From positions 1,146,683-1,210,682 of the forward strand of contig KV748222.1 in NCBI GenBank assembly GCA_001692895.1: 64,000 nt of DNA, read 5' to 3'. Every line of letters starts with the position of its first letter. The first letter of the stretch is position 1. Under the pieces are notes generated by a model. That model was not told the DNA's origin. It was given only the letters and a program-made list of their open reading frames with translations, and searched no databases. This document shows positions 1-64,000 of this stretch, in pieces. A program made the translations under genes and the position numbers. This DNA is from Cenococcum geophilum 1.58 (taxonomy: Eukaryota; Ascomycota; Dothideomycetes; Gloniales; Gloniaceae).

Positions 1-971
1 CATTAGGCAGCGCCCATCCCAACACGCTGGATGCTGGGAAACCGACAACCCGTCAATATTTTTTTTCTCGGTTAGCTCGCTTTTAGAAACAGCCCACCTA
101 CCGAGTCATTTCTGGGTTGGCAGTCAGCGATATCATGGCACATACTCCAATTTCACTTTCTCCCGCCCGGAATCGACCTACTCTGAACTGGTTTCTCATG
201 CAGTATGTGGGAATCCCCGCCTGGGTCCACTCGGCTGCTGCCGCAGCTCCGGAAGACCATAAAGACCTTAAGCCCCAATACGGCAATATGCCCGATGACC
301 ACATATTTTGAGGTTCTCACAACTTCACTAGCAACTTTAACATTCATACCATTTTCAAACCTGACCCCTAAAGAGACTCCTAAAGATCTTCAAAGCTATT
401 TCCTTTGACTATTGTAGTATTCCTTACGTAGGTCCTCAATTTCCGAGTCTCGCGTCTCACTCGTGCAAAAGCAACAGTAACACTACATGTACATACGTCT
501 CCACAAATTTAGCGAGATGCACCCTTACTTTTTCTCTCTACAAGGGCCCTAAGAGATTGTGTCTAAAGCCATGCATACAATATGTGTGCTTAGCAGATAA
601 TAGGACTCTACTCATCCCAACAAAAGCACACCGGTGCTGTCAGCCATTCTATGCCGTCTTTCATTCCGCTCTTATGTATGGTCCATTCACACATCTAGAG
701 AGACGCTGAATCATGAAGACAGAACATCATCATTTAGTTGAAGAACCTCCTCATACTCTCTCCAGAGCCCGGACTCGCCCCCTAGTGCTCCCGTCTTCCA
801 CCGAAATCTTACAGAGCCGACTCGGCATGAATTCCGTGCGGTGGAGGAGTCACTAGTCTATTTCCCCTCGTTTTTTAAGCGAAACCACCGCCAACGAGGC
901 GTTATCGCAGAGACAGTGGTCGAACAAACTTCACTCCTAGGATTTTGGTCAATGGCAACATAACCGAGTAC
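1..971. other. Unassigned sequence without a recognised gene
   Basis: This stretch keeps normal CA and TG dinucleotides, so it does not look heavily hit by RIP. Only short open frames are present and none resembles a family I know or shows convincing splice sites. No tRNA, 5S rRNA or transposon end was recognised. The same holds for 1217-1877, between the inverted repeat and the first pseudogene. Confidence 0.5.
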
Positions 972-1216
972 GAAGGACGGAGCCAAAAATGTATTTCTCC
1001 TTCCTTTTTGGGACTAGCGATTTTCCCCCTATAAGGTGCTCATAAGGTTGCTGAAGTTTTAGGCCTCTTTGGGGCCTTTGGCAGGTCTTAGGGACATAGA
1101 CCGCCTAAATCTTGTTGCTCAGGCGGTAGAGCCCCACAACTTAGCGACCTTATGGGGGGTATCGGCTGGTCCCAAAAAGGAAAGAGAAACCCATTTTTGC
1201 ACCGTCCTCCGTAGAC
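972..1216. repeat. Imperfect inverted repeat, possible small MITE
   Basis: The left arm at about 975-1036 is the reverse complement of the right arm at about 1142-1210. Both read approximately CAAAAATG, TTTCTC, then TTCCTTTTTGGGAC, and continue into a CCCCC..ATAAGGT stretch. A spacer of about 100 bp separates the arms. The layout resembles a small foldback or MITE-like element. No target-site duplication could be fixed, so the ends are approximate. Confidence 0.5.
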
Positions 1217-1877
1217 ACATTCCATCTAATAATACACTTGGCCAGCCTTAGCAGTGGAATACGAATATGCGATTCAGGGGTTTAAATCAACAGTAGGACA
1301 AGAAAAACCGTGTCAAGTTGTCAAATTGGGGGCTCAGGCACGCAATTCTGTTTTGGTAATCTCGTCCTCTGTAGCAGTGAAAGCGCAACCTGTCGACCTG
1401 AGACGGATTGTCTCAGTTGACTAGTACCTGTTCCTGTTGCCTGCACCTGCAACTTGTATATATAGTCTCTTTTATTTCATAGATTAATAAAAATACACGA
1501 GTCCGTTCGACACAACCCAACAACTGAGACCCAGCCGTTCTACATCTATAGTTAACTGAATAACCTCCCAACGACACTTCAATAACAAAGGATCCTGTGA
1601 ACACATTTTTACACTCTACGGAAAGCCATACCAGCTTCTTCTGTGATTTCTTCTCTTTTAAGCACCAGCGCCTTGCTAATTATGATCCAGCGACTCGCCC
1701 TTTACACACCCATGTCACCACCGCTCTCGTGGCCCACCTCAGATGTCGAGAAGAATCGGCCTAACGAGACAAACCTCGGTGCTCAGTTCTCGGAGTCGGA
1801 TTCGAAAATGGGAGTCGAAGCTGGGATTAAACGCGTACACGGGGGTTCTCATCGCTTTCCATGACATTTACAAACGC

Positions 1878-4145
1878 TTACGACGATATCCTTAAAAAGG
1901 CTCTTTTTCGCCGGAGGGTCTTTTTCGAAGAAGCGTCTGCAAGAGTCTCGGCTGGGATTGGGTTCTGGTTAAGCGCCTCATATTTCCCTCCAAAGGAATT
2001 AAAAGCCTGTCGCGCGGCAGGCATTTGGAGAAACTCCTGGTGCTGGATCTGAGGACCTGAGCCAATCATTGCCTCAGTAACAGCTGGGTTCCAAGCTTGG
2101 TTGAACGTGACGAGACCGGGAGGGTGGGAATCAGGGTTGATATAATCATTCCTTAGGCCATTGGGTTGAAAAACGAAGTCCTCGTTGCGGTTTGGTAGAT
2201 CTCCTAAATGGTCGTATGATGAATCCACTGCTATTCTACCCTGATTCCTGTCGGCGTGATTTGAGTAGCTACTCTCGCTCGAAAAGGGATTAAACTTCTC
2301 GTCGGTAAATCCTGTGACGTTAGTTCGAGAAGATTGTGAAGTTCCTCGAGTAAAAAGGCTGGAAGCTTCCGTTTCAATTTGCGATTCCTGGAAATAACCT
2401 TGTCCAGCCGATAGAGAGATATTGTATCCTGCATCTGCCATGTCTACATCATGACAAAAGGCTGTACACGCATACGTGTCGCTAGGAGATGGCGCAAGGT
2501 CCACAGGATCCAAATGCTCTGGGTAGGAAGAGGCTTCTACCTCCGTCCCAAGATAGGATGTTTCCAAGATAGGATGTTTCCAAGATAGGATGTTTCCAAG
2601 ACAGGGACACTCAAGTCTTGCATACCTGGTCCACTTGCCGATACCGGGCGTTTTGAGGGCGATTGAAACTGACCGGATTCACTGGCCGTATGTGCAGACC
2701 CTCGCCCAAATATCGCTGCGCCATATTTTGGAAGTGGATTAGGAAGCTCGATCTTGGCGTTTCTGCGTCGGGACGAGAACTGTTGTATTCGATCACATCT
2801 ACAGGAAACTTGCCTCGTGGGGCGAATGCCCGATTTCGGACATGGTTCGAAAAGGTGGGCTGAGCTGTGCCACTGAAGTCCTGTGGCAGTGACCAAAGCC
2901 TGGCCTGGTAGGGAGTGGCTCTCGTGAAGGAGTTCGCACAAGGTGGACGTCTGGATAGTGAGGTAATCCTTATCCCGCGGAACATTCTTGAATTTGTTGC
3001 ATAACGAAGCGGACGTTGCTGGTTGGATGACGTCGTTGAAGTTGTCTGCAAAGAATACGACCGCACCATTGTCGCGCGCAAAAGCCGGCCACTGTCCACA
3101 GGTTTTCTTAAGCCCAGTTTCGTGAACTTTCATTCGAGGCTTACGTTGTAGGAATTCCATATAATTCCAACCTTGAACCTGTTGCTCCCAGCTCAGCTTA
3201 AGCTCAATGCCCGCCTCGGAGACGTTTTCTGTTTCGGCCTGTAAACCTTCAAGCATCTGATAAAGCTCCCGGACTTCATCCCGAAATAGCTTTACTTGAA
3301 CATCCTCCTTATCGAGGTGCTGGTCTCGACGCAAAATGAGATCGTGATTTTGGACCATGCTGTCAAAGACAGAATCCGGTTGATCGCAGACTGCACTATC
3401 AAATTTGACAAGTTTGCAATCCACACGATACGGTTTCAATGAGTGACGGTTGAGGATTGCGTGGAGAATGAACCTTTGGCCATCAGTATGCCACGCGCGG
3501 CGTTGTGTCATATCTTGAAGAATAACATGGGTCTGACGAGCATCGTCAAGCAGATCTTCATAGAAATCGGAATGCTGAGCATGGTAGGTGCCATCCTTGC
3601 GGCCTATGGAGAAGCGGGCACTTGCAGTGACGATTTTCGTGAAACCAACAGAACCTCCTGTTAGCTTTAGTACCTTTTTTGAAAGTGGTGTGATTTTGGA
3701 TGGGGGTAATAATGTTGTGAAGTCGAATGACTCTGTCGCTGCATGCCATTAGCCTATTTGACAGAAAATTCCTCCTTGAGACGATATAATGAGGTGGATA
3801 TCTCTCCAGAGGTACCAACAGGAGTAGTAACATACCGAGATGGTTAATGGTTGCGCTATACCACCCGAGAAATGCTCTAGTTGAATGTAAGGCTGTTTCT
3901 CCAAATTCTGCCAGCATGAGGCGGGCTGGACAAAGTGTTCGAACATCTTTATAGCTAATCCTCCCTTGATCTTTCTTCAGGAAATGCCATTGCACGGAGT
4001 CTCCTAGCCGCTCGATAGGTACAAACATTGTAGATCGCCCTTTTAGGATATATCCTCCCCCAAATTCCGTTGCATTCAGAATGCCACCTAAAGCTGACAT
4101 GATCTCCAACGGGATCTCCAGACCTGCTTCATTCGGCCTATAAAA
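1878..4145 (-). pseudogene. Truncated, frameshifted copy of an uncharacterised fungal protein family
   Basis: The first visible exon (4145 down to about 3834) contains the block GLEIPLEIM and then FGGGYILKGRSTMFVP. I recall these as typical of a large uncharacterised Pezizomycotina family that often sits in repeat-rich regions. A donor GTATGT at about 3833 and an acceptor CTAACAG at about 3662 join it to a second exon with GFTKIVTASARFSIG, RRAWHTDG and LPKYGAAIFG, which fit the same family. No function is known to me. Two lesions are seen. The frame breaks at a tripled 16-bp repeat (2548-2601). Upstream of about 4145 the gene meets degenerate, transposon-like sequence, so the N-terminal part is missing. 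The C-terminal frame runs on to a stop at 1878. The intron is about 170 bp, so a small exon inside it could have been missed. Confidence 0.7.
2548..2601. repeat. 16-bp unit repeated three times inside an exon
   Basis: The unit CCAAGATAGGATGTTT occurs at 2548-2563, 2564-2579 and 2580-2595, followed by a partial fourth copy (CCAAGA). The two extra units add 32 bp, which is not a multiple of three. On the minus strand the coding frame changes here. With a single unit, the upstream and downstream frames would join smoothly. Confidence 0.9.
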
Positions 4146-5477
4146 CAACCCCTGCGCTAGTACTATACTGCTACTATCCAGACCTATAGCTAAAGCTTTC
4201 TATACCTAATACTCGGATTATCCTAAGCCGCCTAAACCTATTACTAGCATTATACTACTACCGCTAAAGCCATCCGCATCTAATACCTAGATTATCCTAA
4301 GCCGTTTAACCCTATTACTAGCACCGTACTACTACCAAACTAATAAGCCTTATATTAATACGCCTACAAACTAACAAGACCTCGCGCCGCTACGCCTATA
4401 AAACGAACCCAATAACCTATTACGTCGATAAGCCTACGACCTAACCTAAATACGACTAGGTAGAGCCTCGCTCCCTAGGTATCCCTACTAGATAGAGCAT
4501 AGCTCTCTAGACCGACCCTATCGCTTATATTATACTGCCACCTAAACCTATTAACAAGACCTCGCGCCAATATGCATACGAACCCAAACTAATAAGCTCT
4601 ATATCGATTCGCCTACGGAACCTAAACACGTTACTAGTATTATGCTACTACCTAAATCTAATAAGATCCCGTGCCGATATGCCTACAGAACCTGCGCTAG
4701 CACTATACTATCACTAATAAGAACCTACCACGACCATAACACCATACCGTACTATAAATACTACACCGCACCAACAAGAACCTACTAAGATACTACACTA
4801 TACCGTACCGACTATACCGTATTACTAGAATCTATTTACCCACCTACCTACCCCTATACACACTATACGACACACTCCCTATAGAGGGGGGGAAAGAGGG
4901 GGGGGAAGGGAGGGCCCTATTAGCCTTAGGATAAGACCTAGTAAGGAGGGACCATATATAGATATATAAAGGAAGACCGTAGAGCTACTAGAAGCGAGAA
5001 AGGGACTATATAAGCTTTAACAATGCATCTCTAAGCGGCAAGAATAGGAGTATAGCTGGTAATAAAAGCTAGGCTATGCTTTAGGCCTAATAAGTTAGTA
5101 GCCTAATAATTAAACATAAAAGGACCGAACTAGAGGAGCCTATATAGCGGAGGACGTAGAAGGGCGAAGAAGGGCTAATAATTTTTTTTCCCGTAATGGG
5201 TTTTTTTGTATATATGATATAATAACGCCTCGCAGGAGCTCGGAAGTAAGAGGGAGGTACTATCACAGGAGTCACCCACGCACGTTCGTCCCGTAACACC
5301 TACGCACGTCTTACGACTACCCCTATTCCCTTAACCACGTTAACCTAACCTGTTCTGTTTCCTTATCTAAATGTCTTTATATTAACCACGCATAGTTACG
5401 TGTACGTAGCCTTCTTTAATTACTACCCCGTTTAGTATATTATATTCCAGCTTATGCCTACTTCCGTAACACAAACA
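4146..5477. repeat. Degenerate CCTAA-rich and AT-rich repeat debris
   Basis: No gene is recognised. About 4210-4340 holds two diverged copies of a block of roughly 60-80 bp (both contain TTATCCTAAGCCG and CTATTACTAGCA). Words such as AAGACCTCGCGCC recur at about 4378, 4557 and 4665. A purine tract with several G runs lies at 4886-4916. A minus-strand stretch starting TGTTACGGGACG at 5299 could be an old LTR edge, but no second LTR was found. CA/TG depletion indicates RIP. Confidence 0.5.
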
Positions 5478-5995
5478 CAGTTAGAAGGAGCCCTTAAGCC
5501 TATTTAAGTAGTTTTCGATTATAAGGCCTTAGAATATTTTATAATAACAAAGGCCCTTATAGCCTAGTAGGTATACTAGGCGAAAGTCTTATCCCAATTT
5601 AACTTCCTAATTATATATAGATTAAGTACTACTAACTATGCGGATGCTCTTATAAGGCGTAAATAGGACCTAGATAACTAGGCAGCTATAAAGATATTAT
5701 TATAGACTTAGACGCTATTATAACTAAAATACCTTAACCTTTAAATATAGGCAGAACTAAATACGGACCCTTTAAGCGCTAAGATATATCCTATTAATTC
5801 TATAGAACTTAACCTTATTAATAAACTGCTATAGGTAAACTGTACGGCCCCTTCTCTATAGGAGTATTGTAAAAAGGCAAAGGATAATACTAGCCTATAG
5901 TCCCTTAAAAACGGACTACTTAAGCACTAGGAACGGCTAGTAGTAGTAAAGGAATAGAACTTACGGACTTAGCTTATTGCCGAAGTATATACCTA
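5478..5995 (+). pseudogene. Gypsy-B RNase H to integrase N-terminus relic
   Basis: The frame carries EGALKPI, then KALEYFITTKAL, LSQFNFLI and TTNYADAL, which is the RNase H signature of Ty3/gypsy Pol (DHKxLEYF, LSxFNF, NxxADALSR). The linker then runs to ERLVVVKE..NLRT..LIAEVY at the start of the integrase zinc-binding part. Stops replace Gln or Trp throughout. The segment ends exactly at the TA dinucleotide (5994-5995) used by the minisatellite element. Confidence 0.85.
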
Positions 5996-6111
5996 CATCG
6001 GCAAAATATTGTCCCTTGTAAATGACCTCAGCTGCTAGAAGTTGGCGTCGTTGGCGGGCCATTGAGGGCATTGACCAACTTGACAAACCAGCCTATGTCG
6101 AGTTCATTTGA

Positions 6112-6170
6112 CACGCAGCCTGCGCGCAGCCTGCGCATAGCCTGCGTAACCTGCGCAACCTGCGCAACCT
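6112..6170. repeat. Minisatellite a: about 10-11 bp, CGCAGCCTG type (copy 1)
   Basis: Short GC-rich units alternate as CGCAGCCTGCG and TGCGCAACC. The reverse complement of the same array, with more GCGC, is at about 41768-41822 in copy 2, near the corresponding end. Confidence 0.8.
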
Positions 6171-6276
6171 ATATAACTTATAATTTTAGATAATAAAGGC
6201 TACTTTAAAGCCGTTTATAAAGCTATCAAGATAAATTGTATACACTTCTTTATATAATCTACTACGCCCACATCTG

Positions 6277-6650
6277 CTACCTGTCTGCATCGTCTACCTG
6301 TCTACATCACCTACCTATCTGCATCACCTACCTGTCTGCATTACCTACCTGTCTGCATCGCCTACCTGTCTGCATTGTCTACCTGTCTGCATCGTCTACC
6401 TGTCTACATCACCTACCTGTCTGCATCACCTACCTGTCTGCATCGCCTACCTATCTGCATCATCTACCTGTCTGCATCGCCTACCTGTCTGCATCGTCTA
6501 CCGGTCTGCATCGTCTACCTATCTACATCACCCTACCTGTCTGCATCACCACCCTGTCTGCATCGCCTACCTGTCTGCATCGCCTACCTATCTGCATCGT
6601 CTACCTATCTGCATTGTCTACCTGTCTACATCGCCTACCTGTCTGCATCT
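6277..6650. repeat. Minisatellite b: 17-bp units (copy 1)
   Basis: The consensus unit is CTGCATCGTCTACCTGT, about 22 units, with variants ending CTAT and internal CACC or GCC. Because 17 is not a multiple of three, the array yields long open frames with a 17-residue period in all phases. These are not evidence of a gene. Copy 2 carries the inverted array at about 41346-41590. Confidence 0.9.
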
Positions 6651-6870
6651 GCCTTATAGTGTCTAATTCAATTTGGGGAGAGTCGGCCCGATCAAAGGCT
6701 CTGATTGATTCGAATCGTTCTCCATAGCCGTTCGCCTGCTGTACATTTGAACAGTGGTCATCTAGGGTGCCTCCCTAGGAGGCTTAATTCGATTCGATTC
6801 GGTAATAGGCTCTGATAATTCAATTAATCGATTGAATCGTTCGTGGTGTTCGCTGGCTGGTTGTTCAAAC

Positions 6871-7262
6871 GGTCGTCGTCTGGTTCTAGTAACGGTCGTC
6901 TGCTAGTTCTGGCGACGGTCGTCTGGTTCTGGCGACGGTCATCTAGTTCTGGCGACGGTCATCTGGTTCTAGCGACGGTCATCTGGTTCTGGCGACGGTC
7001 ATCTGGTTCTGGCGACGGTCGTCTAGTTCTGGCAACGGTCGTCTGGTTCTGGCGACGGTCATCTGGTTCTGCGACGGTCATCTGGTCTGGCGACGTTCGT
7101 CTAGTTCTGGCGACGGTCGTGGTTCTGGCGACGGTCGTCTAGTTTCTGGCGACGGTCGTCTGGTTCTGGCGACGGTCGTCTAGTTCTGGCGACGGTCGTG
7201 GTTCTGGCGACGGTCATCTGGTCTGGCGACGGTTGTCTGGTTCTGGCGACGGTCCTCTGCTG
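6871..7262. repeat. Minisatellite c: 20-bp units (copy 1)
   Basis: The consensus unit is GGTTCTGGCGACGGTCGTCT, about 19-20 units, with a few single-base and dropout variants. The inverted array is at about 40800-41285 in copy 2. A short CCTCC/GGAGG palindromic spacer adjoins this array in both copies (6767-6782 and 7276-7294 here, about 40763-40785 in copy 2). Confidence 0.9.
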
Positions 7263-7356
7263 GCTGCCGTTCCAGTGCCTCCTAAGGTAGGGAGGATGTA
7301 AGGAAGGGTAAAAATAAGGGTGCTGCAAAGGGGGTAACTTGGCAGAGGCACGTGCG

Positions 7357-7752
7357 GGACCCGATGTAGAGCTTCGTGTAGAGCCTCCGTACGCAGAGCT
7401 TCGCGCAGAGCCTCGTGCAGAGCCTCTGTACGTAGAGCTTCGTGTAGAGCTTCGTGTAGAGCTTCGTGCAGAGCCTCGTGCAGAGCCTCTGTACGCAGAG
7501 CTTCGTGCAGAGCCTCGTGCAGAGCCTCTGTACGTAGAGCTTCGTGTAGAGCTTCGTGTAGAGCTTCGTGCAGAGCCTCGTGCAGAGCATCTGTACGCAG
7601 AGCTTCGTGCAGAGCCTCTGTCGCAGAGCTTCGTGCAGAGCCTCTGTCGCAGAGCTTCGTGCAGAGCTTCGTGCAGAGCCTCGTGCAGAGCCTCGTGCAG
7701 AGCCTCGTGCAGAGCCTCTGTCGCAGAGCTTCGTGTAGAGCTTCGTGTAGAG
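7357..7752. repeat. Minisatellite d: 12-bp units (copy 1)
   Basis: The core unit AGAGCCTCGTGC alternates with AGAGCTTCGTGT and the longer variants AGAGCCTCTGTACGC and AGAGCCTCTGTCGC, forming higher-order groups. The 12-bp period gives long open frames on both strands that I regard as artefacts. The inverted array is at about 40171-40672 in copy 2. Confidence 0.9.
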
Positions 7753-7810
7753 CCTCTTGAGCATATAACTTAAAAATAATCTATTATATTACCTTAATTG
7801 TATATAAGGA

Positions 7811-7980
7811 ATATATAAGTTGGTTAACTGCGTGTTATTTAACTTTTAAATATGTCAAGTTGGTTAATTGCAGGTCAATTGCAGGTCAATTGCGTGTTAT
7901 TTGACTTTTAAATATGTCAAGTTGGTCAACTGCGTGTCATTTGACTTTTGAATGTGTCAAGTTGGTCAACTGCATGTCAA
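7811..7980. repeat. Minisatellite e: about 40-bp units (copy 1)
   Basis: Units combine TATGTCAAGTTGGTCAACTG with CGTGTCATTTGACTTTTAAA, repeated about four times with partial units. The inverted counterpart in copy 2 is at about 39872-40118. Both run into GCGAAACGCG-type sequence next to the element end. Confidence 0.85.
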
Positions 7981-8016
7981 TTACGCGAAACGCGCTTAAC
8001 AAAGTCGACTTGAAAC

Positions 8017-11000
8017 CAGTGTGGCCAACAGTCAGCGTCCAGCGAGCTTCGCTGACTGACTGTACCAATTGAACCGCTCGCTGTCCGCTCGCTGGGTAAA
8101 TGTGTACGCTGACTGCACCGCTGATAGCGCGCTTATCCAAATCGGGTAATTTGTATAGATTTAATGGAGTTATAGAGCTAAAATTTAGATTTTTAACAGC
8201 ACTTCTGTATGTATAAATATTGATATTGCCTAATATTAAATCTACCTTAATTAACCTTGTATAGTATTTAGATATCGCCACGCCGCGTAGGCTTTAAAGA
8301 AGTTCGTAGTGACGTTAGTAGTATGTCACGGGACACCCCCGTGACACCTTATACACGTCCACCTGTTTCCACCGACTCAGCAACTAGAGACTGACCACGA
8401 GACGGCAATTTGCGGCAATCTGACGGCAATCTGCCATATTCTGCCATATTCCGCCAAGTTCCACCGAATCCTGCCAAGTTCTGCCAGGACCACCACCTGA
8501 ATCCTATTCTGCTCCGTGCACGTGTTGACCAAGCAACCAAGCTAACGATATATACCCTTTCTTCCCGTTTCCCTGCCTTCTCTCCTTACGCAACGTCTTG
8601 ACCTTATCACACAGTTCATGTATATAGCTTAATAGTATCTACTTTGCTACATATTATCGCCGCTTATACTCACTCCGTGACATAGTAGGGACTTGGGTTA
8701 GGTGGTTAAGTAGGCTCTATAAGCTCTATTTTAAAGTTAGATTCTATTAGGTAGAGAGCTCTAGTAAACGTACCTCTCTTATCTAGTGTTTCTACCACTA
8801 TATCTAACCTATAGCTAGTAAGATTGGTTTTTAAACTTGTTAACTAGGGCGTAGCTAAGGCTCTGTTAGAGTTAATACAGTTAATTAAGCTGCTTGGTAA
8901 AAGGCCTTTAAGTAGCCACTATTTTTAATATTAGTTTACTTTAACTATATCGGCTAAGAGCCTATTGCGCTTATTAGAAATAATCTTCTTAGCTTAGCTA
9001 AAAGCTCGCTTATATATAGAGCTTATTACTAGTATAGAAAATAGATCTAAAGTAATCTTAGTAAGAGTTAGATAAAGGATTTAACTAGTAGTAAGCTACC
9101 AGTTAAGAGGATCTGGAATAATATTGCTTACCTTACTACCGTTTTTATTACGGATCTTAATTAGCTTAAGGCCTGCGTTATAGTAGCGATTAAGTTTAGT
9201 AGTAAGCTTAATTTACTTTTGCGAGCGTAAGAAAGTAAGGTTCTTATTAACTAGTAGAGATTATAAATATTTATCGCCTAAATCGTCGCTAGATATATAA
9301 GGAACCTTCCTACGTTATAGTTTAACTACCTCCTTATCTTCCTTACCTACTTACTTATTAATATAGTCATCAAATACTATTTTTATACACCTCTTAGCGT
9401 GCTTCTACTACTATAGCCACCGTTTCTACTTATCGCGAAAGTAGGCGCGTTTAAGAGAGGGATAAAGGATAACTGCAATAAAGTAGTACGGGCTCTCAGC
9501 TTTTATTTTATCGAAATACTTATTAAGCTTCTGCAGAGCTATATTAACGCTAGATTTAAAGAAGCAGTTATCTATATTCTTAAGATTCTGCTAAGTTTAT
9601 ATAAGGATCTAGTAAAGAAGCTTTATGTTTATAATTAACTCCTATAAAGCTCCATATAAGCCCTTAACGCCATAGCTATTAGCATTACCTTTTATGCGTT
9701 TAGTAGCTAATATAAAAGGCTTTAGGATTTTAATAAGCTGCTTAACTTCCGCCTAATCTTCTTTAGTAAGAAAGTCTTGCGTAAGGTTGTAGCTATTATT
9801 AGTAGGCTTCCTCTAAGTTAGTAGATATTTATTAATCACTTTCTTAAGAAGTAGCGCCTATTAAAGTATAAAGTAGGTAAAATTCCACTAAACGCCACCG
9901 TCTTTAATAAGTATAAGTTCGGCTTAATTAAAGAGCTTATCCTCCATATAAGCCTTAGCTTAATTCTTAGTAAAGTTTTAGCGGTGAGCCATAAATTGTA
10001 TAATATATTTAATAATATTATAAACTTTTCCAACGACACCTTTCTACCGCATAAGGTTAAATTTAGCTTAATCGCTAGCACTAATTAGCAAGCGTTTAAG
10101 CTTGCCAATACCTTTACTATATAGTAAGGCCTTAATAATAAGGTTTATAATATAGCCAACATACTAGAGTTGTTCCCTTTTTGCCACTATAAGGCTTTAT
10201 AAGAGATATTCGTAGAGCTTATTATTATTAGTGGCGTTATTAGCTATTAGACAGCCAAGCTTATATTTAAATTAATACTTCTAAATAACTGTTGCTAAAG
10301 CTATTACCACATTCTTAGCTATATGCGATCCTTATATCTATAGAAGTCCTATAAGAATTAATTGTAACTTACTATCTTTATTAACTAAGTAAGCTACTAC
10401 ACTAAGTAGTAATATTTCATTTATTAACGTCCAGATATTACAGCTAATATAGATTTTACTTTATAAGGTAAGGAGGAGGTCTTTAATATTAAGGCGTTGG
10501 CGCTTAAAAGCAGATTTTATCTAGTTACTTAGTGATATATATAAACGTATAAGACACTCTTATATCTAAGGACGGTCAAATATAAGCAATGCGTGGGTAT
10601 AAGTACTTATAGCTTACTGAAATATAATATCCTATAGGATTGTCCAATTAATATAGGCTTATATATAGCCAGCTGCCCAAAACGGCTGGCGTTTGCTACT
10701 GCCGGATATAGGAGAGACTTAAGCGTTTAGTTTGGATAGTGCTTATAGAGTACTACTATAGCTATTATAATTAAGAATAAGACTATATTTCGATTTTAAA
10801 TGGCTAACAATATAATCTATACCGTTAATTGTAAGTAATATAGCTGGTCTTTAAGCTAAATAGCAGATTTTATATAACCAGAGTCTCTTTCTACCCTTTA
10901 GCCCGTCCCAGAACAGATCTGCTCTATACTTCTATATTATTAATATAATGGAGTTCTTTAAAAGGGACCGCTTATTAATAATTTAGTATCCGTATTTACT

Positions 11001-11527
11001 AGTAAGCTTGCCGTACTTACCTAGGTAAAGATTATCCCAGTTAATAGGAAAGATATAGCTATAGTTCTAGCCAATTAATGGAGGATCTTGTGATGTAGAG
11101 TTATTCTGCTTATTTAATTTGGGCGTGTTTTTAATTATAAGGGGAGTAGAAGTAGTAGATCCGCGACGCCTATGGGATACTAAAGAGCTTAATTAACGCG
11201 TAGATTGTGAACTTAATGAGAAAGAATAATAAAAAGGTTAATATAAACGCGTGTATATACGCGACAGGGAATTTGGAGAAAACTATACTATTTTATATAA
11301 ATATCCCAGGGGTTTCCCGCCCGAATTTTAGCCGAAGACCCTTAGATCTTTAACCTCTACTAAAAGCTTTAAAACACCATCCTTTCTTACCACCTATGCA
11401 GCGAGCTGTCAGCTCGCTGCAGTCTTACCGCTGACTGACTGTTATAACTATATACGCTGACTGACTGCTTATATAAGCAGCTAGCTGCCAGCGACGCTGC
11501 CAGCGACGCTGCCTGTTGGCCACACTG
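8017..11527 (-). mobile_element. hAT-superfamily DNA transposon with 8-bp target duplication
   Basis: The 23-bp terminal inverted repeats have one mismatch: CAGTGTGGCCAACAG at 8017-8031, continuing to 8039, and the reverse complement at 11505-11527. The 8-bp flanks are CTTGAAAC (8009-8016) and CTTAAAAC (11528-11535). They differ by one G-to-A change in a TG context, as RIP would produce. The empty site is visible at the matching position of the other minisatellite element (about 39828-39865). Just inside the TIRs, GC-rich subterminal repeats (GCTGACTGACTG, CCAGCGACGCTG) escape RIP and could be transposase-binding sites. Length is 3511 bp. An 8-bp duplication, TIRs starting CAG, and a transposase relic together identify hAT. 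Confidence 0.93.
8690..11290 (-). pseudogene. RIP-inactivated hAT transposase
   Basis: On the minus strand around 9780-9620 the frame reads LTKED-stop-AEVKQLI, then KILKPFILATKRIKG and NSYGVKGLYGAL. This is the typical hAT block where a DW pair is followed by LL-x-PF and a small Gly-rich stretch, so the stop replaces Trp. A further open stretch at 9836-10081 precedes it in the same direction. The rest is AT-rich with frequent TAG/TAA. I could not place the N-terminal BED finger or the C-terminal dimerisation domain, so the boundaries are approximate. Confidence 0.75.
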
Positions 11528-11620
11528 CTTAAAACCCAGCCTGCGAATATTTTCCCGATGTAGGTCTCTATAACTTACCCTAAAAAGAATAAAACCTATA
11601 AGATTATTAGTAACCAATAC

Positions 11621-12041
11621 TGTTACGGACGCTTTAAGTACGATGTTACGACTACTAGGAGAGGAGTCAGAAGAAGCTAGTTAGTTAATACAGGCACGGT
11701 CTAGGATGGAACCCATAGAACTATATAACGAGGAATAGTAAGCAAGTCATATAATGTTGTACGCAGAGTACGCGGTGTACAAACGGAACATACGTATAAC
11801 ACATATAACACATACCTTACATATAAGAAGGATTTCTTAGGAGTACGGATGTGTATTTAAAGGACTACAGTCCCTACCTAGATAGTTTCTTCCTTATAGT
11901 AATTCTTAGAATACAATTAGAGTTAATATATTAGGCAACCACTCCACCAGTTATATTTACGTTATTAACTATTTATTCTTTACCTATATACCTAGCCTAT
12001 TAATAAGTCCACCGTAGTTTCTACTATAAGGTTTCGTTACA
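11621..12041 (+). repeat. 5' LTR of gypsy-A
   Basis: This 421-bp repeat starts TGTTACGGACG and ends TTACA. The 3' copy at 24771-25191 has the same length and differs mostly by C/T and G/A changes. The bases just after it (CAATCACTACC) do not form an obvious TGG-type tRNA primer site. Confidence 0.93.
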
Positions 12042-12069
12042 CAATCACTACCTAGTTACGGTATTAATA

Positions 12070-13300
12070 AAAGAGAGTTAAATAACATGCTACTAAAAGC
12101 AGCGACTATAATGCCGTTAACGGCAGTAACTACTTTAGGAGTAAGTGGAGATACAAGTATACAAGACACTAATTTACAGCCAGTTACGGTTAGACAGTTA
12201 CAGGAAATAGTTAATTAATTAAATAACAATAATAAGATACTTAAGGATAGACTTAATGCGGTTAGAGCAGTAAAGATTAAGCTACTATTAATTAAAAAAT
12301 TCTTAGGTAAGAAGTTAAAACTAAAAGAATTCCTAACATAGATGTATTTTAAGGTTACGCAGGAAGTAGCAAAGCTACTAATATTAATGGATTAAGTAGC
12401 GTACGCAGAATTGTTCCTAATAGGACGAGCACTTAAGTAGTTCGAGCCATATCTTACGGAGATATAAGTAAACGGCATGGCTACCACTAATTAGGAAGTG
12501 CGATTTATATTCTCTAGTTAGGGAGGATTTACAGAACGATTAACACAGATATTTGGAGATTTAGAAGCAACAACTATAGCGGAAAGAAAGTTATAGAACT
12601 TAATATAGAGGAGTTTAGCAATTAAGTACACGATATAGTTTTAAATACTTACTATATAGGTTAAATGGAACGATAAGGCGCTGATAGTATAGTATAAATA
12701 AGAACTTAAAGCGAAAGTCTAAGACGCAATTATCCTAATAAAAGATACGGAAACCCTAAGAGATCTAATTAACTAAGTAATTAAGATCGATAATAGAATC
12801 TACCAGAGGGAACTAGCTAAGAAAGGCTAAGATAGAGTCCTATAGTTGTATAAGGAGTAGAGCACGCAACAACCAATATAGAGTTAAAAACTATAGAATG
12901 GTGGATTAGAGCTAATAGACCTAAGCGGTACTAAAGAATCTAAAAGATAGAAGCAACTATAGAAACCTAGAAGTTAAGGATTAAGTAATTATAGGACTAA
13001 GGAGCATAGGCTAAACTAAGGATCTTAGTAGAAAAAGATATTTAAGCGGACTCTATAGTAGAACAAATGGTTTAAAAACGGAGCTTATATAAATTACGGA
13101 AAATAGGGTTATTTCGCTAGAAACTGCAAAGATAGTTAGAGATACTATACGGTTAAGGGAACTAGACTAGTAGAAAACACATACGTATAGAGGGACGATA
13201 GTGTACTATAAGGAACAAAAGAGTATTTAATTAGAAGTTTTGCGTTTTGTTACAACAACGTATACTAAATTTATAAAGACGTTAAGTATAGTGTAAGCTA
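12070..13300 (+). pseudogene. Gypsy-A Gag relic with CCHC knuckle
   Basis: Following the 5' LTR, a frame beginning near ATGCTACTAAAAGC reads TVRQLQEIV, then FTERLTQIFGD and TLRDLI, a retrotransposon Gag pattern, with TAG or TAA at Gln and Trp positions. At about 13085-13127 the zinc knuckle reads as YINYGK, then GYFARNC, where the first two Cys codons appear mutated to Tyr (TGT/TGC to TAT). It would have packaged the element RNA in the cytoplasm. Confidence 0.75.
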
Positions 13301-15190
13301 TTAGCTATAAGAGCTAGAGTTAAGAGGATTTAAGGGAACTAAAGAGTTAGATAAAGAATAAGATTAACTCTATAAGCTAGATTAAGATATTATAGCAATA
13401 TACGGACAAAGATTAGCAACAATAATAATAAAGTTAGAGTACTTATTAATTAACAGTAATAAGGAAAAAAAGGAACTAACTAGGGGTATCTAAACCTTAA
13501 TAACGTAATAGAAGCAGAGACTAAAACCGCTATAGAGTAAGGTTTAGTAACGGGCATTATAACACCGTTGGATACGGTATCTATCGCTTTATAAGACGGA
13601 AGGAGTAATATCTAAAAGCGATTAAGTAAGTAGACGACTGCTAGTGCTAGCTTACTACTTAATAAAGGTAAAAGGCTAAAGGCTTAAGATTCTTAAGACG
13701 AGATAAGAGATAACTAAGATTTTTAAAACAAGATAAGGTACGCTTAAGGACCTACAATAGATAATAACCGATAAAGCAGAGCAATAGCTTAGTTTAGTAA
13801 TATATAAATAAGCTTAGGACGAAGTTTCCTAAAGGCACAAGATTCTTAAAACAAGATAAGTAAGATTTAAAACTCTTAAAATGAGATAAAAATACTAGTA
13901 AAGCCTAGTTAAACTAAGGCTAGAGTATAGCTTAAGAAAGAAGTAAGCTTAGGATTAAAGAATCTAAGGAACTAAGAATTTGGAGTATAAATAGGGACAC
14001 CCATAAATAGGAAGTAAGAGGCTTTGCTATAGATTAGAGAATCTATAATAAAAATAACGGTTAGACTAAGAGACAGACATATAAACTTAAAAGACTTACT
14101 AGTAAAACATAGTATTTAAACTAAAGATTAAAAAGTCGATACTATAATTAAGAAGTAAGAAGACTTTAAGGATTTAATTACTAGACGTAAACAACGAGAA
14201 ACTATAGATGAGTTTAGAGTAAGAATCCTCGTATAGTAAGAATAAAAACTAGATATAAGATTTAGTATATAAGGTTGTACACGAGACAGAGTACTAGTAT
14301 AAAGAATCACTAATAAACCGAAAGTAGGCACGCTAAGAGCTAAGTAGCTTACTAAACTAGAAAACGAAGAGAATCTAGGGATTTTAACTAGGTTTAAGGA
14401 ACGGCATATAAAGGGCTGTTATAACGCAGTAATAAAAAGATACTTCCTTACGGATAAGCTGTATATACTCTAATAGCTATACTAAAAGTAGTATAGATAG
14501 CGACATAATAATAAATAGGAAGATTTCTATATGTAGTTAAACGAGAGAGTTATCCAAGACTACCTAATTACGGAAAAAGTAATAAATTATATTAAGGGAG
14601 CCTTAATTATAACAGCGAAAGATCTAGAGCAACAATTAGAGGACTAGAGAAGCGAAAGACGTATTTTAGTACCTGTAAATAAAGTCGCAACGTTTAGATT
14701 AACACGATAAAGGTTTAAACTTAAGGACAAAGACGAGCTAAGAGTTAACCTAAAGCACCTAGTACACTATACGCTATTATGGATTGTATATATAGACAAT
14801 ATATATAAGATGCACAAAAATCCAAAAGAGAAAAACCGGAAATACCCTATAAGGATATATTAGGCGCTAAATAAGCGATAGTATAGGAATGCTAAGTATA
14901 TACACGGCTAGTATCTAGTAAAAGTATAGAGTTAAGGGAACCTAATACTTTAACTAGGAAGATTCCTTACGGAAAAATACTTAGACGGACAATAGTAGTA
15001 GGAATGCCTAGAAAATACGTGTCTATAGTATATAGAGGACAAAAAGCGAATAAAGCATTAGCTAAAGAATAAGTTAAGTATATAAGGATCTAGCAGCTAA
15101 TAGTTAGGAAAAGTAGAGGCCTATAGAACCAGAGGGAGCTAGTAGTAAAGCCTTAGACCCTTAAAGGAATTTAAGGATAATACCTAAATT
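13300..15190 (+). other. Long spacer between Gag knuckle and protease of gypsy-A
   Basis: About 1.9 kb separate the knuckle from the protease, longer than I would expect. The segment contains near-repeats (CAAGATTCTTAAAACAAGAT at about 13849, similar words at about 13686 and 13720). I recognise no domain. It may be a C-terminal Gag extension or captured sequence. Confidence 0.4.
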
Positions 15191-18100
15191 TATAAGTTAA
15201 ATAGCAAGATTAACAGTTTAAAGTATTAATAGATAGTAGAGTAATGAGGAACCATATCTTACTAGTAGCAGTAAAAAGGATAGGGCTACCGCACAGACAA
15301 AAAGAGCACTCTTATTTATTAGTTACAATTTTAGGAGATCCAATAGCCTATAGAGGAGGCATTATTAATCTTAAAATAGGACCTATTTAAATAACTATTA
15401 AAGGGAGATAAATCGAGATATCTTTCGATATATTACCGTTAGGGAATAATAAGGCAGTATTAGGAATGCCTTAGTTATAGAAATATAATCTAAAGATTAA
15501 TTGGATTACAGGTTAAGTTAATATTAGAGATACTTAATAATATAAGAAACGTATAGCTACTAAAATAGTATAGTACTAAGTCGGAGCGATATATAAAAAG
15601 ACTAAGTAAGGCTTAAGTTATGTACCAAAGAGATACCACAAGTATAGTAAAAAGTTATGGTTACTAGAAAGTGAAAAACTGTTAGAGTATATAGTATAGG
15701 ACTATAAGATAGAATTAGAACTAGGAATAAGTCTAAAGTTCTTTCTAATCTATAAACTGACTAAAGAAGAATTAAGAGCTTTAAAAGAGTTTATCCAGGA
15801 AAATCTACAAAAGGGATATATCCGACTATCATAATTATTAGTAGGATATCTAGTACTATTTATACCAAAGAAAAACAGAAAACTTAGGTTATATATCGAC
15901 TATAGATAGTTAAATAGTATTACTAGGAAGGATGGGTATTCTTTACCCTTAATTAGCGAAATCCAGGATAGGATAGGCAATGCGTAAATCTTTACGAAGA
16001 TAGATCTAAGATAGGCGTACCATTAAATTAAAATTAAGGAAGGCGATAAATAGAAGGCAGCCTTTAGGTTAAAGGAAGGACTGTACAAGCTATTAGTAAT
16101 ATAGTTTAGGCTTATAAACGCACTAGCAATATTTTAGAAACGTATTAACAATATATTAAGAGAACACTTAGATAAATTTGTTATAGTATACCTTAATAAT
16201 ATTATTATCTACTTAATAAATAAGGAAGAACACGGAGAATATATTAAATAGGTCTTAAAGAGACTATAAGAAGAATAGATGCTAGTAGCAATTAAGAAAT
16301 ACAAATTCTTTACTAAAAAGACAGATTTCGTTAGATTTATTATCGAACTAGGCTAACTTAGTATAGATCTAAAAAAGATCGAGGCTATAGTGAATTAGTA
16401 AGAACTAGAGAACGTTACGTAATTAAGATTATTTTTAGGGTTCTGCAATTACTGTAGAAGGTTTATAGCTTAATGGTTAAAGGACATTAAGCCATTTATA
16501 AGGTTAATAAAGAAAGAAGAACCTTAGATATGGGGAGAAAAATATAAGAAACTGTTTAAGGAGGTTAAGGAGTTGTTTACTTAAGACCCAGTCCTTAAAA
16601 TCTACTAACTAAAGCTAGAAATAGTAGTTGAAACGGATGTATTAGACTTTATACTAGGGGTATGCTTCCTATAGAAATATAAAGATGGATGGCACCTAGT
16701 GGCATACTATAGTTAAAAGATGACACTACTAGAACTAAACTATAACATCTATAATAAAGAGTTGTTAGGTATAGTCGCAGCACTTTAGAAATAAAGAGCA
16801 TTCTTACAAAGTATAGAGAAACTATTTATAGTTAAAATGGATTATAAGAACCTAATAGGGTTCCTAATAATAAAAGAACTTAATTAAAGACAGGTTAAAT
16901 AGGCAGAAATGCTTATAGAATACTATTTCGAGATTTAGTATATTAAGGGTATAGATAATGCACGAGTAGATGCTCTAAGTAGGAAGGCTGAACTACAAAA
17001 CGATAAGAAGCCATTAGGGGCTTTACTATAAAAAGATATAGACAGATTAATCAAATACAATTATCCAAAAATTGTAGTAATAAGAGAAATTAGCCAGACC
17101 TATAAGATACTAGAGAGTATATAGTTATAGAAGATCTAAGATATATAGGCAGAGGATCTAGACTTAGAGTAGTACGAAAACCGAGAAGTAATGTACGTGC
17201 TAAGAAATATTGTAAAAGAATTTGTTAAGTTATTTTATAAGGGACTAACTTAAGGATATAATAGAGCTACGGGCTTAGTATTAAGACTTTAAGAAGAGTA
17301 TATTATTAATAGAATCTAAGGACTAATAAGGTAAGTTATAAAGAAATATCTAGATTACTAAAAAAATAAACTAGTAAGATATAAGCTATATAGAGGGCTA
17401 TAACTAGTTAAAATACTAGGAAGACTATAGGAGGTTATATTATAGGACTTTATTATAAAGTTGCTAAAATTAAGAGATCCTATTACCAGATAAGATTATA
17501 ATGTAATTTTAGTAATAGTGGACAAGCTAATAAAGTAGGGATACTTTATACCATGTATAAAGGAAATATTAGCGGAAGATGTCGCTAAAATTTATGTTAA
17601 AGAAGTGTTTATAAGATATAGAGCACTAATAAAGATTATATCGGATAGAGATCTAAGATTTATAGCAGTATTTTAGGAGGTATTCTTAGTAGAATAAGGA
17701 GTTTAAGTAGTAACTTCTGGCGTATATTACCTACAGACAGATAGTTAAACAGAAAGATTAAATTAGACACTAAAACAGTATCTAAAACACTATATTAATT
17801 ATGCACAGAATAATTGGGTATTATTGTTACCAGTTATATAGTTTATATATAATATAACACCCTAAAAAAGAATGGGAATATTACTATTTAAGGTAAATTA
17901 TAGGTACGAGCTAAGAATATTATTATTACTACGTTAATTAAAGAAGATAAGTAGCACAGCTAAGTAAAGAATGGAGATATTAATAAATCTTTATACAAAC
18001 CTTATGGAAATAGTAAAGGTGGTATAATAGAGAATAAAAAAGTACTATAACGCTAAGAGATCTAAGGAACTAGATCTTAAGGAGGGAGATAAAGTATAGC

Positions 18101-18480
18101 TACTATACAAAAATTTTAAAAGCTAACGACTAAGTAAGAAGTTAGATTATGTTAGACTAGGACCTTTTAAAATTATAAAGAGGATTTTACTAGTTATATT
18201 TAAGTTGAACTTACCAGCTAAAATAAAGATCTACCCTATATAGTATATCGCAATACTAGAGCCAGTATATAGAAATGTTAAGCTACTAGTCTATAAAGTA
18301 GACATGTATAGAGGATAAGAAGAAGATAAATAGTAAGTTTTAAAGATCGTTAGTTATAAGGACATAGACAACAAAATATAGTATAAAGTAAAGTAGATAG
18401 GCTATAATAAGACTACCTAGGAGCTACTAGGAAATTTAAAGAACGCTATAGGAAAGGTATAGGAGTATTAGAAGAAAAAA
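15190..18480 (+). pseudogene. Gypsy-A Pol relic: PR, RT, RNase H, IN, chromodomain
   Basis: The protease core appears at about 15221 (VLIDS). RT runs from about 15730 to 16400, with FIPKKN, KLRLYIDYR and a catalytic box now YLNN (about 16190) instead of YLDD, a RIP-type change. RNase H follows (AYYS, LNYNIYNKELL, ARVDALSRK at about 16980). Integrase occupies about 17200-18100. A C-terminal chromodomain-like stretch lies at about 18290-18470 (VYRG, YKVK, IGYNKTT, ELLGNLKNA). That domain in fungal chromoviruses directs insertion to heterochromatin. Trp and Gln codons are widely replaced by stops. Confidence 0.88.
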
Positions 18481-18999
18481 GGTTAGGTAGTATTAATAAA
18501 GAAGGATTACCAAAAAACGAACCACCTAAAGGGGACCTAGGAAGAACGATTGCCGAACTACTTAGAGTTATTTCCTTTTCTATTAGAAGAGAATCCGTCC
18601 TTTTATCGCTAAGTTCTTATAAATTTTATTCTACTAGTTTCTACTCCTTAGAACGCACCTTTTTATAAACTTTTTTAAGACGAAGTAAACGAGCGGACGC
18701 AGTAATACGGGCTTTAAAAGCCCTCTGCTTAGCGTTACGAGAATATTCTAGCTTAGCTAAAGCCTAAGATAGTTTACTATTAAGTTTTATAATCTTCTAG
18801 TTTAATAAACTACTTAGAAAAGGAGCTCTTGCTGCACCCGGCCCAAAAAGACCAAAACTAACCAAAAGAACCCTGAAAAACACCTAGAGAATCCCCCTAA
18901 GATATATGCATCGCAGAGGAGGCATACATCAAACGACGGTGGCTCGCACTCGCGCGCGACCGCTAGAACTACGCCTAGTAATGGCCCTCTATAACAAAG

Positions 19000-20340
19000 A
19001 CGGGCGAATACCACACTATAAAGCGGAAATACCTCTATTAAGAAGGCATCTAATAAAATATAAAGCCTATTAGACGCGTCTAGTATCTAGAATTATAGGG
19101 AAGTAACTATTAGCTATAACGAACTAATACAGCTAGTAGAATGGCTCCGCTAGTCTAGTGAACCTTAGGCGCCCCTCTAGTAAACCCTTAATTAAATCCT
19201 CCAACGGCTAAGCAAAATTAAAAATAAGTATAACTCTCCCTTACCGGCGAACCGTACCTAGGCCGCCATAACTGCGCTTTTATAGTATAGGGAACTTACC
19301 CCCCTTAAGTTAATAACTGGGTATATAATTATAATATAACTAAATATAGAATAAGTAGAGGGGCTTAGGGGATAATTAGAAATAGAAGTCCTTATAAAGA
19401 TACGCAAAGAGGTTTATAATGCTATTATAGTCTAACACCTTAAGAGCGGAGATATTAAAGTTACCTTAAAGGACTAATAGGTAAAGGAACGAGCTATAAG
19501 GGTAGGGGATAGGCTAGGAGAACGTATTGGCATAAAAGTACTCCGTAAGGATTATTTAGTTAAAGTCCTAGTAGTTCCTATAAGCCTTAGGGTAGAAAAG
19601 GGATATTAGGCGGATAATATAGCAATTATATAGGAAATAGTAAGATAAACGGAACGCCTTATACTAGGACTTGAAATCACCTAAATCTAATAGCTTTAAT
19701 AGAAAAATGTAAACTAAGTATATAACGAAAATAATAAGAGAATATAAGGGTCGCTGGAGACTTGCTAGGGAGACGCTAGACAAACGCATAGCTCCCTTAT
19801 TGTTAGTATATATACACTAGGAATGCAAAAACTCCTTATCTAAAAAGGAATAATTATAAATAGCCTTATATATAATATAAGGCTCTATAACTATAGACTA
19901 CGCCTAAAATAATACTATTGCTATATATAATAGGGATATACCTAATCTATATATATAGCACAGGTGTGCTGCGGCCACTATGTAGGCCCCTACGATATAA
20001 GATATTATTTAAATTAAGACTAAATAAAATATATGAATTGCTACTAAAGTATATATAAGGCGTGGGAGAGAGAAGACTGTATTAAATATAGAAGACGGAA
20101 GGTAAGGGCTTAATAGCTACGGGAATAACTATACACTAGGTTATATAAATGGAAATAATAGGCGATAAGCTAGGGGGATATAGGTGCCTTTTTAGCGTTT
20201 CCTACCTTTAATACTAGAGGGCTAGGCTAGCTATCCTAAGCCTTAATAGGCTAGAAGCGACGCCGCGTAATATTACTAGACTAATTAGGGATATAAGGAA
20301 GAGAACGCCCCGTAGGAAGACCCCTATAGACAGTAATAGT
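19000..20340 (+). pseudogene. LINE copy 1 ORF1 relic (nucleic-acid-binding, CCHC)
   Basis: At about 19965-20075 the frame shows QVCCGHYVGPYDIR and then KYMNCY..IYKAWERED, which corresponds to the CxxCGxxGH and CxNCxxxHxAW knuckles of Tad/I-type LINE ORF1 proteins. Upstream sequence is AT-rich with stops and has no clear domain. The protein would form the RNP with LINE RNA. The start is approximate. Confidence 0.6.
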
Positions 20341-20349
20341 AGGCTTAAG

Positions 20350-23300
20350 ACTAGGATAATTAAGAATTAGACTTAATGCGGCAAATATAATATTTATAGC
20401 TAACCTATAAAGGGTATATAGCCAACTAGTAAGAATAGGGAAAGAACTAGTAATAATAATAGATTTAAATATAAAAGCGCTAATAGGAACATAAAACACG
20501 GGAATAGAAAGCTCTATATAAAATAAGTAGTAACTAGGGTATAGATATAAGAGATAAAAGCTCTAAATATTCTAGAGAAAGTAGAAATAGAAGAAGTAAG
20601 GAATAAAGGAGAGTTAAAGGACCCTTGCTGGGGGTCCGCTATCTATTTATTATATAGTATAACTGCGGCAATATAAACCACTACCTTATAAGGCCCCTAC
20701 TAGATAGTCTAGACCTAGAGAAATACTATATCCTTACTATATAAGAGCCGTATTATAATACCTTTATATAATTAATATACTGCCCCTAAGGATTNNAGCT
20801 CCTATATAAACNAAAAGCAGCNANANNNNTNTNCTTTATAATTAGNAAGGCTATTAGCCTATCCTTATAGTTATAGTAGGCAGTTAACCTAGATATTATA
20901 GTTATAATAATCTAAATATATAGGGGACTGGTATAAATTATTAATATGTATAACCCTAGGGTTAAAGGGGTCCTATAAATAGAGAATATTATATTGGTAA
21001 TAAGCTTACTAGAAACTAAAGGTATAGAGTTTATCCTATTAGGAGATATAAACCTCTACTACCCGCGGTAAGGGGGTATCTATATTACTGCAGATTAATA
21101 GTTAGAGTGCCTACTAAGAGCTATAGATATCTGGGGCCTTAAGCTAGCTACCCCCCTAGGAGTAATTATATAGCAATAAGGCATTGCTAGAAGTATAATT
21201 AACCTTATATTTATAGATGAAGGCCTATATTAGAGACTTAAAAGGTATAACCCTAAAAAAGAATAGGCACTTACCCTAGACTATATCCTTATCTAGATAT
21301 AGCTAAACCTAGATACTAAAGCGTAACTAAATAGAAAAAGATACGCAATAAGGAAGCTTAAGATAGATAGTTTCCTTAATGTAGTTAAATAATAACTTTA
21401 AGACCTAAAAGAAATCTACCTAATACTAAACAAGCGAGGCTTATTAGCTACCCCTAAGGAAATTAACTAAAGACTAGAAAGGATTTAGGCAGTAATTAAA
21501 AATAGGCTAAAAGAGTACTACCCAATTTTAAAACTGGGCCCCTACGCGTAATACACATGGTCTATATAATACGCAGTTCTAGTTACCAGCTAATAATAAG
21601 TAAGAAGGAAATATATAAGTAGCCATAACCCTAAAGATAAGAGATGATATAAAGATATAAGAAACTAGCTAAAGAATACCCTAAAAAAAGAAGTAAGGAA
21701 TAACTGGAGACGGTTTATAAACGAGTATACTTTTAACCCGAGCCTCCCCTATAATAAGGGCCTTTAGGTTATAGTAAAATAGGTAAAGAAAAAGGTAGGG
21801 CGCCTAGTAGAAGATTTATACCTACTACCCCTATAAAGAGCAGGAGAATTATAGGCTATAAATAATAATAATAAGAAGGCAAAGATCTTTATAGAAAGGT
21901 TTTTCCCCTAACTAGCTCTAGCAGACCTTAGTAATATTACGGGTGAAATACTAGTGACTCGCCTATAGGTTAACAGCGACATAACAATAGAGGAAATGGC
22001 TAGAACTATTAGCTGCCTTTTAAATAATATAGTATTAGGACTAGATAGGATTCTAAATAAGGCCCTAAAAACCTATAGGCCACTTATAGCACCTTAGCTT
22101 GTAGATATAGCTAAAGCATACTTTACTATAGGCTACTACCCGTAACTTAGAAGATCTATAATAACGGTTGTCCTATAAAAAGAAGGTAAAGTAGATTACT
22201 TAATTCTAGGAAGCTACCGCCCTATTGCCTTAGAAAACACCCTTAGTAAGATCTTAGAAAGGGTAATAGTAGAACGTATAGTAGATACGGCAGAGGAATA
22301 TACCCTACTACTATAAAGCTAAATAGGGGCAAGAAAGAACCGCTTAACACTATTAGTACTTACGCTACTCGCTACTACTATTAAATCTATATAGGCGATG
22401 CGAAAGGACTTTATAGTATTAATACTTAGCCTAGATATTAGTGGTGCCTATAATAATATACCCCACGAGTATCTTCTATATATCCTTAGGGCAAAGGGCT
22501 TCCTAAAATGGATTATATAATTTATCTAAGGGTTTATAGGCCAGAAAGAAATATTACTAGTCTTTAGCGGATACTAGAGCCCCCCTATTACAGTTGTAAC
22601 AGGAATACTATAAGAATTACCCCTCTTGCCTATACTCTTCCTCTTCTTTATAAGTAACCTACTTAACTCCTTTAAGGAAGGGGCGACCTAGGGGATAGGC
22701 TTTATTGATAATATAAACCTAATTATATACGGGCCAACAGCCGTAGAGAATTGTAGAATACTAGAGAAAGCCTATAACACTTATATAGAATAGGTAAGAC
22801 GTTATAGAGTCTAATTCTTACTAGAGAAATACTAGCTAATCTATTTTATAAGAAAACGCAACTAATCTGCAGATCTTTAGTATATAATTCGCATTTAAGG
22901 CTTTAGGGGTTAACTAGTTTAGGGCCTAAGGGTACTAGGAGTATAGGTAGATAGTAAGCTCTAGTGGAGCGTATATGTGGTGTAAGCGGCCTATAAAGGC
23001 TAAGCACAGTTTATCGCTTTATCTAGGATTGTTAATTCTATATGGGGTCCATACTTCTAGAGGTTACGCCTACTATATATAGTAGTCGTCTAGCTAACTA
23101 TAACATATAAATCTAGTATTTGGGCCATTAGAGAAACTAAAAAAGGCCCCCTAAAATTACTCCTTAAACTACTTTAAAAGGTCTAAATAGCCTACCTCTA
23201 GAGTATTATAGGCGGGNATAAGCAAACGGCCATAGCACTGCTTAAGAAGGAATTTAATATTCCCCCCCTATAGTTATATATTAAAGCCGCTGCAATATAA

Positions 23301-24200
23301 AAAACGTAAAATAAACGCAACTCTAATGTTATAAAGTATATTAAGACACGCCTAAGTAAACTATAGAGGGACCCTAGGGTGCCCTATAGGAGAATAAACC
23401 AACAACCCTAAAGTAGGGAAGAGATATTAGAGAAATAGGTAAAGAAAGTAGAAGAAAAATAGTGTTGCTTTAGGGCCTAGGCCTATATAGAGGAGGAAGG
23501 GAAATGTATAAGAGGTTAGTAAAGACAATAGTAAGATAGAGAAAGAAGCTAAAGTAGAATATATAAGAATGCTAGGAAACCATCTACCGTAATATAATAC
23601 TGGTTAGACTAACGCTAGAGAGGTAAATAGGAGTTAAAGGTATAGAGGCTGACTTAGGCAAGACGAACCTAAGCTATAGTATAGTTAACGCCATAGGGGG
23701 TAAATACCTAAGGGCTCTAAGAAGGCCTAATAAAGGCAGAAAATATAATAGCAATACTCTTAAGAATAGGAATAATAGGACTAAAAGATTGGCTTTACTG
23801 GGTAGGTATTCTAGTAGGTAGCCTAAGATGTAAATATGGCTAGCTAAGACAAATACTAAAACACGTAATACTGCTATGCCCCCTACGCACTAATTAAGAA
23901 ATAATGCTCTTAATAGCTAGTATAGAGAACTATAATATACTACTCTTAATATAAAAAGGCCTTAAGGCGGTTACCTAGTGGCTTATTAGTTAAAATATAC
24001 TAAATTAGTTCCGGGTTATAAGGGAAATGGTAATAAAAGGTAAGGGGGCAAGCAGCAGGTGCCCCCTAGTAACTCTATAGTAGTAGAGTAAAAGTTTATA
24101 ATACTAGCGCGTCCGTAGGCTTATTACGGCAGTAGTAGTTCCTAAGGAGGTTAAATAGTAAGGTAGTAGAGCACTATAGGCAACTTATAGGCACTAAGTA
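20350..24200 (+). pseudogene. LINE copy 1 ORF2 relic (endonuclease and RT)
   Basis: The endonuclease core LLGDINLYYPR at about 21038 matches the GDFNxHHPxW motif. The RT shows VLGPDGI-like sequence at about 22030, then SYRPIAL-like at about 22210, then a GILxGLPLLPILFLFF block at about 22600. The catalytic FxDD box has decayed to FIDN at about 22725. A C-terminal part continues to about 24200. Gln and Trp codons are frequently stops. Function in life would be target-primed reverse transcription. Confidence 0.8.
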
Positions 24201-24770
24201 GGCGAGTCCCAAAAGGCGGGGAGATGGATTACGGGGTTTTCTTATTTTTCTTAAATAGAGTTTTCTCCCTATATGTAAATAAGGAGTAGTCCGCGTGGGC
24301 CTAATAGGGATCCGAATCGGACATTAAGCAATAAATTATTATTATTAAGTTTTATAGCAGTAGATTAAATATAAGACCCTATAATAAATTACTTAGGGAA
24401 CTTAAAGACTATTAAAAGTAATAGGACGCGTATACTTAGCGTTAGAAACAGAACGAATATCGCAGGATAATTAAACGTTAGACTTAGTGCACTTTAAATA
24501 TAAAGAGGGTTACTAGGACAAAGGACTCGCTAGCGTAATATAGACTAACCCCTCTTTCGCATAACAAGAATATAGAGATGGCATTATTTTACTAAGAGAT
24601 AGTATCGCAGTAATAGTCTGGGCGCGACGTTGTGCTTATAAGAAAGAAGATGCTTTAGGTATAATAAGTAAAGATATTAACTAGATTAATTAGACGGATA
24701 TTATACCTCTAGTAAACAACCTAGAGATGCTAGGTATCTTTAAGGACGAAGATAAAAAGGAGGGAGATAG

Positions 24771-25191
24771 TGTTACGGACGCTTTAAGTATAATATTATA
24801 ACTACTAGGAGAGGAGTTGGAAGAAGCTAGTTAGTTAATATAGGTATAGTCTAGAATAAAACCCGTAGAACTATATAATAAGGAATAGTAAGCGAGTTAT
24901 ATAATATTGTACGTAGAGTACGCGGTATACGAACGGAATATACGTATAATACGTATAACACGTACCTTACGTATAAGAAGGATTTCTTAGGAGTACGGAT
25001 GTGTATTTAAAAGACTATAGTCCCTACCTAGATAGTTCCTTCCTTATAGTAATTCTCAGAATATAATTGGAGTTAATTTGTTGGGCAACTACTCCACCAG
25101 TTATGTTTACGTTGTTGACTATTTGTTCTTTACCTATATACCTAGCCTATTAACAAGTCCACCGTAGTTTCTACTATAAGGCTTTGTTACA
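24771..25191 (+). repeat. 3' LTR of gypsy-A
   Basis: This 421-bp repeat pairs with 11621-12041. It is followed by the AATAC target duplication and then immediately by gypsy-B integrase sequence. The remnant 24357-24770 between the LINE and this LTR belongs to gypsy-A and ends in a purine tract. Confidence 0.93.
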
Positions 25192-26546
25192 AATACTACT
25201 AGCCCAGAATAGTTATAGATATTAACCATTATATATAAAACTGTAACGACTATTAAAGGTTTATAATTCTATAAAATAAGATCCTAGGATTATTAAAACC
25301 CCTCCTAATACCTGACTGCTTATAGCAGTATATCTCTATAGACTTCTATAAGCTATCTATAGACCGTAACGGATATAATATAGTTATAATTTTAGTTAAC
25401 CACTTTAGTAAGCGCCCGTTTTTAATTCCCTATTATAAAAATATTAATGCTAAAGAGGCAGCCTAACTATATATCTACTACGTCTACTAAATTTACGGAC
25501 TACTAAATACTATTATATCTTATCGTGGGCTGTAGTTTATATCGGCCTTCTAAAATAAGTTTACCTAAATCTTAGGCATTAGACTAAGGCTTTCTACGGT
25601 ATATTACCCCTAGATAGACAGTTAGACGGAGATTATAAATTAATACTTAGACTAGAGACTCCGGCCCTTTATTAACTACTTCTAGAATAACTAGGCTAAA
25701 CTACTACCCCTAATAAACTATATCCAAAAAACCCTACCCTATAACTCTACTAGATTTGCCCTTATCTAACTAAAAATAGGCTACTTACCCCATATAAGCT
25801 TTAACTAAAAAAGGCAAAAATAAACCCAGACTGTACGCGAAAAACTATCTTATAAAAAAGCCTAGTAGTACGCAAAGCGCTTAGAAGAAGCCTAAATAGT
25901 AGCCTATATAAATCTAGAAAGAGCCTAAAAATTAATATAATAGTAGGTGAATAAGTATAGGCGAGAGCCTAACTTTACTATAGGTAATATAGTCTAGGTT
26001 ATAATAAAGAACTAGAAGACGGAACGGCCTAGCCGTAAACTAGACTATTAGATAGCAGGACCGTATAAAGTTCTTAAGAAAATAGGTAACTTATATAAAG
26101 TAAAGCTCCTAGATTTAATTAAGGTTTACCCTATTTTCTTACTAGATAAGCTATAGAAAGCCGCAAACGACCTATTACCTAGATAAAAGAACAAACCTCC
26201 CCTATCGATTTAAGTCAATAGCAACAATAAATAGAAAATTAAAGAAATACTAGCCTATAAACTAGTAAAGAGAACGCTAAAGTACCGCGTTAGTTAGAAA
26301 GGCTATAATTTAGATCCTACTTAACACCCTATATAGAACTTTATTAGCAGTCCCTATAAGCTTTAAGAATTCTATAGCTGTTACCTTAATAAACTAGGAC
26401 CTTTAAAGTACCTAAATAAGTAGATAAAGTGCTAGTATAGCGAAGACAAAAGCTACTAGAAGAATATAAAGATAAAAACGCCCTATAGGTATAATATGGA
26501 TATATAAAGCCTAAGGGCAGGCTTTACTAGGGGGGGAGGGGGGTAA
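25192..26546 (+). pseudogene. Gypsy-B copy 1 integrase and chromodomain relic
   Basis: The frame reads GLLKPLLIPD, then ISIDFYKL, NGYNIVIILVNHFSKR and NTIISYRGL, the DDE integrase core of Ty3/gypsy. EPNFTIGNIVWV, RKLDY and AGPYKVL follow, then a chromodomain-like stretch YRVS, KGYNLDPT, HPI, FISSPYKL. Stops mark RIP. It ends in the polypurine tract GGGGGGGAGGGGGGTAA (about 26530-26546) just before the 3' LTR. Confidence 0.85.
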
Positions 26547-26764
26547 TATTACGGCACTAGCAGAAAACGGTAGAACTTAGTAGAACTTTATAATTACGTA
26601 ACTAGAGGACTGTATAAAAAAAACCCTACTTTAACTAACGCTGCTCTTCTTCTCCTTTTCTTTCTCTAGCTTTAGATTCTTATTTATAGATAATCCAATT
26701 ATATAGGCTTGCATGCGTCCTTCTTACTATGCTCATACCTTAATTAACTAAGTCGCTAATAACA
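26547..26764 (+). repeat. 3' LTR of gypsy-B copy 1
   Basis: It begins TATTACGGCACTAGCAG (TG start changed to TA) after the polypurine tract, and ends near GTCGCTAATAACA. It aligns with the reverse complement of the two 225-bp LTRs at 42182-42406 and 47873-48097, including the shared GGACTGTATAAA promoter-like stretch. Confidence 0.85.
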
Positions 26765-27181
26765 GCGGTAGGGTTATAGTGGACATTATAGGAGATAGCT
26801 AAGTAAGCTCTATAGTAGTAGATAGTTAATTATCTATAGTAGATACGGGCCTCTTTAGAGGACCCCTTAGTATCTTTTTAGGGGTTAGATATACAGGAGA
26901 GGGTTTATCTAAAGACGGAACTTAGCCGTTAGCGGATTTAAAAACGGACCTAGGTATATATATAGATATAAGTATAAGTACGGGGCCGTTTAAAGGCAGA
27001 TATATGGACTCTATAGGCCCTATCCAGATACCTGTCTTCCCTTACTAGATCTATATAGATATAAATAATACTAATAACCTTTTTATCTCGCTAAGTTGTT
27101 CTAAGATCGTCTATACGCGTAATTAAACTCCCTTTATCTTAGAGATTGCGGCCTTATATTTTAGCTTAGCTACGGCCTTAT

Positions 27182-27364
27182 TATCAGATAATCTGTATTC
27201 TCTAAGGCGTGGGTCACGTGCACGAGTCACGTGCACTGTAAATCTCTCCATCTTAGCTTAGAGCCCGAGGGCCCCAGGTCCAAAAACGATCAACGATTAA
27301 GTAAAGATCAATCAATCAATCAACCCATTTCATCAATGAACAGCTCTATATAAACTATCTGACA
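27182..27364 (+). repeat. 5' LTR of copia element
   Basis: The original start was probably TGTCAGATA, now TATCAGATA, pairing with the end TATCTGACA. It contains two CACGTG palindromes (about 27218 and 27233) and a TATA-like CTATATAAA before the end. It is 13 bp shorter than the 3' LTR because the 3' copy has an ATATATAGGGGTC-like insertion. Confidence 0.9.
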
Positions 27365-27377
27365 GTTATAAGCCCGG
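27365..27377 (+). other. Putative primer-binding site of copia element
   Basis: GTTATAAGCCCGG directly follows the 5' LTR. It resembles the complement of the anticodon region of initiator tRNA-Met (GGGCTCATAAC), allowing for one G-to-A change. Use of a half-tRNA primer is known from Drosophila copia. The assignment here is inference. Confidence 0.5.
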
Positions 27378-27639
27378 TCCACCGACTCAAGAAGCTATTC
27401 AGCTATTACTCAATCATTTAAAGAAATTCTACCTCATCGTTAGACTCTGACACCTCATCGTCAAAGGACGCAGACTCTGACAGAACTCCTACCTCAATAG
27501 TCACAGGACGATTCTGACACGAGATTCCACGAGATTCCACCTCAATTGTCATAGGACGATCCTGATGACAAGGACGATCCTGACGACGAATTCCATCTCA
27601 ATTCCCATCTGCCTATTAGTTAGATGACCCTACCGACGA

Positions 27640-30600
27640 GTTCGTTGACTATAATTATCCTTAATAAGCCAGAAGACTGGGAACAATGGCTATGGCAACT
27701 CCGAGCCCTCGTGGATCAGCGAATTTAGGCCTATATTAACCCAGACAATGCAGTACCTTAATAAGGTCTACTATAAGAACCAGCCTATCCAGAAGTTATA
27801 GACTTTAATAAGAATGTACAGTGCCTGGACATTAGTTTCCCGACATTTGCAAATTTACACCAAAACTCACCCTTTTTACCTTTAATTTTCTCTACTACTA
27901 CCTTACAATAAATTATAAAATTTAATTTATATATAAATAAACACTATCTTTAAAATTATTTTTAATTAGTTTTAAAAAAACTTAAGAAATTAAAAAGTTA
28001 TTTAAGCTAGAAGTTTAAGTTTTAATAAAATTTACCCTCTCGCTAAGAAATTTCTTAGCGGAACTGGAGAAAATCAAAATCTTTCAACTTTTAGCTTGTA
28101 TAACTTTTTAATTTCTTAAGTTTTTTTATAAATTATTTTAATTTATTATAAAGGCAGTATTTATTTATATATAAATCAAATTTTATAATTTATTGTAAGG
28201 TAGTGGTAGAGAAAATTAAAGGTAAAAAGGGTGAGTTTTGGTGTAAATTTGCAAATGTCGGGAAACTAATGTCCAGGCACTGTAACCTTATATATAGCTC
28301 TCGACGAATTAACAGAGAGCGTATAAGAACAGTAGATAATACTATAACTAAGATATAAAGTATATCCTAAAATAAGAAGAGCACCTTTAATAGATCCACA
28401 CCTAGATTATATCTATAGAATTAATTTAGAAGAAGCTACTGCTTAACCCTTCCTTAATAGTTAAAGAATGGCTATCTTAATTAAAGGAGAACACAGAACC
28501 TACCTTGTTATTTATTAGAAAGAAGGTATAATACTAGTATATAAAAGCCCTTAAGGGGTTTAAATACTTATTAAAATTAAATTAGTGGTTAGATTAATGG
28601 GAATATTATAATAGTACTAAAAGAGAAGTATAAGATCCCTTAAATGTCCAATGGAATCTAGCTTTAAGAATTAATAAAAGTTATTTAACTGTTTAGCGAC
28701 GCCTATTATATAAAGTACACTACCGAGTTAAATAACCCTTAGAAGTTAAGATCTTCTAAATACTATAGAGTAGCAAAGGAGCTATAAGAAGGACTTAGAA
28801 CACCCTTAAAGAAAGCTAATACTACTATAAAAGGGAGTACCTTTAATATAGACTTTATAGAGTAAGCTATTAAGGATTACTCTAATACTACTAAAGGTTT
28901 ACGGAGAGGAAAAACCTTAGTACGTAATAGACGCTTAAAGAGAGCCGGAATACTAGTAAATAAAGAGACGTTCTATAAGAAGCTAATACCTAAGTACTTA
29001 GCGTACGGAATACGAGGACATTTTATTTAAAACTATTAGTGTTTATTTAAAGATAAGAGACCTACAGAAGTTATAATTAAAGATACTCGCATTAATAGGG
29101 CACTAAAAAAGGTAGAAAAGAATAAGGATCTTACTAACTAAGTTATAAAGATTAGACTTAAAGAATAAAAAGATAAGGCTTAATAATAATAGGATAAGAG
29201 TTAGGAAGTTAAGATTAAGGGAAAAGCTAATACAATATTTCTAGAATTATATTATACTGGTTAACTCTATCTACTAAAGCTATTAACTATTCTTAACTTA
29301 GGAACCACTTTCTATATTTTTAATAACCTTTCTTATTTCTATAACTTTAGGAAAGCTCTAAGATATAAATATATTATCGCCGGTAGCTTAGAAGTGCCTA
29401 TACTAGGCTATAGTAATATTACTATTTAAGTTATAAAACTAGATAAGAGTAAGGGAATCCTACGTTTTAAGGATGTTGCCTTTTATACGGACTTTAATAT
29501 AAATCTAGTATTATTCCGTCTACTTTAAAAATAAGAGTACTACTAGGATAATAAAGGAGATAATAATTTTCTAGTTTAGAAGGATAATATAATCCTATAT
29601 TAAATAGAAGAACGTTACGGATAATAGACTATTAAATACGTCCGACTAGAAAGTTTATTAGCGTTTAATATAAGCTAACTGCTACGCCGCTAATGGAAGC
29701 GTAGAGTATTGTTAAGAGATATTCGTCTAGATGCGAAAGGTAATATATAACTATAGTATCTGCGTCTAGGTTATCTAGGACCTATAAGCCTTTATTATTT
29801 AGGTATTAACGCCCTAGGAGCTAAGCTTTAAGGCCCTAAGATAATAGAATATTAATATTATAGTCTCGCTAAAATTAAGCGTTAGGTCTTATAAAGGTTC
29901 TTAAAACGAAATATTAATAAACCCTATCTTAACCTCTATATTAACTAGACTAACCTTAAGAAAGCGTATACTAGATTTGTGCGAGTTATACTTATCTATA
30001 ATACCTTCTTAGGAAGATCCTTTCTGTATTTTATAATAACGTATAGTAAAGAGAAGGAGATACTATAAGTGCTTAAAGATTTTATCCATTAGATTTGTCT
30101 AAGGTATAACCTTAAAGTTAATACTATTAAATTAGACAACGAGCTAGGGAGAAGGAAAACCCTTAAATGGCTACAAACCTAAGGGATTATATTTAAGCCT
30201 TCGGCACTATATATTTAAGCTTAAAACGGTACCGCCGAATACTTAGGGGGTATAATTATTAAGAGAGTATAAGTAATAAGAATTACGATTAATCTACCAC
30301 ATAATCTATAGAACAAAATAGTTAACTATATAGTCTACCTTTAAGATTAAATGCCATAGGAAAGCAATAGATGGAAATCGCTATATAAGAGGTTCTATAC
30401 CTTCCTAGCTAATAGAAGATTAAGGAAACCACAACTAGCGTACCTAAAAGCCTACGGCTGTAGGGTATACGCGATAACGTTAAATGCCTAGCTAAAGAAG
30501 AAAAGGCTAAGCAAGCTAGATCTGTGAGCCTATATCGGCTACCTTATTGGTTATAACTTTACTAATATCTATAGGATCTAGATCCTATATAAGGGTATTA

Positions 30601-32960
30601 TTATCTCTACTAGGGATATTATTTTTAATAAAAAGATATTCTTTAATAATAAGCGAACGGATATCTTAAAGGATCTATACGCTAAATTAGATACGCTAAT
30701 TAAGAAGATTTAACTCCTAGATACCTTAACTAAAAATAAGGTTCTTCTAAAAGATAATAAAGAAGTATTTAAACTGTTAATTTAAGAGGAAAACGATAAT
30801 ATTAATAATAAGCTAGTGCGAACCTTTAATAAGTTAGCAGATTTTAAGCTTATAAGAGCTCTTAAAAATACGTATTATATGCCACCTCTAATAGAAAAAA
30901 ATAATAAATCTCTATATACCTTTTATATTAAGTATCCTATAAAGTTAGATATATAAGATACTAATTAGAATATTATCTATTAAATAGAAGACGGGTTTAA
31001 TACTTAGGGAGTATTTAATAACTTGGTTAAAGACTTATTTAAAAAAGCCGGCGATTATAGGTTTAAAGACTTTATTACTAAAAGGATTACTTCAGCCTAT
31101 TATAGCGCCTTCTTAGTAGGAAGGAAGTTTAACCTTAATAGTCGACTTAACGATAGTAAGCTGAAATTAGGTAGAATATATAAGGCTAGATTATATAGGA
31201 AGAACTTACCTCCTCTACCTTAGTTAATTAAGGACCTTAATATATATCCTCTTTAAGATTAGTTCTAAGAGGCTTAATAAGCCTACCTCTAATCCTATTA
31301 TTAAATAAGATTATTTTAAGAAATAAAAAAAAAGTATATAAAGAGATAGCAGATTCTTAGCTTAATGTAGGTATTCGTCTATAAGACGGATAAGTACGGA
31401 TTCCTTTAGAAATATAAGGCACGCTTAGTAATATACGGAAATTAATAGGCCCTAGGAGACCTACCTATAAGAGCTACTATATTAGATAGTACGACCTTCT
31501 AAACCCTTATAGTAATTACCGCAAAATTTAACCTAGAGATAATATAGATAGATACAGTTAATGCGTTTATCTATTATAATTTTAATAAAGTTGTCTATAT
31601 AAAGCTACCACTAGGGTTTAATAAAGGAAAGACTAATAAAGTACTATGCTTAAGAAAAGCCCTTTACGGACTACGACGATCCCCTCTATTATAGTAAAAG
31701 AATTTTATAAGCTTATTAAACGAATTAGGTTTTAAAGAAGTACCCTAGGAGCCGTATATTATGCTAAAAGGTAAAATAGTTATCTTCTTCTATATTAACA
31801 ATATTATCTTCTACTACTAAAAGATAGATAAAAAGAAAGCTTAAGAAGCAATTAAGGAGCTAAGTAAGGAATACTAGATAAGTACCCTTAACAAGCTAAA
31901 ATAGTTTCTAGGAATCTATATACTATGTAATTATAGCTAGAGGCTTCTATAGCTATCCTAGGAAGCCTATATTAAGAAAATATCTAACTAGTATAAGATA
32001 GATCTTAAAGGGCGTCTTCTAGATACTCCTATAGCAGAATTAGAACTCCTCCCTACTAATTACCAATTAATCTATCTAACGCGTCCGTCCCCTAATATAA
32101 ACCTATTAGTCCGTCCTATATCCCTACCAGCTTCTATAATACTATATTAAAGAAAAATAGGTTTAGTACTCTATATAGCCATTATAACGCGTCCGGATAT
32201 TACTTTTACAGTATTATAGCTAGTAAGGTTTAATTAGAACCTAAGCTAAAAGCACTATTAAGTAGTAGACAGAGTAATTTATTACTTATATAGTATAAGG
32301 AGTAGAGTAATCTACTATAGAGGAGATAAGAAAGGAATGAACGGTAGAGGAAAAGATAAAGAAATATGCGACAAAGGACGAGACAACGGAAGAGATAGTA
32401 GAAGTAAAGCGCAATTATTTATTTATACTAGCAATATATTATTTACAGACAACTCTATTAATAGAAAGAGCTTATAAGGATATATTATAAAGCTATTTAG
32501 GGGGTTAATTGCCTAAAAAGCAAACAAGTAGGGTATGGTTACGACGTTAAGTATAAAAGCCGAGTTATTAGCCCTATTACAGACAGTAAAGGAAGCTATC
32601 TTTATTAGTAGGCTATTTAAAGTAATAACGTTAAGGCTAAATAAGCCCTTAATTATTAACTGCGATAATACCTAGACACTCTAACTAATTATAAAAGATA
32701 TAGTAAAGCTAATTATAAAGCTTTAACACATTAATATCTATTAACACTAGCTACGTTAGGAATACGCAAGGAGACAAATACTATTTTAATAGACAGCGAC
32801 GAAGGAAATGATCGTTAATAGACTTATAAAGGCCCTGCCTAAGCAGAGGTTTTAAAGCTTCGTTAATATAATCGGAATAGTAGATATTAAGGAGTAGCTA
32901 AATAAGGAGATGCAATTAGAGGACCTAAGGGAGAAGATTAGAGCGAGACGGAAGGATTTA
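27640..32960 (+). pseudogene. Copia Gag-Pol relic
   Basis: Gag begins near 27640 (PEDWEQWLWQLRALVDQRI) and continues after the MITE (KNVTLYIALDELT). Protease and integrase follow: IFNNLSYF at about 29317, then LKVNTIKLDNELG at about 30110, and LKAYGCRVYA at about 30446. RT starts near 31370 (VYKTDKYGF, KYKARLV, DTVNAFIYY), runs through KALYGLRRSPLL, and has the catalytic box FYINNI (originally YVDD). RNase H closes it (LSIKAELLALLQTVKEA at about 32551). An intact stretch at 31023-31223 is only a surviving fragment of the frame. Many Gln codons are stops. Confidence 0.88.
27819..28282. mobile_element. 464-bp foldback MITE with TA target duplication
   Basis: It starts CAGTGCCTGGACATTAG and ends with the exact reverse complement. 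TA lies on both sides (27817-27818 and 28283-28284). The arms are inverted over nearly the whole length: the left CATTTGCAAATTTACACC and ACTCACCCTTTTTACC have exact partners on the right. A short centre lies near 28035-28060 (GCTAAGAAATTTCTTAGC). It interrupts the copia Gag frame, which resumes directly after it. There is no coding capacity. It still contains CA/TG steps, so it was hit little or not at all by RIP. Confidence 0.93.
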
Positions 32961-33045
32961 GATAAGATTATAGTTCAATTAACTCATTAACGGACACGAG
33001 AAGGTGGTTAGCTTTGACCTTAAAGAGCTTAAAGCTAAGGGGGTA

Positions 33046-33241
33046 TATTAGATAATCTGTATTCTCTAAGGCGTGGGTCACATACACGAGTTATATATAG
33101 GGGTCACGTGCACTATAAATCTCTCCATCTTAACTTAGAGCCCGAGGGCCCCAGGTCCAAAAACGATCAACAATTAAGTAAAGATCAATCAATTGATTAA
33201 CCCATTTTATTAATAAATAGCTCTATATAAACCATCTAACA
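33046..33241 (+). repeat. 3' LTR of copia element
   Basis: This 196-bp copy begins TATTAGATAATCTG after a purine-rich AAAGCTAAGGGGG and ends CTAACA, followed by CTTAT. Only one CACGTG remains; the other has become CACATA. Confidence 0.9.
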
Positions 33242-33246
33242 CTTAT

Positions 33247-35000
33247 AGGCAGGCTAGTATTTCCGTATTATTAGATTATCTAGTATTACTATATTAGCTA
33301 GTAAGCTTTTTACCTATATAGTAAACCTCTAGTACTTCTTATAGCTAAAGAGGGGGTTTCTCTATAGGGGGTAGAGCGGGAACTACTTATATAGGATTAC
33401 TAAGTCTTATAATAGGATTACCCTAAGCGTATAAAGGAGGTGTAGAAATCCTAAGCCTATAAGATTAAGCCGTATAACCTTATTATCGGCCTTACCTAGG
33501 TAGTAGGCCTCTATGCGTTTTAGCTAAATATTAGTTTTAGGCCATATTTTTTTAAATAAAGGGCCTTCTCTAGTACCTCCCGTATATAGGGAAGAAAGTA
33601 GCCCTTTCCTTTCTTTAGGAAGCTAGTAATTAACTATATAAACATATATAGTAGGTAGCTAAGGTAGGCTCCTGTTATTACGTCTATTTTCTAGCGTCTA
33701 GCCCGTTTAATTTAGGTCTCCTTAACGCCGCTAAGCTTAGTATACTAAACGCTCTACTTATAGGCGCTATAGGTCTTCTCCTTTAAGTAAATTTCTACCC
33801 CCTAGAATATCTTTTTATTCTATTTAAACTATATATAATAGCTTGGCGGCTATTATAGTACTTTAATACTGCTAGGGAAGATATATAGGTTATAGTAGTC
33901 CTCTAGTAGCTAAAAGGATAGAAAGCTCTTAGCGCCGTTTTTACCCTAGCGGTTAAAGAAGTAAAAGGCTATTATAGAGAGGGGATAAAGAATAGGGTTA
34001 GTGTTCCATATATAGCCTATATACTTAACCGTGCTATACTAATTCTGCTTCCTTTATATCATTAATATAATTATACACGGTACTAACTTGTCTAGTTTAG
34101 GCCCTTTATTTTCTAGTTTAATAAGAATAAGATTAGTAAGCTAAACGGCTTATCTACTTTTACTATAGGTAATAGTAGTATAGCCTAAGGAACGGGTTAG
34201 AAAATAGTAGCTATATAGACTAAATAGGATATATATAAACCTAATAAATGCTTAGCTATAGTTTAAAGATAAGACTTAACTAAACCTGGCTTTTTAGAGC
34301 CCGTCTCTTAATACTAAGTAATCGCCTTTTTAAGCCCTTTAATGTTATAGCCACTAGTAATTATAAATAGGCCTTAATTAATAAAGTTAACACGTTAGAT
34401 CCGGTCTTTATTACGGTGGACACTATCTAGTACTACTAAGAGCTTCGCCCCCCGTAGTGGCTATAAGATCTTACCTTTTAACTACTACGCGTAAAGCTTA
34501 GTAATAGCGGAGATATAGCTATTTATAACTAAGTATTGGACTATCTCGTTAAATAGGGCATTTAGGGCCTCCTTATCCTATACCTCCCCTTCCTTCTTTA
34601 TAGCTTCCTCTCCTATACTTACAGCTACCCCTATAGCTACCCCTACGGTTGCCTTCCCCCCTAGCTATTCTACCTACTTAACTGCCTTTTACCTCTTCTT
34701 TACCCGCTTACTATCTTTCCATATCTCTTTCTATCTTAACTTCTGTTTTTAATAGCCAGTAGCCTATAATTCTTAGTTAATAACTTACTGCTCTAAAAAT
34801 AGGTAAAGCTTATCCTCTGTTACCTAGGCGCCGTCTATATTACCTTTTAGTCTTATATATTAGTCTTCCCACTCTTTTTACTTTAGCTTATACGTCCTTA
34901 TAGTATTCTTTAAGCGCTAGGCCTTATAAATATCCTATAGCCGCGCCATTTAGGCCTTAAATTTATTCTAAAGGCTATAAGAGAAGAAGAAGAAGGAGGC
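33247..35000 (-). pseudogene. Crypton tyrosine-recombinase relic (main part)
   Basis: Reading from about 34990 downwards the frame shows LKNTIRTYKLKQKEW-like sequence, then VTEDKLYLFLE, INSYISAITKLYA, LRGAKLLVVLDSVHRNKDR and GYNIKGLKKAI. DKLVPCIIILMI, YIGYIWNTNPIF and FYFFNR follow, and lastly KLSGVKETQIKRARR and ITGAYLSYLP. This order corresponds to the fungal Crypton / NDC10_II family as I recall it (LPVKxAVLxSxRR, DPLLCTxAQLAFYLF, GVxExQIRRAGRW, YLTxLPRxFMR). Stops sit at Gln and Trp positions. The remaining C-terminal part is at 26800-27181. I could not verify the catalytic R..R..Y residues. Confidence 0.72.
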
Positions 35001-35390
35001 TAGGGGGGCTTCCTTTAACTATAAGGTAGACTATAGGGTAAGAAGATTTTTAAAAGACTTTATCTTTATAAAAGGTTAGGGGGAAGACGCGTAAGCGCGG
35101 CGTAGGTATAGGTAAATAAAGCTACCAAACGCGTAAATATTAAAGGAGGAGGAGAAGAGAGCTCTATATTATAGAATTATAATTATAATAGGCCTTTTTA
35201 TATAAAATTAAAAGCCCTATATAAGCTAGGAGCTAGCGCGGGCATAAAAATAGGAAGAGGGTTAAAAAATGGATTATTAAGGCGACGATAAGGTTGAAGG
35301 CGCGCGATAAGGACCTCTATACTAACCTAGTACTAACCTAGGCCTTAAAAAGGCGTCCGAAAAGTAGGGGCCACCTCCTAAAGGGGGGGT

Positions 35391-36832
35391 GATATTTAGA
35401 CGATATGTCGCGGACCTTAGGGGGTAGTACGTAACCCGAGGTTATGCCAAGCCTAACCCGGACCTCCGATACTTCTTCATACACGTGATTTTTAGTTAAT
35501 TTTTTTAATTGGTGGCTGCGGCTTAGGGGCCTGCAAATGGCGGGGTTATTTTCCGGCTTTTTATAAGCAGTTTTTACTATAAAAAGGCAGGAAAAAATAG
35601 CCCTGAACTTGCAAGCCTATAGTCCAACTAGCAAAGGTGCGTACTTATAAGAAGTAGGGCATAAGCTATATATATGACGGGCTCGTACAAATACGTCTGA
35701 ACTATACAAAAATACTAGGCTGAAGAGAAGAGTGGGGCGCCAAGGCGCTAGTAGTAAGCGAGCCAATAGCGATTTTTCATCCCGGGGATGGAAAATCCTA
35801 ATTGGCTAGTTTTCACGTAATTCCACGCGAGCCCGATCGTACGACGACGGTGGTGGAATATAGTAGGACATGGTAGGCGGCGCCGCAATCTATATACATA
35901 TAAGGTGAAGAAGTGAACGATTGGGTGAGCGGGTGAATTAACAGCAGCTTCAATTGACGAGAACTAGCATATTCGAATTCAATTAGATAATATTGTTGCT
36001 GCTTAAAGTTCTCAATGAAGAGACTTCAAGCCGTGCGTCGTGGGTCACGTGACTCCCTATAGACCCTATCAAGAATTTCAGTAGTATAAGACTAGTGCAA
36101 ATGCGGGTTAGTCCGCTACGTAAGCATGGTTATAATTTATATGTAACGGTAATCAGAGCTGTTTAGCACAGGATATCGCCCCCATAAGCAGGGGGCGAGT
36201 TAAAGTATTTTACGCTTTAATCGCCTACTGTAAAAACCGCTAATTATATTGCCACAGTAGATGGTCGCCCTGTCCTGTACATGAGGGGGCACCTTGTTGG
36301 TGAAGGGAGAAGGCTTCTAATTGGAAGTATCTTGCATCTATCAAATACCTCATCGAATTGTTCCTGCATCGAGGACCGAACACTCCTCGCCCAGAGGCGA
36401 TCATGGCGCCCCTGGCCCGGAGCCGCGGTTACTTAAGGGGCGTGGATAGGCCACCGTCATGGAATTTCAATTTAAGAGGCTAAGATTCAGCGGACCAGAA
36501 ACGGCCCCAGCGAATTCTAAAGGGCTTCGAGAATGATGATATCAGCCAACTCGGACCAGAAACAGTCCCATATTATTACCAAGCAAATCGAGGCTTCGAA
36601 AGCTTGTCCGATCGCCCTACAAGTATCGAGGGACTTGGCAACAAACAAGACTTCTCGACTGTTTAGGCTGATGTCAAGTAAAGCTGAAACAAAAATAGGG
36701 CCAAATACGCAGCAAAGTCATCCTGGACTCTGAGGATACTGGACCTCAAACCCTCTATAATTCCTGTAGCTACCGCAAATTTGAATCTTTCTCAGACATG
36801 CGTTACTATATTCCGAAGCCATTTGCTAACCC
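35391..36832. other. Intergenic region, mixed composition, no recognised gene
   Basis: It starts TGATATTTAGACGATATGTC after a G-run and has higher GC than the flanking transposon. It could include the Crypton upstream region or an old LTR, but no partner repeat was found. A perfect 8-bp-stem hairpin (TCGCCCCC..GGGGGCGA) lies at about 36177-36199. A 66-codon plus frame at 36533-36733 has no recognisable content. I see nothing else. Confidence 0.4.
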
Positions 36833-38481
36833 TCAGTGGCCTGACAGCTCATCAAGGAATAGGAACTGTCCAGCCACCGCTCCAGAGGCGACGAGTACAA
36901 TAGTAGCCCATTTGTTGGTGAACTTGTACAAGACGGCCAACGCAACCGTGAAAAGTACTGCTGCGATCCCTGATTGCGCTGCCCTGGCGATGGCTAGTTC
37001 CACCGGCTTTGTTAAGAAATCCCGCTCTGTCCCTTGAATGCTCGACTTGAGGATCTGGAAGCTGATGACACCGATGACACCAATAACTGCCCCGCAAAGC
37101 CCATCGAAGAAGCTTAAGAGGAACTTGCGGCATATCAGTTATCATAATTCAAAGCCAATAGATGAAGGACATGGTGCTAATGCGTACCTTGTTATGAACC
37201 AGCTTCTCAAGCAATAAATAACCAGCAATAGTGAACAAAAAACATGGGAAGAACATACCCAATGTTATAACAACAGCTCCTGCAAACGCCTTACCCAACC
37301 CACCATTTACATTGCCGCCCTGGAACCCAACAAATATAGCGAAGATAACAAGGGGCGCTGGTAGCACGTTTCCAATGGCAATGCAGTCAATAAAGACTCG
37401 CTAAGGTAGCCATCCACCTTTCAAGACTGCTTCGACCTGAACGAAGGGAATAGCGGTGTAGGCGCCACCAAATAACAATGAACCCGCAACAAGGCCGAGG
37501 ACAAAGAGATTAATAAGCGAAGGCGTCTTCGCAATTCCGAGGGCCAGGGATACCGGTAATGGAACACCTCGAAAAACGGCATAAATAGCATATCCGCCAT
37601 ATTAAAGGATGAATAATATGCCAGCTGGTATCCATAGCCGGCGAGCGATAAACATGTAGATGACGCCGTATAAGCCGAGAGAGATGAAGCTACGCGGTCA
37701 GTCCAGTTTGCCCATATATTACTAATTCATGAGAACACTGACATGTTTAGGCGCAGAGTTGAATTAATTGCTGTACAGATTGCTGCGATAACGAGAAAAG
37801 GATCTATCTTCTTCGTGCTATGCTTGATGACGGAGTGGTCCGCTATCTTATGCGTAGCTTTAAAGATCTAATTCATGTCAGCAACAGCTTGTCTCGAAGC
37901 ACAGTCAGCAGTTCTCAAATTCGTCTTACCATAGCGGCAACGATAGGCTGCAATGCTCGGAAACTAGCATTAAAGTACTTGTTCTCAAGACCGGCCAAAG
38001 TATACAAGTAGCTTGCTGCCAACATCAAGATAAAACCAGGCAGAATAAAGGCTAAGCCTGCAACAATTCCTCCAACTCTGCCAGCGCTTAAGCAACCAAA
38101 GAACATGCAAATCTCAGCTGCTTCTGGTCCAGGAAGGATCTAGTAAACAGCAAAAACGCGTTAAAACCGTGCAAGCGTGATCCATTTTTCTTTGATTACG
38201 ATCTGCTCTTTAATTAGAGCAATCTAAGCGACCGGGCCACCCCAAGCGAAAAGGCCGAAGTTGTAGAAGAAATACCAAAAGAGGCGGAGCAGAGAAAGCT
38301 TTGGCGCGTTTGAGTAGGTCAAATCGTCGTCTTGGGTGTTGGAGGGGCTGGTGGATTGGAGGTTTTCGGACGTTTCCTTCGTTTCATGGGGACTGGGATG
38401 GTTTGACTGTCGCAAAGCCTCGACATCTTGGTCTTGGTTACCGGATTTAGTTGAAGCCTGTTGCGAGGTAGGATCTGCCAT
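36833..38481 (-). pseudogene. Chromate ion transporter (CHR family), nonsense-mutated
   Basis: The start is ATG at 38481-38479 (MADPTSQQ); the stop is at 36835-36833. The first CHR domain shows FWYFFYNFGLFAWGGPVA, then ALIKEQIVI, LPGPEAAE, MFFGCLSAGRVGG and GLAFILPGF. The second shows FGGAYTAIPFVQVEA, GGWLP, AIGNVLPAPLVIFAIF and FVGFQGG. CHR proteins are membrane antiporters exporting chromate in exchange for sulfate. Introns with good sites lie at 37868-37929 and 37124-37187; a third junction near 37690-37740 is unclear. At least five in-frame TAG/TAA codons occur (after PVA, after LARF, in AVY-ILPGP, after FIL, after GGWLP), nearly all where Gln is expected, as C-to-T in CA contexts would give. 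It is probably inactive. Confidence 0.85.
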
Positions 38482-39052
38482 GGATGTACTAAAGAGCAAG
38501 CGATGAGAGAGTTGATGTAATTTAGAAAATAAAATAGCGACTGCAGGAAGAGCAGGAAGATGATGTCAACAGATTGAATTTTGATTACCAAGGTCATGAA
38601 GGGCATATAAATATGTTGGAGACGAATCAATAGAGCACCGTGCCAGCCTCGAGAGAGGACGGAACTGCAAGGAGTTGATTGGTTGCTCACCTCGGTAAAA
38701 GGATCGTCGGGGATGCATGATGGGACGGCATTCTCCGGGACACGGCTGGTTGGATCGTCCAATGAGACTTTTCCTATCAGTCGCCCGTCATTGCGGCAAC
38801 GCTTGGAGCATACAGCTCGGCCAGTGTTGCCGAAAGCTCCGTTAGTGCCCGCCAAGGCACTAAAACCTCGGCTAGTGTTGATATTTTAACTCCGACACAG
38901 CTTCACTTAGTACATAATTAAATTCTTATCGCATTATATTTAGAGTCGATAACGCAATTATATTTTGATTATAACGTCATTACAGCCATTTACAAGCTTT
39001 AATTAAATACTTCCTACCATCTAATATAATTTCAAAAGAGCTCGGTAATAAT
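38482..39052. promoter_or_regulatory. Divergent intergenic region
   Basis: This 571-bp gap separates the chromate-transporter start (minus) from the proposed start of the interrupted gene (plus). It is GC-normal to about 38890, then abruptly AT-rich. CTCGGC(C/T)AGTGTTG occurs twice (about 38816 and 38868), and TTAGTGCC..GGCACTAA forms a short hairpin at about 38842. No defined promoter element is recognised. Confidence 0.35.
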
Positions 39053-39503
39053 ATGGATAAGGTAAGTTTTAGGAGGTTATATTAAGGTTATATTAAGGTT
39101 TTATTAAGGATCTAATATGGCTATAAAGCCTAGAGAACCAGCAATCTAAAGTAGGAGAGGTATTTATTAATATTCTATCCCTATTATTATTATAATCTAA
39201 CCTAACTATATTAGTTGCCGCTAAATCCCTTTCAGCCTCTAAAGAACGACTGTAATAACTCCTATATAAGCAGCGCAGGTATATATTTAGGTTATATCCA
39301 TAATCTAACATAGAATAGACACCACTTAATAGTCTAAATACGCAATTTCGTAATAAGGTAAAGTAACTTCTAGTAGTTATAAGAAGGATCTAATTAGGAT
39401 ATAGACTGAGAATTTTCTGCAAAATAGGAAGGTAAATGCTTTTACTAAGATAGAGGTTGTAAAAGATATAAGTTATATTTTAGACAAAACCACGTTATAT
39501 CTA

Positions 39504-39813
39504 TCCCTTGCAACGTTGGTGTCCTACTGCAGGTGGTCCGTGCGGGAACACCAGAATCAAAAGGTTTCGCAGATAATATAGATTAATTAACCACTATGCC
39601 TTCTAATCGTGCGTTAATCCTAATATATCGTCTAACCTACTAAACCCGTCGTTCCTCCAACTCGTAGTAAAAGAACCATCTTCGGAGCCTTGGCAGCCGC
39701 CTTCAAGCCCTTTGTCAGAGCTTTATATCCCTCATCACGGCTCTAAGATCCTAACGATCTAATTGGCTGGAGCTTATCGATAAGAATAGGACACGAAGCA
39801 ACGTTGCAAGGGA
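39504..39813. mobile_element. 310-bp MITE with 15-bp TIRs
   Basis: TCCCTTGCAACGTTG at 39504-39518 is the exact reverse complement of 39799-39813. TA flanks it at 39502-39503 and 39814-39815. Similarity of the arms continues beyond 15 bp (GTGTCCT on both sides). There is no coding capacity. It lies one base from the end of the second minisatellite element, inside the same putative intron (ancestral extent 39468 to 41956). Its interior keeps CA/TG, so it is probably little affected by RIP. Confidence 0.85.
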
Positions 39814-39871
39814 TAACATCGGGAAAATATTCGCAGGATGAGATTCAAGTAGACTTTGGTTTTCGCGTTTC

Positions 39872-40118
39872 GCGTAATTGACATGCAATTTGACTAACTC
39901 GACACGCAATTGACCAACTTGACACGCAATTGACCAATTTGACACATCTAAAAGTCAAATAACACGCAGTTGACCTATTTAACAACTTTAAAAGCTAACT
40001 ATATATTCCTTGACACGCAGTTGACCTACTTAATAGCTAACTGTATATTTCTTAACACGCAGTTAACCTATTTAACAACTTTAAAAGCTAACTGTATATT
40101 CCTTAACATGCAATTAAG
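39872..40118. repeat. Minisatellite e (copy 2, inverted)
   Basis: Units contain TTGACACGCAATTGACCAA or GACACGCAGTTGACCTA, plus an AAAAGCTAACTATATATTCC spacer. It is more expanded than the copy 1 array at 7811-7980. Confidence 0.85.
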
Positions 40119-40170
40119 GTAAAGTTATATGCTAATTACGCAAATGAATTTTTACACAGTTTTATTACTT

Positions 40171-40672
40171 AGAGGCTCTGCACAAGGCTCTACACGAAGC
40201 TCTACACGAAGCTCTACACGAAGCTCTACACGAAGCTCTACGTACAGAGGCTCTGCACGAGGCTCTGCGCGAAGCTCTGCGTACGGAGGCTCTGCACGAA
40301 GCTCTGCACGAAGCTCTGCACGAAGCTCTGCACGAAGCTCTGCACGAAGCTCTGCGTACGGAGGCTCTGCACGAAGCTCTGCACGAAGCTCTACGTACAG
40401 AGGCTCTGCACGAGGCTCTGCGCGAGGCTCTGCGTACGGAGGTCTGCACGAAGCTCTGCACGAAGCTCTGCACGAGGCTCTGCGCGAAGCTCTGCGTACG
40501 GAGGCTCTACACGAAGCCCTGCACGAGGCTCTGCGCGAAGCTCTGCATACGGAGGCTCTACACGAAGCTCTACACGAAGCTCTATACGAAGCTCTATACG
40601 AAGCTCTACGTACAGAGGCTCTGCACAAGGCTCTGCGCGAAGCTCTGCGTACGGAGCTCTACACGAAGCTCT
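40171..40672. repeat. Minisatellite d: 12-bp units (copy 2, inverted)
   Basis: The unit is CTCTGCACGAAG with CTCTACACGAAG, CTCTGCGTACGGAGG and similar variants, about 40 units. Long open frames on both strands follow from the 12-bp period and are not regarded as genes. Confidence 0.9.
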
Positions 40673-40799
40673 GCATCGGGTCCCCGCTATATTCCCGATA
40701 GCGTCTACACGTGTCTCTGCCTATGTAGCCGCCTTATTTTTTACCCTTCCTTCTTCCTTACATCCTCCTACCTAGGGAGGCACTAGAACGGCAGCCAGC

Positions 40800-41285
40800 A
40801 GAGACCGTTGCTAGAACTAGATGACTATCGCTAGAACTAAAACACCGTCGCCAGAACCAGACGACCGTTACTAGAACCAGACGACCGTCGCCAGAGCCAG
40901 ACGACCGTCGCCAGAACCAGACGACCGTCGTCAGAGCCAGACGACTATCGCCAGAGCCAGACAACTGTCGCTAGAACAGACACCGTCGCCAGAACCAGAC
41001 GACCGTTACAGAACCAGACGACCGTCGCCAGAGCCAACGACCGTCGCTAGAGCCAGACGACCGTCGCCAGAACCAGACGACCGTCTCCAGAGTCAGACGA
41101 ACTGTCGCCAAAACCAGACGACCGTCGCCAGAGCCAGACGACCGTCGCCAAGAACCAGAACGACCGTTACCAGAAGCCAGACGACCGTTACCAGAACCAG
41201 ACGACCGTCGCCAGAACCAGACGACTGTCGCCAGAGCCAAGACGAACCGTCGCTAGAACCAGAACGACTGTCGCCAGAGCCACGA
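40800..41285. repeat. Minisatellite c: 20-bp units (copy 2, inverted)
   Basis: The unit is AGACGACCGTCGCCAGAACC with many single-base variants, including AACGACCG indels. It corresponds to 6871-7262 in copy 1. Confidence 0.9.
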
Positions 41286-41345
41286 CGACAACGACTAGCC
41301 CAGCGAACACTATAAACGATTCGATCGATTAATCGAATCAAGGTA

Positions 41346-41590
41346 GCACAGACAGGTAGGCACAAACAGGGAGATGCTGACGGGTAGGCAGATGTAGACA
41401 GGTAGGCAGATACAGACAGGTAAGCAGATGCAGATAGGTAAGCAGATGCAGACAGGTAGGCAGATGCTGACGGGTAGGCAGATATAGACAGGTAGGCAGA
41501 TGCAAACAGGTAGGCGATGCAGACAGGTAGGCAATGTAGACAGGTAGGCAATGCAGACAGGTAGGCGATGCAGGCAGGTAGGTAGATAGG
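41346..41590. repeat. Minisatellite b: 17-18-bp units (copy 2, inverted)
   Basis: The unit is GCAGATGCAGACAGGTAG with variants GCGATGCAGACAGGTAG and GCAGATGCTGACGGGTAG. It corresponds to 6277-6650, with fewer units here. A short CGATTCGATCGATTAATCG stretch precedes it, matching about 6820 in copy 1. Confidence 0.88.
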
Positions 41591-41767
41591 CAGGTAGGTA
41601 AGTCAATAGGTAGATAGGTAGAAGAGAACCATCGCTATATTATATTAAATTATCTAAAATAATATTATTTATTTTGCTAGCCTTATAAATAGCTTTAAAA
41701 TAGCTTTTATTTATTTAAAATATGCTATTAGTATAAAAGAGGTAAATATAATTATGGTTGCCAAATG

Positions 41768-41822
41768 CGCAGATTACTGGCAGGTTGCGCGCAGGTTGCG
41801 CGCAGGCTGCGCGCAGGCTGCG
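41768..41822. repeat. Minisatellite a (copy 2, inverted)
   Basis: GGTTGCGCGCA and GGCTGCGCGCA units repeat about five times. The array corresponds to 6112-6170 in copy 1 and lies about 120 bp from the element end. Confidence 0.8.
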
Positions 41823-42181
41823 TGTCAAAAAAACACGACATAGGCTAGTCGGTCGAGTTGCCAAATAACCTTAACTGCGCGCCAATTGCGTCAACCACCA
41901 GCCATTGAGGCCATTGAAAGGGTACCATATTTTGCCGATAAATCTAACCTTAATAGATTATTAATAAAGTCCTTAGTAGCCCTAGCGACTCTATATAAGA
42001 TCCGGACGCCACTATAATAGCTATATATAGCACTCCGGCGAATAGGGTAGTAGCTTCTAGGCTATATTCTAATCCAGACTTAAATAGTAGTAAGGGTAAG
42101 GGTTCTAGTACTTATAATACTACTCTTCAGCCAAATACTATAAAGAGGCGCATTTCTAGTGCCCCCGCTTAATACACTAAG

Positions 42182-42406
42182 TGTTAGCAACTTAGTCAAT
42201 TAAGGCACAAGCACGACAAGAGAGACGCGCAAGCCTATACAATTAGTAGTCTATAAACGAGGATCTAAAGCTAAAGAAAGGAAAGAAAAAGAAGAGCAGC
42301 GCCGGTTAAAGTAGGGTTCTTTTATACGGTCCTCTAGTTACATAACCTCAAAGTTCTGCCAAGTTCTGCCAGTCAAGTTCTGCCAAGTTCTACCAGTGCC
42401 GTAACA
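42182..42406 (-). repeat. 3' LTR of gypsy-B copy 2
   Basis: On plus it runs TGTTAGCAACTTAG to GCCGTAACA. It contains a short internal direct repeat, AAGTTCTGCCA, several times near 42350-42395. On the minus strand a GTATAAAAGAACC TATA-like site lies near 42320. Confidence 0.92.
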
Positions 42407-45400
42407 TTACCCCCCCCTCCGCAAAAGCCTGCCCTCAGGCTTTGTATATCCGTATTATGCCTATAAGGCGTTCCTATCTTTATACTCTTTCGGTAGCTTA
42501 TTATCTTCATTATACTAGCATTCCATTCATTTGTCTAGGTACTTTAGCGGTCCCGGTTTATTAGGGTAACAGCTATAGAATTCTTAAAGCTTATAGGGGC
42601 TACTAATAAAGTTCTATATAGGGTACCAGGTAGAATCTAGGTTATAGCCTTTCCAACTAACGCGGTACTTTAGCGTTTTCCTTACTAGCTTATAGGCTAG
42701 TATCTCTTTAATTTCCCATTTATTATCGCCACTAACTTAAATCGGCAAGGGGGGTTTGTTCTTTTATTTAGGTAATAAGTCGTTTATAGCCTTCCGTAGC
42801 TTATCCGGTAAAAAGATAGGGTAAACCTTAATTAAATCTAGGAGCTCTACTTTATATAAATTGCCTATTTTCTTAAAAACCTTATACGGTCCTACTATCT
42901 AATAATTGAGCTTATAGCTAGGCCGTTCCATCTTCTAGTTCTTTATTATAACCCAAACCATATTACCTATGGTAAAGTTAGGCTCGCGCCTATGCTTATT
43001 TGCCTACTATTTTATTAATTTCTAGGCCTTTTCTAGGTTTATACGGGCTACCGTCTAGGCTTCCTCTAAGCGCTTAGCGTACTGCTAGGCTTCCTTATAA
43101 GACAGTTTCTCGCGTATAGTTTATGGTTCTTCTAGCCTATCCTAGTTAAAGCTTATTTAGGGTAGATACCCCATTTCTAATTAGATAGGTGCAAATCCCA
43201 TAAAGTTATAGGGTAGGGTCGCCTGGGCGTAGTCTATTAGAGGTAGTAGTTCGCCCCAGTTATCTTAGAAGTAGTTAATAAAGGGCCGGAGTCTCTGGTC
43301 TAAGTATTGATTTATAATCTCCGTCTAACTATCTGTTTAGGGGTAGTATGCCATAGAAAGCTTTAGCCTAATTCCTAGGATTTAGGTAAACTTGTTTTAG
43401 AAAGCCGATATAAACTACGGTCCGCGGTCCAATATAATAGTATCTAGTAGTCCGTAAATTCGGTAGACGTAATAGATATATAGTTGGGCCGCCTCTTTAG
43501 CGTTGATATTCTTATAACAGGGGATTAAGAATAAACGCTTGCCAAAGCGGTTAACTAGGATTATAACCATATTATATCCGTCGCGGTCTGTAGGCAGCTT
43601 ATAAAAGTCTATAGAGATATGCTGCTAGGGGCGTTCTAGTATCGGGAGTGGCTTTAATAGTCCTGGGGTCTTATCTCGCGGAATTATAAACCTACGGCAG
43701 TCGTTGCAGTTCCGTATATAGCGGTTAATATCTATAACCATTCCGGGCCAGTAATATCGGTTACTAATAATTATGCGGGTCTTATTCTTTCTAGGGTAGG
43801 CTATAAAAACCTAGGCATGTGCTTTAGTAATAAGCCAAGTCCGTAAGTTCTATTCCTTTACTACTACTAGCCGTTCCTAATACTTAAGTAATCCATTTTC
43901 AAGGGACTATAGGCTAGTAACATTCTTTGCCTTTTTACAGTACTCCTATAGAGAAGGGGCCGTACAGTTTATCTACAGCAATTCGTTAATTAAGTTAAGT
44001 CCTAAAGGGTTAATAGGATACATCTTAGCGCCTAAGGAGTCTATACCCAGTTCTGCCTATATTTAGGGGTTAAGGTGCTTTAGTTATAGTAGTATCTAGG
44101 TCCGTAATAAGATCTTCGCAGCCATCTAGTTACCTAGGTCTTGTTTGCGCCTTATAAGAGTATCCGCATAGTTTATAGCGCCTAGTCTATATATAATCAA
44201 GAAGTGAAACTAAGATAGGATATCCACCTAGCGTACCTGCTAGGCCGTAAGGGCCTTAGTTATTATAAAGTATTCTAAGGCCTTATAATCCAAAACTACC
44301 TTAATAGACTTAGGGGTCCCTTCTAGCTATGCACGCCAGTGCTAGAAGCTAGAGATAATAGCTAGCATTTCTTTATCATGGATATAGTAGTTTAGTTCAG
44401 CATCTATTATAGTCTTTAAATAGTATACAATAGGGTGCTATTCTCCGTCTAGTTACTTCTAGGAAAAAACACCGGCTATTGCGCCGTCTAAGGCATCAGT
44501 TTCTAACATTAAGGGCCATTCTAGGTTAAAATAGGCAAGTAGGGGAGCCGATACCAGTCGTTTTTTAAGCTTAGTAAAGGCCTGCATACATATAGCGTTA
44601 AAGTAGAAGGGCTGGTCTTTCCTAGTAAGGCGGTTAAGAGGCCGGGCAATCCTACTATAATTCTTAATAAAGCGTCGGTAGAAGTTACAGAAACCTAAAA
44701 ATAATTATACCCCTTTTATGGTCTATAGGGGTGTCCACTAGTCAATTGCGGCCGTTTTTTCTAAGTTGGCCTTAATTCCGTCTATACTAATAATAAAACC
44801 TAGGTACTTTATACGCTTGACACTAAATTCTAACTTCTTAATGTTGGCCTAAAGGCTAGCTTCCCAGAGCCGTTATAGGACTTTATAAATATGCTCCTAA
44901 TACTCCAATTTATTCTTAGAGTAGATTATAATATTATCTAGGTAGGCTATGCAGAAGTTATTAAGGTAGTTAAATAGTATATTATTTATATACCGCTAAT
45001 ATATAGCCAGTCCGTTAGTCAGCCTAAAAGGAAGCACTTTGTATTTATATATTCCGTAATAGGTCTAAAATATAGTAAAATTCTCTAATCTAGGGTCCAT
45101 TCTAATCCGGTAAAAAGCCTAACGAATATTAAGCTTTGTAAAGATCTTAGCTCTACTTATTTGGGCTAAAGTCTCGTTAAGTAAGGGCAGTAGATAGCGG
45201 TCCTTGCGGGTTATATTATTAAGTTTATAGTAGTTAATATAGAAACAAAATCCTCTATTTGGCTTCTTAGCAAAGAGAATAGGTAAGTTAAAAGGGGCTT
45301 AGCTAGGCTTAATAAAGCCCTTATCCAGGTTATCGATGAGGTACTACTTTATAGCCTATAATTCGGCAGCAGACTGCTGACGGAGGGGGCTATAGCTAAA

Positions 45401-47872
45401 GGTGTCCTCCTTGTCTAGCTCAATCTCGATCTTATAGTCGTACGGTCGGTAAGGCGAAAGCATATCGGATGCTGCCTTAGAGAATACATCCTTAAATTTC
45501 TAGTGTTGATGAGGCAGTTTCTGTTTGACCAGCTCCTTATCTATAAGCTCGCTTTCCTGTCCGCTAAACTCGCTTTCCTTTTCCTTAATTATTTAATCAA
45601 TTTTATATAAGCTGGTAGTAAAGGCAACGGTATTAGGTTAAACCAAGTTCCGGTAGAATCCTACGGCGCTAATATAGCAGATATTAACCGGGGGAAGGTC
45701 CGTAGGTTTCTTTACGGACTTTCGTCGGGCCATATTTTGCAGTATAGAGTTTATAATCTTCCTTAGCTCACATTCCATTTTCCATAAGTTATCCTTCCAA
45801 TCTATTAGTTTAGTATATCGTCCAATATTCCTAGCTATCCTTTATAGCTTCGTAGGGCCTAAGTTCTCCCTAGGGGACTTAGGTAGATCACTACTAACTT
45901 CCTAGGTCTCTTATGCGGGTAGCGTAGTATAGGTAACCTAGGGGCGGCGTAGTATACAGATCCTTTGCGGATTAAGCTATATATCCTTCTTAAAAGCCTG
46001 GTCCCTACGCATTGTATCGGCCTAGTAAATAGGGTTTATCTACGGCCGTATAAGGTTTTCTATTATAATACTGATTTCTCTTATAAAGGAAGGCGTTAGG
46101 GGCATAGTTTTAGGCCAGAGAAGCTGTCTATTCCGTACGTCAAGCTATAAGCCTAAATAGGCTAGCTATTTTCTTCCTAAGATTATATCATGGCTTCTAA
46201 GGTCCGTAATTAGAAAGGGGACGTTATACTACCTTCGTCCGTTAACGCGGAGGTAGATCCGTAAGATAATCGTAATAGGTGGCCCTATCTATCCGTTATA
46301 CCCGCGAATAGGAATAGATTTAGGCAGTTCTTCAAGGGGTACATTTAGAAATTCAGCCAGCTTTACAGCATACTAAGTGTCTATTAAGGCAAAGGCATTT
46401 GCTCCAGAGTCAGCTAAAGCAGAGGTTAAAACTTAATATCTATTACGGAATAAAGTACAAGGGATAGTGCAGCTTCTTTCACTAACTAGCCAACCCAGAT
46501 CAACATGTGACATATCAATTCCTTTTAACCCTAGAGAGGAGTCTTCCTCTAGGGTTCCTCTTTTTCCAACTCTATACTATCCTCCTAAATTAACAGGACC
46601 TTATTTATCTTCGCCGCTGTTAGGCAGTTCCTTACAAAGTGGTCTTTTTAGCCGCATAAAAAGCAAGCTCCTTAATTACTAAGGGCTTATCTATAGGGGT
46701 TACTGTAAGTAGGCCAAGTATGTACCGGGCCCGCGGTAGGACTAGCTATACGACTAGCTACTAGGTTGACGGTAGGCTGAATAGTTAGTGCTATAGGAGT
46801 TACGGTCCGTATAGGGGTACTATTAGCTGTTCTTATAGTGCTTATAGTCTGGTTTAAAGAGTTCCTAGCTTTATACCGCTTAGCACATGCCTTAATTTAA
46901 CAGAGGCCTTAGTTAATGGCTAGACAGTGGTCCGTAAGTACCTTTAGCGTCTATATAGTAGTAAAAACTAGCAGTACGGCGCGCTATAGGTCTAGGGTAA
47001 GTTTATTAAAGAGGTCTAGCAGTAGGTCTTTATGGGGAATTTAGGCTTAGCCAGCTAGGTGCAGAAAGCGGGTTTAGAAGGTTAAAAAGGTCTCCGTTGT
47101 TTTCATATTTAGGCTTTTATAATTAAGGCGGGCGTTCTATATCTTAAAGGGGTCCTTATAAACGGAAGATAAGTGATTAATTATTTCTTCTTTAGAGACA
47201 AAGGGGTCTGCGGAGTCTGCGGCGTATCGCGGACGTAGATGCGTCTGTGCGTCCCCGCCGGTACGGCCGAAGATGTAGGCCATTTTAGCTCGAGTAGTGG
47301 GGAAGTGGTCCGCATTGACTTCGAGCTTGTCTTGTAGTTAAAGCTTCTAATTGTTAAATGTAGGGTTGGTTCCGTCTGTAAGCAATAGGGGGTCCGCGAC
47401 CTTCGCAGATTGTGATAATATAGTGCTTTGGGCTAGGGCCTTAAGGACCGTAGCAAGTCTGTCTAATAGGTCATCGCTAGAGGCAGGGGTGTCCCTAGTT
47501 TCCAGCAGTTCTCGTAGCCGTTTAATTTCGGCATTAGCTGCCGCAAGCTCCGCCTAGGGGGTTAAGACAGTTATTATTTCTTTATCTAAGGTATTTAAGG
47601 GTCCTACAGCTACTTTACTGGCTGCTGTATTTCTTAGTATGGTGGTATAGGTATTAGGTAATTCCGGGTAATTTCTTTAGGGGTTCTAGTCTATACGCGT
47701 CCGGTTCTTAGGGTTCTTTTTATGTTCCTTTCGTATTCTGGGGGTTCTGTCCTATCCTTATAGTCCTAGTAATGTCCTTAGGGTCCTATTCTATATCCTT
47801 GTCCTTTTCGTGGCCTTATAGATATATTTAAGTTCCTTCTTAGGAAGAAAGGGTAAGATAAGCTTTAGATAA
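42407..47872 (-). pseudogene. Gypsy-B copy 2 Gag-Pol relic with chromodomain
   Basis: From high to low coordinates: Gag (about 47700-46500), a CCHC knuckle CFLCG..DHFVRNC at about 46625-46667, and a protease (ADSGANAFALIDT at about 46400). RT follows (about 45450-44950), with catalytic AYLDNIIIYSKN, where the second Asp of YLDD has become Asn. RNase H is next (about 44500-44200), then integrase (about 43900-43100) with SIDFYKLPTDRDGYN and LDTIILDRGP. A C-terminal chromodomain-like stretch (YRVSWKGYNLDSTW) lies at about 42660. Stops replace Gln and Trp. Target choice of such chromoviruses is usually heterochromatin. Confidence 0.88.
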
Positions 47873-48097
47873 TGTTAGCGACTCAGTTAATCGAGGCACA
47901 AGCACAATAAGAGAGACGCGCAAGCCTATACAATTAGTAGTCTATAAACAAGGATCTAAAGCTAGAGAAAGGAAAGGAGAAAAAGAGCAGCGCCGGTTAA
48001 AGTAGGGTTCTTTTATACGGTCCTCTAGTCACATGACCTCAAAGTTCTGCTAAGTTCTGCTAGTCAAGTTCTGCCAAGTTCTGCCAGTGCCATAACA
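47873..48097 (-). repeat. 5' LTR of gypsy-B copy 2
   Basis: This 225-bp partner of 42182-42406 differs mainly by transitions. The sequence just inside (complement of GATAAGCTTTAGATAA) shows no standard TGG primer site. Confidence 0.92.
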
Positions 48098-48159
48098 CTA
48101 AGGCATAGTACCTTAGACTTAATAAGCGCCTAGGGTGAATTCCGTTCTTTTATATTAAG

Positions 48160-49231
48160 GTAATATCTAACATATATCTAGCTTATATCCAAGATATAAC
48201 CTAAATATAGCCCTATAGCAAACATTTCCTCGTCTATATTCTACCAGAGGAGATTTTCTATAAATAGGATTATACTATTAGAAAGACTGTAAGTTATAAG
48301 TGCTATATATCTTTATTATATCCTAGATCTAACTATAATAGAATCTAAATGCCGAGCATACTATTTGTGTTTGGGAAAAAAAATTTGCAAATAGTCATAG
48401 AGGATTAATTAAGCATATTAAGTCGCATTTTCCAGTAAGATCCCAGATATATCCACATTATAACCTCCTTCTAACCTTAAAATAAAAAAAGGTGGAGGCT
48501 ATATAATTAGGAGTGTAAAGCCTAGAGGTTAAAAAGAACTAGAATTGGATAATTTAGATAGTATATTTATCTATATATCTATATTATATCCTAAATCTAA
48601 CTTATCTTAGCGGCTTAAAAGACACTTTATAGAGCTATTTATACAAAGAAGGAACTATAGGTCATATACCCTATTAATAAAGCAGTAAAAAAGGCTGGAA
48701 TATATTATAATAGTTTAAACTAATGTTCTTCTATCTAGGATATATTACTAATATATTTTAGCCCCCCTAGCTAAAAATATACCCTTAACGGCCAAAGGTT
48801 ATAGAAAACGCAAAGTAACTTTAGCAAATCTAGGTATGTTATTATTTATAATCTTATTATATTATAGATCTAACCGGATTATATAGAGGAGCTAATTAAG
48901 TAAATACGCATTATATTCCGTTCTAAAATTCTATTAACCTTTAAGGGTAAAATAAGTTTAGGCAGTTATAATTACTATATAACTATAATCTAACTTTAAT
49001 ATAGCCTAATCGCGTTATAATATTTAAGGTTATTAGCAAGCCTAAAAATCAGAAATATTCTTTGTATAGGACCAGTAGCAAGAGTAAGTTTGCTAGTTAT
49101 ATTTCTATTATATCTTAGATCTAACGTAAATAGCATGCTTATTTAACTGGGGTATATATATCTGGTTTAACAAGGTATACTTATAGTTTTTAATTATATT
49201 ACTAATATATCTATAATCTAATTATAAATAG
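48160..49231 (+). other. Array of nine short related introns
   Basis: Putative introns: 48160-48210, 48289-48341, 48435-48491, 48561-48610, 48713-48761, 48834-48886, 48952-49004, 49084-49133, 49175-49231 (49-57 bp). Most show GTAAGT/GTATGT-like donors (48952 and 48713 look mutated), a branch CTAAC, and TAG 8-12 bases further. Introns at 48289, 48561, 48834 and 49084 share an 18-nt core, TTATATCCTAGATCTAAC, with 0-2 differences. Exons between them are only 41-102 bp. Further members are 39062-39128, 39160-39214, 39279-39313 or 39318, the split ones at 39468/41956 and 50354/56062, and 58787-58838. Confidence 0.7.
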
Positions 49232-50381
49232 AACTTCGTTTTACCTAATATAACGCTACCAGAGGTTGTAGATGACTTTAATAATAGGGAGTTATTTAAT
49301 ACTAAGGAGGACTACGCCGTGTGGGTTAAATAGGTTAAGGCGTTTATATATCTTAAATACATACTAGTTATATCCTGGTTATATCGTAGATACTATAAAG
49401 CATTATATATAGGCTATAGAATATTGCGCGGAGCATAGGCATAGCGCGGAGAATTTAGGTTAGGCTTTCTCTTAGATATTATAATATTACTCTATTTAGG
49501 TAATTACCTTAATATAACCTCTACCCTTTATACTCGTAAATATAAAAATTTGTATTAACTAAGTTCTTATTTTAATTTTCTAAGCTCCAATTTTATCTTC
49601 TAATTTTATAGTTTAATTGCTTTTACTTTAGCTTCTATATATAAAACCCAGGCTTCTTACTTACGAATATTTAATTGGGATTACTATAGCGTTAACTATT
49701 ATAAGAATTAAGCTTATTAAGTAATAGTTATATAAAGTAAGGACTATAAGCTACTCTTATGTCCTAGATACAGTTAGCTTATAAGCTAGATATATTAAGG
49801 ATATATCTAAATAATCCTACCCAACAGTGAAATAGGCCTAGGAGAGAGCGAAACCTACCTATTATTTAATATTGTAATAGAGGATACTAAAAAATATTAG
49901 CTTTATAGAATTTAGTAAGATCTAAAATATAATATACCGGAGTAAATAGAGGCAAGAGATTATAAGCGAGATTTTAATTATGCGCCTTGCGAACTTTGTA
50001 ATTATAACCATGGGCGTATACTAGTTCTGGAAGATAATATATCTAATATAATATTATTAAAATTAAAATCTTTATCCTCTTTAATACTTATAGATATAGC
50101 ATTAGCTTTTCCTTTGCCAGTATAGGCCTGTTTTCTTAATTTTTCTAGCTCTTTTAAAACTTATAGAACTATAGCAGATTATATTAGCAATATATTTACA
50201 TTAGAGCCATAATAAATCCATATATTTACGCTTCTCTGCTAAAGCTATTCTTTCGGTAATAGATATAGTTCGCGATATATATAAAATCCCATGCTGATAA
50301 TACGCCTTCTACGCTTTAAAATTAAAAACATTAATTCTTTATCCACTATAATTGTTATTATAATACTATATTACGGATATA

Positions 50382-53300
50382 GTAGCTCCGTTATGTCCTT
50401 AAGTTAGTCCTTTATAAAATAACTTAATAAACTCCTTTATAATAGATCTTAGTATATATATTACTTCTTAAAGGAGCTCTTGCTACACCCGGCCCAAAAA
50501 GACCAAAACTAACCAAAAGAACCCTAAAAAACACCTAGAGAATCCCCCTAAGATGCATGCATCGCAGGGGAGGCACACGTCGAACGACGGTGGCTCGCAC
50601 TCGTGCGCGACCGCTAGAACTACGCCCAGTAATAGCCCTCTATAATAAAGACGGGCGAATACCACACTATAAAGCGGAAATACCTTTATTAAGAAGGCAT
50701 CTAATAAAATATAAAGCCTATTAGACGCGTCTAGTATCTAGAATTGTAGGGGAGTAACCGTTAGCTATAACGAACTAATATAGCTAGTAGAATAGCTCCG
50801 CTAGTTTAGTGAACCTTAGGCGCCCCTCTAGCAAACCCTTAATTAAATCCTCTAACGGCTAAGTAAAATTAAAAATAAGTATAACCCCCCCTTACCGGCG
50901 AACCGTACCTAGGCCGCTATAGTTGCGCTTTTACAGCATAGGGAACCCACCCCCCTTAAGTTAATAACTGGGTATATAATTATAATATAACCAAATATAA
51001 AATAAGTAGAGGGGCTTAAGGGATAATTAGAAATAGAAGTTCTTATAGAGATATATAAAGAGGTTTATAATGCTATTATAGTCCAATACCTTAAGAGTAA
51101 AGATATTAAAGTTACCCTAAAGGACTAATAGGTAAAGGAATAAGCTATAAGGGCAGGGGATAGGCTAAGAGAACGTATTAGTATAAAAGTACTCCGTAAG
51201 GATTACTTAGTTAAAGTCCTAGTGGTTCCTATAAGCCTTAAGGTAGAAAAGGGACGCTAGGTGGATAACATAGTAATTATATAAGAGATAGTAAGATAAA
51301 CGGAACGCCTTATACTAGGACTCGAAATTACCTAAATCTAATAGCTTTAATAGAAAAATATAAACTAAGCATATAATGAGAATAATAAGAGGATATAAGG
51401 GTCGCTAAAGACTCGCTAGGGAGACGCCGGACGAACGTATGGCTCCCTTATTGTTAGCACATATATACTAGGAATATAAAAACTCCTTATCTAAAAAGAA
51501 ATAATTATAAATGGCCTTATATATAATATAAGGCTCTATAACCACAGACTACGCCTAGAATAATGCTATCGCTATATATAATAGGGACATACCTAATCTA
51601 TATACGCAGTATAGGTATGCTGCGGCTACTATATAGGCCCCTATAATATAAGATATTGCTTAAATTAAGACTAAATAAAATGCGTGAACTGCCACTAAAG
51701 TATATATAAGGCGTAGGAGAGAGAAGACTGCATTAAATACAGGAGATAGAAGGTAAGGGCTTAATAGCTACGGGAATAACTGCACGCTAGGTTATATAAA
51801 TAGAAACAATAGGCAATAAGCTAGGGGGACGCAGGCGCCTTTCTAGCGTTTCCTACCTTTAATACTAGAGGGCTAGGCTAGCTATCCCAAGCCTTAACGG
51901 GCCAGAAGCAACGCCGCGCGATATTACTAGACTAATTAGGGACATAAGGGCCACAGGGGATATAAGGGAGAGGACGCCCCGTAGGAAGACCCCTATAGAT
52001 AGCAATAGTAGGCTTAAGACTAGGATAATTAAGAATTAGACTTAATGCGGCAAATATAATATTCGTAGCTGACCTATAAAGGGTATATAGCCAACCAGTA
52101 AGAATAGAGGAAGAACTGGTAATAATAACAGATTTAGATATAGAAGCGCTAATAGAAATATAAGACACGGGAATAGAAAGCTCTATATAAAATAAGTAGT
52201 AACTAGGGTATAGATACAAGAGATAGAAGCTCTAAATATCCTAAAGAAAATAGAAATAGAAAAAGCGAGGAATAAAGGAGAGTTAAAGGACCCTCGCCAG
52301 GGGTCCACTACCTATCCATTATATAGTATAACTGCGGCAATATAAACCACCGCCTTATAAGGCCCCTACTAGATAGTCTAGACCTAGAGAAATACTATAT
52401 CCTTACTATATAAGAACCGTATTATAATACCTTTATATAATTAATATACTGCCCCTAAGGATTCTAGCTCCTATACAAACCAAAAGCAGCTATACGCGTA
52501 TACTTTATAATTAGTAAGGCTATTAGCCTATCCTTATAGTTATGGCAGGCAGTTAACCTAGATATTATAGTTATAACAATCCAAATATATAGGGGACTAG
52601 TATAAATTATTAATGTGTATAACCCTAGGGTTAAAGGGGTCCCATAAACAGAGAATATTATATTAATAATAAGCTTACTAAAAACTAAAGGTATAGAGTC
52701 TATCCTACTAGGAGATATAAACCTCCACCACCCGTGGTAGGGGGGTATCTATATTACTGTAGATTAACAGTTAGAGTGCCTACTAAGAGCTATAGATATC
52801 TAGGGCCTTAAGCTAGTTACCCCCCTAGAAGCAATTATATGGTAATGAGGCACCGCTAAAAGTATAATTAACCTCATATTTATAGACAAAGGCCTATACT
52901 AGAGACTTAAAAGATACAACCCTAAAGAAGAATAGGCACTTACCCTAAACTATATCCCTATCTAAATATAGCTAGACCTAAATACTAAAGCGCAACTAAA
53001 TAGAAAAAGATACGTAATAAGGAAGCTTAAGATAGATAGTTTCCTTAATGCGGTTAAATAACAACTCTAAGACCTAGAAGAAATTTACCTAATACTAAAC
53101 AAGCAAGGCTTATTGGCCACCCCTAAGAAAATCAACTAAAGACTAGAAAGGATCTAGGCAGTAATTAAAAATAGGCTGAAAGAGTACTGCCCGATCTTAA
53201 AACTAGGCCCCTATACGCGATATGTATAGTCTATATAATGCGCAGTTTTAGTTACTAGCTAATAATAAGCAAAAAGGAAATATATAAGTAGCTATAACCC

Positions 53301-56023
53301 TAAAGATAAGAGACAATATAAAGACATAAGAAACCAGCTAAAGAATATCCTAAAAAAAGAAGTAAGGAATAACTGGAAACAGTTTATAAATAAGCATACT
53401 TTTAACCCGAGCCTCCCCTATAATAAGGGCCTTTAGGCTATAGCAAAATAGGCAAAGAAAAAGGCAGGGCGCCTAGCAAAAGACCTACACCTACCACCCC
53501 TATAAAAAGTAGGAGAATTATAGGCTATAAATAACAATAATAAGAAGGCAAAGATCCTTATAGAAAGGTTCTTCCCCTAACTAGCTCTAGCAGACCTTAG
53601 TGATATTACGGGCGAAACACCGATGACTTGCCTGCGGGTTAATAGCGATATAATAATAGAGGAAATAGCTAGAACTATTAGCCGCCTTTTAAATAATACA
53701 GTACTAGGACCAGATGGGATTCTAAATAAGGCCCTAAAAACCTATAGGCCACTTATAGCACCTTGGCTTATAGATATAGCCAGAGCATACTTTGTTATAG
53801 GCTATTACCCGCAACTTGGAAGATCTATAATAACGGTTGTCCTATAAAAAAAAGGCAAAGTAGATTACTTAATCCCAGGAAGCTACCGCCCTATTGTTTT
53901 AGAAAACACCCTTAGTAAGATCTTAAAAAGGGTAATAGCGGAACGCATAGTAGACACAGTAGAGGAATACGCCCTACTACCGCAAAGCTAAATAGGGGCA
54001 AGAAAGAACCGCTTAATACTATTAGCACTTACGCTACTTACTGCCACCATTAAATCTGTATGGGCGATGCGAAAGAACTTTATAGTATTAATGCTTAGCC
54101 TAGATATTAGTACTGCCTATAATAATATACCCTATAAGCGTCTCCTGTATATCCTTAGGGCAAAGGGCTTCCTAGAATGGATTATATAATTTATCTAAGG
54201 GTTTATAGGCTAGAAAGAAATATCACTAGTCTTTAGCAGATACTAGAGCCCCTCTATTACAGTTGCAATAGAAATACTATAAGGATTACCCCTCTTACCT
54301 ATACTTTTCCTTTTCTTTATAAGTAACCTGCTTAACTCCTTTAAGGAAGGGGTAACCTAGGGGATAGGCTTCGTTAATAATATAAACCTAATTATATACG
54401 GGCCAACAGCCGCAGAGAATTGTAGAATACTAGAGAAAGCCTATAATACTTATATAGAATAGGCAAAACGTTATAAAGTCTAATTCTTACTAGAGAAATA
54501 CTAGCTAATCCATTTTATAAGAAAACGCAACCAATTTACAGATCTCTAGTATATAATTCGCATCTAAGGCTTTAGGGGTTAACTAGTTCAGGGCCTAAGG
54601 GTATTAAGAGTATAGGTAGATAGTAAGCTCCGGTAGAGCGTATATGCGGCGTAAGCAGCCTATAAAGGCTAAGTATAGTTTATCGCTTTATCTAGGATTG
54701 TTAATTCTATATAGGGTCTATACTTCTAGAGGTCACGCCTACTATATATAGCAGTTGTTTAGCTAACCATGACATATAGATCTAGTATTTAGGCCATTAA
54801 AGAAACTAAGAAGGGCCCCCCTAAATTACTTCTTAAACTACTTTAAAAGGTCTAAACAGCCTGCCTCTAGAGTATTACAGGCGGGTACAAGTAAATGGCT
54901 ACAGTACTACTTAAAAAGGAATCCAATATTCCCCCCCTATAGTTATATATTAAAGCTGCTATAATATAAAGAACGTAAAATAAACGCAACTCTAATATTA
55001 TAAAGTATATTAAGACACGCCTAAGTAAACTATAGAGGGACCCTAGGGTGCCCTGTAGGAGAATAAACCAACAACCCTAAAGTAGGGAAGAGATATTAGA
55101 GAAATAGGTAAAGAAAGTAAAAGAAAAATAGTGCCGCTTTAAGGCCTAGGCCTATATAGAGGAGAAAGGGAGACGTATAAGAGGTTAGTAAAAATAATAG
55201 TAAGATAGAGAAAGGAGCTAAAGTAAAACACGTAAGAATGCTAGGAAACTATCTACCGTAATATAATACTGGTTGGACCAACGCTAGAGAGGTAAATGGG
55301 AGTTAAAGGTACAGAGGCTGACTTAGGTAAGATAAACCTAAGCTATAGTATAGTTAATGCTATAGGGGGTAAATACCTAAGGGCTCCAAGAAGGCCTAAT
55401 AAAGGTAGAAAATATAATAGCAATATTTTTAAGAATAGGAATAATAGGACTAAAAGATTGGCTTTACTAGGTAGGTGTCCTAGTAGGTAGCCTAAGATGT
55501 AAATATAGCTAGCTAAGACAGACACTAAAACACGTAATACTGCTATGCCCCCTACGCACCAATTAAGAAATAATGCTCTTAGCAGCTAGTATAGAGAACT
55601 ATAATACACTGCTCTTAACATAAAAAGGCCTTAAGGCGGTTACCTAGTAGCTTATTAGTTAAAATATGCTAAATTAGTTCTAGGTTGTAAGGGAAATAGT
55701 AATAAAAGGTAAGGGGGTAAGTAGCAGGTGCCCCCTAGTAACTCTATAGTAGTAGAGTAATAGTTTATAATACTAGCGCGTCTATAGGCTTGTTACGGCA
55801 GCAGTGGTTCCTAAGAAGGTTAAACAGTAAGGTAGTAAAGCACCATAGGCGACTCGTAGGCGCTAAGCAGGCGAGTCCCAAAAGGCGAGGAGATGGATTA
55901 CAGGGTTTTCTTATTTTTCTTAAATAGAGTTTTCTCCCCATATATAAATAAGGAGTAGTCCGCATAGGCCTAATAGGGATCCGAATCGGACGTTAAGCAA
56001 TGAATTATTATTATTATTATTAT
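50382..56023 (+). mobile_element. Tad-like LINE, copy 2
   Basis: The 15-bp target duplication TATATTACGGATATA lies at 50367-50381 and 56024-56038. The 3' tail is (ATT)n. The body is colinear with copy 1 and differs mainly by C/T and G/A changes, with about 80 extra bases at the 5' end, so this may be close to full length (5642 bp). It landed in a putative intron of the interrupted gene. ORF1 zinc knuckles and ORF2 EN/RT motifs are the same as in copy 1. Confidence 0.92.
52020..55880 (+). pseudogene. LINE copy 2 ORF2 relic (endonuclease and RT)
   Basis: The endonuclease part includes LLGDINLHHPW at about 52709. An open stretch at 53623-53847 covers RT palm sequence (ISRLLNNTVLGPDGILNKAL, then YRPLIAPWL), a fragment of the LINE frame rather than a separate gene. 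GLPLLPILFLFF follows at about 54287, and the catalytic box has become FVNN at about 54370. The bases unknown in copy 1 (20795-20846) are readable here at about 52463-52513. Stops at Gln/Trp show RIP. Confidence 0.82.
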
Positions 56024-59000
56024 TATATTACGGATATATAAGATATACTAACATTAAAATAGCAGCTAAAAGGCTTAATTAACGCCTAAGATTATTCGCT
56101 CGAAAATGGGAGCATTTAACGGCGTTTATATTCTTTATAATTGTAGAGAATATATTGCTGTCCATTTTACTATAATATAGATTTATTCCAGATGCAATAT
56201 ATATATATCGCTTATATTAACACCAGTTTATGATTTTATGGTTATTACTATACTTTTCTATAACCATAAATATTAGAATATGGATATAGTATAGATTAAT
56301 TAGGGATATAATATCTCTATACCTTTAATTGCGTCTAAAATTTCGTAGTATTACTTACGGCTTATAGCCTCCATAATCGAAGCCATGTATTGCCTAATAC
56401 TATCTTAGCCTATATTTCCGGCTCTAATAACCCAATAAATACCGTAAAGAATGTGGATTTGGTAATATATAATTATAGACTTTATATAGCCCTGCTAGGT
56501 CTGCGAGGGGTTAATATCTACTAGGTAAAGGCCAAGCCCTAATATATTTTAGTAATATCTTTAACACATACGCATTATAAAATACCTTTTACCTACGCCC
56601 TATCTATATCTATAAGAGCTATATAAAATCCACGTTTATAGATATAACTTTAATAAATTAGATAGCCGCAATTCTTATATAAGCGGAATATAGTATAGAA
56701 AAGTTGTTAATATATCTCTACGAATTGGCCCATGGCTTAGTTTATAAAAACTCTTATTAGTATAATAACTATAGCCTTATTAGAATAAAGATATAACTAT
56801 AATATAACTAGGTTATATAATACCTTTATTAATTCTAGGGACATTTATAGCAATTATAACCTTATCTAGCCTAGCTGTACCGACTTATTTAAACGATATA
56901 TTAATTTTAAACATTTTTAACGTTAATAGTATTTCTACCTGGCCTTTTTAAAAGCATATAATTATTAGCTTACCATTTTTATAGAATATATCTTATATAT
57001 ATCTAGGACCAGTTTTATAATACAGATGCTTTTTAAATATTACCCCTTATATATCTTAACCTTATGGAAATAATAAAAGCTATTGCTTTTTAATTATATA
57101 TTAAATCTTATTAAGATTTGCTAGGCTTTAATAAAGGCTTAAAAGGCTAGTAATATTATATTTTTTATAAAACTCTTTTATTAAAGGGCTGTATATAAAA
57201 GAGCCTAATAGAGTAAGGATAGAGCATTAATATAGCTTAGATATAACATACTTAGAGTAAGCCCTGGCCCCAACTGTCGCTAGATTTATTATTAAAGTTC
57301 TTTAATAAGCTATATTGGAACCTTTGACGGAGGCGCTAGAGGATGCGTATATTTACCGTAAGAAGTTAAAATAACATAAGGGCAATCCTTAATATTATCT
57401 GGCTATATATAATTAAACTCTATATTATATAGGGCTAGTACCTATTTTCCAGGCCCTTAGGCGTGGTTATAACCTAGATATATTAGTGTTATATTATAGT
57501 TATATATATATTATAATAACTTACCGTAATTATCTAATCTTTTCTTCCTATACTTTACCGCTATATAGGTTTCTAGGGTACCCTAATAGCCTTAGTTAAG
57601 TAAATCTCTTAAATATTTTAATAAGTATCTTAAAACTAAAGAAAGAGACTTTTAATAGTGTTTTTTATAGTTCTGTGTTTAACTTCCCTTAGTACAGTAT
57701 ATACTTACCATAGGTCTATCTATAAGTGACTAGTTATAGCTTAGTTATAGTAGTAATATATTTAAAATCTATTAAATACTAACCGTGTACTTTATAATAT
57801 AAAGATATAGCTTATAACTAGCACTCTACTCTATACAGGTAATCTAGTACTAAAATGTATAACAAATACTATTATAAAGCCTATATATATATTAATAAAA
57901 ATAGATAATATAAATAAATGTCTTACGTATTCGTGTCTCTTTGTTTAATATTATCTTAATTTAATTCTATTAAATTGCCAAGGAAATATATAAGAGTTCG
58001 CGACATTTATATTATAACTTAGATATAGTAGCATAATATTATAGATATATTATACTTTTTCTTATAATTTACGTATTTTTTCCTAGTCCTCCACTGTAAT
58101 TTGCTTATAATAAAAGTTTTATAGTTAAGGGTCTAAATATTCGCAATAAAATACGCCTAAATAGGGTATCTGTCTTCTAAAACATTTTTAGAGGCTAAGA
58201 AGAGGGCATATTATACTTATTTTGTTCTTTAATATACATAAGTATTGTATCTATCTATATTAGAACCAAGTTATATATAGGATCTATCTAGGATATAGTG
58301 TCTTACATTTTCGTATATCTTTGTAATATTCTTATTATTTAGCTATAGGCCAGATAAATCTATAATATATCTAATCCCGTGCTTAGAGGACACAGAATAT
58401 TTTAATATCTCTTAACTAAATATAAGTCTTTCTACTATAAGCGATCCAGTTTATGTAATTAATATTAAGCCTAGCTATATTATAGAGATAATTAGTTTAT
58501 ATATTATATATAGCTCGCGTTATATAATTCTACTTACTACTATTATTAAAGAAGAGGCATTGGCAGATCGTTATAGCATGGGCATTTGGGATTAAATATC
58601 TTGGTAGTACTCCCGATATAAGCCAGATATATCCTAATTACTATCTTTAATGTTTATATATATACATTCCTCCTATACCCATTGCCCTTTATAAAAGAAG
58701 TCCTCCCGTAATTATTTTAAGTCTTTAATTAAAGGCTAAGTTTCTTCTATTAGCAGTAGTATAGAAAAACTACCTAAGATAGGCAGGTACGTAAGGGTAT
58801 CTGGATTATATCCTGGATATATTATTAATCTATCCTAGATACATCTTTACGCACTTCGGGATACTTACGTATTATTAGCCATTTTTAATACTAAGATTTG
58901 CACGATCTTAAATACGCCAAAGATAGGGTATAGTTGTAATATTATATAATAATGTATAGCTTTAATATATTAATCGCGATAATTTTAAAGAATTTTATAT

Positions 59001-59316
59001 TAAAAGCTCATTAGGTGTGCGCGCACGGGGCTAAAGTTCATCAAGTATAAGATTTTGCGACGTGGCGTATTTGAACACTCCCGGAGCTTTCGGCTACACT
59101 CTCCGACCTTCAGACTCCAACGCTTGGCCCTAGAGTCTGGACTGGAGTCTACCATGTGGGGGTGGGTCTGTTGCTCATAACTTAAATGCAATGCCCGGGT
59201 CCCGCAAAAGTTGCCTTGCGCCACAACTACAGCAATAGCCACTCTGAATCGCTCCCACCCACCTCACCCCAGACATCAATTAGGTTTTTGTTCTGTATAC
59301 CTACTACGCCTCCATC

Positions 59317-60195
59317 ATGGGCAGGAAACCAGCCCCCGTTCTGTCTTGCCAGGAGATGAACAGCGAACGTGCTGCCCGAGTGAGAGACAACAAGCGCCGA
59401 CATCGTGCTCGCCATAAAGAGTACGTTTTTGACCTCGAGCGCAGAGTGGCAGAGACACGCGAGCACGGGGTTCAGGCCACGAAAGAAGTCCAACTTGCGG
59501 CTCAGCGAGTCGCGCGCGAGAATGCCAAGCTGAGAGACCTGCTCAGAAGAATAGGATACGCCGACAACGCCATTGATGCTTGGGTGAAGGAGGATGGATG
59601 CTTGAATGACGGGGAGCGCCATCAGCTCATGTTAGAATTGATGTCAAAGAAGAGGGCGCAGAAAGTGAAGTCAACCTGCGCGCTACAGACAGGGGCGAAG
59701 TCCGAAGCTCGGAATGTCAGCACTAAAGAGGGAGAATCAGCCCCGATGAAGACATATGAGAGCGAAGAGTGCTCAAGTAAAATTTCTCCTGGTCCGTTAG
59801 AATCAAGCAGTAGAAACTCGGAAGCATCTCCGACCAAAATTTGCGCTGGTTCCTGCACAAAAGCCTCATCGCCATCTCAAAATCCCGACAATGCGAGAGC
59901 TCCCTGTAAACTCCTTACCCTGCTTGCGGAGAACCCAGCTGCCGATATCACTCAAGTATCGCTTTCAACACAATCAGAGAAGCAGCCGTGCAATACTAGC
60001 AAACCCGAAGACTGCAGTTCTGACGGGGTGAAGTGCTCTACCGCATATAAAATGCTCATACAGTATGCTACTTCGGAAGAGAAGATGGATAAAATTGCAG
60101 CGGCATTAGAAAGCGGATGTACTCCGTCTGCCACAGGTGGATGCAAGGTGAAGAAGAGTGTGGTATGGAAGCTGTTGGATGAGGAATACATTTGA
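59317..60195 (+). CDS. bZIP transcription factor
   Basis: A 292-residue protein in one exon, start ATG at 59317, stop TGA at 60193-60195. The basic region lies at about residues 18-36 (RVRDNKRRHRARHKEYV, the N-x7-R bZIP pattern). A leucine-zipper-like heptad region follows to about residue 75 (LERRVAE, then ENAKLRDLLRRIGY). Pezizomycotina regulators of this type, with the conserved R-x-R-x-x-E-Y/F, are often linked to secondary metabolism or stress. The middle is Ser/Lys/Glu-rich and probably disordered. The C-terminus has a conserved-looking MLIQYATSEEKMDKIAAAL and ends KKSVVWKLLDEEYI. It acts in the nucleus as a dimer. There is no sign of RIP, and codon use is GC-normal. The upstream 280 bp separates it from the dead gene. 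Confidence 0.9.
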   Translation: MGRKPAPVLSCQEMNSERAARVRDNKRRHRARHKEYVFDLERRVAETREHGVQATKEVQLAAQRVARENAKLRDLLRRIGYADNAIDAWVKEDGCLNDGERHQLMLELMSKKRAQKVKSTCALQTGAKSEARNVSTKEGESAPMKTYESEECSSKISPGPLESSSRNSEASPTKICAGSCTKASSPSQNPDNARAPCKLLTLLAENPAADITQVSLSTQSEKQPCNTSKPEDCSSDGVKCSTAYKMLIQYATSEEKMDKIAAALESGCTPSATGGCKVKKSVVWKLLDEEYI

Positions 60196-60288
60196 CTTCA
60201 TTCCACAAACGCTGTCTGCATTGGATTCGGTATGAATAGCGGCGATGGCACGAATTGGTACAGAAACGGATTGTTATCCTCACAGCAA

Positions 60289-60705
60289 TTATATGGACAA
60301 TCGTACATTGCAGTACAAGTCTGTTGAGTTCAGTCGATCAGTGCTCGCAATGGTTTGCAGCATCCGCTGAATCCTAGTGTACTCGCTCCCAGTGGTAACC
60401 CACCCAAGAATGCCTTCAGAAATAGCAAGGGTTTGAATCTCTGAGTTCTTTTGCTGCTTTAGGTAGTCGCCAAACCACGCGGCGGCTCGATTCCCGCGAC
60501 CACGAGATGTAGCTGTTAATGCAATTAGTTTAGCTTCAACAAGTGATGGCCGCGAGCACACCATTTGCTGGCGGGAAGGAAACTTACTGCAATACCATAT
60601 CACAGTCTTGATGCCAGCGTTTCTGAACAGTGTGTGTAGGGCTGGAAGCGCTGCGTGCAAGCTCTCTGTAGGAAGATTGATAGATCCACGGATGAAGCCG
60701 CCCTT
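60289..60705 (-). CDS. Rhodanese-domain protein, partial
   Basis: On the minus strand, exon sequence GGFIRGSINLP and AALPALHTLF is followed by VIWYC, then an intron 60587-60513 (GTAAGT to AACAG, 75 bp). The next exon gives TTSRGRGNRAAAWFGDYL and LAISEGILGWVTTGSEYTR. The joined loop C-TTSRGR matches the rhodanese/Cdc25 active-site CX5R, so sulfur or arsenate chemistry is possible. The stop is at 60289. Upstream of about 60705 I find no exon with the expected N-terminal part (an LDVR-type strand). The gene may be 5'-truncated, or its first exon may be hard to see. It converges on the bZIP gene, with 93 bp between the stops. Confidence 0.75.
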   Translation of the reverse strand, partial: KGGFIRGSINLPTESLHAALPALHTLFRNAGIKTVIWYCSKFPSRQQMVCSRPSLVEAKLIALTATSRGRGNRAAAWFGDYLKQQKNSEIQTLAISEGILGWVTTGSEYTRIQRMLQTIASTDRLNSTDLYCNVRLSI

Positions 60706-61300
60706 GTTTTGTCAGAGGCAACCAAGCTGCATGCTCGGAAGATTGAAATTCAAAGTACCGTATGCTTCTTTTCTTCGGAGGGGATGCTTCCGATCAGGAC
60801 CCTGTCTAATAAGTCAACGTAGCGTCAAATGCGGGGGCTCCTAAATGGATTTATTGAATGACGTCAAGGATGCCTCGAAGGACCGCGCAAAGTGCGCTGT
60901 TGAGGCCTTGAACCTGCACAGTCTCCTGCTCAGCTTGAGATAGGATGATTCACTTGTACTAGGAGCTCACGACGATGGGGAATTCACCTGAGAGCACGCA
61001 TCCATGTCCCGAACGCGCTGGACGCGACGGCGCCAACGCGGGCGGAGCTTGCTAGTGGGTCTGAACAGAAGTCTGTAACATGGCATAGGTATTGCGGGTT
61101 GGCGACGGGATATGATAAGACTGAACATGAATCAACGTTTGGAGTTGCTGAAGAAGTATGGTAGACCAGTGAGAGTTTGGCGGCTGCTCGGTGTTGATGG
61201 GGACTTGGCCAGAGGTCGGCCCGAGCTCAAACAAAAGCTGTCTTCCCTCGCCGTGCAATACTGAAACATCTTAACTTCGCAACCCACCATCCCCTTTATC
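60706..61300. other. Intergenic or lost 5' part of rhodanese gene
   Basis: GC-normal sequence between the rhodanese fragment and the ferroportin-type gene. Minus-strand frames at 60706-60840 are open but show no domain. Small open frames elsewhere look random. The two genes would be divergent here, so promoters are expected, but no specific site is recognised. Confidence 0.4.
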
Positions 61301-63124
61301 ATGGCCTCGTCCGCGCCCGATCCTGAAGAAACCCCATTGCTTGCTGCCCCTGCCGGTCCGCCGCTCTAGGCTTGCGGCGGACCCTGCGACCGTGTATCTC
61401 GCAGAATAAAAAAGAGACTTTATATCTCACACATTGTCGACATGGAACTCCCGTGTCTTCGAGTTCGGCGCCGTCTTGTATCTTGCCACCATCTTCCCAG
61501 ACACTCTTTTGCCAATGTCCGTCTATGCCTTAACTCGCGGTGTTTCGGCAATTTTTTTAATCACCCGCTGTTGGTCGATATATCGATACCGGCAACCGGC
61601 TCACGGTTGTGAGGCAGTCAATTGGTAAGTCTGGAAGCGTGTGAAGGCATGGCAAGAGCTCAGTATCTAACCAGTTGGCAATGCCCTCTATAGTCTCGCA
61701 GCGATTGGCCGTTGCAGCATCCTGCGTTGCGTTTTGGTTCCTTGCCAGTGGATGGTCAATACCTCGGGGCTTGCAATGGGGGCTCTTTACCATGCTTACT
61801 GTCTTGGCATGCATTGAGAAGCTTGCCTCTGTTATGAATTTGGTGTCTGTAGAGAAGGACTGGGTGAGATTTGCCCAATCCGTAACCCTACGAACAATTC
61901 TGACTCATTATAGGTCGTAGTAATTGCCGAGCGGAATAAGCCTGTGCTTTGAGGTACGCCCTCCCTATTCCGTCTGCTGTTCTATATCCCTTCGCATCCT
62001 CTAATTGTAAAGTTAGACCTCAATGCGCAGATGCGCCGGATCGGCTTGATTTGCAAGCTTGCTGGGCCCTTCTTTATATCAATAATTGACGGGGCATCAG
62101 CTGAGGTAGCAATACTTTTGAACTTGGGCATGAACTTGGCATCAGTTGTGGTGGAGTATTTTGCCATCGCAAGGGTATATAAAAGGCCGTGTGGCTGCTA
62201 CCTGCATTATCGGCTAAATTACAATGCCAGGTTTACGAAGTCGTATTGGCCCTTCAGCAGTCAAAGACGTTATCTTGTAGCGAACAGCATAAGACAAAAC
62301 AAACCAGACGTATTACCAACTGGAGACACTATAGACGCCATGCGGGGATACTTACGGGACTTATATACCTACTTTCGCCACCAAGCTTTTCTCCCGTCAT
62401 TCTCTAGAGCTTTGCCCTACTTCACCGTCCTCAACTTTGCTGGTCAGATGGTCACCTACCTCCTTGCCAGCGGCTACAATTCCTTTCACATTGGCATCGC
62501 GCGGACCCTTTCGGTGATTTCTGAGATAGCATCTACATGGACTGCTCCTTCAGTCATGTCTGGGGTTGGCCCAATTCGGGCCGGTATATGGTTTATCAAC
62601 TGTCAGATCTTGTGCCTTGCCGGTGCAGCAGGTATCTTCTAGGGAGCACCAGACCCTATCGTAGCCGCTTCAGGTTTGGTTGTGGGAACTATCCTCAGCC
62701 AAGTTAGGCTTCGTAGATTCGATTTATGTGCTCAGATTATCGTGCAAGAGGTAAGTCCACAATATGCCAGCTCCACGAGAGACTGCAATAATCAACTGAC
62801 ATGTTTCTTTATAAGGAGGTGGAAGCCGAGCGCAGAGGATCCTTCTCATCGCTCGAAGCGTTATGGCAGAATCTCTTCGAGATATGCTCGTACGCGTCGA
62901 CCATCATCTTCTTCTGGCCGGAACAATTTCGTTGGCCAGTTCTCATGAGCTGTATGGTCGTCTTTTTCGCTGGCATTCTGTACACGTTCTTTGTCCGATC
63001 GCGAAGGGGTCATCTCCTTCATCTTCCAGCCTGCATCGCCCTACAAGACCGCAAGACAAGGTCGTCAGAACCATCTTCCGAGAGGTTACTCTTCGATCAA
63101 GAGACCTCTAACTCCGTTCCTTGA
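61301..63124 (+). pseudogene. Ferroportin-type (SLC40) iron transporter, inactivated
   Basis: Start ATG 61301 (MASSAPDPEETPLL), last frame stop 63122-63124. Family matches run LYISHIV, STWNSRVFEFGAVLYLAT, LLPMSVYALTRGVSAI, SPAVGRYIDTGNRLTVV. Then SQRLAVAASCV, LACIEKLASVMNLVSVEKDW, NAQMRRIGLICKLAGPFF, LPSFSRALPYFTVL, FAGQMVTYLLASGYN, GPIRAGIWFIN. Ferroportins are polytopic exporters of ferrous iron. Introns: 61625-61693, 61864-61913, 61954-62016, 62175-62230, 62751-62815. Lesions: TAG near 61367 (Gln expected), loss of one base near 61428, an extra base at the T-run near 61555, TGA at 61950-61952 (Arg expected), a probable frameshift at 62250-62340, and TAG near 62640 (Trp expected). Several are C-to-T or G-to-A changes. 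Confidence 0.85.
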
Positions 63125-64000
63125 ACAGTCATATGTGGTAGAGAAACTTGGAGATTGTAGAATTACGGAGACATTACAGAGGTATCAGAACCTTCGTACG
63201 ACGGCTAGATAATTATCTGTAAACAAATTGAGATTCAGCTTTACAGCCAATTGTAACCCTTCAATATGTGGACACAATTTCATCAATAATCTCGGGAAGC
63301 TGCGATGTAAGGATGGCGCCGTTTACGTACCATTATAAATCTCAGATTCACCTCTATAGCTTATTTAGCAATACTCCTAGGCTGCTAGCCCCCATACCTT
63401 CGACCCGCTAGTAGCTATCTATACGCTCTTTACGCCTCGATAGTGTGTATAATCAAGACTAAGATAAACGCCTACTAGCTGTTAACGTACAGTATAGATA
63501 AATGGATTCTTGATATGGAGTCGGGTTTAATTATTAACCCACACTTTCTATAACATAAGCAATGACATTCCACGTAACGTAGCCCACCTTTACCAGCAGC
63601 TTAATTAGCGGTATTCCCGACGAATAAAATTTACACTTAAGTTGGTAGTAATTTGCCTACGCTAGTAGGGAGGGTGACCAACCCGCTTTAGCTATACCCT
63701 TATTATAATAGAGAAGGCGAGCCAAATATAGGATGGGTAATGTTAATATACTAATTAATTATTATGGGCATTGGCTATATATAGGGGATTAGGACCTATA
63801 AAAGCTACTTTAAAAGCGGAATAACTATAGGCCCTATAGCCGGCTAGGCGTAGCTTAGGGTGGCGGGCTTATAATAGCTTAATAAAGGGCAGAGCTGTAG
63901 AAACGCGTTATCCTCTAAATTTAAGCCCCTATTATATAACCGCTAACTACTTTTAGCTTACTAAATATCGTCTTATCCGCTATAAATAATATAGCGCGGC
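63125..64000. other. 3' flank and start of next AT-rich block
   Basis: To about 63340 the sequence looks like ordinary intergenic DNA. From about 63345 CA and TG become rare and words such as CTATAGC and CTAGTAG increase, like the RIP-affected blocks. No coding motif or element end was recognised before the window ends. Confidence 0.5.

Follow-up and report, generated by a model that had tools for sequence, protein, structure and literature searches.

Bivalve MITEs that contain tandem repeats have short terminal inverted repeats (TIRs) and one type of internal array with a variable copy number, and Helitron/DINE-1 elements are interspersed non-autonomous elements with internal minisatellites; Helitrons are not known to carry TIRs or to duplicate their target. 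Tc1/mariner elements duplicate a TA target. Duplication of AT is described for ISL2EU (PMC4482050). Tetris is a foldback element of Drosophila virilis with ~220-bp repeats within its TIRs (PMC4079207). Plavaka elements are presented as CMCT-group DNA transposons reconstructed from Agaricomycotina, with PlavakaB termini CATCA..TGATG (PMC12730594).

Here, we analyzed a stretch of 64 kb (the window) with two loci of an element that carries five arrays between short TIRs. We conclude, with a probability of roughly 0.8, that this array element descends from a ~20-kb Plavaka transposon as a non-autonomous, high-copy derivative, with a minisatellite core whose arrays ride along. It differs from the bivalve MITEs in its five arrays and in having an identified large partner, and while it is like Helitron/DINE-1 in the non-autonomous spread of minisatellites, its TIRs and duplications rule out a Helitron. 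Like Tetris, it is non-autonomous with TIRs and internal tandem repeats, and the outer TIR part that Tetris has in common with a MITE is a further likeness, but its TIRs measure 14 bp and enclose five unrelated arrays of short units (PMC4079207); a foldback element with long, repeat-built TIRs was rejected on the length of these TIRs and because the two ends differ beyond them. The ~20-kb partner resembles the described Plavaka in its PF18759 domain, its 2-bp duplications and its CATC... termini, which are close to those of PlavakaB, and is unlike it in its CATCG..CGATG termini, its size of ~20 kb, its apparently RIP-bearing ascomycete host and the lack of a TET/JBP domain in the frames scanned (PMC12730594). 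The literature searched, with Repbase and most subscription journals outside its scope, held no earlier description of such an element.

Two separate insertions with one array order

A first-pass annotation of the window had proposed two TIR-bounded loci with five arrays in a shared order, inverted relative to each other and flanked by TA and AA, and all of this was confirmed by the TIR search, TRF and the reading of the flanks. Copy 1, of subfamily B, runs from its left TIR CATCGGCAAAATAT (5996–6009, plus strand) to its right TIR CATCGGGAAAATAT (11547–11560, minus strand) between TA duplications at 5994–5995 and 11561–11562. Copy 2, of subfamily A, lies on the minus strand, with its right TIR at 39817–39830 (plus), its left TIR TATCGGCAAAATAT, which has one mismatch, at 41927–41940 (minus), and AA at 39815–39816 and 41941–41942. 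These four matches compare with 0.72 expected in the window, and four were reached in 0 of 100 shuffles.

In copy 1, TRF placed array 1, with ~9–11-bp units (GCGCAACCT / CGCAGCCTGCG), in the left subterminal region at 6114–6170, followed on the same plus strand by array 2 of 17-bp units (CTACCTGTCTGCATCGC; 6277–6654), array 3 of 20-bp units (GTCGTCTGGTTCTGGCGACG; 6875–7259), array 4 of 12-bp units (AGAGCTTCGTGC; 7368–7756) and, in the right subterminal region, array 5 of 20/40-bp units (7862–7980). The order was identical and the orientation opposite in copy 2, where the 20/40-bp type occupies 39878–40112, the 12-bp array 40175–40675, the 20-bp array 40799–41289, the 17/18-bp array 41368–41598 and the 11-bp array 41767–41822, all on the minus strand.

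The interval 5996–11560 had been read as one element, which proved wrong. It encloses a decayed 3.5-kb hAT transposon (8017–11527, minus strand; TIR CAGTGTGGCCAACAG) with 26-nt inverted ends that are 92% complementary, a PF05699 match on the minus strand (E = 1.1e-6) and an 8-bp target duplication, CTTGAAAC at 8009–8016 and CTTAAAAC at 11528–11535, with one G-to-A difference. As 8017–11527 is a nested insertion, copy 1 proper measures ~2,046 bp, similar to the 2,124 bp of copy 2. As to the accompanying statement that the loci lack coding sequence, no gene was seen in the array element proper, whose long open frames are translations of repeats.

The shared array order might have come from one segmental duplication that extends past the TIRs, an outcome named at the outset as one that would overturn the proposal, and which we regard as virtually excluded. 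The two copies belong to different subfamilies, with left ends equal at 131 of 162 aligned bases, their duplications differ, and their flanks are no more similar than shuffled sequence. Moreover, copy 1 has a paralogous empty site within the window (43755–43931, minus strand), where 177 bp align without gaps and at 84.7% identity to its joined flanks. The two loci are separate insertions.

A genome-wide family with conserved arrays

The genome search suggested in the first-pass annotation returned 667 exact matches to the TIR pattern (323 + 344), against 16 (7 + 9) for a reversed control pattern, and the copies tested had their TIRs. Identical 2-bp flanks, varied in sequence, bordered 41 of 42 intervals examined (shuffled mean 11.9, maximum 19 of 42), the sole exception being L032 with TA/AA; TA accounted for 20 of the 41. 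One outer end (L039) was admitted despite three mismatches, and L038, L040 and L046 yielded no interval. In the sequence examined, ungapped empty sites were found for 12 of 42 joined flanks, a count that excludes L035_2142, which sits inside an array. The joined flank of copy 1 was spanned across the junction at all 40 scored places (1010 candidates).

Purine/pyrimidine code detected three of the arrays too loosely, shuffles scoring equally high, and we therefore used letter-level counts. By these, 38 of the 39 array-type copies that could be read (L026, whose core is N, was omitted) share one order of the four larger arrays, with one array reduced to a single recognized unit in each of L030 and L035_450, and the non-repetitive anchors between arrays recurred in order in 22 copies. 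This bears on whether a MITE free of arrays was inserted first and the arrays then formed or expanded de novo at each site. MITEs that have related ends but lack the inner arrays do occur (L025, 515 bp; L037, 564 bp), and array lengths vary among copies, as such growth would predict, but the ordered recurrence of arrays and anchors rules out independent growth as the origin. De novo growth, which survives as an explanation of length change alone, is contradicted as the source of the arrays, and we give the whole scenario very little credence. As copies at unrelated sites share both arrays and order, the arrays traveled with the element.

The MITE-type right end had 37 matches, some partial; L050–L052 proved to be MITE ends that carry nested insertions, and L046 is a MITE-type end with a retroelement-like insert. 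A search for atypical ends gave 15 hits against 11 in the control, and the eight inspected (L053–L060) were array- or MITE-type ends. Among pairs of ends 18–20 kb apart on C2–C4 (L061–L066), two proved to be array elements that hold long nested insertions (AA, TA), and the pair on C2 belonged to two different elements (TT versus AA).

A ~20-kb Plavaka transposon as the likely driver

A transposase of another superfamily, be it CACTA with PF02992, ISL2EU/PIF or Tc1/mariner, is a most improbable driver. Some of these make 2-bp duplications, and the genome holds 66 matches to PF13359, but the duplications were other than TA in 21 of 41 cases, which excludes Tc1/mariner with its need for TA, and were AT in only 2 of 41, which together with the finding that none of the six PF13359 matches on C1–C4 lay within 8 kb of a listed TIR excludes ISL2EU. 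A PF13359 candidate near a MITE on C61 (L049) was unrelated, L049 being a 544-bp MITE only. PF02992 (Transposase_21) gave no match in the genome, and this profile was equally silent in control genomes, so its silence here tells little. The hAT of copy 1 and a pogo/Fot1 element in L047, the latter with its own TIRs and TA duplication, are nested insertions with their own ends and were rejected as drivers.

The Plavaka domain was matched 123 times in the genome, some copies having two matches (best E = 2.1e-66; PF18759 in L071, E = 1.4e-32). Two copies, L071 and L072, were 88.6% alike over 7 kb, reaching ~20 bp beyond the right TIR of the array family, and right ends forecast from coordinates were located within 80 bp. 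We delimited three elements of 19,998, 19,956 and 20,020 bp with duplications AA, TA and TA and the same TIRs as the array elements, each enclosing a decayed Plavaka domain match placed by coordinates. Of 32 copies of an inner block, 28 are followed by the domain, on the same strand, at 8.2–8.8 kb downstream. The left and right ends of these elements are similar to those of the array elements over ~300 bp each (159 of 170 bases agree between copy 2 of the window and a Plavaka left end), and the two outer arrays lie within the shared ends. The array element thus has TIRs, subterminal ends and duplication length in common with a transposase-bearing element, as a non-autonomous derivative should. 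A likely partner with the same TIRs, as had been called for, was therefore found, with decayed domain matches, and the ~20-kb Plavaka transposon is the likely driver of the array element; the earlier idea of a non-autonomous element that spreads minisatellites is supported.

Stops interrupt all 123 domain matches, so that no intact Plavaka gene was seen among them, and beyond Plavaka no Pfam domain appeared in L073 (six frames), L038 (three plus frames) or L071 (three plus frames and one minus). As the termini are CATCG..CGATG, equal to those of PlavakaB at four of five bases, we did not file the element as PlavakaB. The inner arrays (17, 20 and 12 bp) did not appear in the Plavaka parts covered, which amount to ~11.8 of 20 kb surely (L072 and L073 plus the left 0.45 kb); a further 5.4 kb from L038 counts only if collinear, and L038 is ~12 kb longer than expected and therefore has an insertion at some point. 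The remaining interior could still contain the inner arrays.

We propose that the array element would have kept from Plavaka the TIRs, ~300 bp of left end, which includes the 11-bp array, and at least 300 bp of right end, which includes the 40-bp array, and would have lost the transposase-gene interior, in place of which stands a non-coding core of 17-, 20- and 12-bp arrays whose source is not among the Plavaka parts covered. The shared ends would most likely be recognized by the Plavaka transposase, with cut-and-paste movement leaving the 2-bp duplications. Through such ends the family ties a large decayed Plavaka to a MITE and to a minisatellite element in an apparent ascomycete, and it shows one route of dispersal, perhaps exchange, of minisatellites between transposon families.

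Array length changes faster than sequence

Array sizes differed between copies, often by whole units, in line with the proposed comparison of lengths. In nine sister pairs, whose alignment used purine/pyrimidine code and penalized mismatches heavily, which keeps transversion counts low, we counted 0–10 transversions each, and 63 of 67 indels of at least 8 bp fell inside the four larger arrays, which indicates that array length evolves faster than sequence. Two spacers varied in length (109–128 and 51–96 bp); the 41-bp figure for the spacer that separates the 17-bp array from the 20-bp one is the length of a search anchor and was not used as evidence. The suggestion that arrays grow after insertion thus held insofar as lengths change, but failed as an origin. 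We hypothesize that the arrays travel along with the element and shift in length by slippage or unequal exchange, and that the RIP-like pattern of mutation observed in the copies reflects their decay by such a process. The family offers a natural experiment, with hundreds of copies in a single genome, several different minisatellites changing length in each, and single-copy sequence between them that changes little except by transitions, so that the same molecules give the rates of array change, substitution and RIP-like mutation relative to one another.

The inner arrays might instead be functional, whether by binding the transposase or host factors or by acting as silencing decoys, and be under selection on transposition. 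We consider this unlikely. The outer two arrays are common to the Plavaka element, and the 20-bp array recurs in a second family, which has other TIRs, within a similar order (~11, 9/14, 20, 11 and 40–41 bp), both of which would fit a function, but elements without inner arrays have also spread, the covered parts of Plavaka lack them, and transitions were not fewer in arrays (8.7–17.8%) than in most spacers and ends (5.1–6.8%, with one at 18.1%). The parallel between the families is itself loose, as the second has further short AT-rich arrays. It is likewise doubtful that the core of minisatellites, as a module, made its way into two or more TIR families with different ends and that these ended up with similar rows because arrays aid transposition or blunt silencing; if it were, the arrays would be working parts of the transposon rather than passengers. 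The 20-bp array is not confined to this TIR family: a perfect dimer of it occurred at 15 loci on C1 to C5:3.84M, nine of them near neither kind of TIR, two near another TIR and four near an exact TIR of the family.

Two inverted copies and precise insertion

In both loci, copy 1 (5996-11560) and copy 2 (39817-41940, element on the minus strand), we recovered the ends and minisatellite arrays that the first-pass annotation had described, as well as the opposite orientation of the two copies. Its reading of 5996-11560 as one element had to be amended: a TIR element of ~2,046 bp stands, but around a nested hAT transposon (8017-11527) that accounts for all of the extra size and is the only cause of the larger locus. 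This hAT has 26-nt inverted ends, a hAT dimerisation domain (E 1.1e-6) and an 8-bp duplication whose two sides differ once, G-to-A. Over the left 170 bases, the two copies are equal at 131 of 162 aligned positions and hence belong to different subfamilies, with copy 2 (subfamily A) equal to the genome locus L013 at 157/170 bases and copy 1 (subfamily B) equal to L022 at 163/170. Words resembling a 24-bp tandem unit (AAGTTCTGCC...CCAGTC), which occurs at 42351-42397 and 48042-48088, are also seen within the nested hAT, near 8440-8490. Another nested transposon, of pogo/Fot1 type, lies at ~2755-4580 of the genome locus L047, with TIR ACGTAATAGCCACCC and a TA duplication; its long open stretches contain HTH_Tnp_Tc5 and DDE_1.

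Upon searching the 177-Mb assembly (162 contigs) for the TIR, we obtained 667 exact matches, compared to 16 with the reversed pattern as a control. Among the first 100 matches listed, from which the interval sample was drawn, 25 facing TIR pairs lay ≤7.2 kb apart, and all were fetched; a further 15 loci with exact ends outside these pairs were also taken, 12 of which gave intervals. The sample thus comprised 42 intervals: the two window copies, the 25 pairs and 15 intervals from the further loci. The two flanking bases were equal on both sides in 41 of the 42, whereas shuffling the partners 2000 times gave 11.9 on average and 19 at most; three flanking bases were equal in a single interval (1/42). 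The 41 duplications were TA (20), AA/TT (10), CA/TG (4), AG/CT (3), AT (2), GA/TC (1) and AC/GT (1). TA, at 49% of duplications versus 17% in the flanks, is favoured, but not required, as the target duplication.

Joining flanks with a single duplication copy and demanding an ungapped match that reaches ≥50 bp to either side of the junction, we found empty sites for 12 of the 42 joined flanks within 360 kb of compared sequence; L035_2142, inserted into an array, went through the same test but is not among the 12. One empty site of copy 1 lies inside the window itself (43755-43931), and in a genome search with the joined flank of copy 1, each of 40 scored matches (of 1010 candidates) passed the junction by at least 46 bp with no net gap. 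For copy 2, an empty site was not found within the 360 kb. As the matches run ungapped across the joined flanks, the insertions, with their 2-bp duplication, are precise, and they are at least partly into repeated DNA.

A probable Plavaka partner of ~20 kb

A likely partner with the same TIRs, as envisaged in the first-pass annotation, was found in three elements, which measure 19,998, 19,956 and 20,020 bp; their duplications are AA, TA and TA, respectively, and each has a decayed Plavaka domain inside by coordinates. The domain has 123 matches in the genome, some two per copy and every one with internal stops. Two matches (L071 and L072) adjoin the right TIR of the CATCGG array family and have its right end and 40-bp array; they are 88.6% alike over 7 kb, ending ~20 bp beyond the right TIR, and the read-through frame of L071 matches PF18759 at E 1.4e-32. 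Near this end, a 10-bp array (TATATAAGAT type) is long in L071 (~6540-6745) and shorter in L072; arrays therefore vary in the Plavaka partner as well. Counting itself, the inner 4.5-kb block L073 occurs full-length and collinear at 32 places, the others being 89-92% identical to it (33 scored of 336 candidates). In 28 of these, the distance downstream from the block to a Plavaka domain match on that strand is 8.2-8.8 kb, and in the remaining four 10.5-20.7 kb. Left-end matches on contigs C4, C8 and C28 (among the best 40 of 554 candidates scored) lay 8.6-8.7 kb upstream of the block; when the right ends were predicted from these coordinates and checked in short fetched pieces, 3/3 were found, within 80 bp of prediction.

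Compared with four array elements, the ~20-kb elements show 78-84% likeness in the left ~310 bp; in the right ~300-390 bp the figure is 73-85%, and gaps and transitions make up a large part of the differences. The ends are common to both, and the Plavaka transposase would act on them in trans. In a study of fungal transposons, PlavakaB is described with termini CATCA..TGATG and duplications of 2 or 3 bp (PMC12730594, available text). The best domain match in the genome (G000:C30:1712561-1713541), at E 2.1e-66, spans the full length with five stops; it shows less decay than the remaining long matches and may be a member of another Plavaka family.

The 11-bp (left) and 40-bp (right) arrays are part of the shared ends: each Plavaka end has 1-3 matches, and shuffled sequence 0-1. 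In L038, L071, L072 and L073, the 17-, 20- and 12-bp core arrays were not found. These loci surely cover the rightmost ~11.3 kb and the leftmost 0.45 kb; L038, an unpaired exact end with the Plavaka left end followed by array-free sequence, adds 5.4 kb that are collinear by assumption only, as this copy exceeds the three measured elements by ~12 kb. Similarity to the Plavaka left end L074 ends at ~base 333 in the subfamily A elements L013 and copy 2, and at ~base 306 in the subfamily B element L022, both just ahead of the 17-bp array. Because these break points are close together but not identical, the two subfamilies may have acquired the core separately, or drifted afterwards.

Array order, length change and decay

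The common array order claimed for the window loci recurs in the sampled intervals: 38 of 39 readable array-type copies (L026, its core unreadable, left out) have 17-, 20-, 12- and 20/40-bp units in sequence at the letter level, the sole exception being L034_2283, where a letter-level search did not find 12-bp units. Two of the 42 intervals are MITEs (515 and 564 bp), which have related ends but lack the inner arrays. In a further subfamily at L056, the left end is diverged, yet the 17- and 20-bp arrays are present, as is the beginning of the 12-bp array; at L070, core arrays are present and element ends were not found at the locus. The arrays are carried between sites, the minisatellite core probably as a passenger.

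In 22 copies with all anchors (including L011, whose left part holds a nested insertion), the 17-, 20-, 12- and 40-bp arrays measured 188-449, 130-956, 149-702 and 126-453 bp, respectively. The right end was constant (66 bp in 22/22), two spacers were not (109-128 and 51-96 bp); with L011 excluded, the left part measured 277-310 bp. Nine close pairs, mostly picked by shared words and aligned in purine/pyrimidine code, showed 0-10 transversions per pair and 5-18% transitions depending on region. Length change occurred mostly in arrays, as 63 of 67 indels of at least 8 bp fell within the four larger ones; the other four were a single spacer indel and three in the left part, where the 11-bp array lies. 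L010 and L030 have zero transversions over 1,815 aligned bases, but their four larger arrays differ in length by 197, 20, 308 and 42 bp and their left parts by 11 bp, and one spacer has 1-2-bp gaps. Indel sizes are often unit multiples (11, 22; 20, 40, 100; 41, 42, 81, 164), though some are not, and gaps are numerous and irregular in the pair L031/L043. Array length would change via replication slippage or unequal exchange.

Compared to most spacers, arrays were not spared from change in the nine pairs. C-to-T plus G-to-A made up 579/1052 departures from the 17-bp unit (341 of these in classical CpA context), 1324/1745 from the 20-bp unit (476), 579/1055 from the 12-bp unit (368) and 566/811 from the 40-bp unit (390). 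Given this share of transitions, but a CpA context in part only, the decay is RIP-like; RIP is probably the source of many transitions, and other sources are possible. The host is probably a filamentous ascomycete.

A second TIR family

A survey of the 20-bp unit gave 15 loci with a perfect dimer (C1 to C5:3.84M): 4 lie ≤3 kb from an exact CATCGG TIR, 2 are close to a different TIR, CGTCAGGAAAACGGGAG, and the remaining 9 have neither TIR nearby. The latter TIR has 102 exact matches genome-wide versus 0 in the control, with complete members at L067 (C10; duplication TA) and L068 (C11; duplication GG) and one recognised end at L069 (C2). Both complete members contain arrays of 11 bp (AGGGGCTAGCC type), 9/14 bp (CCTGTCCTA type), 20 bp, 11 bp (CCTGCTAGGAG) and 40-41 bp, as well as short AT-rich arrays without counterpart in the CATCGG family; their 20-bp unit is the unit of that family's 20-bp array. 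Between the two families, the size order of arrays is similar, and sequence likeness is confined to the 20-bp array and the stretches around it.

Internal tandem repeats are known in bivalve MITEs and Helitrons. Tetris, a TIR element with such repeats, is likewise already known (PMC4079207, available text). We found no description of the array element in the literature searched, whose scope left out Repbase and most subscription journals; features that seem to be new are the construction from five arrays, the ~20-kb Plavaka partner identified here and a single core array common to two TIR families.

A short core sequence at the edge of the 12-bp array of copy 2 (40674-40701) holds TIR-like words in both orientations (CATCGGG...TCCCGATAG) and may be a remnant of element ends or have arisen by chance; it also occurs in L068 (~1645-1672), and is common to the second TIR family as far as CCCGATG.
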